Source: Thermoproteus uzoniensis 768-20 (GTDB lineage: Archaea; Thermoproteota; Thermoprotei; Thermoproteales; Thermoproteaceae). Taken from it: a DNA stretch of 64,000 bases. The stretch is from assembly GCF_000193375.1 (NCBI RefSeq), contig NC_015315.1:1868622-1932621 (forward strand), written 5' to 3'. The notes under the pieces are model-generated. The model made no database searches and had not been told where the DNA came from. It saw only the letters and a program-made list of their open reading frames with translations. A program made the position numbers and the translations under genes. Positions 1 to 64,000 of the stretch are shown here, piece by piece (the stretch's first letter is position 1; each line of letters begins with the position of its first letter).

Positions 1-597
1 GGACACGCCGTCGACGGTGGTGAGGGTCGCCTTGTAGAGGAAGTCCATCTGCCTCAACGCCGCCGCGTAGTCGAACTCGTTGAGTGCGGCTATTGCGTCT
101 ATCGGGACCGCCACGTCGTAGAGCCTCAGCCTGGCGCCCGCCACAGCGTGTAGGACGCAGATGTTGGCCACAGTGCCCACAACCACGAGGTGCCGCACGC
201 CGTACATGCGGAGTATGTGGTCCAGAGGAGTCCCGAAGAACGGGTCGTACCTCATCTTCTCCACGACCAAGTCGCCCTCCCTCGGCTTGAGCTCTTCGAC
301 TATCTGCCAGCCCCACGAGCCCTTGACCACGTGGGGGCCCCATATGGGGAACTCCACGGGGTCGTCCGGGTAATGGGTGTCTTGGGTATAGACGATGCGG
401 ACCTTCTTGGCCCGGGCTCTCTCCAGGAGCTTGGCTATACGGGGGATTATCTCCCTGGCCGAGGGCCCGTAGAGCTTTCCGTTGGGGTGGGCGAAGTCGT
501 TCTGCATATCGACGACCAGTACGGCGCTCTTGTCGGCGGGGAGCGAGACCTTGTCCACGATGGGTATCCTGGGCACGGCGACTGTCGCAGGCAACAT
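1..597 (-). CDS. Isochorismatase/nicotinamidase-family cysteine hydrolase (3' end outside window)
   Basis: Open to the window edge without a stop; 199 residues are visible from an ATG. The family hydrolyses amides or vinyl ethers (nicotinamide, isochorismate and similar) with an Asp-Lys-Cys triad. All three can be seen: Asp30 in VVDMQNDF, Lys114 in VVEKMRYDPF and Cys147 in VGTVANICVLHA. The metal-site His of the nicotinamidase pattern may be in TQDTHYPDDP (about residue 75), which would favour nicotinamidase (NAD salvage), but the substrate cannot be fixed from sequence. It diverges from the HAD gene at 713. Confidence 0.85.
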   Translation of the reverse strand, partial: MLPATVAVPRIPIVDKVSLPADKSAVLVVDMQNDFAHPNGKLYGPSAREIIPRIAKLLERARAKKVRIVYTQDTHYPDDPVEFPIWGPHVVKGSWGWQIVEELKPREGDLVVEKMRYDPFFGTPLDHILRMYGVRHLVVVGTVANICVLHAVAGARLRLYDVAVPIDAIAALNEFDYAAALRQMDFLYKATLTTVDGVS

Positions 598-712
598 GCC
601 GTAGAGTCCGCGGGGCGGGATAAAAACGGAGCGCGCAATCTATGCGCCCGCGCCGCCTGGCGCGGCCGCGGACCGCGGGCGTAGCTATATAAATCTGCGG
701 CCGACCTCCTCA

Positions 713-1387
713 ATGGGCGCAGTCGGGAGGCAGGTCCCCGCGGTCGGGGTGCTGGCCTTCGACATATATGGCACCCTCTATGATCTGGCCTCGCTGGCCG
801 AGGCGGCTAGGGGGCTGGTCCCAGACCCCGTGGGCTTCGTGGAGCTCTGGCGCGCCAAACAGCTGGAGTACGCCCTTCTGCTGTCCGTGATGGGGAGGTA
901 CGAGAGCTTCCGCTCGGTCACGGAAAGGGCCTTGAGGTACACGATCAGGCGGCTGGGCCTGGGCTTGAAGGAGCGGGAGATGGAGACGCTAATGGAGGCG
1001 TGGTTGCGGCTCAAGCCCTACCCGGACGCGGCGCGGTCCTTGCCGAGACTCGCCAGGCGGCACAAGCTGGTGGCCTTGACGAACGGAGATAGGGATATGG
1101 TCGACGCGCTGTTGAGGGACACGGGCCTGAGGGCCCACTTCGCCGAGATACTCTCGGCGGAGGAGGTCGGCGTCTATAAGCCGAGCCCCAAGATCTACGG
1201 GCTGGCCTCCCGGCTGGGAGACGCCGCGTTGGTGTCGTCGAATCCCTGGGACGTCGCCGGGGCCCTCAACGCCGGCCTCAAGGCCATATACCTGAACAGG
1301 CGCGGGTTGCCGACCGAGGAGCTGGGGCCGGAGCCCACGCTCGTCGTCAAGGACCTCGACGAGCTGGCCGATGCCCTGGAGGCGTAG
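713..1387 (+). CDS. HAD-superfamily hydrolase, 2-haloacid dehalogenase-like
   Basis: 224 residues. Motif I is FDIYGTLYD (nucleophile Asp17), motif II is LTNGD, motif III is the Lys in VYKPSPKIY and motif IV is SSNPWDVAGA, the form found in type II haloacid dehalogenase-like proteins. The helical cap between motifs I and II is present. A TATA box (TATATAAA, 686-693) sits about 25 bases before the ATG, so the transcript is probably leaderless. The substrate is unknown; it may be a phosphatase or a dehalogenase. Confidence 0.88.
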   Translation: MGAVGRQVPAVGVLAFDIYGTLYDLASLAEAARGLVPDPVGFVELWRAKQLEYALLLSVMGRYESFRSVTERALRYTIRRLGLGLKEREMETLMEAWLRLKPYPDAARSLPRLARRHKLVALTNGDRDMVDALLRDTGLRAHFAEILSAEEVGVYKPSPKIYGLASRLGDAALVSSNPWDVAGALNAGLKAIYLNRRGLPTEELGPEPTLVVKDLDELADALEA

Positions 1388-1405
1388 ACGGCGAAAACCG
1401 GTTGG

Positions 1406-1529
1406 CGCCGCCGCCGGGATTTGAACCCTATCCCGAACCCCCTCGCGGGGGCTCGACGGGACCTACGGGTTAACAGCGTCGGCCGCCCCCTAAGGGGACC
1501 GCCGCTATACCGGGCTTAGCTACGGCGGC
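1406..1529 (-). tRNA. tRNA-Asn (GTT) with two introns
   Basis: The acceptor stem GCCGCCG/CGGCGGC with discriminator G (1406), D-arm, anticodon loop CTGTTAA and T-loop TTCAAAT are all present, but the gene is 124 bases long. Removing 21 bases (1478-1498, between positions 30 and 31 of the anticodon stem) and 29 bases (about 1428-1456, inside the T-stem 5' strand) leaves a 74-base tRNA with paired stems (anticodon stem GCGGG/CCCGT, T-stem CCGGG/CCCGG). Intron ends are ambiguous by a base. Multiple non-canonical tRNA introns are known in Thermoproteales. Confidence 0.9.
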
Positions 1530-1660
1530 GACGGACCACATAATGGAGGTCCTTTATGTGCTTTTCGCTGGCGCTACCGCCTAGGTTCGTCGGCTTTGAC
1601 TTTCCCAATTTATGCCAGAATTAGGGAAAAGTTTATACGTGATGTCGGCCGGAGGCCCCT

Positions 1661-2854
1661 ATGGAGACGCCGGCTCCTAGAGCTGTAGCGGACGGCGTTT
1701 TTTGGGTGGGGGTGAACGATAGGGTCAAGAGGCTGTTCGAGGCCTTGTGGCCTCTGCCTGACGGCGTGTCCTACAACGCCTACGTCGTCGACGGCGGCGA
1801 CGTGGCCCTCATCGACGCTGCTCCCGAGGAGTTCGCCTACGAATATCTGGGGAGAGTCGGCGAAGTTGTCGGCGATCTCTCGCGGGTCAAATATCTGGTG
1901 TTGAACCACCTCGAGCCCGACCACCACGGGGCCACCCCATACATCCTCCAGAGGCTTAAACACGTCAAGGTGGTTGCGTCGACCACCGCGAGCCGCCTCA
2001 TACACTCGCTCTATAAAGTGCCCGCAGATAGGATCATAGCGGTTAAGGACGGAGATACGCTGGATCTAGGCAGACGGAGGCTTAGATTCATCCACGCGCC
2101 GTGGCTCCACTGGCCGGAGACCATGTTCACGTACCTCGAGGACTCCGGCGTGCTCTTCACTTGCGACGCCTTCGGCGCATATGGGGCGCTGGAGCGGGGC
2201 ATATTCGACGACGAGGTGGACCTAAATCGCTACATATCGGAGGCGAGGAGGTACTACGTGAATATAGTGGCCAAATACGGCAGGAACGTGATAGACGCGT
2301 TGGAGAAGATAAAGCCGCTCGACGTGAGGATAATAGCGCCGTCGCACGGCCCGATATACCGCAGACACGTATCGGAGATGTTGAGGCTGTACAGGAAGTG
2401 GGCCGCGCCCGAGCCCGACAGAAGGAGGGCTGTGGTCCTCTTCGGCTCTATGTACGGAAGGACGAGGCAGCTGGCGGAACACATAGCGGAGGAGCTGCGC
2501 AAGGCCGGCTTCACGACCTCCATCTACGACGCCTCCGACGCCCACCCATCCTATATATTGGCCGACCTCGTCGAGGCGTATGCGTTAGTCGTAGTCTACC
2601 CAACCTACGACGGAGGCGTATTCCCCTACATACACAACGTGCTCCACCTATTGCAGTCCAAAAGCCTCGGCAGGGGCCGCGTCGCGGCCGTAGTGAACAC
2701 ATACGTCTGGGCCCCCACGTCGAGGCAAGCAGTCGAGGCGCTCCAGAAGGCGGGCTTCAAGATAGTGGAGCCCGTAGTCGAGACAAAGGCCCTACCCGAC
2801 GAGAAGGCCCTAGCCGAAATAGGGCGTCTAGTGAAGGCGCTCTCCGAGATCTAG
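1661..2854 (+). CDS. Flavodiiron protein (A-type flavoprotein)
   Basis: 397 residues, the usual length of the family. The N-terminal metallo-beta-lactamase-like domain has the diiron ligands in NHLEPDHHG (His83, Glu85, Asp87, His88), then HAPWLHWPE, CDAFGAYG and PSHGPIYR. The C-terminal flavodoxin domain (from about residue 253) has the FMN phosphate loop FGSMYGRTRQL. It is a cytoplasmic enzyme that reduces O2 or NO to protect an anaerobe. TATA-like TTTATA at 1632-1637 and GGAGG at 1651-1655 support this start. An imperfect dyad of CTTTCCC and GGGAAAAG lies just upstream of the TATA box (about 1604-1632). Confidence 0.95.
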   Translation: METPAPRAVADGVFWVGVNDRVKRLFEALWPLPDGVSYNAYVVDGGDVALIDAAPEEFAYEYLGRVGEVVGDLSRVKYLVLNHLEPDHHGATPYILQRLKHVKVVASTTASRLIHSLYKVPADRIIAVKDGDTLDLGRRRLRFIHAPWLHWPETMFTYLEDSGVLFTCDAFGAYGALERGIFDDEVDLNRYISEARRYYVNIVAKYGRNVIDALEKIKPLDVRIIAPSHGPIYRRHVSEMLRLYRKWAAPEPDRRRAVVLFGSMYGRTRQLAEHIAEELRKAGFTTSIYDASDAHPSYILADLVEAYALVVVYPTYDGGVFPYIHNVLHLLQSKSLGRGRVAAVVNTYVWAPTSRQAVEALQKAGFKIVEPVVETKALPDEKALAEIGRLVKALSEI

Positions 2855-2937
2855 GCGCGGATTCCACAAGGCGCGTCGCCGCCGTAGGCGGCAGATAGCC
2901 GGAAAACGTTTAAAATCCTCTGCGTATTTGTGGGGCG

Positions 2938-3037
2938 AGCCCGGTCGTCTAGCGGCCAACGGGCCACGGCGATGCGGCCCGGCTACGGATGCGGGGCTTT
3001 GGACCCCGTGGCCCGGGTTCGAATCCCGGCCGGGCTA
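2938..3037 (+). tRNA. tRNA-Gln (TTG) with an intron in the D-loop
   Basis: The acceptor stem AGCCCGG (2938-2944)/CCGGGCT (3030-3036), anticodon stem CGGGG/CCCCG around loop CTTTGGA (anticodon 2999-3001) and T-arm CCGGG-TTCGAAT-CCCGG are clear. The D-stem GTCT/GGAT encloses 36 bases (2951-2986) instead of about 10, so an intron of about 26 bases is inferred there. It contains a 6-bp helix CGGGCC/GGCCCG. A TATA-like GTTTAAAA lies about 25 bases upstream. Confidence 0.9.
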
Positions 3038-3412
3038 CTCACCCTCACAATACAACTCCCCCAACACGCCGAATTTTCAGCGTCGCCGTTCACATACGGC
3101 GCCCTTTCCTTAAATCAGCACAAACGTCGCTTTATAGCACATGACGACTGCTAAGAATGCATTATGAAGATAGCATATAGCTAGGGGCTTTCAACGTTGG
3201 CTCGCCCTCAGCAGACGTTGTCTCGTTGTCCCCTCTGCGGTCGTCGCGTTGGGCGGCCGACATCTCAGCCTAAAGCATGTGAAAGGAATAGGTCTATTCG
3301 GCGGGCAGGCCTCGGCTGACGTATGGCGGCTGGCGCGCCTTTTCTCGGTACCGCCGAGGTATCCGCACGCGTTGCGTAGAGGCCGAGAGATGTCGGCTTT
3401 TGCCTCGCCTGG
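3038..3412. other. Intergenic region without a supported gene
   Basis: 375 bases between tRNA-Gln and the nitrilase gene. A short TTG-initiated frame (about 3199-3320, plus) contains CPLCG followed by another Cys, which hints at a zinc-ribbon fragment, but there is no promoter or recognisable family. No convincing RNA gene was seen. Confidence 0.4.
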
Positions 3413-4177
3413 CTAGAGCCCATACCTATTTAGGTCGACGGGCTTCATGGACCTCACGTCGTCTAGGTAGCGCCTTCGCCTCCTGGCGTGCTCCAGCTCT
3501 CCCCGGTCTAGCTCGGCCAAATAGACGCCGGGCTCCTCGCCGAACTCCACGAGGATTCCGTTCGGCGTGGCTATGTAGGACCCGCCGCGCGCAGGTCTGC
3601 CGTCTAGGTATCTATAGCCTGTCCCGAGCGCCGCCGCGACGAACACCGAGTTCTCGAAGGCCCTCGCCAGCCCGATCGCGGCCCACAGACCTCTCCTGTC
3701 GGCCGAAATGCTCGCCGGGTTGACGACCACCTCGGCTCCGGCCAGGGCCAGCACACGCGCCAGCTCCGGGTAGGCCAGGTCGACGCAGGATAGGCAACCC
3801 ACCGCCCAGCTCCCGGCCTTGAAGAGAGCTAGCCTAGAGCCGCCGGATACCCAGACTCTCTCCTCGGTCGCGGCGGAGGGGAAGATCTTCTCGCCCCAGG
3901 TCAACAGCCCCTCCCCGCCCACTACGGGGCACACGTTCTTGACGGCGCCGCCTCTGGCGACGGCCACGGCGCCCGCCACGACGATCCCGCCCATAGCGGA
4001 GGCTATCTCGGCGATTTCCGAGATATAGGAGCGGAACCCCTCCTCGTCTAGGGGAGAGGTCCCTATCCAGTACTCGGGGAGGACGGCCAGATCGGCCCTC
4101 GGCGTCTTGTCCATCAACCACCTCAAGCCCTCGGCCGGACCCGAAAACCTGGGCGATTGAACTACGGCTATCTTCAC
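3413..4177 (-). CDS. Carbon-nitrogen hydrolase (nitrilase family)
   Basis: The catalytic triad is visible: Glu in VLPEYW, Lys in GEKIFPSA and Cys in VGCLSCVDLAYPE. The family hydrolyses amides, nitriles or carbamoyl compounds; the substrate is unknown. The frame opens at an ATG at 4228, but the GTG at 4177 (protein starting VKIAVVQSP) is preferred. It has GGAGGGG 4-5 bases upstream and begins at the first beta-strand of the fold. It would give 254 residues against 271. The AT-rich block 4232-4260 probably carries divergent promoters for this gene and for the 35-residue gene at 4270. Confidence 0.85.
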   Translation of the reverse strand: MKIAVVQSPRFSGPAEGLRWLMDKTPRADLAVLPEYWIGTSPLDEEGFRSYISEIAEIASAMGGIVVAGAVAVARGGAVKNVCPVVGGEGLLTWGEKIFPSAATEERVWVSGGSRLALFKAGSWAVGCLSCVDLAYPELARVLALAGAEVVVNPASISADRRGLWAAIGLARAFENSVFVAAALGTGYRYLDGRPARGGSYIATPNGILVEFGEEPGVYLAELDRGELEHARRRRRYLDDVRSMKPVDLNRYGL

Positions 4178-4269
4178 GCCCCCTCCAGCCAAGCCGGTTT
4201 TAGGCTTTCTCGGCGCATCGCGCCGCAAACTATAACGTAAGAAATTTAAATTAATACATTGTTCGGCCT

Positions 4270-4377
4270 ATGGCTGAGAAGAAAACGGAGGAGGAGAACA
4301 CCAAGAAGATCAAGGTGGTTGAGCTGAAGGACAAGAAAGTTGTAGTGCTTAGATTTGTCGAGGGGGGCATTCTCTAA
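4270..4377 (+). CDS. Small highly charged protein, 35 residues
   Basis: ATG to TAA, 35 residues, starting MAEKKTEEENTKK and ending VVVLRFVEGGIL: a Lys/Glu-rich head followed by a short alternating hydrophobic tail. A TATA-like TTTAAATT (about 4247-4254) lies 20-25 bases before the ATG, which fits a leaderless transcript, and the codons resemble neighbouring genes. A T-rich stretch follows the stop. Not recognised; no function is proposed. Confidence 0.55.
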   Translation: MAEKKTEEENTKKIKVVELKDKKVVVLRFVEGGIL

Positions 4378-4443
4378 AGTTTCCCTTTTTAACCGGTAGT
4401 ATTGTCGGTTAAAAGAGCGGATGGACTACGCGGCCGGTCGCCA

Positions 4444-5724
4444 CTATATCCACCCCCTCGCCTTCATTGCCTTGTATATTCTCTCTACGGCTATTACGTA
4501 TGCGGCGTCTCTCATAGTCCAGCTCTTTTCTTGTATCCACCTCTGGTGCACCCTCCTGAAATTCTCCGCCATAATCCTCTCGAGCCTAGACCTAGTCTCC
4601 TCCTCGTCCCACATAAGCCACTGCAGATTCTCAACCCACTCGAGGTAAGACATGACAACACCCCCAGCGTTAGCCAAGACATCCGGCACAACCACAACGC
4701 CCCTCTCGTAAAGAGCCTTCTCAGCCTCAGGCGTAGTAGGCCCGTTAGCCCCCTCCACCACAAGCCTAGCCCTAACAGAGCCCACATTATCCTCAGTAAT
4801 AGCATTCTCAAGAGCAGCAGGAACAAGAATATCGGCATCGACGCCGAAGACGGCGCTGGGGTCCTGCACCATGGACGCGTCGTTGTATTTGGCTATCTGG
4901 GCCAGCAGATCAGGTCCCCTGGCGTTCCTATTCTTCTCGACAAGCTCGGCCGTGGTCAGCCCGCCTTTCTTGTACACAGTCCCGTTTATGTCGGAGATGG
5001 CGACGACTCTGATGCCCATCTTCTCCAGCCAGTAGGCCGTCCACCTGCCCACGTTCCCGAACCCCTGTATGGCGGCGGTCTTCCCCTCGGCGGATCCCCA
5101 AAGCGCCTTGGCCGCATAGACGGCCGTCACCGCTACTCCGAATCCTGTGGAGTATTCCCTCACCGGGTTTCCCCATAGCTCTGGCGGCTTCGCGGTGAAT
5201 ACTGCGGGGGCGTTTCTCCCGGCTATTTTGGAGTACTCGTCTACCATCCAGGCCATTATCTGGCTGTTTGTCCCCACGTCGGGCGCCGGTATGTCTAGCT
5301 CCTCCCCTATAAGCGGCGCTATAGCCCTAACATAGCCTCTCGACAGCTCCTCCAACTCCCGAGGCGAAAGCCTCTTCGGGTCTACCCTAACAGCCCCCTT
5401 AGCCCCTCCATAGGGCAACCCAGCCAAGCTGTTCTTCAACGTCATTATGGTGGCGAGAGCCATATCGTCAGCCAGAGACACCTCCGGATGGAAACGGATG
5501 CCTCCCTTATAGGGCCCAAGCGCGTCGTTATGCTGAACTCTATACCCCTCAAAAAACACAACCCCACCATTAACCCTAACCGGAATAGAGACAACAAGAA
5601 CCCTCTTAGGCCTAGAAAGAAACTCGTAAAGCTCAATAGGGAAACCGCCGAGCTCTATGCTCCTTCGGAGGAGCTGGAGGGTGTTGCCCAGGAAGGCGTT
5701 CATCTGAGTGACCGACAGCATCAT
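4444..5724 (-). CDS. gdhA: Glutamate dehydrogenase
   Basis: 426 residues, normal for hexameric archaeal GDH. Reversibly deaminates glutamate to 2-oxoglutarate, linking amino-acid catabolism to ammonia assimilation. The N-terminal domain has the substrate pocket [11 protein letters not shown] and the catalytic Lys in [27 protein letters not shown] follows. The Rossmann domain has the glycine loop IQGFGNVG (about residue 220). A TATA-like TTATAAG about 22 bases upstream supports the first ATG, although ATGs a few codons in are possible. NAD or NADP preference is not assigned. Confidence 0.97.
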
Positions 5725-5944
5725 GAGATCGATAGAGGATACTTATAAGCTTTTATTTACATATATTCTATTTATCTCAATATAGAATATATTGAGAGAA
5801 AACTGCCGCAATCTTTTCGGGAAGGTCATCGTAACCGAATAACATGCATAAAAGTATATATCATAAACCACTCTAGGCTCTGAATATTTTAACTTAACTG
5901 AGTTTATTAATTAAAATAATTCAAAAATAATCATAAATTTTTAT

Positions 5945-7159
5945 TTATTCTATTTTAGTTGTTTTTGTTTCTTTGCCGAATAGATAGATAGATGCGCCGG
6001 CCGCCAGCCAGGCCGCGGCGTAGGCCGCCAGTGCGGTAGAGAAGGTGAGGTATGTGGGCAGTAAAGGCCCTATTATCATGCCGACGCGCGCCATGGATCC
6101 GCTACTGCCCATGCCCGTTGCGCGGAGATCAGACGGGAACGACTCGGGCGTGTAGGCGTATATGAGGCCCCAGGCGCCGAGGTTGAAGAAGTTCAGGGCG
6201 ATGCCGGAGGCCAGTAGCCAGCCGACGTTCGGCGCGGCGGCGAACGCGATGGCCGAGGCGGCGGATCCCAGGAAGAAGAGGAGCAGGCTGGGCCTTCTGC
6301 CGATCCTCTCTATGAGGTACGCCGCTGTGAAGTAGCCGGGCAGTTGAGCCAGCGACATGATCAGCGAGTACTCGAACGTGGCGACTAGGCCGAAGCCTCT
6401 CTTGGCTATCATGGCGGGGAGCCAGAGGAAGGCGCCGTAGTAGCCGAAGGCCAGAAGGAGCCAGGCCGCCCACAGCAACAGCGTCTGAGATCTGTAGCCG
6501 GCCAAGAGCTCCCTCGCCGAGTGCCTCTCGACGCGGCCGAGCTGGACGCCGTAGGTCTGGGCTATGGCGTAGGCCCTCTGCGGATCTCTGAGGTACAGCC
6601 ACAGCGGGGATTCGGGGACAGCCGACCTGAGGACCAAGGCGTAGAGCGCGGTCAAGGAGAGGAGGGCCAGCGGGATCCTCCAGCCGAGGCGCGGGAAGGC
6701 GAAGTAGGCGACGGAGGCCGCCAGAATTGAGCCGAGGGACCAGAAGCTCTCCAGCAAGACCACGTTCCTCCCTCTGTATCTAGTCGGCGAGAGCTCGGAC
6801 ATCAACGAGGCGGCCACGGGGAGCTCCCCGCCGAGCCCGAGGCCCGTGAAGAAGCGTAGCAACGCCAGATCCGACGCGGATCCGGCCAACGCCGTTAAGC
6901 CGGTCCCCGCGCTGTAGATGGCCAGCGTCGTCATGAAGACGGGCTTTCTGCCCCAGACGTCGGCCAGCCTACCGAAGAGGAGCGCGCCGAGCAACATGCC
7001 CACGTTGTTCGCCAATATGACGAGGCCGGCCTCGCCTTTGCTGAGCCCCAGCTCGCCGGCCGCGGCGACTAAGATATAGGAGAGCAGTAGGACGTCCATG
7101 GCGTCGAACATCCAGCCTATGCCGGCCGAGGCCAACAGTCTGACGCATCTCCGGTCCAT
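5945..7159 (-). CDS. MFS transporter (sugar/aromatic acid porter-like)
   Basis: About 404 residues and 12 predicted membrane helices. MFS motif A is RLADVWGRKP between helices 2 and 3, and its repeat ERIGRRP is in the second half. The start GWMFDAMDVLLLSY resembles the aromatic-acid:proton and sugar-phosphate porter groups. The open frame extends to 7360, but those 67 extra residues are Arg-rich and overlap the divergent gene's promoter, so ATG at 7159 is chosen. Probably imports an organic substrate with protons; the substrate is unknown. Confidence 0.85.
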   Translation of the reverse strand: MDRRCVRLLASAGIGWMFDAMDVLLLSYILVAAAGELGLSKGEAGLVILANNVGMLLGALLFGRLADVWGRKPVFMTTLAIYSAGTGLTALAGSASDLALLRFFTGLGLGGELPVAASLMSELSPTRYRGRNVVLLESFWSLGSILAASVAYFAFPRLGWRIPLALLSLTALYALVLRSAVPESPLWLYLRDPQRAYAIAQTYGVQLGRVERHSARELLAGYRSQTLLLWAAWLLLAFGYYGAFLWLPAMIAKRGFGLVATFEYSLIMSLAQLPGYFTAAYLIERIGRRPSLLLFFLGSAASAIAFAAAPNVGWLLASGIALNFFNLGAWGLIYAYTPESFPSDLRATGMGSSGSMARVGMIIGPLLPTYLTFSTALAAYAAAWLAAGASIYLFGKETKTTKIE

Positions 7160-7319
7160 GTACGGCGTTGTGCGTGCCGGTAGTACATAGTTGTGTGCAA
7201 CATTTACGCGGGGGAGAGCCGTAGGCCGCCGCCGAGCGCCACGACGCCGCGCATGGGATACATATACTTTCCGCCTCCGAACGCCTATATAGCTTAAATA
7301 TGGCCTGCTTCTCGATATT

Positions 7320-8591
7320 ATGTCGCTCAGATTCGTAGTGGCCGCGTCGACCGTAGGCACGTTGATAGAGTGGTACGACTTCTTCGCCTACGCCTCCCTC
7401 TCCCCCATCATCGCCTCCCTCTTCTTCCCGAAGGGGAACCCCGCCGCCGCTATCATAGGAACCTGGCTCGTCTTCGCCACGGGCTTTGTCGTCAGGCCTA
7501 TCGGCGCCCTCGTGTTCGGCCACCTAGGCGATAGGATAGGCCGCAAGTCGACGTTCCTCGCCACGTTGATTCTGATGGGCCTATCGACCACCGGCATAGG
7601 CCTACTGCCCACGTACGCGCAGGCCGGCCTCGCCGCGACGGCTCTCCTGGCGGCTCTCAGAATGGTCCAAGGGATAGCGCTCGGCGGAGAGTACGGCGGC
7701 GCGGTGACGTACGCGCTCGAGTACGCGCCCAGTGGCAGAAGGGCGTTCTACGTCGGCTTCATCTCGGCGACTCCCCCGCTTGGGCTCGGCCTCTCGTCCC
7801 TAACTGTAGTCCTCTCCTCAATGCTCCTCACGGCTCAAGAATTCGCCGCATGGGGCTGGAGAGTCCCCTTCCTGCTGGCCCTGGCGCTGACCGCCTTAGG
7901 CGCCTATCTGCGCCTTAAGCTCGCCGAGACTCCGCTGTTCGGGGCGCTGAAGGAAAAAGGCGCCGTGTCCAAGATACCCATAGTCGAGGCGTTCGCCAAG
8001 TATTGGAAGTGGATCCTTGTGGGCATAGCCGTAGCGGCCGGACACGCAGTCCTCGCCTACACCTCCACGGCCTATATATTCACGTTCCTGACCCAAGTGG
8101 CTCGGTGGACCTCTGTCGAGGCCAATATCATAGTCGGCACAGCCGCCGTTCTGCAACTGCCCCTCTACATCTTCGCGGCGTGGCTCGGCGATAGGTTGGG
8201 CAGAAGGCTCATATACGTAATAGGGCTCGTCATAGGCATAGCGACCTACTACCCCATATACCTCTTCCTCTCGTCGTTGAGGGACCTCGCCGCGGCTGTC
8301 TTGGCCGTCTTCGTGTTGATAGGGGCCACGGCCTTCACCTTCAGCATATTGGGCACGGCGTTGGCCGAGCTCTTCCCCACGAGGGTGAGGTACACCGGGA
8401 TGTCCATAGCGTTTAACATAGGCATAGGCTTCTTCGGCGGATTCACCCCGTCCATAGTAGGGGCCATAGGCCTAGCCCTACACAACCCCCTAGCGGGCGT
8501 CGCGTTGTACACCTACGTGGTGGCGATCGTCGCACTCGCCGTAGCCATACTCGCTCTGCCGGAGACCAAGAACGTCGACATATCGGCCTAG
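7320..8591 (+). CDS. MFS transporter, metabolite:H+ symporter (MHS) family
   Basis: 423 residues with 12 membrane helices. The opening STVGTLIEWYDFFAY, motif A FGHLGDRIGRKS, and GIALGGEYGGAVTY after helix 4 are signatures of the MHS (ProP/ShiA/citrate) group. TATA-like TTAAATA at about 7295 lies 25 bases before the ATG. Probable proton-coupled uptake of an organic acid or compatible solute. It is divergent from the other MFS gene and shares its 160-base promoter region. Confidence 0.9.
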   Translation: MSLRFVVAASTVGTLIEWYDFFAYASLSPIIASLFFPKGNPAAAIIGTWLVFATGFVVRPIGALVFGHLGDRIGRKSTFLATLILMGLSTTGIGLLPTYAQAGLAATALLAALRMVQGIALGGEYGGAVTYALEYAPSGRRAFYVGFISATPPLGLGLSSLTVVLSSMLLTAQEFAAWGWRVPFLLALALTALGAYLRLKLAETPLFGALKEKGAVSKIPIVEAFAKYWKWILVGIAVAAGHAVLAYTSTAYIFTFLTQVARWTSVEANIIVGTAAVLQLPLYIFAAWLGDRLGRRLIYVIGLVIGIATYYPIYLFLSSLRDLAAAVLAVFVLIGATAFTFSILGTALAELFPTRVRYTGMSIAFNIGIGFFGGFTPSIVGAIGLALHNPLAGVALYTYVVAIVALAVAILALPETKNVDISA

Positions 8592-8729
8592 CGGCGTCGC
8601 GCGTCTTGCTCATGTAGCCGCGTTTTCTGGCCTCGTTGCGCTGGCCCTAACGGCTCGTCTGGCCGGCCGACGGCGTCCGCACTTGATCTAGTTTATTAAC
8701 TGGCGACTTCTATTTTCCGGTGATGCGGT

Positions 8730-9002
8730 GTGCCGCCTCCGAGCGGTGAGGTAATTCCTGTCGGGGCTGATGCCTATTTATTGAGGAGGCGCAACATCTC
8801 CGTGAAGCGGCCTTTGAGGTTCTACGACATAGCGGCCGGGAAGACGTTCGTCACGGACCAGTACGAGGTTGTGGAGATCAAGTCGTCCAGAGGCGCGGTC
8901 CGCCTCGCCGTGGCCAAATCGCCCTATACCGGAAACGAGTGTTACAGCTTCGCCCCAAAGAGGCCCGAGATAAGATCGGCCACGTTGAACGGCTACCTAT
9001 AG
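8730..9002 (+). CDS. Small conserved-looking protein, 90 residues
   Basis: GTG start, 90 residues, no signal or membrane segment. It is rich in beta-forming residues (DQYEVVEIKSS, AVRLAVAK) and basic, ending SATLNGYL. A TATA-like TTTATTAA (8692-8699) lies about 30 bases upstream. Its last 10 bases overlap the end of the convergent ndk gene. Not recognised; a small nucleic-acid-binding barrel is conceivable but unsupported. Confidence 0.6.
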   Translation: MPPPSGEVIPVGADAYLLRRRNISVKRPLRFYDIAAGKTFVTDQYEVVEIKSSRGAVRLAVAKSPYTGNECYSFAPKRPEIRSATLNGYL

Positions 9003-9547
9003 CTGTATATCTCCGACTCCTTGAACCAATAGGCTATCTCCCGCCTCGCCTCCTCGGGGCTGTCGCTTGCGTGTACGAGGTTGCGGATAGACCGCCTCTC
9101 CCTATTGGCCAGGTCGGGGCTGTCCGTGGAGAAATCGCCCCTGATAGTCCCCGGCTCGGCCTTGTAGGGCAGGGTATTGCCCACGAGCTTCCTCACCACG
9201 CTCACGGCGTGGTTCCCCTCGACCACCATGAGGAGGATAGGCGACTCGGTCATGTAGTCCACCAGCCACCCCTTCACCATCTTGCCTATCTCCACGGGGT
9301 CGTCCGTGCCCAGCTCGGCCTTGGGATCGATCCCCATCTCTCTATAGCTGTTGAGCGTCTTGTTCCCCACGCTTCTGAGCCAAGCCTCGTCGCTGGGGTA
9401 GAAACCCGCCATCTGTTCGCGGGAGGCCCACACCATCTTGGCGGCGACTATCCTAAGCCCCGCCCTCTCGAGGCGGGATATTATCTCCCCTATAAGCCCC
9501 CTCTTGACGGCGTCCGGCTTAACTATGACCAACGTCCTCTCGATCAT
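8993..9547 (-). CDS. ndk: Nucleoside diphosphate kinase
   Basis: 184 residues. Transfers gamma-phosphate from ATP to NDPs through a phosphohistidine. Family features: ERTLVIVKPDAVKRGLIGEI at the N-terminus, GTIRGDF, and the catalytic His in NLVHASDS. It is longer than the roughly 150-residue bacterial enzyme because of an insertion after the first third (about residues 60-95), as in other crenarchaeal NDKs. A TATA-like TTTAAAAA about 20 bases upstream supports the ATG. Confidence 0.97.
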   Translation of the reverse strand: MIERTLVIVKPDAVKRGLIGEIISRLERAGLRIVAAKMVWASREQMAGFYPSDEAWLRSVGNKTLNSYREMGIDPKAELGTDDPVEIGKMVKGWLVDYMTESPILLMVVEGNHAVSVVRKLVGNTLPYKAEPGTIRGDFSTDSPDLANRERRSIRNLVHASDSPEEARREIAYWFKESEIYSYR

Positions 9548-9669
9548 GGCCGGAGGAAAACCGGCCTTTTTAAAGGTCGGCTCTCTACCGCCCGGGGCCG
9601 GACTTACCGGGGCCGGAGTTTGCTCAAATAGCTCCTATGCGCCCAACTACAGGCGAGGTGCGCGACGGC

Positions 9670-10539
9670 TTACAATACCTCTATCTCTTGGCCTTCCCTA
9701 TATACGGCCTTGCGCTCGACGACGTAGGTGAACGCGCTGGCCGAGCCAGCGATGCCGCCGATAAGCCCGCCGAGGGACCCCCACAAGGTGAGATCCACGC
9801 CTTTGGCGGCCGAGATCCCCATGCCTATCGCCGTGCCCAAAACGACGGAGCCCGTCAAGATCGTGATTGCGGCCGCCAGCGACGCCGCTCTCCCCCTCCG
9901 AGATATGGGATACTCCATGTAGACTACGTTGCCCTCGGCGGCGTCGACCACCGCGTTGTACTCCTTCCCTCTGTATATGTACTTCAGTTTCCAGAAGGGG
10001 TAGTAGACTATTCCCTCGAACGTTGTCTTGTCGCTTATGGGCTTCTTAAACGCCGCGGCGTAGCTCCGGGCCTCTTTCTCGTAGGGCTTTGAGGCTGCGG
10101 CCCAAGCCGTCTCGGGATCTAGCTGGGGCTGGTGGAATACGGCGGTTCTCTCCAGCGAAGGCTTAAAGGGAATTCTCCACCGCGCCGGAAATCTGTAATT
10201 CCTCGGGACGTAAAACGGCGGCCTCTCCACCGCAAGCGCAGTCGCGTACGTGGCCAGCTCCTTCAGAGGCTCAAAATAGACATAGTAGAGATAGAGCGGA
10301 AGGAAGTGGAGCTCCGCATCGGCCGGCGAGGACGTGCCTAGATCCCGCGGCGAGGCCCAGGGGCGGAAACCGAAGACTCTGTTGAAGGCCGCTGTCTTGT
10401 CGAGGCGCGGCTCGAAAAGGTAGACGGACTCGAAGATCTTCCCCTCCCTCAAGACAGTGCCGCAGTAGGGGCAGACCAGATACTGCGCGCCTTCCGGCGC
10501 CTCGTACTCGGCCCCGCAGTAGGGACAACGGACCTTCAT
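9670..10539 (-). CDS. Zinc-ribbon membrane-anchored protein B
   Basis: 289 residues. The N-terminal zinc ribbon has two CPYC knuckles (VRCPYCGAEYE and LVCPYCGTVL), then about 190 soluble residues, then two adjacent C-terminal hydrophobic helices (about residues 215-270) and a short tail. The ATG overlaps the upstream gene's stop by 4 bases (ATGA), so the two are translationally coupled. Domain order matches its neighbour, suggesting an old duplication. Likely at the cytoplasmic face of the membrane; function unknown. Confidence 0.75.
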   Translation of the reverse strand: MKVRCPYCGAEYEAPEGAQYLVCPYCGTVLREGKIFESVYLFEPRLDKTAAFNRVFGFRPWASPRDLGTSSPADAELHFLPLYLYYVYFEPLKELATYATALAVERPPFYVPRNYRFPARWRIPFKPSLERTAVFHQPQLDPETAWAAASKPYEKEARSYAAAFKKPISDKTTFEGIVYYPFWKLKYIYRGKEYNAVVDAAEGNVVYMEYPISRRGRAASLAAAITILTGSVVLGTAIGMGISAAKGVDLTLWGSLGGLIGGIAGSASAFTYVVERKAVYREGQEIEVL

Positions 10540-11528
10540 TTCTTGACCTTGATGGACGCAACCACGTTTTTGCCGATAGCCGCCGATATCCCCGCGCCGA
10601 AAAACAGAAAGACCGCTCCGACCAATGGGCTCTGCGGGAGCGCGATCCCGCCTATGCCTGCCAAGATGCCGCTGGCCAGGACAGAGCCTATTATGGAGCG
10701 AAGCCTGCCGGATACCGTGATCGGCTCGAGGGCCGCGAGGAGCTCGCCGTCCCAGCCAGCGAAGGCCATGTGGTATTGGGCCTCGTCGACCGTGTAGGGG
10801 ACGAGCCAAGCCGGGAGGTACGTCAGAGGCGAGAGGTCGAGCTCGCCGACTTGGTAGTCGACCGTCTTGTCAAGCACGGCGGTCCTCGCCGAGTGGAGCC
10901 GCAGAGCCTTCAAGGCCCTCTCGCCCGCGTCCTTATCCACTCTGGCGAGCAAGCCGTCCACGGCATCCCGCATGGCTATGCCCCTGGCTCTATCTCTGCC
11001 GAACTCGGCCGCCAGAAATGCCTTGGAGGTCCTGTAGCCCAGCTCTATCTGGTCCAGCGGCTTGGTCTGCGGCTTGGTGGATAGGTAGTGTTGGGCCAGC
11101 TTCTCGGTGGCTATGCCGGCGACGGCCCTCCTAGCCAGCACGGGGACGGTCGCCGAGTAGTTGAGGGAGCCCGACACGTCGACCGTCCTAGTCACGGTAG
11201 TTCTGCCGGAGCTGTAGGTCACCCTAACCCGTGCCCTATAGCTAGCCGCCATCTCCACCGATGCGAAGTAGTAGGGCAGATAGTATAGGTCGGGATCGCC
11301 GAAGGTCGCCGATTTCAGCTTGAGCTCCCTACGCGCCGCCGCCACGGCCCTCCTAGCTATCTCGTCACTGTTCAGAGCAGGCACGGCCAATATGCCGCCG
11401 GTATCGACATCGGAGACCACAAAGTTGGGCCTACCGCAGTACTGGCAGACGACAAGGACAGAATCCGGCGTGACGTCCAGCGGCGCGCCGCAGTAGGAAC
11501 ACCTGAACTCCCTACCCCCCGACGACAT
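10536..11528 (-). CDS. Zinc-ribbon membrane-anchored protein A
   Basis: 330 residues: N-terminal zinc ribbon (FRCSYCGAPLD and VVCQYCGRPN), a long soluble middle, and a hydrophobic pair near the C-terminus (about residues 275-320, with GSVLASGILAGIGGI). Paralogue of, and coupled to, the following gene. The only clear TATA-like box (CTATTTAAAC, about 11616-11626) is about 95 bases upstream and is better placed for a 28-codon upstream frame at 11598. Function unknown; the two proteins probably act together. Confidence 0.75.
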   Translation of the reverse strand: MSSGGREFRCSYCGAPLDVTPDSVLVVCQYCGRPNFVVSDVDTGGILAVPALNSDEIARRAVAAARRELKLKSATFGDPDLYYLPYYFASVEMAASYRARVRVTYSSGRTTVTRTVDVSGSLNYSATVPVLARRAVAGIATEKLAQHYLSTKPQTKPLDQIELGYRTSKAFLAAEFGRDRARGIAMRDAVDGLLARVDKDAGERALKALRLHSARTAVLDKTVDYQVGELDLSPLTYLPAWLVPYTVDEAQYHMAFAGWDGELLAALEPITVSGRLRSIIGSVLASGILAGIGGIALPQSPLVGAVFLFFGAGISAAIGKNVVASIKVKK

Positions 11529-11598
11529 GGCCGGACAAGGAGAAGAGCCCTAGCGAGGCAGTGCCGTAAGCCGACACGCGCGCAGTCACGGCATACAT
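11512..11598 (-). CDS. Possible 28-codon upstream open reading frame
   Basis: ATG to TAG, overlapping the first 17 bases of the zinc-ribbon gene in another frame. The ATG is about 25 bases from the centre of a TATA-like CTATTTAAAC, the leaderless arrangement used elsewhere in this window, while the zinc-ribbon gene's own ATG is not. It could act as a leader that couples or regulates translation. No family is recognised. Confidence 0.3.
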   Translation of the reverse strand: MYAVTARVSAYGTASLGLFSLSGHVVGG

Positions 11599-11673
11599 GC
11601 TATTTACAACCTGGACGTTTAAATAGCTCACTTCCGCTGTAGCTTGTTTTAGATAAAGCTGTAGGTTTTCAAA

Positions 11674-12933
11674 TTAGGGTATGAGCGCGGCCAGTAGCAG
11701 AGGCGCGGCGACGCCGAGGACCACCGCGAGCGTCGAGGTGAGCACCGAGGTGGCGTTGTCGGCGCTGGGGCCAGCCGCCTCGACGATCTGCCTAAAGACG
11801 CGTAGGTAGTAGGGAGTCGCCAGGGCGCTGTTGAGTATCACGAGGACGGCGACGCCCGCCTGGCCCAAGGCCAGCGACAGGAGTATGAGCAGTAGCTTGG
11901 GCCAGAAGCCGAGGAGGGGCGGCAGGCCGAGCAGAGACAATACGTTGACTGCGTTCGACAAGACGCGCCTCTCCGGGACCGTGTCGGCGTGCTTGACGGT
12001 AAGCGCGCCGAATATGCCCGCCTTGCCGAGGCCCGAGGTCAGACCCTCCAGCACGATCACTAGCGACGCCACGGAGAACGCCGACATATTGCCCACGAGA
12101 GGCAATGAGACGAACTTGTTGCCGAAGTAGAACACAAGCGCGGCGGCGGCCACGGCGTAGGACATATGCGCGATGGAGGAGTACGCCAAGATGCGGCCGA
12201 AAGTCCTCGCCGTGAGGCCAGCCACGTTGGCGAAGGTCATGGAGGCGAGTGATGCCACTAGGAGGGCGAACGCGGCCGGCTTGGCCATGGGGACGACGTT
12301 GAGGAGAGTCAGCAGGACCAACAACGGCGTCAGCTCGCCGAATATGGTCAACGCGGCGACGCCTCTAGGCGTGGACAGGGCGAACGCGTCTACCATCCAG
12401 AGGTGGGCCGGCACGAGGCCAAGCTCGAAAATGAAGCCTATTGCGAGCACGACCCAGCCGAGGGTAGGCGATACGTAGAGGGCGAGGGGGAAGCCGAGCA
12501 CCATCAAGGTCTTGCCCACGGCCGAGAATATGAGGTACTTGAGAGCCCCCTCCACGTTCTCCCTTTCGCGGCCCGACGCGAGCAGGCCATATATGCTGGC
12601 CGTCGACACCGCCAGTGCGGCCAGCCCCGCAAAGGCGTAGTAGACCGCCTGTTGAGGAGCCGCGACGACCCTATAGTAGGCGTAGGCCGCCAGGGCCGTG
12701 GACGTAGCCGAGAGGCCCAAGGCGAACCCCAGCCCCCCATAAGGCCAATCCAAGGCGAAGGCTATGGCCACCACGCCGAGTAGCGTGAAGAAGAACGCAG
12801 CCTCGGGCACGAAGAAGGCCATGGCGAACACGGCTATCCCCATGGCGGCCGCGAGGTAGCGCCCGTCCACCTTAAGCGCGAGGGGCGCAAGCGCGGCGAA
12901 GGCCAACACGACGAGGAAGAACGGGTCGATCAT
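11674..12933 (-). CDS. nuoN: Complex I antiporter-like subunit N
   Basis: 419 residues, about 12-13 membrane helices. Last gene of the nuoJKMLN run, overlapping nuoL by 4 bases. Homologous to Mrp antiporter subunits; the discontinuous-helix region (TIFGELTPLLVLLTLLN, then RILAYSSIAHMSYAV) carries the expected Lys/Arg/His residues. Assigned N rather than L or M because it is shorter, lacks the NuoL C-terminal lateral helix, and is last in the order. Pumps protons in the membrane arm. Confidence 0.85.
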   Translation of the reverse strand: MIDPFFLVVLAFAALAPLALKVDGRYLAAAMGIAVFAMAFFVPEAAFFFTLLGVVAIAFALDWPYGGLGFALGLSATSTALAAYAYYRVVAAPQQAVYYAFAGLAALAVSTASIYGLLASGRERENVEGALKYLIFSAVGKTLMVLGFPLALYVSPTLGWVVLAIGFIFELGLVPAHLWMVDAFALSTPRGVAALTIFGELTPLLVLLTLLNVVPMAKPAAFALLVASLASMTFANVAGLTARTFGRILAYSSIAHMSYAVAAAALVFYFGNKFVSLPLVGNMSAFSVASLVIVLEGLTSGLGKAGIFGALTVKHADTVPERRVLSNAVNVLSLLGLPPLLGFWPKLLLILLSLALGQAGVAVLVILNSALATPYYLRVFRQIVEAAGPSADNATSVLTSTLAVVLGVAAPLLLAALIP

Positions 12934-14819
12934 AGCAACACCAACAAGACCAGCACTAGGAGGCCGGCGATGGCGTATAGGAGATACCAGCTGATGCTCC
13001 CGGTCTGCAGACGCCTAAACGCGGCGGACATCCTGCCGAAGGCCCAGGGAAGCGCCACGTGGTAGAGGTTGTCTATCACGCCGCGGTCGACGACCCAGTA
13101 GATCAAGTGGGCCAAGTTGTGGTATATCCACACGAGGACCCCGTCGTAGAGCCACGGCAGGTAGAACCTCCTATAGCCTATCCTCCAAAGCGGGGTCAAG
13201 GCCCTGGACCTCACGCCTGGCCTCAAGACGTAGAGCGCCAGCGCTACGGCGAAGCCTGCGAGGAAGGCGAGGAAGCCGGGAGACGCGACCAGTCTCGTGA
13301 CCTCGTCGGCGTAGAGGTACGCGAAGTAGCCGCCGACCCCCAACGCGGCCAGGGCCAGGACGGTGTAGGGGACCCACATGATGGGGTGCGCCTCGTGGAC
13401 GTGTTCCTTAGGCTCGGGGCCGTGGACCAGCGAAAGGCCGAGGAGCCTCAGCCCGTAGAGCGGGGCGAGGAACGCTATGAGGCCGGCCACCAAGACGCCT
13501 GAGAACCCCACGGCGTCGAAGCCCGCCGATATGTTGTCGACCGCCATCTCCTTGGTGAAGAACCCGGCGAACGGCGGCGTGCCGATCAGCGAGAGCATGG
13601 CCAGCCAAAGCGCCAGGGAGGTCACCCTCATGTAGTTGCCGAGCCTGCCGACGGCGCCGAGGTATTTAGTGCCGGTCTCGTGGATCACAGCGCCGTATCC
13701 CATGAAGAGAGGCGCCTTGGAGATCGCGTGCCCCACGATCTGCATAAAGGCGATCCACAACAAGGCCGTAAGCGCCGCGCCGCTCCCCACGAGACCTGCG
13801 CCTCCCGCCGCGGCGGCTATAATGCCCAGATTAGCCGCGGTGGAGCCCGCCAGAACGAGCTTGAACTCGTCCACAGTCAGCGCTATTATCGAGGAGAGGA
13901 TGGCGGTCAACGCGCCGAATACAAGAACGGCGAGGAAATACGTCTGCGCCCCCTGCACAGACGCGAATATCGGCGCCGTGACTATGAGCAGGTAGACGCC
14001 GGCGTTTACCATAGTCGCCGCATGTATCAACGCCGAGACGCTCGTCGGGCCTGTCATCGCGGTCAGCAACCACTCTGTGAACGGGAACTGGGCCGACTTC
14101 GTCAAGGGGCCCATCAAGAAGAGGAACAACGGAAGCAGGCCAAGCGCCGAGATTGCGTGTCCCAGCCTGAGCAAGCCGGAGAGCTGGACGGTGCCGACGG
14201 CGGCGAAGATGTAGGCGAGCGACACAAGGAAGGCCGAGTCGCCGGTCCTAATCGTGAGGATCGCGCGGAGGCCCGCCTTCGAGGGAGGCCAGGCGTAGTC
14301 GACGAGCGCGACGCGGTCGCCCGGATGGCCCACCCACTTCACGTCCGGCTCGTCGTCCTTATACCAGTGGCCGATAAGGGCCCAGGACGCGAGGCCCACG
14401 CCCTCCCACCCGACGAGGAGGAACCAGAGGTTGTCGGCATACGTGATTATGAGCATCGACGTGGCGAAGAAGCCCATGAAGAACCAGTACCAGCCAGGCC
14501 TGTAGTCGCCCTCCATGTACTTTACGCTGTAGAGCACTATGAAGAAGACCAGCCAGGCTACAAGCATCCCCATCACTCCGCTGAACTGGTCCAGATGGAG
14601 CGAGATGTAGATCCCCAGCTGGGGTATCCAGGGCACCGAGTACGTCTCGGTGTAGATGCCCGAGACTGGCGGCGAGTAGGCCAGGACGGAGAAGACCGCC
14701 GACAGGAAGGCGCCCGCGACGACGAGCCAGGCCTTGGCCTTCTCTCCGGACACGAAGAGGCTGAGGATAGACGCTATCAACGGCAGGAATACGGTGAGGA
14801 ACACGTACTCGGAGTTCAT
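12930..14819 (-). CDS. nuoL: Complex I antiporter-like subunit L
   Basis: 629 residues, the longest antiporter-like subunit. WEGVGLASWALIGHWY, then TKSAQFPFTEWLLTAM with the conserved Lys, SALIHAATMVNAGVYL and TPPFAGFFTKEM are NuoL signatures. The C-terminal extension (after about residue 480) corresponds to the lateral helix and last membrane helix. Overlaps nuoM by 4 bases. Distal proton pump of the NADH- or ferredoxin-type quinone oxidoreductase. Confidence 0.95.
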   Translation of the reverse strand: MNSEYVFLTVFLPLIASILSLFVSGEKAKAWLVVAGAFLSAVFSVLAYSPPVSGIYTETYSVPWIPQLGIYISLHLDQFSGVMGMLVAWLVFFIVLYSVKYMEGDYRPGWYWFFMGFFATSMLIITYADNLWFLLVGWEGVGLASWALIGHWYKDDEPDVKWVGHPGDRVALVDYAWPPSKAGLRAILTIRTGDSAFLVSLAYIFAAVGTVQLSGLLRLGHAISALGLLPLFLFLMGPLTKSAQFPFTEWLLTAMTGPTSVSALIHAATMVNAGVYLLIVTAPIFASVQGAQTYFLAVLVFGALTAILSSIIALTVDEFKLVLAGSTAANLGIIAAAAGGAGLVGSGAALTALLWIAFMQIVGHAISKAPLFMGYGAVIHETGTKYLGAVGRLGNYMRVTSLALWLAMLSLIGTPPFAGFFTKEMAVDNISAGFDAVGFSGVLVAGLIAFLAPLYGLRLLGLSLVHGPEPKEHVHEAHPIMWVPYTVLALAALGVGGYFAYLYADEVTRLVASPGFLAFLAGFAVALALYVLRPGVRSRALTPLWRIGYRRFYLPWLYDGVLVWIYHNLAHLIYWVVDRGVIDNLYHVALPWAFGRMSAAFRRLQTGSISWYLLYAIAGLLVLVLLVLL

Positions 14820-16276
14820 AGGCCAACCGGGATGAGGTGGTTTTGTACGTATACGCTTATGTTAGTCCAGAGGCTCGACGACATCGGCGGCAGGAACAGT
14901 AGCACGGAGAGGAGCGCGGTTGCGACGATAGCAACCAACGCTGCGTCGTATGGGCCCGCGCCGCTTACCTTGGGCGGCCCGAAGAAGACGTTCTTGATTG
15001 TGGTGAACGCGTAGATGCCCGTCACGACGAGCATCGCGGCGAAGGCTATATATAACTCTATATACTCTATACCGAGATAGGTCTTGACCAGCGCCACCGC
15101 GAGGGTTATCTCGGATATCATGCCTATTGTGAGTATGCCGGCCAAGTTCAAGAAGCCCACTATGGCGGCCCCCGCGAGGGCCGAGTTCCAGCCGTATAGG
15201 CCGCCCATCCTGTCCACGTCGCGGGTGTGGAGGTGCATGATGAAGTAGCCGGCGGTCATGAAGAGGACGGCCTTGCCCAGGCCGTGGCTGATGTATATCA
15301 ACGCGGCGGCGGTGAGTCCGAAGACGTTGTGGAGAGAGAGGGCGAGGAGCATATAGCCCATCTGGCTCACGGTCGAGTAGGCGAAGAGCCTCTTGATGTC
15401 GCTCTGGACGTAGGCCATCATGCCTCCGTATATGGCGGTGGCTATGCCGTACCACGTGAGGGCGGGGAGCCAGCTCTGCGGCGTTATGGGAAGGGCCACG
15501 ACCGATATGACATAGCCGCCGAAGCCGACGAGCACGGGCGACAGGAGGGCCGACAGCGGCGTCGGGGCCTCGGCGTGTACATAGGGTAGCCACATATGGA
15601 CGCCGAGGGCGGCCATCTTGATGAAGGAGCCCAGCAGGACCAGCAAGACTGCGAGGTAGAGAAGCGTCTTGGGGAGAGCCCCGGCGGCTGTGGCGGGCAC
15701 CGGGACTGAGGTGACTCCGTGGAGGTACAGCACTATGAAGCCCGCCAACATGAGGAGCGCCGCTACGTGGGACCAGACCAGGTACATTACGGTTATCCTC
15801 GCCCTATCGCCGTAGCCGTAATACAGCACCTGGAAGAGGGAGGCTATCAGCGCGACCTCTATGAAGATGTAGATGCCGAAGAGATTCCGCGCCGCGAACG
15901 CGCCGGCCAGTCCGCCGAGGAAGAAGCCGTAGGTGAGGTAGAATATAGTGTTCCTGACGCCGAGCTCCTCGGCCCTATGCTCCATGTAGGGCGCCGAGAA
16001 TATGGCGACCATTATGCCGACGAGGGCCACGGTGAAGACGTAGGCGGCGTTGTATGGCTCGAGATACAGCGCGAAGATGGACCAGAGGCCTGTTCCGACC
16101 GAGGCCGCGTACCTCGAGCCGCCGAATAGGGAGAAGGACGATAGGGCCAGCAACGGCAACAACGCGACAGCGCTTATGTAGGCCGCCGTCTGCGTAGACC
16201 GCCTGGCGGCCGCGTACGCTGCCAGCGAGAGGGCCATGGGCAACAATATCGAGGCGTAGAGCGCAAGGCCGGTCAT
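14816..16276 (-). CDS. nuoM: Complex I antiporter-like subunit M
   Basis: 486 residues, about 14 membrane helices. Conserved Glu in FIEVALIASLFQVLYYG, Lys in IKMAALGVHMWLPYVHAEAP, and DIKRLFAYSTVSQMGYM are diagnostic. Reading frames overlap by 4 bases with nuoK upstream and nuoL downstream, so stoichiometric translation is likely. Membrane-arm proton channel. Confidence 0.95.
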   Translation of the reverse strand: MTGLALYASILLPMALSLAAYAAARRSTQTAAYISAVALLPLLALSSFSLFGGSRYAASVGTGLWSIFALYLEPYNAAYVFTVALVGIMVAIFSAPYMEHRAEELGVRNTIFYLTYGFFLGGLAGAFAARNLFGIYIFIEVALIASLFQVLYYGYGDRARITVMYLVWSHVAALLMLAGFIVLYLHGVTSVPVPATAAGALPKTLLYLAVLLVLLGSFIKMAALGVHMWLPYVHAEAPTPLSALLSPVLVGFGGYVISVVALPITPQSWLPALTWYGIATAIYGGMMAYVQSDIKRLFAYSTVSQMGYMLLALSLHNVFGLTAAALIYISHGLGKAVLFMTAGYFIMHLHTRDVDRMGGLYGWNSALAGAAIVGFLNLAGILTIGMISEITLAVALVKTYLGIEYIELYIAFAAMLVVTGIYAFTTIKNVFFGPPKVSGAGPYDAALVAIVATALLSVLLFLPPMSSSLWTNISVYVQNHLIPVGL

Positions 16277-16569
16277 GGCCTATCTCTGCCCGACCTGAAC
16301 TCCTCCAGGTCTGTGGTCTTGGCGGTTGCGTACGCCCTATATATCACCGCTCCTATGATGGCCACCTCGCCGGCGGCCATGGATATAAGCAACACCAACG
16401 CCCAGAGGCCTACGGAGGGCGCGGCCGATAGGACCGGCGCGAGGGCGGCGAGAGCCCCCACGACTACCACCTCGATCGCGATGAGGAGGCGCACCATGTT
16501 CCTGCTCGCCGCAAGGCCGTAGAGCCCCACGGCGATCAGCACGAGCCCGACGGCGATTGCGGCGATCAT
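16273..16569 (-). CDS. nuoK: Complex I subunit K
   Basis: 98 residues, three membrane helices: helix 1 VGLVLIAVGLYGLAA, helix 2 with the conserved Glu in LLIAIEVVVVGAL, and helix 3 with the Glu in LLISMAAGEVAIIGAVIY. Both Glu residues belong to the proton path. The ATG overlaps the nuoJ stop by 4 bases, which fixes this start; the frame is open for a further 196 residues upstream but reads there as nonsense over nuoJ. Confidence 0.93.
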   Translation of the reverse strand: MIAAIAVGLVLIAVGLYGLAASRNMVRLLIAIEVVVVGALAALAPVLSAAPSVGLWALVLLISMAAGEVAIIGAVIYRAYATAKTTDLEEFRSGRDRP

Positions 16570-16994
16570 ATCCTCTTCGCGACCTCTATGGCCACCACTA
16601 GCGACGAGACCAGGAGGGCCGCTATTAGGGCGAGGAGGTCGAAGTTGGGCTGTAGCTCCTGGCCCATCTGGGGCGGCGGCGCTTGCGGGATCAAGGCCCA
16701 CAACAGCAGGGCGGCGGCGACGGCGAGGGCGGCCACGGCTATCTTGTACCGGCGCGGGTATTCGAAAAAGCCGCCGTACATTGAGGCGGTGACTATCACC
16801 ATGAGTATGACCGAGCCTATATAGACGACGAAGACCAAGAAGGACGCCACCACGAGCCCCATCAAGGCGTAGTACGCGGCCACTGTGGCGGCCGAGAACG
16901 CCAAGCTCAGGGCGGCCACGGCGTTGTCCTTGACCAAAACCGCGAGGATGCCGAAGACTAGGGCAACCGCCAGAATTAGATATTCCAGGAACAT
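16566..16994 (-). CDS. nuoJ: Complex I subunit J
   Basis: 142 residues, about five helices. The pi-bulge helix VFVVYIGSVILMVIVTASM with the conserved Tyr-Ile-Gly-Ser is visible, followed by a short loop and two helices; shorter than bacterial NuoJ. A TATA-like TTATTTAAAAG (17011-17021) about 25 bases before the ATG shows that nuoJKMLN has its own promoter, separate from nuoDHI. Confidence 0.9.
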   Translation of the reverse strand: MFLEYLILAVALVFGILAVLVKDNAVAALSLAFSAATVAAYYALMGLVVASFLVFVVYIGSVILMVIVTASMYGGFFEYPRRYKIAVAALAVAAALLLWALIPQAPPPQMGQELQPNFDLLALIAALLVSSLVVAIEVAKRI

Positions 16995-17096
16995 GTAGGG
17001 CGTGGAATAACACCCTTTTAAATAATTCTTGAGTCGAGTGCAAAAAAGAGTTAACTCGCCCCCAGGATCTGCGACCGACGCGGCTCCTACCGGCGA

Positions 17097-17654
17097 TTAG
17101 CCCGTCGACAGCCCTCTCCTCAGCTCTTCCAGCGCCTTTTCCAGCTCTTCGCCCCATTTGGCTTTTCCTTTCAAGGCTTCTGCCCTCTCGGCAAGTTCTC
17201 TCAACAGCAGAACCACGTCGTAAGCGGCCTCGCCGCTATTTCTGTATTTCGACAGAGCCATATCCGGATCCGGCCCGTGGTACTGGTAGTCGTGTAGTTT
17301 AAGAGCTAGGGCAGTGCCGAGGGCAATTTTAGCGTGTCCAACCTCCTCAAGCATCTGCGAGAGGGCGGTCATTCTGCTGGTGGGCACACGGGGCACCGCC
17401 GTAGACTCAAGCCAGCGCCTCTCCTCCTCGCTTCTCGCCACGGCCTTCAGTCTCTCCAGCTCCAGCCTGAGGAGAGCCGCCATTAGGGCTCTCCACGCCT
17501 GGAAGGCCTTCCCCGCGGCGTTTCTCACCAGACCGCGGCGGAGAAACTCAAGGGCCAACCCGGCCTCCACTAAAGCCTCCAGAAGACGGGCAGAGACGTA
17601 GTCCTCGGCAGAGGGCTTGGGAAGAGGCCTCTCAAGAACTTCGGCAGAGACCAT
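17097..17654 (-). CDS. PaREP1-family protein (inserted in the nuo cluster)
   Basis: 185 residues, mostly alpha-helical. Family marks: LVRNAAGKAFQAWRALMAALL and LKLHDYQYHGPDPDMALSKY. PaREP1 proteins are a large paralogous family first named in Pyrobaculum aerophilum; they resemble HEPN-like helical bundles, and their role is unsettled. A TATA-like CTTTTATT about 25 bases upstream of the ATG gives it an independent promoter. Related to the gene at 35806 and more distantly to 54113. Confidence 0.85.
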   Translation of the reverse strand: MVSAEVLERPLPKPSAEDYVSARLLEALVEAGLALEFLRRGLVRNAAGKAFQAWRALMAALLRLELERLKAVARSEEERRWLESTAVPRVPTSRMTALSQMLEEVGHAKIALGTALALKLHDYQYHGPDPDMALSKYRNSGEAAYDVVLLLRELAERAEALKGKAKWGEELEKALEELRRGLSTG

Positions 17655-17888
17655 GTCAACATTCGTAGAGCGGATGGAATAAAAGTTTTTGGCTATGTCG
17701 TTCCGTTTCCGAGATGCAGTCGGCGCGAGCCTTCGCTGGGAGGCGCGGCCATCCGGCCTGTACGCCTACCGTCGCATATGGCTACGGCCTCGTGATACGT
17801 CCTTGCGGGGTCCGTGAAATACCGATCTCCGGCAGGTTCTCGCCGGGGTCTGGAGACCGAGGCGTCGGGGATCGCCTCAGCCAAAAAG

Positions 17889-18431
17889 TTAGCTCTCCAC
17901 GACGGGCACAGAGGGGGCCGGCGGGAGCGGCTTGTGCTCGCCGAGTTCGCCGACCCTCACCTTGACCACACGCCCTTTGGAGTACTCGTGGACTACCTTC
18001 ACCACGTGGGGGACCAGCTTGGGCACCTGGGGCGGCTTCCTCATCATGTCCGGGGTGTACATCATGTCCTCATGTCTGTAGAACGCGAAGTCTCTGATGT
18101 CGGTGGGGTAGAGGGCGTAGGTGGGGCAGGCGTCTATGCAGTAGTGGCACATTATGCAACGGCCGTAGTCTATGCCGGGGTAGCGCCTCCCGTTCTTCTC
18201 CATATACATCTTTATGGCGTTTGTGGGGCATATCCTCGCGCATATCATGCAAGAGGTGCACCGCTCGGTCCATAGCCCGATCCAGCCCCTCACTCTGCCC
18301 ATATAGTCGGGCACCTCGTAGGGGTAGTATATGGTCAGCCTTTCGGGCTTTATGGTGTATTTGACGCCAAGCCCTATGACGTCTAGGACGGCCTTTATGG
18401 CCTCGCCGATCTTCTGGCCCGCCATGGTCAC
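17889..18431 (-). CDS. nuoI: Complex I subunit I (2x[4Fe-4S] ferredoxin-like)
   Basis: 180 residues. Two cluster motifs, CTSCMICARICP (about residues 54-65) and CIMCHYCIDACP (about 92-103), place clusters N6a and N6b in the peripheral arm, passing electrons towards NuoB. The 4-base overlap with nuoH fixes the start. The roughly 70-residue tail beyond the clusters, with DIRDFAFYRHEDMMYTP, is typical of archaeal forms. No nuoB, which should follow in the electron path, is in the window. Confidence 0.95.
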   Translation of the reverse strand: MTMAGQKIGEAIKAVLDVIGLGVKYTIKPERLTIYYPYEVPDYMGRVRGWIGLWTERCTSCMICARICPTNAIKMYMEKNGRRYPGIDYGRCIMCHYCIDACPTYALYPTDIRDFAFYRHEDMMYTPDMMRKPPQVPKLVPHVVKVVHEYSKGRVVKVRVGELGEHKPLPPAPSVPVVES

Positions 18432-19441
18432 AACAGGAAGTACTCGGCCGCAGAAACGGCGGTTGCGGCGAGCGCGATCGTCAAAAGCCAGCGCCAGCTG
18501 AAGGACAGCGTGTGGTCGAGCCTAGCCACCGGCATGACGGAGCGTAGGAAGACGAAGAAGAGCATCAGGGCGAACGTCTTGATCATGACCCAGGCCGCCG
18601 CGGCGAGGTTGCCCCACACGTCGGCGGGCCAGGGGCCGGGCGTTATGGGGGCCCACCCGCCGAGGAACACAAGGGCGCCGAGGAGCGAGTAGGAGAACAG
18701 CGCTATGTAGATGCCGCCGGCGTAGGTCAAGGCCAGAAATATGGAGGAGAAGTCGCTGTAGGGCCCCGTGGCCACGTCCCCCTCGTAGTCGGCTATCTCG
18801 AAGGGGAAGCGGCTTGTGGCCATCGCCACGCCTATGATGTAGACGATGAAGGCAAGCGGGTTGTAGATTGCCCCCACTATGTAGGTCTGTTTCGCCACGA
18901 TCTCTATGGGGTCTATGGTCTTGTAGGTGAGGAACATGCTGGCGAAGGCGTCGAGTAGCGGTATCTCGTATGCGGCTATTATGAGGGCCTCTCTGGCGGC
19001 GCCTATGTAGGCGAAGCGGTTGTTCACGGCCCAGCCAATGCCCACCACTATTATGAAGAGGTAGAAGAGGATCGCTAGGGCCATCACTATGCCGTAGTGC
19101 AACGAGGGCCTGGAGAGGAGGGCGAGGTAGGGCGAGAGCGGCACCATGAAGGACGGCATGAGGGCCAGAGTCACGAAGAGCGGCGGGAGCGCCACGAACA
19201 ACACGCGGTAGGAGTCGACGGTGATTATGACCTCCTGCATGACGAACCTCACCGCGTCGGCTATCAGCTGGAAGTAGCCGCCCAGCCTAGGCGATATGTG
19301 GAAGGGGCCGACGCGCATCTGGACCCTCGCCGCTATCTTCCTCTCGGCCCAGACTATCGTGAGGAGCACTATCGTGGACACCACCGCGTCGAAGAGAAAA
19401 TCCCACAGGCGCGGGGAAAGGAGCCAGGAGGGGATCTCCAT
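18428..19441 (-). CDS. nuoH: Complex I subunit H
   Basis: 337 residues, eight predicted helices. Signatures: WAERKIAARVQMRVGPFHISPR at the first loop, GSYSLLGAL-like segments, and the conserved FPFEIADYEGDVATGPYSD acidic loop at the quinone site. A TATA-like CTTAAAAAGG (19460-19469) lies 20-25 bases before the ATG and touches the nuoD stop codon, so nuoH can be transcribed from its own promoter as well as by read-through. Confidence 0.95.
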   Translation of the reverse strand: MEIPSWLLSPRLWDFLFDAVVSTIVLLTIVWAERKIAARVQMRVGPFHISPRLGGYFQLIADAVRFVMQEVIITVDSYRVLFVALPPLFVTLALMPSFMVPLSPYLALLSRPSLHYGIVMALAILFYLFIIVVGIGWAVNNRFAYIGAAREALIIAAYEIPLLDAFASMFLTYKTIDPIEIVAKQTYIVGAIYNPLAFIVYIIGVAMATSRFPFEIADYEGDVATGPYSDFSSIFLALTYAGGIYIALFSYSLLGALVFLGGWAPITPGPWPADVWGNLAAAAWVMIKTFALMLFFVFLRSVMPVARLDHTLSFSWRWLLTIALAATAVSAAEYFLL

Positions 19442-19470
19442 AGCCCTACGTAAAGAATCCCCTTTTTAAG

Positions 19471-20685
19471 TTATCTATCGGCTTCCGGCGGGAAGAATCC
19501 GAAGCTGCCGTAGATGGCCGGCAGATCCATGAGCCTGGCGCCTACTGTGGCCTTCATGAAGGCCCTGAGGTTCTGCCAAGAGGGCGTCGAGATCCTGACT
19601 CTGAAAAGCCTCTCGGTGCCCGACCCGAAGACTTGGAAGAAGTACCGCCCTCTGCCGCCCTCCGTCACGCCGGTGCCCTCGGCGAGGTTCGTCGTCGTGA
19701 CGTAGTAGCCGCTCATCCTCACTATCTCGTTGAGCATCTCCCGCTCCTTGGGGGGTATCTTGTGCGTGGCGTTGTGGCCGACCAAGGGACCGTCCATGGG
19801 CATCGACTTGAGCAACTGCCTTATGATCTTGGCGCTCTCCCTCACTTCGTCTATCCTGACGAGAGTTCTGGCCAACGAGTCGCCCTCGTCGCGGACCTTC
19901 ACCTCCCACTCGACCTGTTTATACATGCCGTAGGGCAGATCGCGCCTCGCGTCCCAGTCCACCCCGGATCCCCTCGCCCCGGGCCCCGTCGCGAGGTACG
20001 CCGCGGCGTCGCTTTTGCTGAGGTAGCCCACGTCCTTAAGCCTGTAATAGCCCACGGGGTTCTTGACGACCAGCCTGTAGAACTCGTCCATCTTCCTTTC
20101 CAGGAAGTCCAGAAAGCCGGCCAGCCTCTCGTAGAAGACCTTGGGCGGCGCCCTCCTAACGCCTCCCGGCAAGACCCAAGTCGGCGTCGTCCTGGCGCCC
20201 GTGGCTATGGCCCAGAGGTTGGTGAGGAGGTCGCGGAGGCCGAAGCCGTACATGAAGCCCGTGGACGACCCTATCATTATGGCGTGGAGGGCCAGGTCGT
20301 AGAGGTGGACCGATATCCTGCTCATCTCGCCGAAGAGGGTCCTGAGGTACTCGGCCCTCTCGCTGACGTCGTAGCCCAGCATCCTCTCCACCGCCATGGA
20401 GTACGCCCAGGTCACGTTTATGGCGTCGGGCAGAGACAGCCTCTCGAACAGAGGTATGTTCATCATGAAGTGGCGGGTCTCGCCCAGCTTCTCCATGGTC
20501 CTGTGGACGAAGCCGGGATCCGGCCTTATATCCACTATTATATCGCCGTCGAGCTCCACGAAAAAGCGGATATGGCCCGACGTCGGGTGTTGAGGCCCGA
20601 AGAGCAGCTCCAAGGTCCGCCTGCCGCCGGGGCCCGCCTCGACCTCTTTGAGGACCATGCCGTACTGCTCCATCCTAAGGCCCAT
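19471..20685 (-). CDS. nuoD: Complex I subunit D (49-kDa homologue)
   Basis: 404 residues from ATG 20685; the frame opens 4 codons earlier at a TTG. A TATA-like TTTTTATAG (20704-20712) points to the ATG as a leaderless start. LLFGPQHPTSGHIRFFVELDGD holds the quinone-site His, with GFVHRTMEKLGETR and AEGTGVTEGGRGRYFF further on. The [NiFe]-ligand Cys residues of hydrogenase large subunits are absent, separating it from group 4 hydrogenases. Not fused to NuoC. Confidence 0.93.
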   Translation of the reverse strand: MGLRMEQYGMVLKEVEAGPGGRRTLELLFGPQHPTSGHIRFFVELDGDIIVDIRPDPGFVHRTMEKLGETRHFMMNIPLFERLSLPDAINVTWAYSMAVERMLGYDVSERAEYLRTLFGEMSRISVHLYDLALHAIMIGSSTGFMYGFGLRDLLTNLWAIATGARTTPTWVLPGGVRRAPPKVFYERLAGFLDFLERKMDEFYRLVVKNPVGYYRLKDVGYLSKSDAAAYLATGPGARGSGVDWDARRDLPYGMYKQVEWEVKVRDEGDSLARTLVRIDEVRESAKIIRQLLKSMPMDGPLVGHNATHKIPPKEREMLNEIVRMSGYYVTTTNLAEGTGVTEGGRGRYFFQVFGSGTERLFRVRISTPSWQNLRAFMKATVGARLMDLPAIYGSFGFFPPEADR

Positions 20686-20826
20686 GGAGATATACAAACC
20701 CTATAAAAATATCGACTTAGCCAGACGCTGAGGGCGGGAGGGCGGCCGGGAATTTGTCCATCGACGCGCCGGGGGCTCCGCACGCCGTCGGGCATAAGCT
20801 TATAAAGATAATATCGAGCCCATTAC

Positions 20827-21093
20827 GTGGAAAACGTAGACGCCGATAGTCTGTTAGGCCTCCTAAAGCTCGTCCTCGACTTCGGGGGGAGGGTCCACAT
20901 AAGCGAGCTGGCGAAGAGCCTGCACTTGACGCTGGACGAGCTGTACCACGTACTGAACACGGCGGAGGGCCTAGGCGCGGTGAAGGTCCAGGACAACCAA
21001 GTGGCGCTGACCCGTAGAGGCTTGGAGATACTGAAGATGAGGTTCGGCGACGTCCACCACATGGTGAAGCTCAGGGCAGAGGAGTTGATCTAA
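20827..21093 (+). CDS. Winged-helix protein, AAA-associated (ABC transporter C-terminal) domain-like
   Basis: 88 residues, one winged-helix domain: HISELAKSLHLTLDELYHVLNTAEGLGAV forms the helix-turn-helix, and VKVQDNQVALTRRGLEIL the wing and next helix. It resembles the domain found at the end of some nitrate/sulfonate ABC ATPases, here free-standing. GTG start with a TATA-like CTTATAAAG 25 bases upstream. Possible DNA-binding regulator; target unknown. Confidence 0.65.
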   Translation: MENVDADSLLGLLKLVLDFGGRVHISELAKSLHLTLDELYHVLNTAEGLGAVKVQDNQVALTRRGLEILKMRFGDVHHMVKLRAEELI

Positions 21094-21243
21094 TAGCTAC
21101 CTCTCCTTTTCCAGATCAAGCGCAGTTCCAATAAACATACATTATTATTTATTTTTATTTTCCTTAGATAATTTCTCAAATATTAGTAAAAAACCGTTTT
21201 TGTCGGGAAAGAAATATATTTATTTTGGAAACTTTAAGGGCCA

Positions 21244-21534
21244 GTGATCCCCGAGGAGCTCGCCGAGTTCGCGGAGGACTTAGCCAGGCAGATAGCCAGA
21301 TCTGCAAAGGCAAGGGGGGCCACCCTGGAGGAGGCGCTGTACTACGTCTATCTGTGCACCATAGGCGTCCTCAACGACGAGATGGAGCGCGTGGAGGTCG
21401 TCAAAGGCCGCCGAGGCGTGTCGAAGCGTCTGCCCCCTCCCGAGCCGATAGCAGAGGAGATCCTTATGTGCGTGAAGGAGTCTCTCGAGACCGGGAAGCC
21501 CAAGATAGAGAAGTACGACTACTACGCTTTTTAA
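21244..21534 (+). CDS. Hypothetical protein, 96 residues, partner of the following ATPase
   Basis: GTG start about 25 bases after an AT-rich TATATTTATTTT (21213-21224). Helical and mixed-charge (PEELAEFAEDLARQIARSAK), Pro-rich middle (KRLPPPEPIAEEI), aromatic end (KYDYYAF). Ends 23 bases before the ATPase gene, so the two are probably one transcript. Family not recognised; the arrangement of a small gene before an ATPase could reflect an antitoxin or adaptor, but this is inference. Confidence 0.6.
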   Translation: MIPEELAEFAEDLARQIARSAKARGATLEEALYYVYLCTIGVLNDEMERVEVVKGRRGVSKRLPPPEPIAEEILMCVKESLETGKPKIEKYDYYAF

Positions 21535-21567
21535 CTGGTGCCCCACCAGTTACTGGTATGGCACCAG
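21535..21567 (+). repeat. Interlocked inverted repeats at the ATPase start
   Basis: CTGGTGCC (21535-21542) and GGCACCAG (21560-21567) form one dyad; inside it CTGGTG-CCC-CACCAG forms a second. The ATG of the ATPase (21558) lies within the right arm. The 12-mer TGGCACCAGCTA here recurs in the palindrome at 22792. Candidate operator or RNA hairpin. Confidence 0.5.
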
Positions 21568-22553
21568 CTACCTGCGGCCTATTCGACATACGTCCGAAAG
21601 CCGACAGGAGATACGTCTTCGGGAGGGATCGCGAGATAGACGAGCTGGAGCGCCTCCTGAACGCCGGCTTTTGGCCGGTCTTGTTGGGGCCTAGGAGGGT
21701 CGGCAAGACGACTCTGATGAAGGTGGCCGTGAATGAGTTGAACGGGATATATATAGACGCCTCGACAGCGCCGAGCCTCAAGGCGCTGGGCTTGAGGCTC
21801 ATCGACGAGGTGAGGCGCGTGGGCATGAGGATCAAGCTCAACCTATCGGTCCTCCAGATAGAGATAGAGAGAAGGCCCTCGGCGACTTTGGAGAGGATCC
21901 TCAAGGAGCTCGGAGACGTGGTGATAGCCGTCGACGAGGTCCAGAACGTGGTCAGCCCCCGGCTGCCCGCCCTCCTGTCGGTACTCTACAACGAGGCGCA
22001 GGTGAGGTTTCTATTCAGCGGATCTCTGGTAGGCACCATGAAGCTCATAATGAAGAGCCCCGAATCTCTGGGGAGGCCGCTCGTCAAGGTCGAGCTGAGG
22101 CCCTTCAGCCCGGAGGAATCCGCGGAGTTCTTGAGAAGAGGCTTCGGGGAATGCGGGGTGGAGGTCGGCGATGCCGAAATAGAGGAGGCGGTCGAGGAGC
22201 TGGACGGCATTGTCGGCTGGCTCACCTACTACGGAAGCTTGAGGGCAAGCGGGAAGAGGCATAGGGAAGCGCTGGCCGCCCTCTCCGAGACGGCGAGAGA
22301 GCTCGTGAGGAGCGAGCTGGGGAAGCTCGGCAGACACGAGCTAGCCATATACAAAGCCCTGGCCGCGTTGGGGAAGGCCAGGTGGGCCGAGATAAAGAAA
22401 TTCGTCGAGGCCCAGATAGGACACGCGCTCGACGACAAGACCTTCAGCGTCGGACTAAAGGCACTAGCCAATATGTACCTAGTGAGGGAAGTAGATAGAG
22501 GCCTCTACGAGGTTGTAGACAAGTTTATGGCAGGAATAGCAAGGACACTATAA
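21558..22553 (+). CDS. Archaeal ATPase (PF01637-type, STAND/AAA+ like)
   Basis: 331 residues from ATG 21558; the frame is open to 21225 but that part overlaps the previous gene. Walker A is LLGPRRVGKTTLMK (about residue 42), Walker B is VVIAVDEVQNV, and LFSGSLVGTM is the sensor region (motif SGS). A C-terminal winged-helix-like region (ELAIYKALAALGKARWAEI) is typical. The family is abundant and lineage-expanded in hyperthermophilic archaea; role uncertain, often proposed in mobile-element or stress contexts. Confidence 0.85.
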   Translation: MAPATCGLFDIRPKADRRYVFGRDREIDELERLLNAGFWPVLLGPRRVGKTTLMKVAVNELNGIYIDASTAPSLKALGLRLIDEVRRVGMRIKLNLSVLQIEIERRPSATLERILKELGDVVIAVDEVQNVVSPRLPALLSVLYNEAQVRFLFSGSLVGTMKLIMKSPESLGRPLVKVELRPFSPEESAEFLRRGFGECGVEVGDAEIEEAVEELDGIVGWLTYYGSLRASGKRHREALAALSETARELVRSELGKLGRHELAIYKALAALGKARWAEIKKFVEAQIGHALDDKTFSVGLKALANMYLVREVDRGLYEVVDKFMAGIARTL

Positions 22554-22939
22554 ATATAAAATAGATTATATAATATATATTAAGAATAAATATTTAGTAC
22601 TTCTATAAATGAGCAGTTGCCTAGATACAAGATAATTAGGGAAATACGTATGTTTGGTCCGAATAAGTTAACGAGTTGAGGTGTCTCGTCTGGGGTCCCG
22701 CCCAGCGGCGTTTCTTCGGCGTATTTTGCGCCGGGCCTCTCGGCGGCATGTACAGGAGCATCTGCAGATCCGGCCGCCGTCTTATCCCGCCGTGTTAGCT
22801 GGCACCAGCTAACACTGGGCGTAGATGAACGGCGTTCTGCTACGCCGCGTCAATTCTCCCGGCATGGCGCCGTTTACCTGAAACTCCGGCGTGTGTTAAT
22901 GCCGGCGGAGTTGAAATATTGTCTGGACCTCGGCGGCTG
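22554..22939. other. Intergenic region: AT-rich block, then palindrome
   Basis: 386 bases. The first 110 bases after the ATPase stop are very AT-rich; the remainder is GC-rich with a near-perfect palindrome at 22792-22815. No gene or clear C/D-box RNA was found. Confidence 0.4.
22792..22815. repeat. 24-base near-perfect palindrome
   Basis: Two 11-base arms, GTGTTAGCTGG and CCAGCTAACAC, flank a central CA. Its core TGGCACCAGCTA is shared exactly with the start of the ATPase gene (21559-21570), so the element brackets that gene. No T-run follows. Possible operator or recombination site. Confidence 0.55.
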
Positions 22940-23173
22940 TTAACGGCGTCTTTTCAGGAGGGTTCTGCCCTCGCCGTCCCTTATCTCGACCACTCTGTGG
23001 TAGGGTATGTAGGCGCCGGACTTGGTGGTGAAGCCGCCGCGGCCTATCTCCTCTAGGTCTTCGGTGGAGATCTCGGCGACGTCTCCAGGGGAGCCGCGGT
23101 TGATGTAGACTATCGAGCCCCTCTGCCCCGTCCACTTGAGCTTGTTCAATATATTCCTGATCGGGTTCACCAC
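22940..23173 (-). CDS. UPF0248/DUF504 (MJ1316-type) domain protein
   Basis: 77 residues, GTG start (23173 or 23170) with a TATA-like CTTTTAAGG (about 23189-23198) 20-25 bases upstream. The pattern IRNILNKLKWTG, IVYINRGSPGDVAEI and YIPYHRVVEIRDGEGRTLLKRRR is that of the MJ1316/UPF0248 family, linked in the literature to RNA 2',3'-cyclic phosphate recognition. It lies downstream of the macro-domain gene on the same strand; both could act in RNA or ADP-ribose end processing. Confidence 0.8.
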   Translation of the reverse strand: MVNPIRNILNKLKWTGQRGSIVYINRGSPGDVAEISTEDLEEIGRGGFTTKSGAYIPYHRVVEIRDGEGRTLLKRRR

Positions 23174-23198
23174 AGCTCCGGCGCCCGGCCTTAAAAGC

Positions 23199-23747
23199 CT
23201 ACCTGGCCCCGAAAACCCGCCGGAAGGCCTCGACGTACGTCCTATAGGCCTCCTCGCCGTATAGGCAGACTATAATCCTCTTGACATTTTTCAGCCTGGG
23301 CGCGGCGCGCCTCACGGCCTCGGCAGTCAGTCTGGCCGCCTCGCCGTAGGGACAGCCGAATATGCCGGTGCTTATGGCGGGCAGAGCCACGCTTCTGAGG
23401 CCGAGCTCCTCGGCCTTCATTATGGCGTTCTCCACGGCCTCCCCTATCTTCTCCACCGGCTCGACGCCGCATCTAGGCCCCACCGCGTGTATGACGTACT
23501 TGGCCTTAAGCCTCCCGGCGCCCGTGACGGCGACGCCGCCGACAGGCACGGGGCCGTGTCTCCTCACCCACTCTCTGCTCTCCTCTTGGATCTCGTAGCC
23601 GCCCTTCCTCACTATGGCCCCCGCCACGCCCCCTCCGTGCTCCAGATAGGAATTGGCGGCGTTCACGATGGCGTCGGCCTCCAGCTCGGTTATATCGCCC
23701 ACGACCAGCTCCACGGAGACCCCCGGCGCCGCCTCGAACCTCTCCAC
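23199..23747 (-). CDS. Macro-domain (ADP-ribose-binding/hydrolase) protein
   Basis: 182 residues from GTG 23747. The frame runs open to 23855, but a TATA-like CTATTTAAC (about 23766-23774) places transcription start at the GTG. Macro-domain loops: [31 protein letters not shown] (ADP-ribose pocket) and [18 protein letters not shown] (loop 2). Removes or binds ADP-ribose, or hydrolyses O-acetyl-ADP-ribose; cytoplasmic. Confidence 0.93.
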
Positions 23748-24001
23748 ACACGCCGACGCCTGCCGAGTTAAATAGATTGCGCCGGCGACCCGCCGAAAGC
23801 CCGCCGCACGCAATCCGCAACGCGGTCTGGGGATAGTTAAACTAATGTCGGGCAATGAAGCAGTAAGGAAGATGTCGAGGATAGCTCCAACAGGCGGCAG
23901 AGGCGGATCGTCCTAAAACTAGCAGAAGGACTCAGCATAAGGTAACCCCCTCCTTTACCCTATGTAGTTTTGCGATTTTGTAAATGAAGATAGAAATCCT
24001 A

Positions 24002-24096
24002 TAGCGGGGCCGGGATTTGAACCCGGGACCTCGGGGTCTCACAGGGGGATGTCCCCCCTATGAGCCCCGCGGCCTACCTGGCTGGCCTACCCCGCT
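24002..24096 (-). tRNA. tRNA-Met (CAT), probably initiator, with canonical intron
   Basis: Acceptor AGCGGGG (5' end 24096)/CCCCGCT with discriminator A. Anticodon stem CGGGG/CCCCG and anticodon CAT at 24062-24060. A 21-base intron (24038-24058) interrupts the loop after position 37, the standard site. The A1-U72 pair and the GGG/CCC run in the anticodon stem favour initiator over elongator tRNA-Met; tRNA-Ile2 (CAT) is less likely. T-arm CCGGG-TTCAAAT-CCCGG is intact. Confidence 0.88.
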
Positions 24097-24501
24097 CGCG
24101 GCCCTCGCCGCCTCCGGGGTCCAGAGGCGGCTCATCCGCCTCTATTTTTTCCTCTGTTTAAAAGCTTTACCGGTTTTCAGCTACGCCCGCAAGGACCGCG
24201 CCCATGCGCGGATCAATACGGTTCGCCGAACCGAGTCTAGGGGCTGGCATGCGGCGTTGTCTCGAGCCTCGCCGGCCTCTCGCCGATGCTCAAAGCCGCC
24301 GGGTCGCGCAGGTCTTTTCAAGACAGCCGCGCCGACGGGGCCGGCTCGGATCTGCCTGCAGACCGGCCGTGCATGCCACCTCCTCCGCCTTCCGTCGGGC
24401 GTTGATGGCCGGTCTTAAAGGAGGGGCGGCATCCCCCTGTTTGTGTCCGGCCCGATCATATCCGTCTCTCTGCTCTACTCTCCTCGTTGAGAGATCCCGA
24501 A
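24097..24501. other. Intergenic region with a hairpin, no gene seen
   Basis: 405 bases upstream of tRNA-Met. Inverted repeat AGAGGCGG-CTCAT-CCGCCTCT (24123-24143) is followed on the plus strand by a run of T. On the minus strand the same A-run (24144-24150) could serve as the tRNA TATA element, so the hairpin may be incidental. No reading frame here shows a family. Confidence 0.4.
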
Positions 24502-24665
24502 TTATCGCTTGCATATCTGTAACTTGAGGTAGTCGCCTAGCAAGTCCTCTCTCCCCGCGGCCTCGCGCTCCTTGTAGACAGTCTCAGCGATGCCCTCCAG
24601 CCCGGCCACGCCGCTCCGCGTGTAGTCCCTTCCTCTTCAGCAACTTAATTACGTACCTGAGAAAA
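24502..24665 (-). pseudogene. Frameshifted C-terminal gene remnant
   Basis: Two adjoining reading frames look coding. The upstream one reads RYVIKLLKRKGLHAE (about 24660-24610). The downstream one, in another frame, reads GVAGLEGIAETVYKEREAAG and ends DYLKLQICKR at a TAA (24502-24504). One indel near 24610 would join them. No start or promoter is visible. Family not identified; helical and charged. Confidence 0.4.
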
Positions 24666-24870
24666 GGGATGGAATGAGATGCGCCCACGCCCAGCCCCCA
24701 CAGTTATTATTAATAAAATAATTAACACTATGCTAAAAATTGCGGCGTGAAGCCCTCATCGAGGGTCTTTAAGGCCTAGGTAGCAGACAGCGTATGCTGA
24801 GTGGTGATATGTGTTTTCAACCGCCTAGAAGCGAATTGCCAAAACATGTTTTTATATTCCCATATCGTAT

Positions 24871-25791
24871 GTGTCTGTGTCTGTTGCCGAGGAGGTGAGG
24901 CGCATTTTGCTGGAGCATCCTGAGATACTAGTGGAGGTTCTGACCGCCAGGCCTCACATTGTGTACGAAGCCCTCGCCAAGCTACTCCCTTGGGAAAGGC
25001 TATTGAGAGAAGTAGAGGAGATCAAGAACAACATGGCAACCAAAAGAGAGCTAGAGGAGATTAGAAACACGATGGCGACGAAGGAGGATCTAGAACGATT
25101 AGCCACAAAAGAGGAGCTACAGAAGTTAGAAAAAAGGCTAGAAGAGGTAGAGAGCAGAATGGCCACGAAGGATGATTTAAAGACATTAACCACCAGAGAG
25201 GAGCTGGAGGACATAAGGAGCAGAATGGCGACGAAGGAAGATCTAAAGGCCTTCGCAACTAAGGAAGATTTGAAGATATTTGCCACTAAGGAGGATCTAA
25301 AAGTCTTCGCCACTAAGGAGGACTTGAAGGCTTTTGCTACCAAGGAGGAGTTGCGGGCTGAGATTAGGAAGTTGTCTATACAGATTACGGCCTTGGGGGC
25401 GCGGTGGGGTGTGTGGAGTGAGGAGGCTTTTAGGGAGGGGGTTAGGGAGTTGCTTAGGGAGGCTGGCTACGCGGTGGAGCGGTGGACGTACTTCGACGAG
25501 AGAGGCCAGGTCTACGGATACCCAAGCGAGGTGGAGCTGGACGTGGTGGTGAGGAACGGGGTCGTGTTAGTGGTGGAGATCGCCTCCGCGGTTAGGCGCG
25601 GCGATTTGCCATATGTAAAGAGGAAGGCGGAACTGTATGAAAAGGTGTCTGGGAGGAGGGTTGAGAGAGTGATTCTAGTGTCGCCGTTTATACACGACAA
25701 AAACCCGGACTTCGTGCGCGCCCTGGCCAAGTCCTTGGGTATAGATATCTTGAGCCCTGCGGAGCAGGTGGAGCCAGGGGCCTCGGGCTAG
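24871..25791 (+). CDS. Coiled-coil plus PD-(D/E)XK nuclease-like protein (DUF3782-like)
   Basis: 306 residues. A short N-terminal helical region is followed by about 100 residues of repeats of the form ATKEDLKxF (about residues 55-165), the last five or so in near-identical 9-residue (27-base) units: a long coiled coil or stalk. The C-terminal domain has SEVELDVVVRNGVVLVVEIASA, a PD-(D/E)XK-like core (Asp, Glu, no Lys after EIA). GTG start after a TATA-like TTTTTATATT. Tail overlaps hypF by 4 bases. Possibly a nuclease of mobile-element type; the target is unknown. Confidence 0.8.
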   Translation: MSVSVAEEVRRILLEHPEILVEVLTARPHIVYEALAKLLPWERLLREVEEIKNNMATKRELEEIRNTMATKEDLERLATKEELQKLEKRLEEVESRMATKDDLKTLTTREELEDIRSRMATKEDLKAFATKEDLKIFATKEDLKVFATKEDLKAFATKEELRAEIRKLSIQITALGARWGVWSEEAFREGVRELLREAGYAVERWTYFDERGQVYGYPSEVELDVVVRNGVVLVVEIASAVRRGDLPYVKRKAELYEKVSGRRVERVILVSPFIHDKNPDFVRALAKSLGIDILSPAEQVEPGASG

Positions 25792-28037
25792 AGGTAGGTG
25801 GCGTAGTAGACCTGGCCCAGGGCTATCCCCCCGTCGCCCGGCGGGACTCTCCTGTGCTGGACAAGGCGCAGTCCACAGCGGGAAGCCTCCTCCGCTATGC
25901 CTCTTAAAATGATGTCGTTTACAGCGGCTCCTCCGGAGACGGCCGCCACGCCGACGCCCCTCTTGGCCGCGGCGTCGCAGGCCCAGGCCCCCAGTATCTG
26001 GCCGAGCCTCAGCTGTACGCCGTATGCCACATCTCTCACCGAGGCGCCTCTCCTCGCCGCCTCCACAGCCTCTGCGAAGAGCTCCACTTGATCCTCCGCG
26101 TGGAACTGGAGGCCGCCGCCTCCACGCGCGGCGGCTTCGAGCTTTATGGCGGGCTCCCCCTCGTAGGTCCTCTCCCAAGCTACTCCGAGCGCCGCGGCGA
26201 CTGCGTCCAGAAATCTACCCGCGCTGGATGTCCACGCCCTGGGGCTCTTCAACTCCTTCTCCACGAGGGCCAGCTCGGCCTCGCCGCCTGGTAGGTAGAG
26301 CGCCAGGCCCCTTGGGACCTCGCCGAGGGCCGTGTGGAAGTACGCAGCGGCCATCCTCGCCGGGCGGAGGGCCGCCAAGTCGCCGCCGGGCATGGGGACG
26401 TAGGGGAGGTGCCTCTCCCTCACGTAGCGCGTCCCCTCGACGTAGAGCACCTCCCCGCCCCACGCCGCGCCGTCCTCGCCGTACCCCACCCCGTCTATGG
26501 CAACAGCCACAAAGGGCTCGTCGACGCCTCCGTCGGCGGCGGCGGCGAGCGCGTGGGCGTGGTGGTGCTGAACTTGGCGCGCCTCAGCGCCGAGTTCCTC
26601 TCCCCACTCTCTACACAGCCTCACGCTGTTGTATGCCGGGTTTTTATCGCAAACTAGGAGGAAGTCCCTTAGCCTATAGGCGTCGGCGAACCACCTAAGC
26701 TCTCTGTCGAGGTCCTCCAGCGCCTGGAAGCTGTCGAGGTCGCCGATGTACTGCGTCAAGACGGCCTTGTCGTTAAAGGCCACGGCGCCCGCCGTCTGCA
26801 GATCGGCGCCGAAGGCCACCACCGGCTTTTCGAGCCTCCTCGGCATTTTGATCCAGGCCGGGGCGTAGCCGCGGGATCGGCGGATGAACGTCGCCACGCC
26901 GTTTGTGAACCTCACCACGCTGTCATCCACCCTGTGCACGATCTCTAGGTCGTGGTCTAGGACGTAGTCCACCACGCCCCTCAGTCTCTCCAAGACGCAT
27001 TTCAAAGTGGTGCACATAGGCTCCCCGTGTACGTTGCCGCTGGTGGCTATCGCGAACCTATCGTCTATGTTTGACAAGAGGATGTACTGGAGGGCTGTGT
27101 AGGGGAGGAAGATCCCCTCCCTATCGAGGCCGGGGGAGACGAGGGGGGACGCCGGGGAGTCCTTCCTCTTGGGCAAGAGGACTATGGGCCTTTGGGGAGA
27201 GGCCAGGAGCTCCGCCGAGCTCTCGTCGACCTCGACCAAGCGCCTCGCAGTCTCTAGGTCGAGCGCCATGACGGCGAAGGGCTGGCTGGGCCTCCTCTTC
27301 CTCCGCCTCAGCTCCGCCACGACGGAGTCGTCGCTCGCCTTGGCGAATATGTGATACCCGCCGACGCCCTTCACCGCCACTATGAACCCCCTCGACACGA
27401 GCTCGGCCGCCTCCAGCACCGGGTCCGCGGCGTCGACGGCCCTGCCGGAGGGCTCCAGAAGCCTCACTCGCGGCCCGTCGTGCTTGCACGATATGCCTTG
27501 GTAGAAATACCGGCGCAGGCCCCCCACAGACGGCGTGGAGTACTCCTCTCTGCAACGGGGGCACATGGGGAAGGCCGCCCAGCTCGTGTTCTCCCTGTCG
27601 TAGGGGAGCCTCCTTATCACGGAGAAGCGGGGGCCGCAGAAGCTACAGGAGTTGAAGTAGTAACCCCTCCTCCTCTCGTCGCCCCCCTTGAGGACCTCCC
27701 GAAGGCACTCGTCGCATATGGCCATGTCGGGCGGTATGTTGGAGGGGGCCCGCGCCTCCTCGCCGCTTTTCAATATCTCGAAGGCCGCGTAGCCCCGCGG
27801 CTCGGCCCTCTCCACCACCAGCTCCTCCAGCACTATGGCCCTCGGCCTCCTCTCTCTAAGGACGTCTACGAACTCCCGGGCTCTCTCCCCCTCGACGAAT
27901 ATCTCCACCTCGCCGCCTCCTAGGTTCTTCACGTAGCCCCTCACGCCTAGGCTATCGGCGAGCATCTTCACGTACGGCCTAAAGCCGACCCCCTGGACTA
28001 TGCCGACGGCGTATATCCTAAATGCGTCCACAGACAC
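25788..28037 (-). CDS. hypF: Hydrogenase maturation carbamoyltransferase HypF
   Basis: 749 residues (GTG 28037; GTG 28031 fits the TATA-like CTTAATAA better). Makes the cyanide precursor: carbamoyl-phosphate is adenylated and transferred to the C-terminal Cys of HypE. Domains in order: acylphosphatase (VGIVQGVGFRPYVK), zinc fingers (CDEC, CSFC, CPRC), YrdC-like (about 200-380) and Kae1-like with HHHAHALAAA. The last zinc knuckle is odd: ISCKHDGP where the family normally has CPxCGP. Confidence 0.97.
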   Translation of the reverse strand: MSVDAFRIYAVGIVQGVGFRPYVKMLADSLGVRGYVKNLGGGEVEIFVEGERAREFVDVLRERRPRAIVLEELVVERAEPRGYAAFEILKSGEEARAPSNIPPDMAICDECLREVLKGGDERRRGYYFNSCSFCGPRFSVIRRLPYDRENTSWAAFPMCPRCREEYSTPSVGGLRRYFYQGISCKHDGPRVRLLEPSGRAVDAADPVLEAAELVSRGFIVAVKGVGGYHIFAKASDDSVVAELRRRKRRPSQPFAVMALDLETARRLVEVDESSAELLASPQRPIVLLPKRKDSPASPLVSPGLDREGIFLPYTALQYILLSNIDDRFAIATSGNVHGEPMCTTLKCVLERLRGVVDYVLDHDLEIVHRVDDSVVRFTNGVATFIRRSRGYAPAWIKMPRRLEKPVVAFGADLQTAGAVAFNDKAVLTQYIGDLDSFQALEDLDRELRWFADAYRLRDFLLVCDKNPAYNSVRLCREWGEELGAEARQVQHHHAHALAAAADGGVDEPFVAVAIDGVGYGEDGAAWGGEVLYVEGTRYVRERHLPYVPMPGGDLAALRPARMAAAYFHTALGEVPRGLALYLPGGEAELALVEKELKSPRAWTSSAGRFLDAVAAALGVAWERTYEGEPAIKLEAAARGGGGLQFHAEDQVELFAEAVEAARRGASVRDVAYGVQLRLGQILGAWACDAAAKRGVGVAAVSGGAAVNDIILRGIAEEASRCGLRLVQHRRVPPGDGGIALGQVYYATYL

Positions 28038-28196
28038 CTGCCGGTGCAGTTATTAAGCCGTTGCCTCCGCGATCGCCGTGCTACCTTAATACGAATGAAG
28101 GAATACTTATAAGGCGTCCCGCTACTTCGGCTGTGGCATCTAGACGGCCTTTGGTGAGGCTCTTCGCCGAGAGTGCAACGGCGAGCTACAGCTTTC

Positions 28197-28319
28197 ATGA
28201 AAAACGGCGAGATATACGCCATAGGCCCCGCCGAGGAGGTATTCGCCGAGGAGGTAATAGAGAAGGTGTATGAGGTGAGGCCCAAAATATTGAGGGAGCA
28301 TAGAGCGATATTGTTCTAG
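28197..28319 (+). pseudogene. C-terminal remnant of an ABC transporter ATPase (Fe/B12 type)
   Basis: 40 codons after ATG 28197: KNGEIYAIGPAEEVFAEEVI followed by EKVYEVRPKILREH, matching the extreme C-terminus of FecE/BtuD-like ATPases. No Walker or signature motifs exist upstream, where frames are broken, so this is a relic of a larger gene. An orphan TATA-like ACTTATAAGG (28103-28112) lies upstream. It lies next to the nickel transporter, suggesting an earlier metal-uptake gene was lost here. Confidence 0.65.
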
Positions 28320-28385
28320 CTACGACTGGACCGGCGGCTTGCGCAAGGGCCATCCGTGCCTTACGTAATCGGCGCGTGTAATCGC

Positions 28386-28403
28386 TTTCCGTAATACTGA
28401 AAA
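28386..28403. promoter_or_regulatory. Imperfect copy of the hydrogenase/nickel operator (NiCoT gene)
   Basis: TTTCCG-TAATAC-TGAAAA: right arm perfect, left arm two mismatches to TTTTCA. Ends 36 bases before the transporter ATG and a few bases before the TATA-like GATTTATTAATA (28408-28419). Same position relative to the promoter as the perfect sites. Confidence 0.55.
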
Positions 28404-28439
28404 CAAGATTTATTAATACGAGGCGAGACGGGCGGATTG

Positions 28440-29504
28440 ATGGCGGTTCCCAAGAAGATCTGGCAAATCGCCTTGTTTTACGCCGCGATAGCGGCGATAA
28501 CCGCGGCTCTGGTGTTGTGGCTAAACGGCCTCGCATCCCTCGTGGGGACTGTGAAGTACAAGGGGCATCCCATGACTATATTTGCGCTCGGCATCCTGGC
28601 ATATATGTTCGGCCTCAGACACGCCCTCGACGCCGACCACCTCGCCGCCATAGACAACAGCACGAGGAAGCTGGTGCAGGAGGGGAAAGACGCCAGGTTC
28701 ACCGGCCTGTTCTTCTCCCTGGGACACTCCACGGTGGTTATACTCCTCGCAGTCGCCTTGATGTTCAGCGTAAGGGCCGTGGCCTCCGCCATACCCGAGC
28801 TCGAGAACGTGGGCTCTGTGGTGGGCACCTTGGTGAGCGGAGGGTTCCTGTACATAATCGGCCTCCTCAACTTCTTGGTCTTCTTCGAGATATACGAGAT
28901 ATTCAAGCGCATGAGGAGCGGAGAGCTAGACGAGGCTAAGCTTAACGAGCTGTTGCTCAAGAGAGGCTTCATGGGCAGATATTTCGGCAAGCTGTTCAAG
29001 ATAGTCGACAAGCAGTGGTACCTCTATCCTATAGGATTTCTCTTCGGGCTGGGCTTCGACACTGCGTCGGAGACGGCGCTTCTGGCCATATCGGCGATAG
29101 CGTCGGCCACTATAAGGATGCCCATATACATGTTGCTCGTCTTCCCGTTCCTCTTCACAGCGGGGATGGCGTTGGTGGACGCAACAGACGGCTTCTTCAT
29201 GTCGTCCGCGTACGGCTGGGCTTTCAGCGATCCGTTGAGGAAGGTGTGGTACAACCTCACGACCACCATAATCTCCGTAATGGTCGCGTGGGTGGTCGGG
29301 ACGCTCGAGCTCTTAGGCCTTATCCAGAGCGAGTTCAACCTAGCCGGGCCGTTCTGGGATTGGATAGCTGCCGTGAACGGGGATGTGTGGTGGGGCAATA
29401 TAGGGATTATAATTGTATCTATATTTGCTGTAACATGGATCTCATCTATTATAATTTATAAATTTAAAGTAAAGCAAGTAGCTATAAATATACCTAAGGC
29501 CTAG
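28440..29504 (+). CDS. Nickel/cobalt transporter, NiCoT (HoxN/NixA) family
   Basis: 354 residues, eight membrane helices. The family signature RHALDADHLAAIDN (His-x4-Asp-His) in helix 2, LGHSTVV in helix 3 and LGFDTASETALL in helix 5 are intact. Imports Ni2+ (or Co2+) with high affinity, here presumably for the hydrogenase. ATG 28440 is preceded by a TATA box at 25 bases; a TTG one codon earlier also opens the frame. The last 100 bases (about 29400-29500) are abruptly AT-rich. Confidence 0.95.
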   Translation: MAVPKKIWQIALFYAAIAAITAALVLWLNGLASLVGTVKYKGHPMTIFALGILAYMFGLRHALDADHLAAIDNSTRKLVQEGKDARFTGLFFSLGHSTVVILLAVALMFSVRAVASAIPELENVGSVVGTLVSGGFLYIIGLLNFLVFFEIYEIFKRMRSGELDEAKLNELLLKRGFMGRYFGKLFKIVDKQWYLYPIGFLFGLGFDTASETALLAISAIASATIRMPIYMLLVFPFLFTAGMALVDATDGFFMSSAYGWAFSDPLRKVWYNLTTTIISVMVAWVVGTLELLGLIQSEFNLAGPFWDWIAAVNGDVWWGNIGIIIVSIFAVTWISSIIIYKFKVKQVAINIPKA

Positions 29505-29519
29505 GGGCCGCCTCAAGGC

Positions 29520-29537
29520 TTTTCACGAAAATGAAAA
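29520..29537. promoter_or_regulatory. Hydrogenase/nickel operator at hypD
   Basis: Perfect TTTTCA-CGAAAA-TGAAAA dyad ending 32 bases before the hypD GTG, immediately upstream of a TATA-like TTTTTTAG (29541-29548). One of four perfect copies in the window. Confidence 0.7.
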
Positions 29538-29569
29538 CGGTTTTTTAGTACAGCATCGCCAATAGGGCC

Positions 29570-30850
29570 GTGTCGTGCGTCTCGCTTCCCGAGAACTTCC
29601 CCGTGCCGCCTACCTTGGACTGCTGGAAGTGCCCCGTGATGAGGCGGGAGATGGCCGCAATCGAGCTCGCCTTCAGGCGGAAGACCGCCGTCACCTCGAC
29701 GCTTATCCGTAGCATAAGGAAATACTCGGAGGAGCTCAAGGCGAGGGATAGGGACTATGTCTACAAGGTTATGGACTTCTGCGGCACCCATGAGTGGACA
29801 ATTGTCCACTTCGGCCTGAGGAGTCTCTTGGGCAAGGCCGGGGTGGACAACGTGGAGCTCGTCGCGGGGCCGGGTTGCCCCGTCTGCGTAACGCCTTCGT
29901 ACTACATAGAGCAGTCCATAAAGCTGGCGTTGGAGGGAGTTGTCATATATACCTACGGCGACGTCTTTAAGGTCCCGGCGTTGAGGCCCGTTAAGGGGGC
30001 GCGCACGTTGGCCGAGGCGAGGGCGTTGGGGGGAGACGTCAGGATAGTCCACTCCTTCCTCCACGCCATCATGGACGCGAGGAGGCACAACAAGCCTTCG
30101 GCCTTCGTCGGGATAGGCTTCGAGACTGTGGCGCCCGGATATTCCGAGGCCATACTCAAGGGCCTTGTGCCGGGCCATCTCAAGCTCATGCCGCTCGTCA
30201 AGCTGACGCCCCCCGCCATGTTCTACACGTTAGAGGTCGTGAGGGAGAAGCCGACAGATTTCCCCATAAGCGGCGTGATAGCGCCCGGCCACGTCTCCAC
30301 TATAGTGGGCGGCAAGGCCTGGCGCCCCGTGGCGGAGCATTTCGAGATACCCGTGGTGGTGGCGGGCTTCGAGCCCAACGACGTCCTCATGGCCGTAGCC
30401 GAGATATTGAGGCAGTTGGCCAGAGGGGAGCACAAGGTGGTAATTGAGTACACAAGGGCAGTCACCTGGGAGGGAGACTTAAAAGCGCAGTCCTCTATAC
30501 GTACCGTGTTCGAGACCGTGGACTCCGCCTGGAGAGGGATAGGGTATATCCCCAAGAGCGGCCTTGCCTTGAGGGACGAGTTTAAGGAACACGACGCCCT
30601 CGAGTACTTCGGGATTCCCGACCTGACGCCGGAGACCTGGCGCTACGACCTCCCGGCCAACTGCAAATGCGCCGAGGTGAACTTGGGCAAGGCCAAGCCG
30701 ACTGACTGCCCCCTCTTCATGAAGGCCTGCACCCCCGACAGACCGATAGGGCCGTGCATGGTGTCTGTAGAGGGCACGTGCGCCATATGGGCGAGGTTCG
30801 GCGGCGGGGGCCTCGCTGAGGAGATAGCCAGGGAGGTCGGGGCGTTGTAG
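29570..30850 (+). CDS. hypD: Hydrogenase maturation protein HypD
   Basis: 426 residues from GTG 29570. With HypC it forms the scaffold on which the Fe(CN)2CO unit is assembled. Motifs: MDFCGTHEW, the active Cys pair GPGCPVCVTP, IGFETVAPG, and the C-terminal [4Fe-4S] Cys set (NCKCAEVNLG, DCPLFMKACTPDRPIGPCMVS, GTCAIW). The N-terminal about 27 residues exceed the family norm (LDCWKCP); ATG 29642 is the alternative start, but promoter and operator spacing support 29570. Confidence 0.95.
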   Translation: MSCVSLPENFPVPPTLDCWKCPVMRREMAAIELAFRRKTAVTSTLIRSIRKYSEELKARDRDYVYKVMDFCGTHEWTIVHFGLRSLLGKAGVDNVELVAGPGCPVCVTPSYYIEQSIKLALEGVVIYTYGDVFKVPALRPVKGARTLAEARALGGDVRIVHSFLHAIMDARRHNKPSAFVGIGFETVAPGYSEAILKGLVPGHLKLMPLVKLTPPAMFYTLEVVREKPTDFPISGVIAPGHVSTIVGGKAWRPVAEHFEIPVVVAGFEPNDVLMAVAEILRQLARGEHKVVIEYTRAVTWEGDLKAQSSIRTVFETVDSAWRGIGYIPKSGLALRDEFKEHDALEYFGIPDLTPETWRYDLPANCKCAEVNLGKAKPTDCPLFMKACTPDRPIGPCMVSVEGTCAIWARFGGGGLAEEIAREVGAL

Positions 30851-30852
30851 CC

Positions 30853-31200
30853 ATGTGCTGGGCGGTCCCCTCGGTGGTGACCAAGATAGAGGGAGGGGTG
30901 GCTTGGGTCGATCCAGGCGACGGCGTGGAGAGGCCGGCCATTGTGGGAATAGACGAGGGGGCGTTGCAGCCCGGCGACCTCGTGATGGTCCACGCCGGGG
31001 TCATAATAGCCAAGGTGGACCTATCCACTTTGAGGGAGAGCATGGAGATGTGGAAGCAGATGGCGAGAGAGCTGGCGGCCTCCACGGGTGAGGACCCCGA
31101 GGCCGCCGCCAAGATGATCGAGGAGGAGATGTGGAGGGTTCTCAAGATAGCGGAGGAGGCCAAAAGCGGGAGGAGGGAGTCGGTGCGGCAACTGGCTTGA
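30853..31200 (+). CDS. hypC: Hydrogenase maturation chaperone HypC
   Basis: 115 residues, starting MCWAVPS: Cys2 is the iron-unit ligand (usual form MCLAIP). OB-fold core to about residue 60, VHAGVIIAKVD included. The C-terminal helix and tail (ARELAASTGEDPEAAAKMI onward) make it longer than the usual 75-90 residues. Two bases separate it from hypD, so the two are one operon. Confidence 0.93.
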   Translation: MCWAVPSVVTKIEGGVAWVDPGDGVERPAIVGIDEGALQPGDLVMVHAGVIIAKVDLSTLRESMEMWKQMARELAASTGEDPEAAAKMIEEEMWRVLKIAEEAKSGRRESVRQLA

Positions 31201-31254
31201 CGGCCGCCGTCCGGCCGCGGGGTCATCCTTTTAACCCTCCCGGTTCAGTTAGAC

Positions 31255-31470
31255 GTGGAGGAGGTCCTCGACGCCTTCGAGGAGGCTAGGAGGATTAGGA
31301 GGGAGCGTGCGGATTGGGCCTTCATAGATTCTCTCCCGCCGAAGTTGAGAGCCGCCCTTAAGTACTACGTGGAGACGGGGGATATCTACGTGGCGTCGCG
31401 CATCGCCGGCCTCTCCGTCGATGAGTTTAACGAGCTGAGGATAAAAGCCCGTGTCCCCAGCGTCACGTGA
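31255..31470 (+). CDS. Antitoxin-like protein, copy 1
   Basis: 71 residues: charged N-terminal helix (EARRIRRERADWAFIDSLPP), then KLRAALKYYVETGD and a helix-turn-helix-like end (IYVASRIAGLSVDEFNELRIK). It overlaps the PIN gene by 20 bases, as VapB does VapC. GTG start with a TATA-like CCTTTTAACC 25 bases upstream. Bases 31279-31383 are identical to 31990-32094 in copy 2. Antitoxin role is inferred from position. Confidence 0.7.
   Translation: MEEVLDAFEEARRIRRERADWAFIDSLPPKLRAALKYYVETGDIYVASRIAGLSVDEFNELRIKARVPSVT
31279..31383 (+). repeat. 105-base perfect direct repeat, copy 1
   Basis: Identical to 31990-32094, base for base, encoding the shared half of two antitoxin-like proteins. The flanks differ immediately on both sides, pointing to recent duplication or gene conversion. 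Confidence 0.9.
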
Positions 31471-31981
31471 GGCCGTAGCCGACACGTCGTTCTTGGTTGA
31501 CTGGGCCAGATACTCCAACAGGGACTTGTTGTTCGAGCTATTCGACGTGGTGCACGTCCCCGAGTCTGTCCTTAGGGAGATTAAACTGCCTCCGGCGGTG
31601 GATTGGGTCGCCGAGAGCCTCGCCTCGGACAAGATGGCGCTGTTCACCGAGACGCCCGATCTAGAAGAGGAGGCCCGGAGGATCATGGCCATGAGCAGGT
31701 CGAGGCCGTTGAAGAGGGTGGATTTCCCGGAGGCCGTCTGCCTCGCCGCGGGGCTGAGGTTCGGGTATGTTGTGTTGACCGAGAATGGCGGCGCGTACTT
31801 CGCGCCGAGGGTCCTCGGCATAGCGGTGGAGGTCTGGAGGGCGTTTGAGGCCATCGTCGAGGCCTGGCGGGCGGGGCATATCTCCGACGTGGTGGAGGAG
31901 CTGAGGAGGTACGAGAGGGAGACGTTGCATTTATTTAGGCGGAGGGACTGGGAATATATATGTCGATTGACGAGGTGCTAG
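31451..31981 (+). CDS. PIN-domain protein (VapC-like toxin)
   Basis: 176 residues, GTG start. The PIN core: first acidic residue in AVADTSFLVDWAR, Glu in VHVPESVLREIKLP, and DFPEAVCLAAGLRFGYVVLTENG for the later acidic positions, where the usual Asp-Asp is Glu-Asn. A C-terminal helical tail beyond residue 130 is unusual. Likely a ribonuclease toxin flanked by an antitoxin copy on each side; its last 22 bases overlap copy 2. Confidence 0.8.
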   Translation: MSPASREAVADTSFLVDWARYSNRDLLFELFDVVHVPESVLREIKLPPAVDWVAESLASDKMALFTETPDLEEEARRIMAMSRSRPLKRVDFPEAVCLAAGLRFGYVVLTENGGAYFAPRVLGIAVEVWRAFEAIVEAWRAGHISDVVEELRRYERETLHLFRRRDWEYICRLTRC

Positions 31982-32181
31982 AGTGGGAGGAGGAGGCTAG
32001 GAGGATTAGGAGGGAGCGTGCGGATTGGGCCTTCATAGATTCTCTCCCGCCGAAGTTGAGAGCCGCCCTTAAGTACTACGTGGAGACGGGGGATTTGAGG
32101 TTGGCCCAGGCGCTGGCCGGCATGGACTACGAAGATTTCAGAGAGCTGATCAGAAGGGCTAAGATCCCCGTCGTCTTGTAG
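31960..32181 (+). CDS. Antitoxin-like protein, copy 2
   Basis: 73 residues. It has the same EARRIRRERADWAFIDSLPP to YYVETGD block as copy 1 and a different C-terminal half (LRLAQALAGMDYEDFRELIR). ATG start with a TATA-like ATTTATTTAG (about 31929-31938) inside the PIN gene. No toxin follows it; a truncated nadC does. Possibly the survivor of a second toxin-antitoxin pair. Confidence 0.7.
   Translation: MSIDEVLEWEEEARRIRRERADWAFIDSLPPKLRAALKYYVETGDLRLAQALAGMDYEDFRELIRRAKIPVVL
31990..32094 (+). repeat. 105-base perfect direct repeat, copy 2
   Basis: Second copy of 31279-31383; start-to-start distance 711 bases, enclosing the PIN gene. Recombination between the copies would delete the toxin. 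Confidence 0.9.
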
Positions 32182-32219
32182 TAAGTTGCCAGATCAAGGC
32201 GAGCTGTCTTAAGTGATGG

Positions 32220-32499
32220 GCTTTACGAGAAGGTGGAGGTCGAGGTGTCGGCGTACGAGGACGCCTTGAGGGCCTTTAGGGCCGGCGCCGACGCCATACT
32301 GCTCGACAACATGAGGCCTGCCGAGATAATGCAAGTCGTGAACAAGTTGAAAGGCAAAGTTCTGCTAGTGGCTGGCGGGGAGATCAACCCGAGCAACGTG
32401 GTCGAGTACGCGAGGACGGGCGTCGACGTGATATCGAGCGGCTATATAACCCATAGCTCGCGGGCACTCGATCTGTCCATGGACGCCGAGAGGATATAA
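32220..32499 (+). pseudogene. C-terminal fragment of quinolinate phosphoribosyltransferase
   Basis: About 88 residues remain of a roughly 280-residue enzyme: [53 protein letters not shown] and SGYITHS are the last barrel strands of NadC. The N-terminal domain and first half of the barrel are missing; the frame joins unrelated sequence near 32220. A GTG at 32233 could still start a peptide, but it could not be active. Truncation probably accompanied arrival of the toxin-antitoxin genes. Confidence 0.8.
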
Positions 32500-32550
32500 C
32501 CCTTCCGCGTAATGCTTTTAAGCAATTCTCAGGAAAAGCAACGGAGATCT

Positions 32551-32903
32551 GGCTGGATAAGGCGAGCCGGTATAGGGATTACGCGTTGCGTAATTTGGAG
32601 ATAGGGGCTTACGACCTCGTGTGTTTCTTGGCGCAACAATAGGCCGAGTTCTCGCTCAAGGCGTTCTTGGTTAAGGAGACCGGCGCCAGGCCGTTGACGC
32701 ACAGCCTATACGAGATGGCGAAGAGGCTCGCCCAGATCAGAGGCATTGGGCTAGACGAGGGCGTTGCCAAATGCGCTAAGTTCCTCGAGCAACACTATCT
32801 GCAGGCCAGGTATCCCGACGCGAGGATAGGCGAATACGAGCGTTGGGAGGCGGAGGAATGTATTAAGTGTATGGAGTCGTTGTGGCGATGGATAGGTGGA
32901 TAG
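32551..32903 (+). pseudogene. HEPN-domain gene with in-frame TAG
   Basis: The reading frame EIWLDKASRYRDYALRNLEI, YDLVCFLAQQ, stop, AEFSLKAFLVKETGARPLTH, SLYEMAKRLAQ is a HEPN domain (minimal ribonuclease or toxin of the HEPN/MNT type) broken by TAG at about 32641. No ATG, GTG or TTG precedes the first half in frame, although a TATA-like CTTTTAAGC (32513-32521) does. The second half could restart at a TTG (32667). Probably inactive; a sequencing error is possible. Confidence 0.65.
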
Positions 32904-33322
32904 AGCTAAACAAGGCAAGGGAACGCGAGCTTTCGGAGATCTTGAGAGAGTTCGTATCTCGCCGTTGCGGCGAGGCCGACGTCGTGCTCTTCGGATCGAG
33001 GGCGCGCGGCGATTTCCACGCCTTGAGCGATTGGGATATCGCCTTGATCTCGCTGGAAGGCGCCTACGTTGTGATCCAGGAGGAGTTCGGGCAATCGGTC
33101 CGAGTGCCCGTACAACAAATAGACGAGTTGCTTGAGGAAAGCGCGTTGATACTCGACGTAGCTCACGACGGAGTCCTGCTATGCGGCAGAGGCGACTACT
33201 GGCAACTCCTCGTCAAGAAGGCCAGAGAATACATCGCCAAGAGGAGGCTGGTTAGAACAAGCGCTGGGTGGTTCCCGCTCGCGGCCCAACGCCAGTTGCC
33301 AGACCGCGGGCGTCTCCTCTAG
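32888..33322 (+). CDS. Minimal nucleotidyltransferase (MNT) antitoxin-like protein
   Basis: 144 residues from ATG 32888 (the frame opens at 32867). Nucleotidyltransferase signature VVLFGSRARGDFHALSDWDIALI (GSRARG and Asp-x-Asp), with no further domain. It follows and overlaps the HEPN gene end, the standard HEPN/MNT toxin-antitoxin order, in which MNT AMPylates or binds HEPN. Because the HEPN partner is broken, this antitoxin may be a leftover. The C-terminal 20 residues (Gln/Arg/Pro-rich) look unnatural and may read past an old end. Confidence 0.8.
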   Translation: MDRWIELNKARERELSEILREFVSRRCGEADVVLFGSRARGDFHALSDWDIALISLEGAYVVIQEEFGQSVRVPVQQIDELLEESALILDVAHDGVLLCGRGDYWQLLVKKAREYIAKRRLVRTSAGWFPLAAQRQLPDRGRLL

Positions 33323-33592
33323 ATATCTGCCCTCCTCCGGCTATCGGGGCGTCCCGAGGGCCTACTCGGCGATCGGCACTCGCGCAATCGGCAACGCCTA
33401 CTGGCCTTTTCCCAAATCCGCCGGACAGCCCGGTCGGCCTTGAGGCCGCCTTACTGGCTAGGGCGGGCCAGGCCTCGGGCTCTCCGCTTCTGCCTCTCCT
33501 CAAGCCCTCGACGACCGGGAGGCGTTCGAGACCTCCTTCCGAGACGTCTCGCCCCCGATAGAGATCGTCCCAAAATAGGCGGCTATTAGAAC
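33323..33592. other. Intergenic region with a possible gene remnant
   Basis: Between MNT and the cbiM operator. A plus-strand frame ending ALDDREAFETSFRDVSPPIE and a TAG (about 33508-33577) reads like the C-terminus of a protein, without a start or family. Nothing else is supported. Confidence 0.3.
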
Positions 33593-33610
33593 TTTTCATC
33601 ATATTGAAAA
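33593..33610. promoter_or_regulatory. Hydrogenase/nickel operator at cbiM
   Basis: Perfect TTTTCA-TCATAT-TGAAAA. Ends 4 bases before the TATA box GATATAAAAA (33614-33623) and 32 bases before the cbiM ATG. Confidence 0.7.
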
Positions 33611-33642
33611 AGTGATATAAAAATCCAATGTATGTATTACCC

Positions 33643-34251
33643 ATGCACATACCCGACGGGTATTTGGACCCGATCTCGGCCGGAGTGACGTGGGCGGCTA
33701 TGCTGGGCTACGGCTATTACGCGTACAAACACAGCGATCTCTCCAAAAACATGGAGATGATCTTGGCGCTGGCCGCGGCCATATTCGTCGCCCAGATGCT
33801 GAACTGGCCCATCCCCGGGGGCACTTCGCTCCATCTAGTGGGCGGGGCGCTGTCGGCGATTTTGGTCGGGCCCTTCGACGCCTTCTTCGTTTTGTTGCTA
33901 GTGTTGGTGGTGCAAGCCTTGGTTTTCCACGACGGCGGCATAACGACGTTGGGGGCCAACGTCATCAACATGGGCGTCGTGGCGCCCTTAGTGGGCTACG
34001 TCGTCTATAAAGCGCTTAGGCGCTACGGCAAATTCTGGGCGGCTCTAGTGGCCGGCTGGGCGAGCATAACGGTGGCCGGCTTCGCCGCAGGTCTAGAAAT
34101 CGGCCTCAGCCCCGCCTTCCCATACGGCGTAGCTATAAGCGTCCCCGTCATGACTATGTGGCACGCGTTGCTGGGGATCGTGGAGGGCCTCATAACGGCC
34201 CTCGTGGTCGTTTACCTATCCAAGAGGGCGCCTCAATACGTGAGGCTATGA
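33643..34251 (+). CDS. cbiM: Nickel/cobalt ECF transporter substrate-binding membrane subunit (CbiM/NikM)
   Basis: 202 residues from ATG 33643, giving the diagnostic N-terminus MHIPDGYLDP, whose Met-His binds the metal. The frame opens 5 codons earlier, but TATA at 33614 supports 33643. About six membrane helices; PGGTSLHLVGG and LVFHDGGITTLGANVINMG are conserved. First gene of cbiM-N-Q-O; imports Ni2+ or Co2+. The hydrogenase context and operator favour nickel. Confidence 0.93.
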   Translation: MHIPDGYLDPISAGVTWAAMLGYGYYAYKHSDLSKNMEMILALAAAIFVAQMLNWPIPGGTSLHLVGGALSAILVGPFDAFFVLLLVLVVQALVFHDGGITTLGANVINMGVVAPLVGYVVYKALRRYGKFWAALVAGWASITVAGFAAGLEIGLSPAFPYGVAISVPVMTMWHALLGIVEGLITALVVVYLSKRAPQYVRL

Positions 34252-34559
34252 GGAGGCTCGTACTGCTCTTGATAGTCCTCGCGCTGATATCGCCTATATT
34301 CGGCGTATGGCTCGCCAACTTGATAGGCTACCACGAGCCCCTAGACGTAGCCGCTGACATGATAAACGAGGCGGCAGGCCGCCCAGTCCTCCAGGATATA
34401 AGATATCAGATCAACTGGACGCCCTTTATAGACTACACAGTGCCGGGCCTGCCCGACTGGGCCGGATATATAGTCTCGGCGTTTATAGGGCTGGCCATAT
34501 ACTACGTCCTATACCAAGTGTTGGTGGCGAGGAGGAGACGTGTTAAAGGAGTTCGTTGA
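34248..34559 (+). CDS. Small membrane subunit of the nickel/cobalt ECF transporter (CbiN/PDGLE-like)
   Basis: 103 residues with a membrane helix at each end (LVLLLIVLALISPIFGVWL and AGYIVSAFIGLAIYYVLY) and an extracytoplasmic loop, the CbiN/NikL topology. ATG overlaps the cbiM stop by 4 bases. Sequence similarity to CbiN is weak; the call rests on position and topology. Confidence 0.65.
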   Translation: MRRLVLLLIVLALISPIFGVWLANLIGYHEPLDVAADMINEAAGRPVLQDIRYQINWTPFIDYTVPGLPDWAGYIVSAFIGLAIYYVLYQVLVARRRRVKGVR

Positions 34560-35133
34560 GGAGCTGACCAAGGCGGTCTTGGCCTTCGAGAGAGTTAGGA
34601 ACCCCCACCCCTCTCTGCCTTACCTTTTCACAGCGGCCACCGTCGCCGCGGCCTTCTCCCCCGACCGCTATATGTCCTTGGCGTTCGCCGCGGCGGGGGT
34701 CATCGCGGCGTGGAGAGGGCGCGGCTTGAGGGAATGGGGCGTCGCGACGGCTATGTCGGCGGCCTTCGCGTCCTTGGTATCCCTCCCCACCTTGTTAGGC
34801 CTCATATCCAGCAAGGTGGATCCCGCTCTCTTCATATCTAGGGCGACGGGATCGGCCGCCGTATTGGTGGGCGGGCTCCTGTACTGTGGCTGGAACGGCT
34901 TCTTCGACGCGTTCAAGAAGCTACTGCCCCGCGATTTGGTCAAGCTGTTCGGGCTCCTGCCGCCGTATATATACACGTTGGGAAGAACGGCGATAGCCGT
35001 GGTGGCCGCAAGGGAGGCGCGCACGCCCGATTTCGATAAAAAGGCGTACGCCGCGGCCATAGGCGATATAATAATATACAGTATCGAGAGGGGGAGAGCC
35101 TTGAGGATGGCGTATGAGGCGAGAAGTCCTTAA
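34540..35133 (+). CDS. cbiQ: ECF transporter transmembrane subunit (CbiQ/EcfT)
   Basis: 197 residues, GTG start with a GGAGGAG ribosome site directly upstream, inside the end of the previous gene. About four to five helices; ALRMAYEARSP near the C-terminus lies where the coupling-helix Ala-Arg motifs that contact the ATPase are found. Shorter than typical CbiQ (about 250). It overlaps cbiO by 20 bases. Confidence 0.8.
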   Translation: MLKEFVEELTKAVLAFERVRNPHPSLPYLFTAATVAAAFSPDRYMSLAFAAAGVIAAWRGRGLREWGVATAMSAAFASLVSLPTLLGLISSKVDPALFISRATGSAAVLVGGLLYCGWNGFFDAFKKLLPRDLVKLFGLLPPYIYTLGRTAIAVVAAREARTPDFDKKAYAAAIGDIIIYSIERGRALRMAYEARSP

Positions 35134-35809
35134 GGCTTTGGGGGTAGAGTTCGGCTACTACAAGGAGCCCGTCATAAAGGGAGTGGATCTCTCGGTGGGA
35201 GAAGGCGAGGCGGCGGCCGTATACGGCCCCACGGGCTCGGGCAAGACCACCCTGTTGCTCCTCCTAGCCGGTTTGCTGAAGCCTTGGAGGGGCGAGATCT
35301 ACATCATGGGGGAGAAGCTGGACGAGAACAACGCGCGGAAGCTCCGGGGGCTAATAGGCGTATCGTTCCAAAACCCCGACGATATGTTCTTCAACGACAC
35401 GGTTCTGGACGAAATCGCGTACACGCCCTCGAGGCTCTACGGAGCCGGGGAGGGCCTCAAGGCGGCGAGTGAGGTAGCCGAGATTTTAGGCATAACGCAC
35501 CTCCTGGACAAGCCCCCCTACAAGCTCAGCGGAGGCCAGAAAAGGCTTGTGTCCCTCGCCGCCGCTATAGCCCATAGGCCCAAGTTGCTCATACTGGACG
35601 AGCCCACGGTTTATCTAGATGAGGAAACGACGGAAAAGGTCGTAAGGCTTATAACTAAACTGAAGGAGGAGGGCGTAGCCATCGTCTTGGCGACACACGA
35701 CTTGGAGCTCATATGCCGCGTAGCCGACAAGACGTACGTCCTCGAGGGCGGGAGGTTGGCTGAAGGCAACCCTCTGGTCAAGAGAGGTTTATGTATCTGC
35801 AGAGCTTAA
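35114..35809 (+). CDS. cbiO: Nickel/cobalt ECF transporter ATPase (CbiO)
   Basis: 231 residues. Walker A GPTGSGKTTLL (about residue 38), Q-loop VSFQNPDDMFFNDTVLDEIA, signature LSGGQKRLVSLA, Walker B LLILDEPTVYLDEETT and switch His in LATHDLELI: a complete ABC ATPase of the ECF type. Energises the CbiM/CbiQ complex. Its tail overlaps the convergent PaREP1 gene by 4 bases. Confidence 0.95.
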   Translation: MRREVLKALGVEFGYYKEPVIKGVDLSVGEGEAAAVYGPTGSGKTTLLLLLAGLLKPWRGEIYIMGEKLDENNARKLRGLIGVSFQNPDDMFFNDTVLDEIAYTPSRLYGAGEGLKAASEVAEILGITHLLDKPPYKLSGGQKRLVSLAAAIAHRPKLLILDEPTVYLDEETTEKVVRLITKLKEEGVAIVLATHDLELICRVADKTYVLEGGRLAEGNPLVKRGLCICRA

Positions 35810-36330
35810 ATCCGCCCGGGCTTCTCCTCAGAGCTGCCGGCCTCTCGGGCTAGTGGTTCCCTCAGTTTTTCAATTCCTCTTATTAATCTCGCCACGTCTT
35901 CTCTAGCCGCCTCGTCGTCGCGGTATCTGCTAAACACGCCCTCCTTATCAGGTCCATTATATTGATATTCATGTAGGTTGAGCGCTATATCTGTATACAT
36001 CAGTAGCTCGTCCCCGTATTTCCTCGCCAATATTTGGGCCACGGCCCTGACCCTAGTAGACGGCATAAAGGCAATTATCCAGTCAATCTCGCTGAGTCTC
36101 TTGCCGTTCCGGAGCTTCTTGGCGCCTCTAAACGCCTCTTTCAATATGTCCCTCTCCTTAAGGGCTAAAGCCGCCAATAGCGCTTTCCATGCCCGATAGG
36201 CTTTCCCGGCGGCGTTTCTACACAGACCCTCCTCTAAAAACCTCCTAGCCAGCTCCGCCTCGTACAAGGCTTCAGCCAGCCTCGCCTTCAAATAGCCCTC
36301 CTCGTCTCTCCACGGCTTCACCAGCTCCAC
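35806..36330 (-). CDS. PaREP1-family protein
   Basis: 174 residues, helical. LCRNAAGKAYRAWKALLAALA and LNLHEYQYNGPDKEGVFSRY match the conserved blocks of the copy at 17097 closely. GTG start with a TATA-like TTTATTATATC (36348-36358) about 25 bases upstream. It stands between the nickel transporter and hydrogenase operons. Function unsettled. Confidence 0.85.
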   Translation of the reverse strand: MELVKPWRDEEGYLKARLAEALYEAELARRFLEEGLCRNAAGKAYRAWKALLAALALKERDILKEAFRGAKKLRNGKRLSEIDWIIAFMPSTRVRAVAQILARKYGDELLMYTDIALNLHEYQYNGPDKEGVFSRYRDDEAAREDVARLIRGIEKLREPLAREAGSSEEKPGRI

Positions 36331-36689
36331 CGCCTAAATGAGGCGCTTAGATATAATAAATCTTTAGCGACAGCCCTGCCTGCGGCCGACACAGAGGAAC
36401 GGTTGGTAGAGGCGTGCGGCTAGCGAAAGAGGCGGGGCTAGCGGTGGACGGACGAGGACATCTGGCCGCCGACCCTTCGGGGATTAACCGGACGCGGCGG
36501 GGGATATCGCGCAGGAGGGGGATTTCTTCACCGGCAGATCGACGCTGGCATATTTCGCGACTCTCGCCGTAGCTGAGGGCAGAGTAGCCGCTATGCGTAT
36601 AGCTGGTCTTAGCCCCTCTAGGGGGAATGTCTTGTATATGCGGAATATAATATATTAAGGCGTCTTGAAAAAGAGAAGGAGAATTCCGT
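36331..36689. other. Intergenic region with a coding-like remnant
   Basis: The plus-strand frame about 36504-36656 reads DIAQEGDFFTGRSTLAYFAT, LAVAEGRVAAMRIAGLSPSR and a TAA. It has good composition but no start, and stops just before the hydrogenase operon's last gene. Family not recognised; probably the end of a lost gene. Confidence 0.3.
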
Positions 36690-37286
36690 TCAGCCGCTGG
36701 AGGAGCAGTTGAAATAAGCCAGGAGGGAGTTCACCAGATCGCCGATTCTCTTCATGTGGGAGACGACATATTGCCATCTTCCGCCTACTATTAGATAGGT
36801 CATGTACCGCCCTCCCCCTAGAGGAGTTATGGAGATGTAGATGCCCTCCCCGCCTTGAGGCTCGCCGCTTATGAGGACTATCCCCGTCTTGACGAACTCC
36901 TCCCCGGCAATTGTCACCTTCTCGCTTCTGCAGTCTTTGCCGGGAAAGCCGAAGGAGGCGTGGAGCTCGGCCCTCGGAGGCTCCGGCATCGAGAGCTCCA
37001 TCAACGCCCTAGAGACGTCAGCGACGCCTCTGTTCAATATGTTGAGGCTGTCGCCGTAGACGCCCAGAGCCCCCCTCTGGACATCGGCGAGCAGGTAGAC
37101 TATGCCCTCCTCGTAGACTCGCCTGGCGGCGTAGCCGCCGGGAAGGGGATCTAGGTGCAACACCCCCTCCCTATACGTCGCGTGCCCCACCTCGTAGCCT
37201 AGGCCCACCAGCTTCCCCAAAACTGCGGGGAGGTCGAAGCTAGTCCCGTATATGAACCAATAGGTGTAGGAAAGGCCGTATATCAT
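36690..37286 (-). CDS. Hypothetical protein at the end of the hydrogenase operon
   Basis: 198 residues, soluble, mixed alpha/beta (ILNRGVADVSRALMELSMPE; TGIVLISGEPQGGEGIYIS), ending in Cys-Ser-Ser-Ser-Gly. ATG overlaps the previous stop by 4 bases, so it is translated with the hydrogenase genes. Not a known Hyp or Hup protein that I can recognise. Possibly an accessory chaperone or assembly factor (inference from operon position only). Confidence 0.7.
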   Translation of the reverse strand: MIYGLSYTYWFIYGTSFDLPAVLGKLVGLGYEVGHATYREGVLHLDPLPGGYAARRVYEEGIVYLLADVQRGALGVYGDSLNILNRGVADVSRALMELSMPEPPRAELHASFGFPGKDCRSEKVTIAGEEFVKTGIVLISGEPQGGEGIYISITPLGGGRYMTYLIVGGRWQYVVSHMKRIGDLVNSLLAYFNCSSSG

Positions 37287-37576
37287 TTGAAATGTCCCTT
37301 GATCTTTTTATAGAGCTCCTCTAGATCCCCGCCCTTGAGCTCCTTGGCGCTCCCCAGATCGGTCACCCAGTTGTAGAGGACGGCGCCCAGCGTCTTCTTG
37401 AGCTCGCCCCTCACGGGCCCCGCGACGGGCTCCACCAATACGGCTCTCAACTCCTCTATGGGCCTCAACACCGGCTCTATAGATCTCTTAAGCTCGCGGT
37501 ACGCCCTTATCAGCTCGGCTAGATCACGCGCGGAGGACACGTCTAAAACACTCCTCCACGCCTTTTTTAACATCAC
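37283..37576 (-). CDS. Hypothetical helical protein in the hydrogenase operon
   Basis: 97 residues (GTG 37576 or ATG 37573), almost entirely helical and charged (ELIRAYRELKRSIEPVLRPI, SAKELKGGDLEELYKKIKGH). Overlaps the protease gene by 53 bases and the next gene by 4. No recognised family; operon position suggests an assembly role. Confidence 0.65.
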   Translation of the reverse strand: MMLKKAWRSVLDVSSARDLAELIRAYRELKRSIEPVLRPIEELRAVLVEPVAGPVRGELKKTLGAVLYNWVTDLGSAKELKGGDLEELYKKIKGHFK

Positions 37577-38036
37577 CGTCGATTTTCAGCTCGTATCCGA
37601 ACTCTGCGAGCTTGGCCCTCAGCTCCGACAACACTATGTGCGAGGCGTTGAGCACCTCCTCGGACGGCGGCGAGAGCGGCTCCACTCTCTTGGGCCCCAC
37701 GGCGATTAGATAGGCCTTGGGATTCCTCCCCATGGCTCTGAGGTATCCCACTAGCAGGGACGGCGGAGTCCTATGCGCGTCGACCAGCCTCGTCTCGGCC
37801 ACCGTAAGAGATCCCTCTATTCTCTCGACGGCGACGGCCCCCGGAGGCAGACGCGCGTCTACGTCGACGAAGATCAAGACGTCGTAGTCGGCCAGATTGC
37901 CCAGAACCCCTATGCCGTGGGCGTTCCCGTCGAGGACGAAGGGGTTTGTGGAGGATAAAAATTGGGCGAGACAAGATCCGAAGCCGTCGTCGCCGTATAT
38001 GGGGTTGCCCAGCCCTACAACGAGCAAGCGTTCCAT
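37524..38036 (-). CDS. Hydrogenase maturation endopeptidase (M52, HyaD/HupD-like)
   Basis: 170 residues from ATG 38036, inside the end of the large-subunit gene. It cleaves the C-terminal extension of the large subunit once nickel is in place. GLGNPIYGDDGFG provides the first nickel ligand, VDVDARLPPGAV the second (Asp), and VDAHRTPPSLL the His: all three are present. The frame upstream of 38036 is the large-subunit shadow. Confidence 0.93.
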   Translation of the reverse strand: MERLLVVGLGNPIYGDDGFGSCLAQFLSSTNPFVLDGNAHGIGVLGNLADYDVLIFVDVDARLPPGAVAVERIEGSLTVAETRLVDAHRTPPSLLVGYLRAMGRNPKAYLIAVGPKRVEPLSPPSEEVLNASHIVLSELRAKLAEFGYELKIDGDVKKGVEECFRRVLRA

Positions 38037-39934
38037 ATAACCTTCTCTATGACGTTGTAGACGCGGCCGCCCTCGCCCTTGGCCTCGAAGTGGACGGCGC
38101 AGGCAAGGCAGGGGTCGAAGCTGCGGATTGCCCGGACGAAGTCCAGCCCGGTCCACTGGTCGGGCGGCACCTCCTCGGTGACCTTGCTGTTTATCACGGA
38201 CATCTCGAACGGGCCTCTGCACTGATTCTTCCACGGATCGGTGCACCGGGAGTTCTGCGGGCTGACGTTAGGCGTGGTGGGGGCCTCGTACTGGTAGTTG
38301 GCGATCTTCCCGTTCTGCTGGACTAGCCAGTGCATGCAGTTACCCCTCGGCACTTGCCACCAGCCGAAGCTGTAGCTGAAGCTCGGCCACTTGCCGAAGG
38401 ACCACGGCCTGGACGTCTGGGTCTTGCCGGCGCTGACGAGTTTCAAGCCGTAGAGCAGGTTGGCCCAGGCGAGGGACACGACGAGGGCTAGGTGGACAGC
38501 TCTCGCCAACAGCCTCTCCATGGTGGTGGAGTACTTAGGCAGATTCCACGTAATCGTCAACTCGCCGTACGTCCCCTCTGGTAGGTCGGGGTTCACGGTG
38601 CCGCCGGGGAGGTACACCTTTAGCTGGCTCCCGTTGGACTCCCAGGCCTTGTGGTTGTCGACTTGGACCGTGGCGGCGTGGAGCGTGTCGAGCCACAGCT
38701 GGGCTATGGGCCCTGTCTCTATCGGCGCGATCCTGCCGTCCTTGAGCAACAGTCTGGGCTCGGCGGCCCACGTGTACTTCTCGGCGAAGTTTATGGCGCC
38801 GGGCCTCGGGATCGTGGTCCTGTTCCACATATGGTATTTGAATAAGGGATCGTTGCCGTAGGCCAGCGGCCTCCCCAACGGGTCCTCCTTGAGCCAGCCG
38901 TAGGGCGGGGCCACGTTGGCCTTCACCCAGTCCTCGTAGAAGGAGGAGTCGGCGAACTCCAGATAGCCCAGCTGTATCTCTGTGGGGTTGGGGCTGTAAA
39001 TCTCGTGGCCTATGGCGAAGCCCGGCTTCTCCCACCTGGCGTTATACGCCTTGTCAAGCAAGGAGTACAGCTTGACCCAGTCGCCGCCCGCCTCGTCGTA
39101 TATACCACTATATACCTCCGGGTCGTCGGACCAGCCGCTGGCCAGCAACACAGGCGGGTCGTGCGTCTTGCCTTGCGTCAAGGCGTAGCTCTGCCCGTCG
39201 GGCGTCGAGACGTGGTCTCTGAAGAACTCGTAGAGGTCCTGCCATATGGCCCAGACAAATTTGACCCAGGCCGTGAGGAGCGACAAGCGGGTGTAGTACT
39301 CCTGGAGGAGGGAGCCGAGCAGAGTTATGTCTGTCGATATGCCTCCCGGTATCAGAGTGGAGGGGTGCGAGTGTCTGCCGTATATCAAGACGCCGGCCTC
39401 CCTAGCTATGCGCTGGTGCTTCACGGTCAATTGCCATATCCTTCCCTGTATGGGGTTCAGATCCCTCATTATGTCCGCTATGGTGCGGTAGCCGTGTATG
39501 CTGGAGTAGTTGGCTGGCGTGGACTTCGCGGTCTCCCACACAGAGGGCGTCAGCTTGCTCACTATGGCCTCGCTGTAGTCGGGGCCCTCCAGCATGTTGA
39601 GGATTATGGAGTGGTCGTAGGTGTAGTCCGTCATGGCGTACGCCATGTTCCTGAGGACGTTGCCCATGGGGAGGGGCGTCATGCCGGCCGCCGCGTCGCA
39701 AGCCCTCGTCGAGGCGTTGGCGTGGGCGGCCCCGCAGACGCCGCAGGTGCGGGAGGTTATATGTATGGCGTCCTCCGGCGGCCTCCCCCTCAGAAAGACC
39801 TCAAAGCCGCGGAACATCATGACCGTCGTGTGGGCCTTTGAGACGGCCCTGGAGGCGCTGTCTATTTCTGCGTAAAGCGCGAGGTGCCCCTCTATACGGG
39901 TTATGGGATCTATCCAGAGCTTTATCGTCGACAT
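38015..39934 (-). CDS. [NiFe] hydrogenase large subunit
   Basis: 639 residues. Nickel ligands: L1 SRTCGVCGAAHANAS near residue 60 and L2 FDPCLACAVH near the C-terminus. About 22 residues follow the His (FEAKGEGGRVYNVIEK...) and are the expected cleaved extension. Opening IDPITRIEGHLALY is typical. It carries no signal and should be co-exported with the Tat-bearing small subunit. The gene has its own TATA (about 39955-39963) and operator (39968-39985). Likely a crenarchaeal group 1 uptake enzyme. Confidence 0.97.
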   Translation of the reverse strand: MSTIKLWIDPITRIEGHLALYAEIDSASRAVSKAHTTVMMFRGFEVFLRGRPPEDAIHITSRTCGVCGAAHANASTRACDAAAGMTPLPMGNVLRNMAYAMTDYTYDHSIILNMLEGPDYSEAIVSKLTPSVWETAKSTPANYSSIHGYRTIADIMRDLNPIQGRIWQLTVKHQRIAREAGVLIYGRHSHPSTLIPGGISTDITLLGSLLQEYYTRLSLLTAWVKFVWAIWQDLYEFFRDHVSTPDGQSYALTQGKTHDPPVLLASGWSDDPEVYSGIYDEAGGDWVKLYSLLDKAYNARWEKPGFAIGHEIYSPNPTEIQLGYLEFADSSFYEDWVKANVAPPYGWLKEDPLGRPLAYGNDPLFKYHMWNRTTIPRPGAINFAEKYTWAAEPRLLLKDGRIAPIETGPIAQLWLDTLHAATVQVDNHKAWESNGSQLKVYLPGGTVNPDLPEGTYGELTITWNLPKYSTTMERLLARAVHLALVVSLAWANLLYGLKLVSAGKTQTSRPWSFGKWPSFSYSFGWWQVPRGNCMHWLVQQNGKIANYQYEAPTTPNVSPQNSRCTDPWKNQCRGPFEMSVINSKVTEEVPPDQWTGLDFVRAIRSFDPCLACAVHFEAKGEGGRVYNVIEKVIWNACSL

Positions 39935-39967
39935 ATGATCACCTCTCTCGGCGGTTAAAAAACCCCG

Positions 39968-39985
39968 TTTTCAGACCCGTGAAAA
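39968..39985. promoter_or_regulatory. Hydrogenase/nickel operator at the large-subunit gene
   Basis: Perfect TTTTCA-GACCCG-TGAAAA, lying in the 63-base gap between the cytochrome b and large-subunit genes. It is followed on the minus strand by TATA-like GTTTTTTAACC and, 33 bases after the site, the ATG at 39934. Implies an internal promoter in the operon. Confidence 0.7.
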
Positions 39986-39997
39986 AATCGCTGGGGT

Positions 39998-41017
39998 TTA
40001 AGACGTTTGTATATTCCAGAGCGGGTGCTCCTCTTTGGCTATGCCGGACGGCATCTTCCCCTCGTGGAACATTCTGTTGTACGGGAATATGTGCGGCATG
40101 AAGTGGGTGTAGGTCAGATGCACCAGCAACAGGAACGAGACGGCCAACACGGCCTCTTTCGTGTGGAACAGGTAGGCCAAGCCGTCGAAGGCCGACGGCC
40201 CGTATATGGCCATCAAGGCGCCGGGTATGCCCAATATGACGATACCCCAGTAGACGCCCCAGTACTCGAACAGCTGCTCGGCGTCGTATTTGTGGACCCA
40301 CGGAGGCACCTTCCAGCTGGGCTTGACGAGCCATATGGACCTGTGGATCAAGTGCTTGACGAAGCCCCACGTCCAGAGCCTCAGAAGCGGCCACCTCTCC
40401 ATGACGGGCCTCCTCTTGACTATGTCAATTAGGACCCGGGTCCCGTAGTAGGCGAAGTGGGCTATGACCAAGACGCCCATGGCTATGCCGCTCCACACGT
40501 GGATTATGATCATCCACTGGACCGGCCCCGTCTGGGCCGGCCAGAGGAAGTAGGGCGGGGAGCCCGCTGCGTTGTAGACGCCGGGTATGTACCACTGTTG
40601 CCACTGGGGGTTGTTGACGAACATAGTCACGAAGCCTGTGAAGGCCGTCAACACGAGCGTGACGAACATGGCTATATGTTGCACTCTCTGCATCACGGAC
40701 CACCTCTGCACCTTGGGCGTGTTCATGAGTTGCCTATAGCGGTCGTAGTTGGCGGCGTAGGCGGCGAAGTGGCCGAGGACCCAATAGGAGCCGTAGATCA
40801 CTATGGCCGTTATGAGTATGTCGAAGGCGAGGCTCCAGAACAAGAACTCGAACTGGAGGTCGGAGATCCTAATGCCGTATGTGGCCACGTAGGACCAGAA
40901 CTGGGGCCAGGTCTCCAGAAGCGAGGGGAGGACCAGGAAATATTCAATGACCCAGGTGAGGCCTACGGTTATCGCCGTCCCTATAAGGCTCCCTATCACT
41001 CTGCCGGTCCACCTCAT
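39998..41017 (-). CDS. Hydrogenase cytochrome b-type membrane subunit
   Basis: 339 residues, about six membrane helices. His residues suited to haem binding lie in QRVQHIAMFVTLVLTAFTGF, IIHVWSGIAMGVLVIAHF and LLLVHLTYTHFMPHIFPYNR. Related to Isp1/cytochrome b561-like subunits that anchor uptake hydrogenases and pass electrons to quinone. Overlaps the small-subunit gene by 4 bases. Confidence 0.88.
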   Translation of the reverse strand: MRWTGRVIGSLIGTAITVGLTWVIEYFLVLPSLLETWPQFWSYVATYGIRISDLQFEFLFWSLAFDILITAIVIYGSYWVLGHFAAYAANYDRYRQLMNTPKVQRWSVMQRVQHIAMFVTLVLTAFTGFVTMFVNNPQWQQWYIPGVYNAAGSPPYFLWPAQTGPVQWMIIIHVWSGIAMGVLVIAHFAYYGTRVLIDIVKRRPVMERWPLLRLWTWGFVKHLIHRSIWLVKPSWKVPPWVHKYDAEQLFEYWGVYWGIVILGIPGALMAIYGPSAFDGLAYLFHTKEAVLAVSFLLLVHLTYTHFMPHIFPYNRMFHEGKMPSGIAKEEHPLWNIQTS

Positions 41018-42360
41018 TTCTTCTCCTCAGCCTTCTCGCCGGCCTTCTTCTCGGCCCTAGCCCTAGCGGCGGCCCAGACGCCACCTATGACGCCCGCGCC
41101 GGCTATCGCGGCGGCGGAGGCTATGGCGACCTTGGTCAAGGTATCCACGCCGATCGGGGCGTAGGGCAACTTCGCGTAGAACGGCTCGAAGGCGTCGCTG
41201 AAGCCCGGCTGGGTGCACCCGATACACACGCCGCCGGTCCTCGTGGGGCCGCCGACTCCTCCCACCCACCCTACCTTGTTCCACGGGCAGTGCGACACCG
41301 GGCCCTTACAGCCCACAGCGTAGAGGCACTTCCCGTCGCCCGCGCCGGGGTACGGCCTGAAATCGCCCGCGGCGTACCAAGCGGCTCTCGGGCACTGCTC
41401 GTGCGTGGTTAGCTGGAATATGAAGTTGGGCCTAGCGTATTCGTCCAAGAAAGTCTCGCGGCGGAGCACGCTCACGTCCAGATACCCGGCGGCCACTAAC
41501 ACGAGGAGGGCCAGCGTCCTCATTATGCCGTTGCCGTTGGCCGGACAGCCGGGGACCGCCACCGCGGGCTTCACGGTCTTGAGGTCGGGCACGCCGCCCT
41601 CGTCGATATACTTCCTAAACGGCTCCACCTCGGGCTGGAAGTAGTCCTGGTGTATCACGCCCTTGATGCCGCGTATCGGGTCGTCGAAGAAGCCTATGGC
41701 ACCTGTCGGCGATTGGGACCAAGTGGCGTACTGGAAGCCGGGCGGAGGCTCCAGCACCTTGTTGGCCGGTATGCCTCCGTACGTCGCGCAGTTCCCCACG
41801 GCGACTACCGCAAGGGCGTTGGGCAGGAGCTTCTTCAGCCACTCTGTACACGTGTGCTGGCCTATCTTGCAGTAGTACCCGCCCTCAGTCGTTATGTTGG
41901 AGCCCGAGATGCCGAACTCTTGCGGGAAGCTGCCCTCTAGGACCAGCACGTAGGGGCCGTACTTGCCGTTTGCCAGATCGGTGAGTATGGCGTCTGCGTT
42001 GCCGGGAGGCGGCTGCTGTGATACTATAGAGGCGAGGAACTTGTCGTTGTTGACGTCGGCGGCCGACGTAACGTGGTATGCCCCCCATTGGGGCATAACC
42101 GTCTCGTGGAAGAGGAGCCTCACAGTGCCGGGGCCCACCAACGGCGTGGTGCCCAGCAAGACGTCGACGAGGGAGGGGTCCGTGGCCTGTATCACCGACG
42201 TGGTGTTGCCGGCGCAGTCCTGGGCCTCCAGCCACACAACTCCTATATCGCCGTTCTTTATGGCCTCGCCGGCGGCCTTAGTCAAGGCGCTCCAGTTCAG
42301 CGCGGCGAGGGCGGAGGCCAGCGCTGAGGCCTTTAGGAAATCACGTCTTCTTATCCGCAT
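41014..42360 (-). CDS. [NiFe] hydrogenase small subunit with Tat signal
   Basis: 448 residues. Twin-arginine signal MRIRRRDFLKASALASALAA at the N-terminus and a C-terminal membrane helix (VAIASAAAIAGAGVIGGVWAA) followed by a charged tail, so the enzyme faces outside the membrane. Cys residues for three Fe-S clusters lie in EAQDCAGNTTSV, VGNCATYGGIPA, AVPGCPANG and CIGCTQPGFSD. TATA-like GATTTTTAAG and the operator at 42394 lie upstream, within the preceding gene. Confidence 0.96.
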   Translation of the reverse strand: MRIRRRDFLKASALASALAALNWSALTKAAGEAIKNGDIGVVWLEAQDCAGNTTSVIQATDPSLVDVLLGTTPLVGPGTVRLLFHETVMPQWGAYHVTSAADVNNDKFLASIVSQQPPPGNADAILTDLANGKYGPYVLVLEGSFPQEFGISGSNITTEGGYYCKIGQHTCTEWLKKLLPNALAVVAVGNCATYGGIPANKVLEPPPGFQYATWSQSPTGAIGFFDDPIRGIKGVIHQDYFQPEVEPFRKYIDEGGVPDLKTVKPAVAVPGCPANGNGIMRTLALLVLVAAGYLDVSVLRRETFLDEYARPNFIFQLTTHEQCPRAAWYAAGDFRPYPGAGDGKCLYAVGCKGPVSHCPWNKVGWVGGVGGPTRTGGVCIGCTQPGFSDAFEPFYAKLPYAPIGVDTLTKVAIASAAAIAGAGVIGGVWAAARARAEKKAGEKAEEKK

Positions 42361-42964
42361 TGTGGCTACTCTTGGTAGCTCTTAAAAATCGCGTTTTCAA
42401 GGATCTGAAAAACACCTTGGCGTGGGGACATTCTGGGTAGAGCTTTTTGCATCCATCGCCGCACAGCTTGCAACGCGCCGCGACTATGCCTCCGCCGCCT
42501 AGAATTAAGGCGGAGCCGTCGACCTCCACGACGCAATCCCTACAGAACTGGAAGAGCAGATCGACGGCCAGCCCCTCGACGGGGGTGCCCCGTAGCTCCC
42601 TCAAGGCGCCGACGCCTATTAAGCCGACGGTATCCGCCAGCGATCTGACGGGGAGATCCGCCTCGCCCAATCTCCTACAGACGAGCTCGAGGTATTCCCT
42701 CATCACATCTGCCGATACGCCGTATTTTCTGGCCAATATGCGGAGGGCGACGTCGTCGTGTAGGGCCAGCAAAATTAAGCCGGACTCGGTTATCCTCACG
42801 CGGCCGTTGTGGTACTCCAAGTAGCCGCGCTCGGCGAGGCGGCGGAGTATCCTCCAGACAGTCGCCAGGGGTATGGACGTGGACTTGTAGACGTGGTAGA
42901 ATCTATTGGAGGCGAGCGCCGCTCTCAGAATCTCCACCTCTCTGTCCTCCAGCCGCCTACACAT
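42341..42964 (-). CDS. Winged-helix protein with C-terminal cysteine cluster, candidate hydrogenase regulator
   Basis: 207 residues. N-terminal winged helix (VYKSTSIPLATVWRILRRLA, then YLEYHNGRVRITESG); middle helical; C-terminal Cys-rich segment FCRDCVVE and CKLCGDGCKKLYPECPH (six Cys), a plausible Fe-S or zinc site. Overlaps the small-subunit gene by 20 bases and the preceding gene by 8. The hydS operator and promoter lie in its last 70 bases. Position and architecture suggest a redox- or metal-sensing regulator of the operon; unproven. Confidence 0.75.
   Translation of the reverse strand: MCRRLEDREVEILRAALASNRFYHVYKSTSIPLATVWRILRRLAERGYLEYHNGRVRITESGLILLALHDDVALRILARKYGVSADVMREYLELVCRRLGEADLPVRSLADTVGLIGVGALRELRGTPVEGLAVDLLFQFCRDCVVEVDGSALILGGGGIVAARCKLCGDGCKKLYPECPHAKVFFRSLKTRFLRATKSSHNADKKT
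42394..42411. promoter_or_regulatory. Hydrogenase/nickel operator at the small-subunit gene
   Basis: Perfect TTTTCA-AGGATC-TGAAAA, inside the coding end of the winged-helix gene. It ends 33 bases before the hydS ATG, with TATA-like GATTTTTAAG (42381-42390) between. Confidence 0.7.
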
Positions 42965-43433
42965 GGCCCAACAGCTCGATCACCTTCTCGGCCATACGCT
43001 CTGCGCATTTCTCCCCCTCCGGAGACAGCCCTATGCCCGGCTCGGGGACAGGCGGCTCGCACTCCACCACGTACACCTTCCTCGCCACGGGGCCCAAGAC
43101 GCTCAGCCCGGTCAAGAGGTCTTGGAGCGATATGCGGCCCTCCAACGACGGCCGTAAGGCGTCGGCGGCCTCCAGATAGTCCTTGAACTTCTGCGGGACG
43201 AACTCGTAGACCTCTATGGTGCCCGGCGGGCGGCCCCTCTGCACTGTGCCGAGGAGTATCAGAACTTCGTGGGGCCGGCTCCTCAGCTCGTCCACCATGG
43301 CGAAGACGTCGCCAGAGAGCTCCAAGACCTCGTACCCCTTCTCCCTCAATATACGACCTGCCTCGTAGCCTATAGAGCAGTCTTGTCTCAAAAAATAGCC
43401 TACAGAGGCGATAAGGACTTTCCTGAAGAGCAC
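42957..43433 (-). CDS. M52-like protein lacking the protease nickel ligands
   Basis: 158 residues from GTG 43433, chosen because the TATA-like TTAAATATATT (about 43453-43462) lies 25 bases upstream; the frame is open 7 codons further. The fold pattern VLIASVGYFLRQDCSIGYEA, EVLILLGTVQRGRPPGT, ISLQDLLTGLSVLG follows hydrogenase maturation proteases. The GN..DD motif, the Asp of the second strand and the His are all replaced. Probably non-catalytic. First gene of the hydrogenase operon. Confidence 0.7.
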   Translation of the reverse strand: MLFRKVLIASVGYFLRQDCSIGYEAGRILREKGYEVLELSGDVFAMVDELRSRPHEVLILLGTVQRGRPPGTIEVYEFVPQKFKDYLEAADALRPSLEGRISLQDLLTGLSVLGPVARKVYVVECEPPVPEPGIGLSPEGEKCAERMAEKVIELLGHV

Positions 43434-43435
43434 AA

Positions 43436-43642
43436 ATATAAAAGAAAAAAACAATATATTTAAGCCTTACTCTCTTTATTTTTATCATTATTTTAACAAT
43501 TATTTTATTGATATAAAGAAGAAATAATATATTTTTATTTTTAATTTCCATAGTCATATAAATATTTTAAAATAAGGAATATTTAGGGAAAAATATATTA
43601 TAATAACAAATTAATAATGTTAATATTTATAAAAATAGGTTT
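43436..43642. promoter_or_regulatory. AT-rich promoter region of the hydrogenase operon
   Basis: About 200 bases of almost pure A and T in a GC-rich neighbourhood, with many A- and T-tracts. It carries the TATA box for the gene starting at 43433 and, at its other end, the stop of the convergently placed 43643 gene. No operator copy of the TTTTCA type occurs here. Confidence 0.5.
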
Positions 43643-43954
43643 TTATGTACTATTGAGGATAATATTGACGGCCTCTTCTATACTTGTGAGCCTTATTCTA
43701 TCCGTGTCTGCGTCGTAGACGAGAAGCTGGTCTACGCCGTATAGTATGTAGTACCTCACTTCGGGGTCGTGCAACACGCGGGGCATTAAAGAGCCGAACA
43801 TGGACACGAGCTCGTTGGCGGCTACGGCGTAGCATATCTCCTTCTTCTTGGAGGAGGCGCACTCGAGATACCTCTTCCTAATACCTTTGAGGCCTTCCTT
43901 TAAGGTCTCTATCTTCAGATCCCTCGGAGTTATGCCGTCGTCCATTCTAAACAT
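43643..43954 (-). CDS. Hypothetical protein, 103 residues, divergent from nikR
   Basis: Helical first half (IETLKEGLKGIRKRYLECAS), then a VHDPEVRYYILYGVDQLLVY-like strand region. ATG 43954 or 43945. Shares the roughly 40-base AT-rich divergent promoter with nikR (TATA-like TTAAATAAAAG on this strand, 43971-43979), so it may be controlled together with it. Family not recognised. Confidence 0.6.
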   Translation of the reverse strand: MFRMDDGITPRDLKIETLKEGLKGIRKRYLECASSKKKEICYAVAANELVSMFGSLMPRVLHDPEVRYYILYGVDQLLVYDADTDRIRLTSIEEAVNIILNST

Positions 43955-43997
43955 CGCCGGGAGATACTGCTTTTATTTAATGTGCTTTCTCAGATAC

Positions 43998-44390
43998 ATG
44001 AAAAGGATTAGTTTAGCCCTCGACGACAAGCTGTATAGGGAGATAGAAAACGCCATGTCGATGGTCGGCGAGACAAACAGGTCGCGTTTCATCGCCTCCA
44101 TAGTGGCGGAGAAGATTTCCGAGATGATCCAGAGGCCTATGGCCTCCATAATAGTCTACATATACGACCACGAGGTCGGGGAGGTCGCCAAGAGCGTGAC
44201 TGAGGTGCAGCACGAGTTCAGGGACGTGATAAGGGCGTCGACGCACATACACCTCGACGAGAGGAACTGCCTGGAGGTCGTGCACGCGTTGGGGGACAGC
44301 GATAGGATAAGGGAGCTCGTGACCAGGATATCTAGGATCGGCAGAGGGCTTAAGTTCCTGAGAGTTGTCAACGTGCCGCGCCTAGAGTAG
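43998..44390 (+). CDS. nikR: Nickel-responsive regulator NikR-like
   Basis: 130 residues from ATG 43998 (the longer frame from 43848 is spurious). N-terminal ribbon-helix-helix KRISLALDDKLYREIENAMS, then an ACT-like domain with the NikR nickel site His-...-His-x-His-x5-Cys: VQHEFRD, STHIHLDERNC. Senses Ni2+ and controls uptake genes. Located between the hydrogenase operon and hypAB, it is the natural candidate for binding the TTTTCA-N6-TGAAAA sites, although known NikR sites are longer spaced. Confidence 0.92.
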   Translation: MKRISLALDDKLYREIENAMSMVGETNRSRFIASIVAEKISEMIQRPMASIIVYIYDHEVGEVAKSVTEVQHEFRDVIRASTHIHLDERNCLEVVHALGDSDRIRELVTRISRIGRGLKFLRVVNVPRLE

Positions 44391-44404
44391 CGGGGCTGAG
44401 GCTG

Positions 44405-44426
44405 TTTTTCCGCGGGCGTGGAAAAA
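44405..44426. promoter_or_regulatory. Respaced variant operator at hypA
   Basis: TTTTTCC-N8-GGAAAAA (GCGGGCGT between), a perfect 7-base dyad whose arms resemble the operator but lie 2 bases further apart. TATA-like CCTTTTTAACC follows and the hypA ATG is 30-31 bases downstream. Confidence 0.45.
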
Positions 44427-44456
44427 CCCTTTTTAACCGAGGCCCGGATCCCGCAT

Positions 44457-44867
44457 ATGCACGAGTGGTCTCTCGCGCTGTCCTTGGTCCAGACGCTCGA
44501 CCGCTGGGCTCTGGAGAGGGGCGTGCAGATAAGGCGGGTGGTCCTCTCGGTGCCTTCGCCGGCCCAGCTCGACGTGTCTATACTGACCGAGGCCTTCGAC
44601 TCGCTCAAGAGGGAGTCGAGGCTGGAGGGCGCCAGGCTGGAGGTCAAGGTTAGATCTCCGCGGTACCGTTGTAGGGCCTGCGGCTACGAGTTCGGGCAGG
44701 AGGAGGTGGATCCGCAAATAAGACGCCTCGTGGGGCAGTACGGCGAGGAGTACCCTCTGCACCTAATCCCCGAGCTCCTCCCCACGTTCGTGAGATGCCC
44801 CAGGTGCGGCTCCCACGACATAGAGGCCGAGCTCTCGATAAAGGTAGAGGAGGTGGAGACGGCATGA
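44457..44867 (+). CDS. hypA: Hydrogenase nickel-insertion protein HypA
   Basis: 136 residues from ATG 44457, giving MHEWSLALSLV with the nickel ligand His2; the frame opens earlier at 44418. The zinc domain has CRAC (about residue 75) and CPRC (about 118), separated by an insertion of about 35 residues as in archaeal HypA. Delivers nickel to the large subunit together with HypB. TATA at about 44428 and a degenerate operator lie upstream. Confidence 0.95.
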   Translation: MHEWSLALSLVQTLDRWALERGVQIRRVVLSVPSPAQLDVSILTEAFDSLKRESRLEGARLEVKVRSPRYRCRACGYEFGQEEVDPQIRRLVGQYGEEYPLHLIPELLPTFVRCPRCGSHDIEAELSIKVEEVETA

Positions 44868-45592
44868 GGCCTCTCCTGGAGCTCGCTAGGGAGAAGCTGA
44901 GGCGGAGGAAGGTCATTGCGGTGATGAGCGGCAAGGGCGGCGTGGGCAAGAGCGTCGTGGCGGCCCTCCTAGCCCTCGCCAGGCCTGGCTCTGTCCTCGT
45001 GGACCTCGACCTAGAGGGCATGTCGGCGCCGAAGCTCTTCGGCGTTGCCGGCAGGCTACACGAGGTGGGCAAAGAGGGGATAGAGCCGTTGGAGGCGGGA
45101 GGCGTCAAGCTGTTCTCCCTCGGGGGGATCGTCGGCGATAGGTACGTCGTCTTGCCGGGCTACGGGCAGGCGGGGGCCGTCGAGGCGCTTCTGGCCTTCG
45201 CCAAGATAGACTCGGATATCGTCGTGGTCGACATGCCGCCCGGCATGGGCGAGGAGTTGCTGGCCTTGGGCAGAGCCGCCGACTATCTGCCGGTGGTCGT
45301 CACTACGCCGTCCAAGGCGTCTTACAAGGTCGTGAGGCAGCTCGTGGACTATCTGGCGGAGGCGGGGAAGAGGCCGGCGGCCCTCGTCCTCAATATGGCC
45401 TACCTCGACTGCGGAGGCTCCAGGGTGTACCCGTTCGGGCGGGGAGACGAGGCGAGGAGGCTCGGCGAGGCTGTGGGGGCGCCGGTCTACGAGGTGCCCG
45501 TAGATCCCTCCTTGGAGGACTACGTGGGGAGGATCCACGAATATAGAGGGCCCGTCGCGGACGCCGTCAGGAAAGTGGCGGAGCGGCTTTAA
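44864..45592 (+). CDS. hypB: ATPase-type HypB (MinD/Mrp family)
   Basis: 242 residues from ATG 44864, overlapping the hypA stop by 4 bases. Deviant Walker A SGKGGVGKSVV, then VDLDLEGMSAPKLFG and VVVDMPPGMGEE: a MinD/Mrp P-loop ATPase, not the bacterial HypB GTPase. In Thermococcales a HypB of this type pairs with HypA to load nickel; the coupled hypA-hypB order here supports the same role. Confidence 0.85.
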   Translation: MRPLLELAREKLRRRKVIAVMSGKGGVGKSVVAALLALARPGSVLVDLDLEGMSAPKLFGVAGRLHEVGKEGIEPLEAGGVKLFSLGGIVGDRYVVLPGYGQAGAVEALLAFAKIDSDIVVVDMPPGMGEELLALGRAADYLPVVVTTPSKASYKVVRQLVDYLAEAGKRPAALVLNMAYLDCGGSRVYPFGRGDEARRLGEAVGAPVYEVPVDPSLEDYVGRIHEYRGPVADAVRKVAERL

Positions 45593-45612
45593 TAGGGCCT
45601 TCCGGAGCCAGC

Positions 45613-47520
45613 ATGGAGGAGCTGTTGAAGGAGCTCTACAGCGACGAGCGCGTGGTGCCGCCCCTCTTCAAGTACAAGGCGGTGGGCCCCTCCCAGTACG
45701 AGAGGATATATAGGGACAGCTTGAGGCCGGAGTTCTGGGCGAGGGAGGCGGTGGGCCTCGTCTGGGAGAGGCCTTGGTCGAAGATATTAGAGGGCGAGCC
45801 GCCGTCCGTGCGCTGGTTCGTCGGCGGGCTGTTGAGCCCCTACAAGAACGTGATAGGCAGACACGCCGGGACGTGGGTCTGGGAGAAGATAGCCCTGATC
45901 TGGAGGGGGGAGGAAGGCCTCGTGAAGGCCTATACGTACTCCGACCTAGACCGCCTGGCCGTGAAGTACTCGGGGGTCCTCAAGGCGCTCGGCGTGGGGA
46001 GGGGCGACTGGGTCATGTTCTACGCCCCGCCGACGCCCGAGGTGCTGGCGTTGATGTTGGCCTCGGTGAGGATAGGGGCCCCCTTCGAGCCCGTGTTCAC
46101 CGGCTTCGGCCACGGCGACCTCGCCGCGCGTATAGAGGACAGAAGGCCCAAGGTGCTTGTGACGGTCGACGCGTTTCCCAGGAGGGGGAGGCCCGTCAAG
46201 GTGAAGGAGGCGGTGGACAAGGCCTTGAGGCTCACTAGGCATATCCCGAAGGTCTTGGTCGTCAGGAGGATGGAGGTCGACGTGGAGCTCGCGGGCGGGA
46301 GGGACATCCTCCTCGACGATGCCCCGTCCACAGACGCCGACGAGGCCGTCGTGGAGTCCTCCCACCCCCTCTTCGGCCTCCACGTGGGCTACGAAGGCGG
46401 GCTGGGCCGCGTGGTCCACGGCGCGGGGGGCTACCTGGCGCAGACGTACGCGACGACGCGGTGGATCGGGCTGAGGCCCCGCGACACCTACTTCTGCACG
46501 GTCCTCCCCGGCTGGATAACGGGGATCACCTACGTGGTCTTCGGGCCGCTCATGGTGGGGTCCACCGTGGTGGTCTACGAGGGCGGCCCCGACTACCCGC
46601 AATGGGATATATGGTGGAGCGTGCTGGAGGAATACGCCGTCACGGTCTTCTTGACCACCGCCGGCGCTCTGAGGCTCTTCTCGCGGCAGGACCCGAAACT
46701 GCTCGAGGCCCACAACCTGGACACCCTAAAGCTGATCCTCACCACGGCCGAGCCCATGGAGGTCAAGTACTGGAAATGGGCCTACCAATACGTCGGGACG
46801 GGCACAGCGCCCTCGATAGACTCGCTCCCCGAGAAGCTGAGCGGCAGGGCGCCCGTCATCCACATGTTCATACAGACGGAGCTGGGCACGTTCGTCACGG
46901 GCAGCCTCCCCAACTACGTCTTCGTCCCCATAGCGCCGGGGTCGGTGGGCCCGCCCATGCCGGGCTTCCACATAGACGTTGTGGACGAGGCGGGGAGGCC
47001 CGTCAGAGGGAGGCCGGGCCAGCTGGCGGTCAAGGCCCCGTGGCCCGCCATGCCTGTCGAGTACAGCGAGTGGTACGCCGAGAGGTGGGTAGGCGGCGTC
47101 TACTACGTGGGGGACTACGCCGTGATGGCGGACGACATGAACATATTCCCTCTAGGGAGGTCGGACGCCGTGATGAAGGTCAACGGGTACCGCATATCGC
47201 CGGCAGTGTTGGAGAAGGCGGCGCTGTCGGTCCCCGGCGTGGAGGACGCCGTGGCTTTCGCCGTGAGGGACCCGCAGAAGTTCGAGGCGCCTGTCTTGGT
47301 AATCAAGGGGAGCGCCCGGCCGGAGGACGTGAGGCGCGCCGTGAGGGAATACGCGGGGCCCATAGCGGATCCCGCAAAGGTCGTGGCCGTGGAGGAGATC
47401 CCCGCCGTCGACAAGGGCGCGTTGCGGAGGGCCCTAAAGGCCTATATGCGGAGTGGCGCCGTCGACGAGAAGATCGGCGGGTGGCTGGAGAAGATAGCCG
47501 AGAAGCTGAGGGAGGCGTGA
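45613..47520 (+). CDS. Acyl-CoA synthetase-like (ANL) protein with degenerate P-loop
   Basis: 635 residues, aligned to acetyl-CoA synthetases over the whole length. Conserved: FEPVFTGFG, LPGWITG, GRSDAVMKVNGYRISPAVLE (hinge) and IPAVDKGALRRALKAY (end). Lost: the phosphate-binding YTSGTTGxPKG loop reads HVGYEGGLGRVVHG, and YGxTE reads IQTELGTF. It starts 20 bases after hypB, so is probably co-transcribed. It may have lost adenylation activity or act on an unusual substrate. Confidence 0.8.
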   Translation: MEELLKELYSDERVVPPLFKYKAVGPSQYERIYRDSLRPEFWAREAVGLVWERPWSKILEGEPPSVRWFVGGLLSPYKNVIGRHAGTWVWEKIALIWRGEEGLVKAYTYSDLDRLAVKYSGVLKALGVGRGDWVMFYAPPTPEVLALMLASVRIGAPFEPVFTGFGHGDLAARIEDRRPKVLVTVDAFPRRGRPVKVKEAVDKALRLTRHIPKVLVVRRMEVDVELAGGRDILLDDAPSTDADEAVVESSHPLFGLHVGYEGGLGRVVHGAGGYLAQTYATTRWIGLRPRDTYFCTVLPGWITGITYVVFGPLMVGSTVVVYEGGPDYPQWDIWWSVLEEYAVTVFLTTAGALRLFSRQDPKLLEAHNLDTLKLILTTAEPMEVKYWKWAYQYVGTGTAPSIDSLPEKLSGRAPVIHMFIQTELGTFVTGSLPNYVFVPIAPGSVGPPMPGFHIDVVDEAGRPVRGRPGQLAVKAPWPAMPVEYSEWYAERWVGGVYYVGDYAVMADDMNIFPLGRSDAVMKVNGYRISPAVLEKAALSVPGVEDAVAFAVRDPQKFEAPVLVIKGSARPEDVRRAVREYAGPIADPAKVVAVEEIPAVDKGALRRALKAYMRSGAVDEKIGGWLEKIAEKLREA

Positions 47521-47525
47521 CGGCG

Positions 47526-48278
47526 CTAGTACACGTACACGAGAACCCCCTTCCCCCTCGCGTAGGCCTCCACCTCTCTGCCCACCAGCGCGCCTGTCAG
47601 GACAGGCACAACTGGCTTGTTGGTCTTGCCGGCGACGACCTCGGCCTTCGCTAGGAGGGCCCCCACGTCTTCAATTCTCGGCCTCACCTTTACCTCTACG
47701 ACGAAAATCCTCTTGTCCGTCTCCACAAGGAGATCAACGTCGACGCCGTCAAAATCAGCATTCCTAACACGCCTAACAACCAGCTCACCAGCCGCCCTTA
47801 TATCCGCCGAGAGATCCTCCCAGACGTAGCGCGAGAACAAAGCCTCCGTGACGGCCCCCAAGCCCTCCTCCAGCCTAGACAGCCGCCTCGTCGTGTCCTC
47901 CTTGAAGGCGAGGTAGTCGTCCAAGAACTTCTTCCACGTCTCGAACCACTCGCGCCAACGTCTCTCGTTTTCCTCCCACCTCTTCCAATTCTCTTCCCAC
48001 CTTCTGTTGTTCTCCTCCCACCTACGCTCGTTTTCCTCCCACCTCTTCCAATTCTCCTCCCATCTCTTGTTGTTCTCCTCCCAGCGCCTCCAATTCTCTT
48101 CCCACCTCTTCTCGTTCTCTCTCCACCGTTCTTCTTCTGCCTTTACAAAAGTAGTGAAGTCTTCCCGGAGGCGTCTAAGCTCTTTCAAAATCTCGTCAAG
48201 GCCTAAAAGGCCGGCCACAGCTAGGCGAAACTCCTCATCCTCACGCAAAAGACGAAGAAACTCCTCCTTAAGGCCCAC
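47526..48278 (-). CDS. Heptad-repeat coiled coil plus PD-(D/E)XK nuclease-like protein
   Basis: 250 residues from GTG 48278 (TATA-like TTTTTAAACC at 48297-48306; the frame runs open to 48410 into the hypE promoter). After 35 residues come about nine heptads of the type RRWEENN/KRWEENW (about residues 50-115). The C-terminal domain has DFDGVDVDLLVETDKRIFVVEVKVRP, a PD-(D/E)XK core with Asp and Glu-x-Lys intact. Its architecture parallels the protein at 24871. Likely nuclease on a rigid stalk; target unknown. Confidence 0.82.
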   Translation of the reverse strand: MGLKEEFLRLLREDEEFRLAVAGLLGLDEILKELRRLREDFTTFVKAEEERWRENEKRWEENWRRWEENNKRWEENWKRWEENERRWEENNRRWEENWKRWEENERRWREWFETWKKFLDDYLAFKEDTTRRLSRLEEGLGAVTEALFSRYVWEDLSADIRAAGELVVRRVRNADFDGVDVDLLVETDKRIFVVEVKVRPRIEDVGALLAKAEVVAGKTNKPVVPVLTGALVGREVEAYARGKGVLVYVY

Positions 48279-48333
48279 GTGGATATGTAGTTCCGGTTTA
48301 AAAACTGCTACGCGGCCGGGGCGCGGAGGCGTC

Positions 48334-48351
48334 TTTTCGCGATCGGGGAAA
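48334..48351. promoter_or_regulatory. Degenerate operator at hypE
   Basis: TTTTCG-CGATCG-GGGAAA keeps most of the left arm and part of the right arm of the TTTTCA-N6-TGAAAA element. It ends 32 bases before the hypE ATG with TATA-like GGTATAAAAA (48355-48364) between, the same geometry as the perfect sites. Confidence 0.4.
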
Positions 48352-48383
48352 CGTGGTATAAAAATGCCCGGATCCAGCAACAC

Positions 48384-49424
48384 ATGGAGCAAGTCGTCAG
48401 GCTGGCCCACGGCGCTGGTGGCGTGGAGACGTCGCAGATCCTCGAGGAGCTCCTATTCTCCAGGCTGGAGGAGCGGTTGAAGCGGGTGGAGGGCGGCGTC
48501 GGCGTCGACTTTCCCGACGACGCCGCGGCCATCCCCATAGGCGGCGGGCGGTACTTAGTGATCACCGTAGACTCCTACACAGTGAACCCTCCCTTCTTCC
48601 CCGGAGGCGATATAGGCGTCTTGGCGGCCTCGGGCTCCATCAACGACGTCTTGATGATGGGGGGCAAGCCCATCGCCCTCCTGGACGCCATAGTCGTCGA
48701 GGAGGGGTTCCCCATGGACGATCTGAGGAGGATAGTGGACTCCATGACGCGGGTTCTGCGGGATGAGGGGGTCGCGCTTATAGGCGGGGACTTCAAGGTC
48801 ATGCCCAGGGGCCAGCTGGACAAGATAGTGATAGCGACGGTCGGCGTGGGCGTGGCCGAGAGGCTCATCCTCGACAAGCCGAGGCCCGGAGACAAGATAA
48901 TTGTGTCGGGCTACCTCGGCGACCACGGCGCCGTCATACTGGCCAGACAGATGGGCATAGTCGAGGAGGGGCAGGGCGGCGGCCTCGCGAGCGACGTGAG
49001 GCCTTTGACGAGGCTTATGCTCCCCCTGGTGGAGAAGTACGGAGAGTATATCCACGCGGCGCGTGATCCCACGAGGGGAGGCCTCGCCATGGTCCTAAAC
49101 GACTGGGCCAAGGCGTCCGGCACCGTGATAGTGGTCGACGAGGCCGCCGTGCCGATCAGGCCGCAAGTCGCGGCGTACGCGAACATGATGGGGATAGACC
49201 CCCTGGCCCTCGCCAGCGAGGGGGCCGCCGTCCTGGCAGTGGACCCCGCCGTAGCCGACGAGGTGCTTGAGTTCGTGAGGGGGCTCGGCTTCAAAGACGC
49301 GGCGGCGGTGGGGGAGGTTAGGTCCAGCGAGAGGTACAAGGGCTACGTCCTCCTGAGGACTGTGGTGGGCGGCTTGAGGATTCTGGAGCCCCCCAGAGGC
49401 GACCTAGTGCCGAGGATATGTTGA
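48384..49424 (+). CDS. hypE: Hydrogenase maturation protein HypE
   Basis: 346 residues, PurM-like fold. Dehydrates the thiocarboxamide made by HypF on its C-terminal Cys to a thiocyanate, the cyanide donor; the required ending PRIC is present. GVDFPDDAAAIPIGGGRYLV and DPTRGGLAMVLNDWA are the ATP-site motifs. TATA-like box 25 bases upstream. Overlaps the following gene by 7 bases. Confidence 0.96.
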   Translation: MEQVVRLAHGAGGVETSQILEELLFSRLEERLKRVEGGVGVDFPDDAAAIPIGGGRYLVITVDSYTVNPPFFPGGDIGVLAASGSINDVLMMGGKPIALLDAIVVEEGFPMDDLRRIVDSMTRVLRDEGVALIGGDFKVMPRGQLDKIVIATVGVGVAERLILDKPRPGDKIIVSGYLGDHGAVILARQMGIVEEGQGGGLASDVRPLTRLMLPLVEKYGEYIHAARDPTRGGLAMVLNDWAKASGTVIVVDEAAVPIRPQVAAYANMMGIDPLALASEGAAVLAVDPAVADEVLEFVRGLGFKDAAAVGEVRSSERYKGYVLLRTVVGGLRILEPPRGDLVPRIC

Positions 49425-49993
49425 GGCTTTGGTTCAGAGGAGTCGAGCTGTGGAGGGCCGGAGGCCTCGCCGGGGTTGCCGTGAGGAGCGGCGGCAGGAC
49501 TCTCTGCATCGACGCGCTTGAAGTCGGCGGCTGCGACTACCTGCTCTACACGCACGACCACCCCGCCCACTTCCCCGGAGCCGCCAAGGAGTTCTACTCC
49601 CCCTTCGGCGGCAACAAGGTGGCGCCTGGCGGCGCGGTCAGGCTGGGGCCGTTCGAGATAGCCGCCGTACACGCCTACAACGTGACCAAGACCCTAAACG
49701 GCGCGCCGGTACACCCCAAGGGCTACGGCGTGGGCTACGTCGTCGAGGCCGGAGGAGTCAGGCTGTACCACATGGGCGACACCGATCTGATAAGGGAGGC
49801 GGCCGAGGTCAAGGACGTCGACGTGCTCTTCGTCCCTATCGGCGGAGGTTCCGTCATGACCCCCGAGGAGGCGGCCGACGCCGTCATGGCGATAAGGCCG
49901 AAGATAGCCGTGCCCATACACTATTCGGAGAAGAAGCACTTCGTCAAGTTCAGAGACGTGGCCCACCCCTACACGAACATAATCGCGCTCTAG
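49418..49993 (+). CDS. Metallo-beta-lactamase-fold hydrolase (UPF0173-like)
   Basis: 191 residues. The metal motif reads YTHDHPAHFPG (family: THxHxDH, with Pro-Ala here replacing the usual pair), then HAYNVTK, HPKGYGVGYVVE, YHMGDTD and PIHYSEKK. Overlaps hypE by 7 bases, so it is co-translated with it; whether it has anything to do with hydrogenase assembly is unknown. Confidence 0.8.
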   Translation: MLRLWFRGVELWRAGGLAGVAVRSGGRTLCIDALEVGGCDYLLYTHDHPAHFPGAAKEFYSPFGGNKVAPGGAVRLGPFEIAAVHAYNVTKTLNGAPVHPKGYGVGYVVEAGGVRLYHMGDTDLIREAAEVKDVDVLFVPIGGGSVMTPEEAADAVMAIRPKIAVPIHYSEKKHFVKFRDVAHPYTNIIAL

Positions 49994-50021
49994 GAGCCTT
50001 TATATATGACAAGCGGTTGAC

Positions 50022-50577
50022 GTGAGGCCTATCTGGATCGACGTGTTGAGGAGTATCCCGAGGTGGCCGGACGCTACAATGCGGTGGTCTCCCAGATATT
50101 CTACGTCAACTTAGGGCTGGCCCTGCCGTCCAAGGACATAGACCCGTCGAGGAGTTCAATCCTCTCGAGCTATCACGCCGACTTGCCGAGGCGCTGGGGC
50201 TCGCGGAGGAGAGGTTCGTGGCGTTAGGAAAGGCGCCGACGTAGTGTTCCACTTCTTCGTCCCTCTAGAGGCGGGCACGGCCGCGATAGAGGTCATGTCG
50301 AGGACGCACCTCGGCAAGATATCGGAAGGCCCTCTCCTGAGGGAGGTGCGCTTGGTTGAGCGTGACGGCGTGGGCTACCGGACGCTGTCGCTTACGCCGT
50401 GTTGCAGGCGGCGAGGCCCGACGGGCCTAGAGACGTCGACGTCGCCCGCTTCGCGCTGGTGGCCGACAGGGTGGACTGGACAGAGCGCGGCGGCTGGCCG
50501 AGGAGCTCGGCGTCAAGGATAAATTGATGCTGTTCAAGGAGCTTGTCGGTGTACGAGCCGATACTGCGCTGCGTTGA
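50022..50577 (+). pseudogene. Gene broken by several frameshifts
   Basis: A TATA box (TTTATATATG, about 49999-50008) precedes a GTG at 50022. Coding-like stretches then follow in changing frames: YNAVVSQIFYVNLGLALPSK; FNPLELSRRLAEALGLAEER; VVFHFFVPLEAGTAAIEVMS; AVLQAARPDGPRDVDVARFA; RRLAEELGVKDKLMLFKELV. At least four indels are needed to join them. Family not recognised. Either a decaying gene or a stretch of poor sequence. Confidence 0.55.
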
Positions 50578-50908
50578 GACGGGGGACCCCTCCTACCTGG
50601 AGCGCGCGGCGGAGTCCGCGCTCAGGACAGGGGCGTACCTAGAGCACGTCTTGGATCTGGCGTTGCTGACGCCCCCGGAGTCCCTCCCGCCGTCGGCAAG
50701 GCGCCTTCTGGCCGGGGTCAAACACGTCGTCGAGACGGCCGACTGCGGATCGTTGCCGGAATATCTCAGGACGCCTTGCTGGATAGCGAAGCGGAGGGCG
50801 GAGTCGGTCGGGGTCGAGGCCGAGAGGGCGCCGGAGGTCGAGGCCCTGGGCGTCGAGAGGGTCGTCTACGCCTTCTGCAAGGCGTTGGGGGTCGTGGTCT
50901 GGCCGTAG
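50549..50908 (+). CDS. Hypothetical protein, 119 residues
   Basis: GTG 50549 (a TTG at 50543 is possible), overlapping the end of the broken gene. Helical, with three Cys (LRCVETGD, ETADCGSLPE, LRTPCWIAKR, and FCKALG near the end). Its last 43 bases overlap the convergent DUF84 gene, which is unusually long for this genome. Not recognised. Confidence 0.5.
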   Translation: MYEPILRCVETGDPSYLERAAESALRTGAYLEHVLDLALLTPPESLPPSARRLLAGVKHVVETADCGSLPEYLRTPCWIAKRRAESVGVEAERAPEVEALGVERVVYAFCKALGVVVWP

Positions 50909-51429
50909 AGGCGGGAGTTGCGGGGCAGTCTCGGCAGGAGCGCCATGGCGACCGCCGCGGCGTTTAGGTCAAGCCGGGTCACCCTGCCCCCCGACAGGAG
51001 GCCCACGAGCCCCTCCCTATAGCCCACGGCCGGCCTCCCGAAAAAGGACTCGGCGAGCGCCCCCAGCTCCACGCCCGAGAGGACGCCCCCCAGGAAGACG
51101 GACGGCACCTGGAAGCCCGGCCCCACGCCAAGCGTCACGAGGCCCGAGGCGTCGGCGATGGCGGCCACCGTCACGTCGAGGTATAGGCCGCCCGCCTCGA
51201 CGGCCCCCGCCTCTATCCCCACGCCGTGTGCGGCCCCGCGCACGGCCGACAAGGCGCGCCGAGCCCTCTCGACAGCCCCCCGCACCACCTCGCCCAAGCC
51301 CACGGGCTGTTGCGGAAGGCCGGGAGGCCTGTCCACTGGCACGGCGGTGGCCCTTATGCCGAACATCCGATACGCCGCTACGACGGCCCTCAGCTTGTTG
51401 GGGTTCCTAGACGCCACCGCCACGATCAC
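50866..51429 (-). CDS. Inosine/xanthosine triphosphatase-like (DUF84, YjjX family)
   Basis: 187 residues from GTG 51429 (TATA-like CTTTTTAAGG at 51449-51458; the frame is open to 51624 but that part is not family-like). VAVASRNPNKLRAVVAAY is the nucleotide-binding opening, and GVGIEAGAVEAGGLYLDVTV follows. Hydrolyses ITP/XTP to keep the nucleotide pool clean; related to Maf/HAM1 folds. It is closely divergent from the pilin gene. Confidence 0.85.
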   Translation of the reverse strand: MIVAVASRNPNKLRAVVAAYRMFGIRATAVPVDRPPGLPQQPVGLGEVVRGAVERARRALSAVRGAAHGVGIEAGAVEAGGLYLDVTVAAIADASGLVTLGVGPGFQVPSVFLGGVLSGVELGALAESFFGRPAVGYREGLVGLLSGGRVTRLDLNAAAVAMALLPRLPRNSRLYGQTTTPNALQKA

Positions 51430-51535
51430 GGGAGGGGAAGCCCCGCCCTTAAAAAGGATGGCGGCGCCGAGCCCGCCTCCGTTAGTCCGCCTCGGCGCAA
51501 CGCAATATTTATAAATAGAGGAGGATAGCGCACTT

Positions 51536-52018
51536 ATGAAAGGCCTAACATCGATAGAACTGGCAATACTGCTGGCGATAATAATAGTGATAGCGGTTGC
51601 CGTAGGCTGGTACATGTACACCACATTCCTAGGCGCAACTCAGGCACAGGCAAAGTTGGCGGTAACTTCAGCTGTGTTTAAGTCGAATGCGAACCCCCCC
51701 ACGTTGGTTGTTAATGTGACAAATCCCGGCCCCTCATCCGCTCCCGTACAATCTGTGACGCTCTCTGGTACCACTTGTAGCATCACTCAAGTGATCGACG
51801 TAACTGCCAGTATGTCGAGCTCTGGTGGTACGTCGGGCTCTGCTAGTACGTCGAGTACAATAACTGCCACAGGTGGTGTCTACGTAATACCTCCGGGCCA
51901 CGTTGCGTCGATTCAGGCAAGCTGTTCTGTTTCCGCAACCCCTGGCACTACGCTACAGGGAGTGTTGATATTGGCATCTGGCGGCTCGTTCCCGTTTGTT
52001 GCAACAGTTACGTCGTAA
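51536..52018 (+). CDS. Type IV pilin-like protein with class III signal peptide
   Basis: 160 residues. Short signal MKG followed by LTSIELAILLAIIIVIAVAV, the archaeal prepilin/archaellin pattern with Glu at +5 after the predicted cleavage by PibD-type peptidase. The body is Ser/Thr-rich (about residues 80-120) with two Cys, suited to an extracellular beta domain. TATA-like ATATTTATAAATA 25 bases upstream. Probably an adhesion pilus subunit; no pilus motor genes are nearby apart from the ATPase-like gene that follows. Confidence 0.8.
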   Translation: MKGLTSIELAILLAIIIVIAVAVGWYMYTTFLGATQAQAKLAVTSAVFKSNANPPTLVVNVTNPGPSSAPVQSVTLSGTTCSITQVIDVTASMSSSGGTSGSASTSSTITATGGVYVIPPGHVASIQASCSVSATPGTTLQGVLILASGGSFPFVATVTS

Positions 52019-52090
52019 AGTTAAAAGCGTAAGATAAATAAAATAACGCGTTTTTAAAGCTCCTATTTTTATAAGTACCCGAAATCTACT

Positions 52091-53204
52091 ATGGATTTTC
52101 GAGGTGTCACTGCTGTCTACGGCGGGCCCGGCACGGGCAAGACTGTCTTCGCGGCCTATATAGCGCATAGGCGGCTGGCGCAGGGCGAGAGGGTCCTCTG
52201 GGCCACTTTTTACGAGGACAGGCAGACCCTCGTCGATGCAATGGCCAGGCTTGGGTACGACCTCAGCGGGGCCGAGGTCTGGGAAGCTGTGTTGACCGAC
52301 CCGACGTCGACGTTCAACCAGCTGTCCCATCTCGTCTCGCACAGCCCGCCGAACCTCCTCGTGGTGGACTCAATAACCCAGTTGCAGGGGATAGACGTGA
52401 GGGCCAACGTGACCAACTTGATATACCGCGCCTTCAAGTTCGCCGGGATAGACGCCTTGATAGTCTCCGAGGAGCCCGTCGGGGCGTTGGGCCACATAGC
52501 CGACAACTTGGTGAGGATGTCGCTGGAGTTCACCCCGAGCGGCTTGGCCGTAAGGCGCATGTACGTGGAGAAGTCGAGGGGCGGCCCCGCCGGCTACTCC
52601 AGGGAGTTCGAGATCGTGGAGGGCCGCGGCCTGGTCTTCCTCGACGAGCTGTCGCCTGCGCCCAGACGGGGGCCCCGCCTCCCTCGCGCCGGGGATCCCC
52701 AAGCTAGACGAGTATCTCGCGGGGGCCGGATCGGCCCTAATAGTCGGGCCGGAGGCCTCTCTGCTGGCTGCGGGCTGGGCCGCGTCGCTGGCCAAGGCAA
52801 GGGTCAAGGTGCTCTTCAGGACGTACAGAGGCGCCGCGCCGAAGGAGGCGGCCGAGGCGGGGGCGGCCGTGGACCGCCTCGCGGCGGATCCCAAGACCTA
52901 CGGGCGGCACGTCTACGACCTGGTCCAGCGGGTGGACGAGGCGGGCGCCGACGTGGTGTTCTACGACGGGATCGAGGTCGAGGCGTCGGCCTACGGCCCC
53001 AGACACGCGGCCGAGCTGAACTTGAGGAAGCTCGCCGCGCTGTCCAAGGCGGGGGTCGCGCTTGTCCTCTCGGGCTCGCGGAGCCTCGGCCTGAGCTCCG
53101 CCGTGGACGCGACGGCTAAGACCTCGGGAGGCTCCGTCGCCTTCTCCCGCCCCTACGCGCAGCCCGTAGTCTGTAAGCTGGTCGGCGGACTACCCCAGTG
53201 TTGA
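52091..53204 (+). pseudogene. KaiC/RecA-like ATPase gene with a frameshift
   Basis: The first frame (52091 to about 52665) has Walker A YGGPGTGKTVFAAYIAHRRL, LLVVDSITQLQ (Walker B) and a KaiC-like core. At GGGGG (52669-52673) the coding frame shifts by one and continues as IPKLDEYLAGAGSALIVGPE, VKVLFRTYRGAAPKEAAEAG, ending VVCKLVGGLPQC at 53204. The second half looks like a degenerate RecA-like repeat without a P-loop Lys. The family includes ArlH. Either mutated or a sequencing error; if intact it could be a pilus or signalling ATPase. Confidence 0.75.
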
Positions 53205-54112
53205 GGGCCGGCGCCTCTAGCCCCGAGGCCTGGCGGAACGCCGCCTCGACGGCAGTTGTCGGAAATATCTCAGTCTCGTGTTGTATATAGTTACTACGAG
53301 AAGATATATAGCGGGGAGCTCGGCAGGCGGCAGTCGCTAGGCGGAGCCTCACTCAAGCGTGGCTAGGACGATGTAGCCGCCTATATCCGAGGGGCTGGCT
53401 TAGTTCAGAGCCTCGGTGCGTGAGTCGAATCGCCGCCTCTCCGCACGTCTTCCCTGGAGTAGCTGTTCAGTTTCAAAGTTGCCCGTGCCGTGGCCATCTA
53501 GAAGCGGCGATGAGTAGCCCCTGATGTATTCGCGAAGGAAATTGAAGAGGAGATCGGAGACTCTTAGAAAGGGCGGGGCAACGGCGTGTTGGCCGACGCG
53601 GCCGCGAGGGGGGTTACAAGTCCGCGGTCCAATCGGCGGCTGAGACGTCTTTTAACGACGCTGAGGCTCCACTCCCCACTTCTAGGCGCCGGCGACAAGT
53701 CAATCGACAAACTAGAGGTTGCCCCAAAGCCGGTGATCCGCCGCCCGCAGGAGGCGGCTAGGGCGATGGGGGCCGTCGTAAACACAGCGTCCGCCGCCGG
53801 CATGCGGCCCCACGGGCCTCTCCATCTACGGCGCGACGGAGGCTACAGCTGTGAGCTTAGCCGCCGGCGCTGGGGCAGACGCCTCCCTCCACTCTCCAGC
53901 GGCCCTCCCGGGCACGCCGAAAGGCCAGCCCGGGCTCGTGTCCTCCGCCCGGAGAGCAGAAGGGGGTCATAAGACCCGGCGCCACTCGGTAGAGGCGGTG
54001 AGGACGGCGGTCGAGACGCCCGACACTGCCTCTACACGCGACCACAGTACCCTTAGGCGCGGCGCCCCACAACGCCGCCCGCGCAAAGATATAATTACAG
54101 TAAGTTAGAGAC
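53205..54112. other. Gene-poor region with degraded coding sequence
   Basis: 908 bases without an intact gene. 53680-53960 contains coding-like runs in different frames (DKSIDKLEVAPKPVIRRPQE; GLSIYGATEATAVSLAAGAG) but no recognisable family. 53341-53447 has a weak tRNA-like look (GCGGAG/CTCCGC ends, GTCGAATC) that does not fold properly. The TATA for the next gene is at 54086-54094. Confidence 0.4.
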
Positions 54113-54574
54113 GTGGCCGTCACAATCTCTCCCCCGGTCGCCGAGGTGTTGAAAAAAGCCGCCGGAGGCAGGGAGCTGGAAGAATTCCTGCTCGAGCTGG
54201 TGGCGGCTAGGCTTGACCCGCCTCAGCGGGTTGAGGCCTACTTGGCGCTTCACGAGAAGTATCTTAGGGAGGCGGAGGAGCTTTACAGAAAGGGCGATCT
54301 GGCGCAGGCCGGCGAGAAGTACTGGGGCGCCGTCACGGCGCTACTAAACGCCATAGCCGAGAAGCGAGGCTGGGAACACTACAGCCACCGGGACCACGCC
54401 GTCGCCATAAACAGACTGTACAGAGAGTCGAAGGACAGAGAGCTTGTGGTGGGCTTCAGCTTGGCCGAGAGGCTCCACGCCAACTACTACCACAACTTTA
54501 TGGAGCTGGAGGAATTCGAGCTACATAGAGAGGCCGTACTGAAGCTGGTGGAGAAGCTGAAGAAGTTCCTGTAA
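54113..54574 (+). CDS. PaREP1/PaREP8-like helical protein
   Basis: 153 residues, GTG start with TATA-like GATATAATTA 25 bases upstream. LYRKGDLAQAGEKYWGAVTA, LLNAIAEKRGWEHYSHRDHA and ANYYHNFMELEEFELHREAV form the helical bundle of the family. More distant from the two other copies in this window (17097, 35806). HEPN-like fold; function unknown. Confidence 0.75.
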   Translation: MAVTISPPVAEVLKKAAGGRELEEFLLELVAARLDPPQRVEAYLALHEKYLREAEELYRKGDLAQAGEKYWGAVTALLNAIAEKRGWEHYSHRDHAVAINRLYRESKDRELVVGFSLAERLHANYYHNFMELEEFELHREAVLKLVEKLKKFL

Positions 54575-54610
54575 AGCGCCGCTTCCGCTGGTTTGGTTAA
54601 TTTTTATGAT

Positions 54611-55238
54611 ATGCAAGACGTTTATGTAGACTTGACGATGGAGCTGGGCCCCGACACCCCCGCCTTCCCCGGCTACCTAAGCCTGCCTTCGTCCAATGAT
54701 CCAAGATAGAACGGCTACTACTCCCGCGCGATGTACGCGCCGGAGCGCTCCGCCAGACACGTCGACTTCCCCGCCCGCTTCGTGCCGGGGCGAGGACTGT
54801 GGACCAGATACCGAGAAGCTCACCGGCGCATTCATCGCACTCGAATTCTCCGACCTGCCGCCCAGAGGCCAGACAACGCTGAGAGCCTTCGAGGCCAAGC
54901 CCCCGAGGCGCCGACCCCAGCGCCGTAGTCCTCTTCCGGACGGGATACGACGCCTATGCCAGCACAGACCGCCGGCCGGAGCGCCCCGACACATCGCCCG
55001 AGCTCGCCGAGCACCTCGCCAAGCTGGGCATAAACGCCGTGAGGACCGGCGCCCCTCTCCCGACCACGCCCCCTTCGAGATACACAAGATACTCCTGAGG
55101 GAGGTACTGATATATGAAAATCTCACAAACCTCGCCGCCGTCGTTGGCAAGAGAGGCCGCTTCTACGGCCTGCCCCTCAAGCTGGCCCAGGGAAGCGGCG
55201 CCCCCGTGAGGGCACTCGCTGAGATAACGCCGGCCTAG
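54611..55238 (+). pseudogene. Cyclase-family (kynurenine formamidase-like) pseudogene
   Basis: ATG 54611 gives MQDVYVDLTMELGPDTPAFP then a stop; homology continues in other frames: YYSRAMYAPERSARHVDFPA, LTGAFIALEFSDLPPRGQTT, VVLFRTGYDAYAST and ENLTNLAAVVGKRGRFYGLP. The zinc motif HxGTHxDxPxHF has become RSARHVDFPARF, so even without the frameshifts activity would be lost. A genuine relic rather than a sequencing error. Confidence 0.8.
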
Positions 55239-55574
55239 GCGATTTAATACAGGCGCTCGCCTCCGCGGCCCCGCGAGGATTCTAGCCGCGGTTATCGGCG
55301 CGGTGGCCCCCATCTAGGCGCTCGCGGCCGCCAAGAGGCTCCCGCACGAGACTTGGTCTTGCCTACCCCCTACGCTCCGCACACGCCGCCGCGGCGCTAT
55401 TCGTCATTTAACCAACTCCCCGCCTGCCCTCCCCATTCACCACAAGCCTAGTAGTATCCCAAATCTCGTCCGCCGCAGGCGGGTACACGACCGCCTTCTC
55501 CAAAACCGCCAGGGAAGCGGCAACAACGCTGGCTGTCTAATGTCTCAGTTTTAAAAACCGGGTTAAGTAGGAGC
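55239..55574. other. Intergenic region with a minus-strand remnant
   Basis: Minus-strand frame about 55543-55404 reads TASVVAASLAVLEKAVVYPP, AADEIWDTTRLVVN and a TAA, resembling the end of a protein cut off at the promoter of the next gene. Otherwise only the TATA-like TTTTAAAAA (55549-55557) for the glycosyltransferase is recognised. Confidence 0.3.
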
Positions 55575-56783
55575 GTGTACGCTGTCGTCGCGCACCACTA
55601 CTGGGGCACGCCTGGCGGAGGCCAGCTGGTCTGCGCCGCCACAGCCTGGTCCCTAGACGCAACGGGCCGCACCCCAGTCCTCACCGGCACGTTCAAGTTC
55701 GATCCCGCCAAGTACCGCGAGTGGTACGGCATAGACCTCTCCAAGTACCCCGCGGTGACTTTCCCCATATCGGCGAGGGCCTTCGGACTATGGGCCAGGC
55801 TGTGGGTATGGCGCCCCGCCGCCAAAGCCGTAAGGAAGTACAAGCCGGAGATCGTCTTCATAGACGAAGTCACCTACAAGCCGCTTCTGAAGGAGAAGGA
55901 CTACAAGCTGGTGGAGTACATACACTTCCCCTTCGAGGTGGTGGTAGACCCCCGCTTCAAGGGCACCGGCCTGGCCTACGGCGAGGATCCCTACATAATG
56001 GAGCGCTACGGCAAATTCCCCCTAAACCTCTACTGGAAAACCTTCGTCAAGGGGCTCAGGAGGTATATGCGGGAAAACCCCTTCCACGCCGCCGACGTCG
56101 TCTTGGTAAACTCCAAGTGGACAGCCGAGGTGGCGAAGATGGTCTACGGCGAGAGGCCCGCCGTCCTGAACCCCCCGTTGCCCCCAAACGTCGAGATAGT
56201 AGAGAAGCCAAAGCCCTTCGACGAGAGGAAGCCCTGGGTCGTCATGCTGGGTCGCTTCAGCCAGGAGAAGAGGTACCACTGGGTAGTGACTCAGGTAGCC
56301 CCCCGCCTTTTCAAGGAAGTTCCGGAGGCCCGGCTGATAATCTTCGGCGGGGCCGCCACGCCGACTCTCCAGGCGTACAAGGAGCGGGTGAGGCGGATGG
56401 CGCAAGAGGCCGGGCTGAAGGTCGCCGAGACGCTGGACGCAGACGCCCAAGTCTACCTAATCGCCAACGCGCCGCGCCGCCTAATAAACGAGGCGATGGA
56501 CCGGGCAAGGGCCTTCCTCCACGCAACCATAAACGAGCACTGGGGCATAGCGGTGGCCGAGGCCATGGCCCGGGGATTGACACCGGTGGTGCACAAGTCG
56601 GGAGGGGCGTGGACCGACCTAGCCGAGGAAGGCCGATACGGGCTCGGCTACCAGACCGCCGAGGAGGCCGTGGAGGCCCTCGCCAAGGCGTTGACGCAAC
56701 CCCTAGGCCTAGATCCGCGCGAGAGGGTCGCCTCGTTGACCTTGGACAACTACGCTAAGGCCCTCTCGAGATATGTCCGGTAA
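55575..56783 (+). CDS. Glycosyltransferase family 4 (Alg11-like)
   Basis: 402 residues, GTG start 25 bases after a TATA box. GT-B fold: N-terminal domain HHYWGTPGGGQLVCAA, EYIHFPFEVV; C-terminal nucleotide-sugar domain VVMLGRFSQEKRYHWVV, ARAFLHATINEHWGIAVAEA (Glu-x7-Glu) and PVVHKSGGAWTDLAE. Retaining transfer of a sugar (mannose or similar) to a lipid-linked or surface glycan. First of three consecutive glycan genes; overlaps the next by 11 bases. Confidence 0.92.
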   Translation: MYAVVAHHYWGTPGGGQLVCAATAWSLDATGRTPVLTGTFKFDPAKYREWYGIDLSKYPAVTFPISARAFGLWARLWVWRPAAKAVRKYKPEIVFIDEVTYKPLLKEKDYKLVEYIHFPFEVVVDPRFKGTGLAYGEDPYIMERYGKFPLNLYWKTFVKGLRRYMRENPFHAADVVLVNSKWTAEVAKMVYGERPAVLNPPLPPNVEIVEKPKPFDERKPWVVMLGRFSQEKRYHWVVTQVAPRLFKEVPEARLIIFGGAATPTLQAYKERVRRMAQEAGLKVAETLDADAQVYLIANAPRRLINEAMDRARAFLHATINEHWGIAVAEAMARGLTPVVHKSGGAWTDLAEEGRYGLGYQTAEEAVEALAKALTQPLGLDPRERVASLTLDNYAKALSRYVR

Positions 56784-57774
56784 TAAAGCTGTATTAATTA
56801 CTTGGAGGGATAACTTCAGCGACTTCTCGGGCGGCGTAACGAGGACGGTGCATCTAGCCGGCCTAATCTCGAAATTCCTAGGTGTAAAGATAGATATATG
56901 GTTTAGACGCGACACGCCGCGCTCCTTATTGCTGGCCGGTCTAAAGATGATCACGGGGTCGGCCTATTTAAGGGAGGCGAGATTTAAGTATGTCGCCCTG
57001 CCTGATTTATCTAGGTACGATATAGTTATTGTTGATTATATAAGATCATTAATATCTGTATATAAACATATAAGAAATAACAAAAAACTAATATATATAT
57101 CTCATGATTATTATAAGGAACTTCCATACAACGGAATAACCTCTCTCCAGAAGGAGGCCAAAAAGGCTCTTTCCAAGGTCTCGCTCGCCGTGGTCGTTTC
57201 TAGACGCGACTACTACCTCCATAAACAAGAAGCACCTGACGTGGAATACGTCGTGTTTCCCAACATATACCCAGAGGAGTTCAAGCCCGAGCCTAGACGC
57301 GGCAAGCTAACGTTCGTAACGGTAAAGACGACGCATGTCGACCAGGAGTTCGTCAAGGCGTTGGCCGCGGCGTTGGGCGCAGACACGATAGCCATAGGCA
57401 AGAAGATAGCCGGCGCCGAGTATGTCCCCAACGTGGCTACGAGGAGCGAATACCTCGCCACGCTGTCCCAGGGCCATATAGGCATCAACTATTCCAACAC
57501 CGGCAACTACTACAGCACGGGCTCCAACGTCAAGAGGTACGACTACGCCCTAGCAGGCCTAGCCGTGGCGAACCACGCCCTATCGACAACAGGAGATCCG
57601 TTGTTGCCCTGCGAGTTCACGTTCGTCGACGTCTACGACCTGGTTGCGAAGACTGAGGCGTTGCTCGACCGCGTTGATCAGTGCGGGAAGCAAAATAGGG
57701 AATACGCCTTGAGGAAATACGAGGAGGCCTACAGAGAACTGGAGAGGAAAATACTAGAGCTTGCGGGGAGGTAA
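56773..57774 (+). CDS. Glycosyltransferase (GT-B-like)
   Basis: 333 residues. FSDFSGGVTRTVHLAGLISK opens the first Rossmann domain; VSRRDYYLHKQEAPDVEYVV and YSTGSNVKRYDYALAGLAVA belong to the second. Family assignment is weaker than for its neighbours. An AT-rich stretch (about 57000-57130) inside an otherwise GC-rich gene may mark a recombined segment. It overlaps the previous gene, so is co-translated. Confidence 0.75.
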   Translation: MSGNKAVLITWRDNFSDFSGGVTRTVHLAGLISKFLGVKIDIWFRRDTPRSLLLAGLKMITGSAYLREARFKYVALPDLSRYDIVIVDYIRSLISVYKHIRNNKKLIYISHDYYKELPYNGITSLQKEAKKALSKVSLAVVVSRRDYYLHKQEAPDVEYVVFPNIYPEEFKPEPRRGKLTFVTVKTTHVDQEFVKALAAALGADTIAIGKKIAGAEYVPNVATRSEYLATLSQGHIGINYSNTGNYYSTGSNVKRYDYALAGLAVANHALSTTGDPLLPCEFTFVDVYDLVAKTEALLDRVDQCGKQNREYALRKYEEAYRELERKILELAGR

Positions 57775-57825
57775 GGCGCCGACTCCTGGGGTTGCGGCCG
57801 CCGCTAGCCGCCTAGAAAGCTTAAA

Positions 57826-58677
57826 ATGGCGCGTCAGAGGGCCGTCATGCTGTTGGCGACATATCTGCCGTTCTACAGGTTGCACGAGGTGGAGGCGTAC
57901 TTCGTAAAGAACGTGGAGTTGCTGAAGCCTAAGGCGGCTGTGATCTACGTCGACAACGTATATAGGAAGGAGCAGAGGAAGATCCTCGAGAGGATCGCGC
58001 CGCCGGGCGTCGAGATAAAAGTTGGAAATTGGCGGAATAGAAACGACACGTGGCTCTACATGTTGAGGGACTTCGAGACGTACACGGGGGACTGGCTGGT
58101 CGTAGACAGCGACAACGTCGTGGAGCCCCACCTGGCGGAGGCCCACGGAGAGCTGAGGAGGTACCCTATCTACACCGTGCTGGACGAGGAGGCCTGGTCG
58201 AGATCGCCCCGCGGCTTTCTAGCGAGGAGCAGGCAGATTGGGTCCGCGGCCGGGAGGCCGGTGTACGCCTACAAGGTCTACGACGACTCGTGGCGCGCCG
58301 TCTTCAGAGGAGGGTCCCTCTACTTCATAGGGCCTAAACAGGTAGTGGCGTTCTCCAAGCTCCCCGACCGGGAGATAGTGGAGAGGGTGGGGAGGGCGCT
58401 GTCGCGTGTGGACACGTGGTTGCGGAACTTCATCAGCGACGAGACGACGCTCGGCATACTCGCCCATCTGTCGGGGATAGAGGAGGTCCCCTGGATCGTA
58501 GCGAGCCATCACCATCACCACGGCTCCACCCCGGCCAAGGCTACGAAGATATATGTAGCCGCGGCCCACTACCAGTTCGCGAGCGCATTGCGGAGAGAGT
58601 TCGGCGGCTTTCTGAGGTACAAGACCAAGTACATGCTCTCGGCGCTTAAGAACTTGAGGTATCTGTTAACGCCCTAG
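57826..58677 (+). CDS. Putative GT-A-type glycosyltransferase
   Basis: 283 residues. VDSDNVVEP is a DxD-like metal/nucleotide site after a beta strand (GDWLVVDSDN, about residue 88); FRGGSLYFIGPKQV follows. A natural run of five His (VASHHHHHGS, about residue 225) may bind metal or be chance. 51 bases after the previous gene, TATA-like CTTAAAA just before the ATG. Tail overlaps a glycosyltransferase relic on the other strand. Confidence 0.7.
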   Translation: MARQRAVMLLATYLPFYRLHEVEAYFVKNVELLKPKAAVIYVDNVYRKEQRKILERIAPPGVEIKVGNWRNRNDTWLYMLRDFETYTGDWLVVDSDNVVEPHLAEAHGELRRYPIYTVLDEEAWSRSPRGFLARSRQIGSAAGRPVYAYKVYDDSWRAVFRGGSLYFIGPKQVVAFSKLPDREIVERVGRALSRVDTWLRNFISDETTLGILAHLSGIEEVPWIVASHHHHHGSTPAKATKIYVAAAHYQFASALRREFGGFLRYKTKYMLSALKNLRYLLTP

Positions 58678-58829
58678 CATCCCCCTCACGGCGGCGTAGA
58701 GCGTCGCGGGTATCCTCGAGAGGGGCCTCGCCATAGCCGCCATGTAGGCTAGCCAGGAGACGCCGGCCCCCAGACTCCTCGGCCTAAAGAAGCTCATCGA
58801 CCTGTCGTAATGTAGCCAGAAATCCCCCC
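58666..58829 (-). pseudogene. C-terminal relic of a glycosyltransferase-like gene
   Basis: Reads DFWLHYDRSMSFFRPRSLGA, GVSWLAYMAAMARPLSRIPA, TLYAAVRGML and a TAA at 58666-58668. It has the look of the C-terminal membrane-associated end of a family 2 glycosyltransferase. No start or catalytic part remains. Confidence 0.5.
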
Positions 58830-59026
58830 GAAGGCCGGCCCCTCTGCGTCAAGGAATACGAGATTCGCGAAAAACTAGGCCTCCCACCGACCCACCATAA
58901 TCACGACTTATGTCTCCACGCCGGTATACAAACACGGCGAGCTATTCGACGTTAAGGGCTCCCACCTGCTCTCCCACGTACTGATATATCTCTCAGCAAC
59001 GCATAAAGACGCACTCATCACAGTCT
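58830..59026. other. Degraded sequence
   Basis: Contains a plus-strand frame PTIITTYVSTPVYKHGELFD, then HLLSHVLIYLSATHKDALIT and a TGA (about 58895-59039), coding-like but with no start and no recognised family. Part of the junk zone between glycan gene clusters. Confidence 0.3.
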
Positions 59027-59206
59027 TCAATATAGGGTGAGCATCTTGTTAATCATTGGCTGGGTCACGTCAAGTATCCTAGTTATCCTCAGCTGGGCGT
59101 AGACCTGGTTGCCAAGCCTCTTAGCGATCTTAACCATAATAATGGGGAATGGCTCATCTATTAGGAATTCTAGGCCTAGGGTTAGCACCCTTTTACGTGT
59201 ATCCAT
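59027..59206 (-). pseudogene. Truncated helix-turn-helix regulator
   Basis: 59 residues from ATG 59206: EFLIDEPFPIIMVKIAKRLG, then AQLRITRILDVTQPMINKML, an archaeal XRE-like helix-turn-helix as found in front of ThiN-type domains, ending in a stop right after the recognition helix. The effector part is missing. AT-richer than the genes to the left, so probably arrived with the flanking segment. Confidence 0.5.
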
Positions 59207-59934
59207 TTTTAACTCTGCCTCATGTACTAGGCCACCTTCCTTATGGCCGATATTATGTTTTTGTATCATGTGCACTTGCATATATTCTTTACACCATCCT
59301 CAAGGCGAGTTCCTTCAGTACCTTGCCGCTAGCGATCTTCTATACTTCTTCGTCACCCATCTTTCTAGGATAGTTTGCGAAGTCACCCCTTATATAATGA
59401 ATAGAGGGCTAGGGCCGTTAAGCTGGGTATAGTGGACCTGGTGGACCCCACGGCCTCCGCTGTGGCTAACATGGTTAGGGATGGCCTATTCAACGAGGCC
59501 TACTTAGGGATTTGGCAGGCTTAGTGGCCTCAAGGCCAAGGGAGTAGTACGGTATAAACTTCCTGTCCTGAGTTGGATGACTTGACGAGGAATCATAAGG
59601 AGTACGCCACCTTAGTCTATAAACTGGGTAGTAGGGATAAGTTAAGGCGTCCAGGTGGCAGAGGAGTAAGATAGCTAAGTTCCTCGTGACCAAACTAGCC
59701 ATAGCCGCCGAGGCTGACGCATTCACGGGCAACTTCATAGCCCCCAGGCTTAGGGATGATTTAATGAAGAGGATCCAGGAGATCGAGACGCAGTCTATCA
59801 CTCAGGAAATCTGGAACTAAGCCGACTAAACCACACGGCAAACCTAAGAGGAAGCTCTATAAGAAGTAATCAAATACAATTGATGATTATTACTATATAT
59901 TATTATACTAATTGGTATTTAATTGATCTATAAC
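59207..59934. other. Degraded sequence with a coding-like C-terminal piece
   Basis: 728 bases without an intact gene. The plus-strand frame 59655-59819 reads RSKIAKFLVTKLAIAAEADA, FTGNFIAPRLRDDLMKRIQE, IETQSITQEIWN and stop; upstream frames are interrupted by many stops. Family not recognised. The last 60 bases are AT-rich and lead into the glycosyltransferase stop. Confidence 0.35.
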
Positions 59935-61083
59935 TTATGTGAACTTACTAATAATGTTATCGATTCTATCCTTGAACTTTTCGTAAGAGAATTCGTCGGC
60001 CTTTTCCTTAGCTAAGTTGCTCATTTTCTCAAATTCCCTATCGCTTGTTAATACTCTACATAATGCATCAGCGGCCTCTTCAGCATTTATGAAGCCATAG
60101 CCATATTTACCCATCTCCACTATATCGAACCAAGGTCCACCTGACTTATGCACAATAGGTACTGCACCAGCGGCCATGGCTTCAGCGACCACTATTCCAA
60201 AGGGTTCATTAGGCCTTACGTGTATAAATACCATTGATTTATTGAGCATTCTATATATATCATCTATACTTGGATTTATCAATATTTTGACTTTATCATC
60301 AATACCTAGCTTTCTTGATAACCCTAGTATATAGTTTACATAGGTTGCTTGAACATTACTGTTAACTGAGCCCATTAAGTAAAGCTTAGTGTTGTGAACA
60401 CCGCATTTATTAACAGCCTCACTAAACGCTATTAATGTCAAATCCCAGCCTTTGGATGCGCCAAACCTAGCCAGCATACTCACTATAGGTTCCTTATAAT
60501 CTCTGTACTTAACAACTCTACCTATATCAACTGGCGGATATAAGATGTCTGGCTTATAGCCAAGGGCATTCTTTGAGAGCATTGCGGTAAATAGGCTATT
60601 TGCGTAAACCCTATCCTTAACCCTAAATATATTATAATCAGTTATGAATGTTGTTAAAGCATGCATTAATAATCTATGTGGTTTAAAGGTTAATATGGGT
60701 CTAGGCCTGCTACTCATTATGGCCCCATGTATATAGTATATATAATTCTGTCTCTGTATCAATACTTTACTGGCTGGAAAAAGAGATGGACTATCAATGA
60801 ATATTATGTCGAAAATATCAACCATGTTGGCTAATGTTACATTGCCCTGGAGGCTATTAATCATGTCACAGTAAGATCCCCCACAGTTGATAATGCCATA
60901 TTTAATAACGTGCGCACCTCCTAAATCAACGCCGTGATAATAGCCGATTTTCTCTCTATTAAACGATAATGGAGCCAATACTGCTACATCCGCACCTAAG
61001 TCTAGTAATGCCCTAGTCAGCAATGCGTTAAATCTCTGAATACCTCCAACCACACTTGAAGTCCAGTAGACTAATGCCCTCAC
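59935..61083 (-). CDS. Glycosyltransferase family 4, AT-rich and probably transferred
   Basis: 382 residues from GTG 61083 (TTG 61089 also possible); TATA-like CTTATTTAAAG (about 61104-61113) is 25 bases upstream. GT-B motifs: SSVVGGIQRFNALLTRALLD, SMLARFGASKGWDLTLI and VRPNEPFGIVVAEAMAAGAV followed by HKSGGPWFD. Codons favour A/T at third positions, unlike nearly all other genes here, so it was probably acquired recently from a lower-GC crenarchaeon. Likely acts in surface glycan synthesis. Confidence 0.9.
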   Translation of the reverse strand: MRALVYWTSSVVGGIQRFNALLTRALLDLGADVAVLAPLSFNREKIGYYHGVDLGGAHVIKYGIINCGGSYCDMINSLQGNVTLANMVDIFDIIFIDSPSLFPASKVLIQRQNYIYYIHGAIMSSRPRPILTFKPHRLLMHALTTFITDYNIFRVKDRVYANSLFTAMLSKNALGYKPDILYPPVDIGRVVKYRDYKEPIVSMLARFGASKGWDLTLIAFSEAVNKCGVHNTKLYLMGSVNSNVQATYVNYILGLSRKLGIDDKVKILINPSIDDIYRMLNKSMVFIHVRPNEPFGIVVAEAMAAGAVPIVHKSGGPWFDIVEMGKYGYGFINAEEAADALCRVLTSDREFEKMSNLAKEKADEFSYEKFKDRIDNIISKFT

Positions 61084-61996
61084 AGACAAATTAATCTAAT
61101 TCACTTTAAATAAGTTTGGGTACGATTAAAATGTGACATTTTATGATATTAAATATGACTTAATTAGTTTAGAATTAACTATATTAAAATTATATATTAA
61201 GGAATTTTATTAAAGGGTTTTAGAGACTAGTTTCGTAAAATCGCCTATGAAGTTTTCGAAGCTGATCCCCTAGCTCTCTAGGCTTTTACCCGGTAGAGGC
61301 TCCATGACTTACTGTTCGTGAGTAGTTTGGCTAACGCCTCCAATGCTTAATCAGGTTGCTGTACCCTAACCCAGCCTCGTCATTTATGGCCAGATCGCTC
61401 CGAGTAGCTCCAGACCTATGCGCCGCTAATGGGCACGCCCTAGCCCTGGCCTCAGCCACGGCTATGCCCCAGTGTTCATTAACTGTAGCGTCTAGGAATG
61501 CATGGCTGAATCCGTGGATCTGTTTATAATGGCCCTGGGCGCGTTTAGGTTAAGGACTACGTCGGCGTTAACTCCCAGTGGATCACCACCCTCAATGACG
61601 CTGATCCTAAGGCCTGTTCCCTTAGCTATTTCAGCAACCCTTCCCCACATAGCACCTCTGGATCCCCGTGGCGGCTCCACCAAATATTACAAGCTTAACC
61701 CTCTTAACTAGCCTGGCGTTAGTTCGCTAACGACCTAGTGGTACCGCTTCTCCTCACCGAATCTATTAGGCACAACGGGAGATCCTCTCCTCGAAGAGCC
61801 CTGGCGAAGAATATAGGCCGCGCGAATGTTTTTACGTCGAAGGGGATCAAATAGGCGGCGTCAGGAGGATCCACGGCCTCAGTCGGCCAGGTTTTTAATA
61901 ATGTTGTCGGTTCTTATCACGCTGGCGCGACATCTCGCCGCGATTTCGACCAACCTGCTAGGCGTAGGACTTATATAACGGCGTCTATCTGCCTCT
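61084..61996. other. Gene-poor region around a glycosyltransferase relic
   Basis: 913 bases: AT-rich promoter side (61084-61220), then the relic at 61290-61700 and about 300 bases with no gene seen. TATA-like CTTATATAAC (61970-61979) serves the next gene. Confidence 0.5.
61290..61700 (-). pseudogene. Degraded family 4 glycosyltransferase
   Basis: The frame about 61683-61495 reads VAEIAKGTGLRISVIEGGDP, LGVNADVVLNLNAPRA; then, after a shift, FLDATVNEHWGIAVAEARAR and a trail towards DEAGLGYSNLIKHW. The ATVNEHWGIAVAEA block is nearly the same as ATINEHWGIAVAEA in the intact gene at 55575, so this is a broken relative of it. Several frameshifts; both ends missing. Confidence 0.7.
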
Positions 61997-62866
61997 GTGT
62001 TTCCCCTATGTGAGGCGGTCGAGATCTCGCCGGTTCTTAGGGGTATTGCCCCCTACGCCGCGTGGGGATCTGCGGTTAAGTACGGGGACTGGATATATAT
62101 GTACGTCTCGCGGTGCGAGGGCTCTCGGTCGTGTTCCGTCGTTGCGTACAGGTCTAGGGACTACGTAAGTTTTTCCGAGATCGGCGCGGTGTTGGAGGAC
62201 GGCTTGACGGCGGCGCCGTTCTTCTGGGGGGACAGATATTATCTCGTCTACGTCGACAGGAAGAGGGGGAATAGGGTCAGGCTCGCGTCGTCTAGGGAGC
62301 CGGATTCCGGTTTTTCCGACTTGGCGATTCTGGCGACTCCGTCGTCCTTCAACGCCGCCGAGGTCGACCTTGGTAGCAACGTCTACGTGCGCGGCAACGT
62401 CGTGGATGTCTTGGTGAGCAATATACTGCCCTACCCGCGCGGCCTCTGGGCCCTCCGCTTCACGCCTGGCGGAGGCTTTATAGGTGCGTGGAGGCTGGCG
62501 GCGGGCGCAGGGACGCCGGGGCCTTGGCACAGCCTGCATAACGCGTCGGCGTATAGGGTCGGCGACTACTACCTCCTGCTCTCGGCCTCGAACGACTACT
62601 CGGAGAAGCCCTATAGGGGGTATATCGTCGGCTTCTTGATGGATAGGCTCTACGATGTCGAGGGCGCCGGGAAGTTCGTGCTCCTCGACGCCTCGGCGGA
62701 GTCTCATAGGTTCGTCGGAAGGCGCGCCGTTCTGGGCGCCGACACGCCATCCCTACTGATGGACGGGGGCAACGCCTACCTCTACCTCAGCGTCGTCGAC
62801 AGGGAGGCCGGAGGGCCGTGGGATATATATTTAATCAAGTACAGGCAGTGCGCCTATGCCTACTAG
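61997..62866 (+). CDS. Beta-propeller glycosidase-like protein
   Basis: 289 residues, GTG start 25 bases after a TATA box. Repeated pattern of short strands with aromatic/Asp turns (YAAWGSAVKYGDWIYMYVSR; FFWGDRYYLVYVDRKRGNRV; GDYYLLLSASNDYSEKPYRG) resembles five-bladed propellers of glycoside hydrolase families 43/62/68 or 130. No signal peptide. Overlaps the ATP-grasp gene by 11 bases, which suggests a shared pathway. The catalytic residues are not certain. Confidence 0.6.
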   Translation: MFPLCEAVEISPVLRGIAPYAAWGSAVKYGDWIYMYVSRCEGSRSCSVVAYRSRDYVSFSEIGAVLEDGLTAAPFFWGDRYYLVYVDRKRGNRVRLASSREPDSGFSDLAILATPSSFNAAEVDLGSNVYVRGNVVDVLVSNILPYPRGLWALRFTPGGGFIGAWRLAAGAGTPGPWHSLHNASAYRVGDYYLLLSASNDYSEKPYRGYIVGFLMDRLYDVEGAGKFVLLDASAESHRFVGRRAVLGADTPSLLMDGGNAYLYLSVVDREAGGPWDIYLIKYRQCAYAY

Positions 62867-63950
62867 GATCTTGGTGACGGGCATCGGCGGAATGGGCGGC
62901 TTTAACTTTGTCTCGGCCTTGAGGTATGCCGAGAGGGAGCTCGGCGGCCTCTTCATCGTGGGGACCGACCACAGCCCGTACCACATAATGTTCGCCGACG
63001 TGGACGTGAGGGTGAGGTCGCCGAGGCACAACGACCCCGAGTTCCTCAAGCTCCTCGTGGAGCTGGCGGGGAGGTACTCGATAGAGTTCCTCCACCCGCA
63101 CCCAAGCGTGGAGGCCAAAGTAGTCTCCGAGAATAGGGACGTCTTCCTCAAGATGGGGGTGAGGCTATATCTGCCCGATCTCCAGGCCATATACCCCTCC
63201 AAGGACTTGATAGCCGAGCGGCTCCGCGCGGCGGGCGTGCCGGTGCCCGAGACGGTGGTGGTCCGCGACGAGGAGGACGTGTATAGGGCCTTCGACGCCT
63301 TGGGGAGCCCCCTCTGGATAAGGGCTAAGGAGGGCGCCGGGGGCAGGCTGAGCCTGAAGGTCAACAGCCCCGAGGAGGCTTTGTACTGGGTAAGGCTCAA
63401 CGTCGTGCAGGGGAGGGCCAAGCCGGGCGATTTCCTGCTCCAGCGGTATCTGCCGGGGAGGGACGTGGCCTACGACTCCCTCTGGTACGAGGGGAGGCTT
63501 GTCATGGCCTACGCGAGGGAGCGCCTGGAGTACCCGTTCCGCCATATATCGCTTTCCGGAATCACCGGCACTCCATCGGTGGCCAGATCTATCCGCGAGC
63601 CCGAGGTGGACGACGTGGGGAGGCGCGCCGTCCTGGCCCTGGATCCGAGGCCTCACGGCTTCTACTCGGTCGACCTGAAGCAGGGGGCTGATGGGAGGTT
63701 TTACGTGACTGAGGTGGACGGCAAGTGGCACACCACGGCGCCGTTGTGGGGAGAGGCCTTCGCCAGAGCGTATGGGGACCAGTGCATGAACCTAGCCTTT
63801 GTCTACCTCGAGCTCGGCCTCGGGAGGCCGGCGAGGTGCGGGGAGGGGCGCGTCGACGCCTTCCCCGAGGGTCACTACCTCATTAGGCAGATGGATATGG
63901 GGGTCCTCCTCTATAGGGAGAGCGATGGCCGCGTCTGGAAGATCAGATAG
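62856..63950 (+). CDS. ATP-grasp enzyme (carbamoyl-phosphate-synthase-like)
   Basis: 364 residues. The N-terminal part ILVTGIGGMGGFNFVSALRY is a CarB-like pre-ATP-grasp domain; the ATP-grasp domain has YPSKDLIAERLRAAGVPVPE, PLWIRAKEGAGGRLSLKV (loop) and the metal-ligating FYVTEVDGKWHTT. Ligates a carboxylate to an amine or thiol with ATP; the substrate is not evident. Overlaps both neighbours (11 and 26 bases), so the three are one translational unit. Confidence 0.85.
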   Translation: MPTRILVTGIGGMGGFNFVSALRYAERELGGLFIVGTDHSPYHIMFADVDVRVRSPRHNDPEFLKLLVELAGRYSIEFLHPHPSVEAKVVSENRDVFLKMGVRLYLPDLQAIYPSKDLIAERLRAAGVPVPETVVVRDEEDVYRAFDALGSPLWIRAKEGAGGRLSLKVNSPEEALYWVRLNVVQGRAKPGDFLLQRYLPGRDVAYDSLWYEGRLVMAYARERLEYPFRHISLSGITGTPSVARSIREPEVDDVGRRAVLALDPRPHGFYSVDLKQGADGRFYVTEVDGKWHTTAPLWGEAFARAYGDQCMNLAFVYLELGLGRPARCGEGRVDAFPEGHYLIRQMDMGVLLYRESDGRVWKIR

Positions 63951-64000
63951 AGTGGTCGTCCTCGACTTCGACGGAGTGATAGCGAAGCTGGACGTAGACT
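63925..64000 (+). CDS. HAD-superfamily hydrolase, start only
   Basis: ATG 63925, 25 codons to the window end: MAASGRSDRVVVLDFDGVIA. LDFDGV is HAD motif I with the nucleophile Asp followed by Asp+2. Overlaps the ATP-grasp gene by 26 bases. Probably a phosphatase of the same pathway; the rest lies outside the window. Confidence 0.75.
   Translation, partial: MAASGRSDRVVVLDFDGVIAKLDVD

Follow-up and report, generated by a model that had tools for sequence, protein, structure and literature searches.

SurR of the Thermococcales is an archaeal winged-helix regulator of hydrogenase genes; it is cysteine-dependent, and it activates from sites upstream of TATA, while downstream sites lead to repression (PMC12162507). 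In the hydrogenase cluster of T. tenax, a gene labelled 'lrp' has been drawn between hypZ and hynS (PMC3189178, Fig. 2A). Our survey of the open-access literature found no published hydrogenase or nickel-uptake regulon in Thermoproteales, and no published account of the regulon, site or paralogue series described here. We examined a 64,000-nucleotide stretch of Thermoproteus uzoniensis 768-20 DNA (the window) and relate a winged-helix protein encoded beside hydS to its probable targets. Across Thermoproteales this regulator is locked to hydS, and a phased palindrome marks the hydrogenase, hyp and nickel-uptake promoters.

An earlier note on this DNA had described the regulator gene as wedged, with overlaps on both sides, between an M52-like gene and hydS. 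We confirm this arrangement, the regulator sharing 8 nt with the former and 20 nt with the latter. On its 3′ side follow hydS, a cytochrome b-like gene, hydL and a standard M52 protease, and near the cluster lie NikR, hypA, an Mrp/HypB-like ATPase, hypE, hypDC, a cbiMNQO-like transporter and a NicO nickel permease. The main genes are as follows.

42341-42964, minus strand: winged-helix regulator gene, 207 aa, ATG start (ORF, orthologues, neighbourhood)
41014-42360, minus strand: hydS, Tat-exported [NiFe]-hydrogenase small subunit (Pfam/NCBIfam)
39998-41017, minus strand: cytochrome b-like membrane subunit (Pfam)
38015-39934, minus strand: hydL, [NiFe]-hydrogenase large subunit (Pfam/NCBIfam)
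42957-43454, minus strand: M52-like protein gene (adjoins or lies near the regulator in all these loci)
43992-44390, plus strand: NikR (Pfam/NCBIfam)

The M52-like protein matches TIGR00072 (E 1.9e-9) without the GNPxxxDDG motif of the true M52 protease (37524-38054), and is possibly a chaperone, not a protease. Three conserved hypothetical proteins, orf97, orf198 and orf103 (36690-37576 and 43643-43954), recur in nearly all these hydrogenase clusters, with no credible Pfam or NCBIfam match found for any of them. The hydS-hydL interval holds either one cytochrome b-like gene, as here, or elsewhere an isp1-isp2 pair (L018:10321-12400), the other operon genes being conserved.

Relatives of the regulator were identified by protein search in 13 of 41 near genomes. 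At all 12 of the other loci with the hydrogenase-linked orthologue, the regulator gene is the immediate upstream neighbour of hydS and shares its strand, a position held by a recognisable orthologue in 13 of the 13 Thermoproteales genomes that have one. Searching 81 genomes of the class for hydS itself, we found this gene in 14 Thermoproteales genomes, with the regulator adjoining it in 13. The adjacency supports the reading of the protein as a hydrogenase regulator put forward in the earlier note, as does the place of the hydS site among eight phased ones (below), and the gene-neighbourhood survey clearly contradicts the contrary case of orthologues never linked to hydrogenase genes. The exception, G004, is a case of hydrogenase decay: its hydS (L102:7167-8506) is broken into three pieces with stops, no operator was detected, and a diverged relative of the regulator stands one to two small genes upstream. 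Neither the near-genome protein search nor the 81-genome hydS search revealed an orthologue in a genome without hydS, and the regulator is absent beside more distant hydS genes of another family in the class. The M52-like gene is immediately upstream of the regulator with three exceptions: G007 has it a few kb off, and G021 and G037 have a small ORF in between. In G028 (L173:3279-4595), orf198 and a split cytochrome b stand next to hypDCFE; hydS, hydL and the regulator are absent, and an Mvh/Hdr-like hydrogenase lies nearby.

The proposal that an operator and promoter for hydS lie in the last codons of the regulator gene also held: TTTTCA-N6-TGAAAA and, 5 nt from its edge, a TATA-like box are found there, upstream of the hydS ATG at 42360. 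This exact palindrome occurs four times in the 64 kb and five times in the 1.94-Mb genome, and all four copies in the window lie 32-33 nt upstream of hypD, cbiM, hydL and hydS. With two mismatches or fewer allowed, six matches appear in the window where shuffled sequence would give 0.56, far more than chance predicts; across the whole genome the looser TTTTC-N8-GAAAA is found seven times, and a reversed control once. The consensus site is TTTYC-N8-GRAAA, just upstream of a TATA-like box. Scanning with a matrix of 23 sites, all outside the genome scanned, gave as the eight best window matches the sites listed below (13.1 to 25.5 bits, 32-36 nt before starts), a result that shows transfer between genomes and not blind target discovery, as the training sites were picked upstream of the same gene set elsewhere. 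The ninth-ranked match scores 10.3, ten other gene starts near the cluster stay below 2 bits each, and Markov-1 sequences yield 0.025 matches per 64 kb at the rank-7 score.

42394-42411: putative hydS operator, TTTTCAAGGATCTGAAAA, edge 33 nt from the hydS ATG (motif and matrix scan)
about 42381-42388, minus strand: hydS TATA-like box, TTTTTAAG (sequence)
39968-39985: putative hydL operator, 33 nt before the start (matrix scan)
29520-29537: putative hypD-hypC operator, 32 nt before the start (matrix scan)
33593-33610: putative operator of the cbiMNQO-like Ni/Co transporter, 32 nt before the cbiM start at 33643 (matrix scan)
43987-44004: putative orf103 operator, 32 nt before orf103, overlapping the nikR start codon (matrix scan)
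28386-28403: putative NicO nickel permease operator, 36 nt before the start (matrix scan)
44407-44424: putative hypA-hypB operator, 32 nt before the start (matrix scan)
48334-48351: putative hypE operator, 32 nt before the start, the weakest at 13.1 bits (matrix scan)

Since orf103, which bears a site, is the first gene of the orf103/M52-like/regulator cluster, this cluster is likely to be autoregulated; the 190-nt gap before the M52-like gene could hold another promoter. The sole exact palindrome outside the hydrogenase cluster (L161:5040-5057; G000:998039) lies 28 nt before a gene that may also belong to the regulon and encodes an MFS-like membrane protein of 370 aa.

Wherever a Thermoproteaceae genome has the operon intact, both hydS and hydL carry a site, the one at hydL being weak in G003, and the same motif stands at equal distance before hydS and hydL (or isp2, hypD, cbiM) in other genomes. 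Codon bias was rejected as the origin of the palindrome, given that it also precedes hydL, hypD and cbiM and that the hydS site of G003 is intergenic, and thus non-coding. The order-level relatives G021 and G037 have weaker sites before hydS and hydL, the latter placed between divergent hydL and the regulator cluster. The G009 orthologue (L026:8462-9048) is frameshifted around residues 78-92; its hydS operator is exact and its hydL operator has one mismatch. Phased palindromes of this kind suggest sequence-specific DNA binding by the regulator.

A profile search revealed more relatives in the same genomes. In G000, G002, G003, G005 and G009 a paralogue (truncated in G009) immediately precedes an operon for a Tat-type molybdopterin oxidoreductase that also has fdhD- and fdhE-like genes; these names, and that of formate dehydrogenase, are our reading of the sequences, of which Pfam confirms molybdopterin oxidoreductase only. 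Each of the five promoters has TATTC-N11-GAAYA immediately 5′ of a TATA-like box, and this motif has only 2 to 10 strand matches in each of the five genomes. It stands before a small ORF (about 70-80 aa) that precedes the catalytic subunit (L059:8947-9543 and upstream of 9810; L058, L060, L028, L068). The 18-bp TTATCA-N6-TGATAA found within the final codons of the T. uzoniensis formate-dehydrogenase paralogue was dropped as a candidate, the conserved site being TATTC-N11-GAAYA just downstream. Two related genomes, G012 and G016, have a relative after dsrAB together with TTATTTC-N10-GAAATAA in the dsrA promoter, just 5′ of a TATA-like box; this sulfite-reductase palindrome, seen in these two genomes only and absent at the other dsrA-like loci examined, is weak evidence. 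Similar half-sites at different spacing, each operon with its own paralogue, form the main argument that the regulator family reads these sites, and the paralogues may act on formate-dehydrogenase-like and sulfite-reductase operons as the regulator would on the hydrogenase.

At the protein level, two domains can be delineated.

42755-42964, minus strand: winged-helix domain, residues 1-70 (AlphaFold, structural matches, alignment)
42368-42724, minus strand: C-terminal domain, residues 81-199, with invariant C96, C165, C168 and C179 (alignment, AlphaFold, fold search)

The winged helix recognised in the earlier note is borne out by Pfam wHTH matches, weak as they are (best HVO_A0261_N, E 5e-5, below its cutoff; NCBIfam likewise weak), and by an AlphaFold model (mean pLDDT 85.6; about 95 over residues 10-80) that resembles wHTH structures, those of MarR type among them, over residues 1-91 only (VIA-align Z about 8-9). 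Beyond the winged helix of residues 1-70 this model continues with helices, a part of four strands and a long helix. The recognition helix, at about residues 33-45 (LATVWRILRRLAE), is conserved as LATxWR among orthologues, L33 and R38 being nearly invariant; model, structural matches and alignment thus agree on the wHTH fold with conserved recognition helix that marks the winged-helix superfamily. The C-terminal half is predicted as alpha/beta, with helices, beta hairpins and a final helix. Predicted alone (pLDDT 86.2), the C-terminal domain had no significant fold match in the PDB (best Foldseek E 0.17; one VIA row, Z 2.4), which does not by itself prove a new fold.

The regulator has cysteines at residues 2, 96, 141, 144, 165, 168, 172 and 179. 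The six that had been described as a cluster (C141, C144, C165, C168, C172, C179) do exist, but among ten Thermoproteaceae orthologues only C165, C168 and C179 of them are invariant, together with the unlisted C96; C141 is kept in nine, C144 in eight and C172 in two. A six-cysteine cluster thus fits this single sequence, and the conserved set numbers four. In the more distant orthologues G021 and G037 the cysteines are rearranged. From the alignment, only C96, C165, C168 and C179 appear conserved enough to be candidate ligands. The CxxC and a following third cysteine are common to the paralogue types, and the fourth varies between subfamilies, the formate-dehydrogenase-linked paralogues also having a cysteine at a distance of about two helical turns from the position of C96.

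Taking these lines together, we consider it probable that the protein is a one-component regulator that controls transcription of the uptake [NiFe]-hydrogenase through TTTYC-N8-GRAAA. As a homodimer it would likely bind this site via its winged helix. It would act mainly as an activator of hydS, hydL, the hyp and Ni-uptake genes and its own cluster, because the site lies immediately 5′ of the TATA-like box; by analogy with SurR, the position at hydS likewise suggests activation, though an overlap of the site with the BRE could instead block TFB. Less certainly, the C-terminal domain may use C96, C165, C168 and C179 to bind a metal or an Fe-S centre that couples redox or metal state to DNA binding, the Cys4 set suggesting a metal, Fe-S or redox signal. 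For this last step alone, the four cysteines could instead hold structural zinc, with sensing elsewhere, for example in a small-molecule pocket of the C-terminal domain. CxxC...C motifs are commonly structural Zn sites, and the differing fourth cysteine also speaks for this. The set nevertheless appears to bridge the C-terminal sheet and, through C96, a helix that comes after the winged helix, where a switch could well be placed, and it is retained in relatives beside several anaerobic respiratory operons. Structural zinc is a genuine possibility, which we hold at somewhat less than an even chance.

The site might alternatively belong to NikR, which would bind TTTYC-N8-GRAAA and tie hydrogenase and Ni uptake to nickel status, leaving another role for the winged-helix protein. 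The regulon is nickel-centred, one site overlaps the nikR start codon, and NikR occurs in every Thermoproteaceae genome with an intact hydS operon, so that co-occurrence cannot separate it from the regulator. G028 lends this alternative weight: it has NikR and neither hydS nor the orthologue, yet retains a site of 17.9 bits before cbiM, which is out of phase, and part of a site at hypA. In G009 the hydS and hydL sites persist though the orthologue is frameshifted, which counts against control by the regulator. On the other hand, E. coli NikR binds GTATGA-N16-TCATAC, with a half-site spacing much wider than N8 (PMC7055735). Further, the hydS and hydL sites are kept in every genome and the Ni-transporter sites are not, the T. 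tenax-like G002 having no matching site before cbiM or hypA despite a 77% identical NikR. NikR would also leave unexplained the similar palindromes at the paralogue-carrying formate-dehydrogenase and sulfite-reductase operons, which favour the winged-helix protein as the presumed binder. Overall, we regard NikR as an unlikely reader of these sites. That the regulator instead helps the Tat-exported small subunit to assemble or mature, as a chaperone or maturation factor, its winged helix serving protein contacts, would suit its place between the M52-like gene and hydS in most operons, but is very improbable given the conserved recognition-helix residues, the phased putative operators at linked promoters, and paralogues that also adjoin dsrAB sulfite reductase, ORFs without obvious Tat leader.

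Extending our preferred reading, a one-component DNA-binding regulator, to the relatives, we tentatively propose, at little short of an even chance, a regulator family, so far from Thermoproteales only, with a new-fold C-terminal Cys4 sensor domain, in which paralogues separately control hydrogenase, formate-dehydrogenase-like and sulfite-reductase respiration, each via its own TTC...GAA palindrome whose spacing sets specificity. The analysis yields a candidate for the regulator, maps eight sites in one genome and adds conserved sites in a dozen others. The paralogue series lets one ask how target spacing and signal change between related archaeal regulators, and the whole is open to testing in vitro, with no need of genetics.

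Compared with known systems, the regulator shares an N-terminal helix-turn-helix with Lrp/AsnC, and Lrp-like PDB chains match its residues 5-60 by profile. An AsnC/RAM domain (PF01037) was not among its Pfam matches at E<=1, with one bacterial AsnC PDB chain weakly matching residues 86-123 (E 0.42). The T. tenax 'lrp' gene is an apparent orthologue, and its Lrp label finds no support in the domain content. With NikR the overlap is that of a nickel-linked regulon; NikR is a separately encoded ribbon-helix-helix protein, and its C-terminal domain (PF08753), matched by the ORF at 43992-44390 with E 1e-23, has no match in the regulator. The wHTH fold is common to MarR/TrmB-like regulators, whereas the C-terminal domain is unmatched, the structural matches ending at residue 91 and no MarR model appearing among the Pfam matches. 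SurR resembles the regulator in being an archaeal winged-helix protein, and would do so in acting on hydrogenase genes, in depending on cysteines and in activating from upstream of TATA, but carries a CxxC in its N-terminal wHTH, where the regulator has none and only C2 precedes residue 96. SurR also has a second, C-terminal wHTH in place of the alpha/beta half with the Cys4 set, and its sites are GTTn3AAC, as against TTTYC-N8-GRAAA here.
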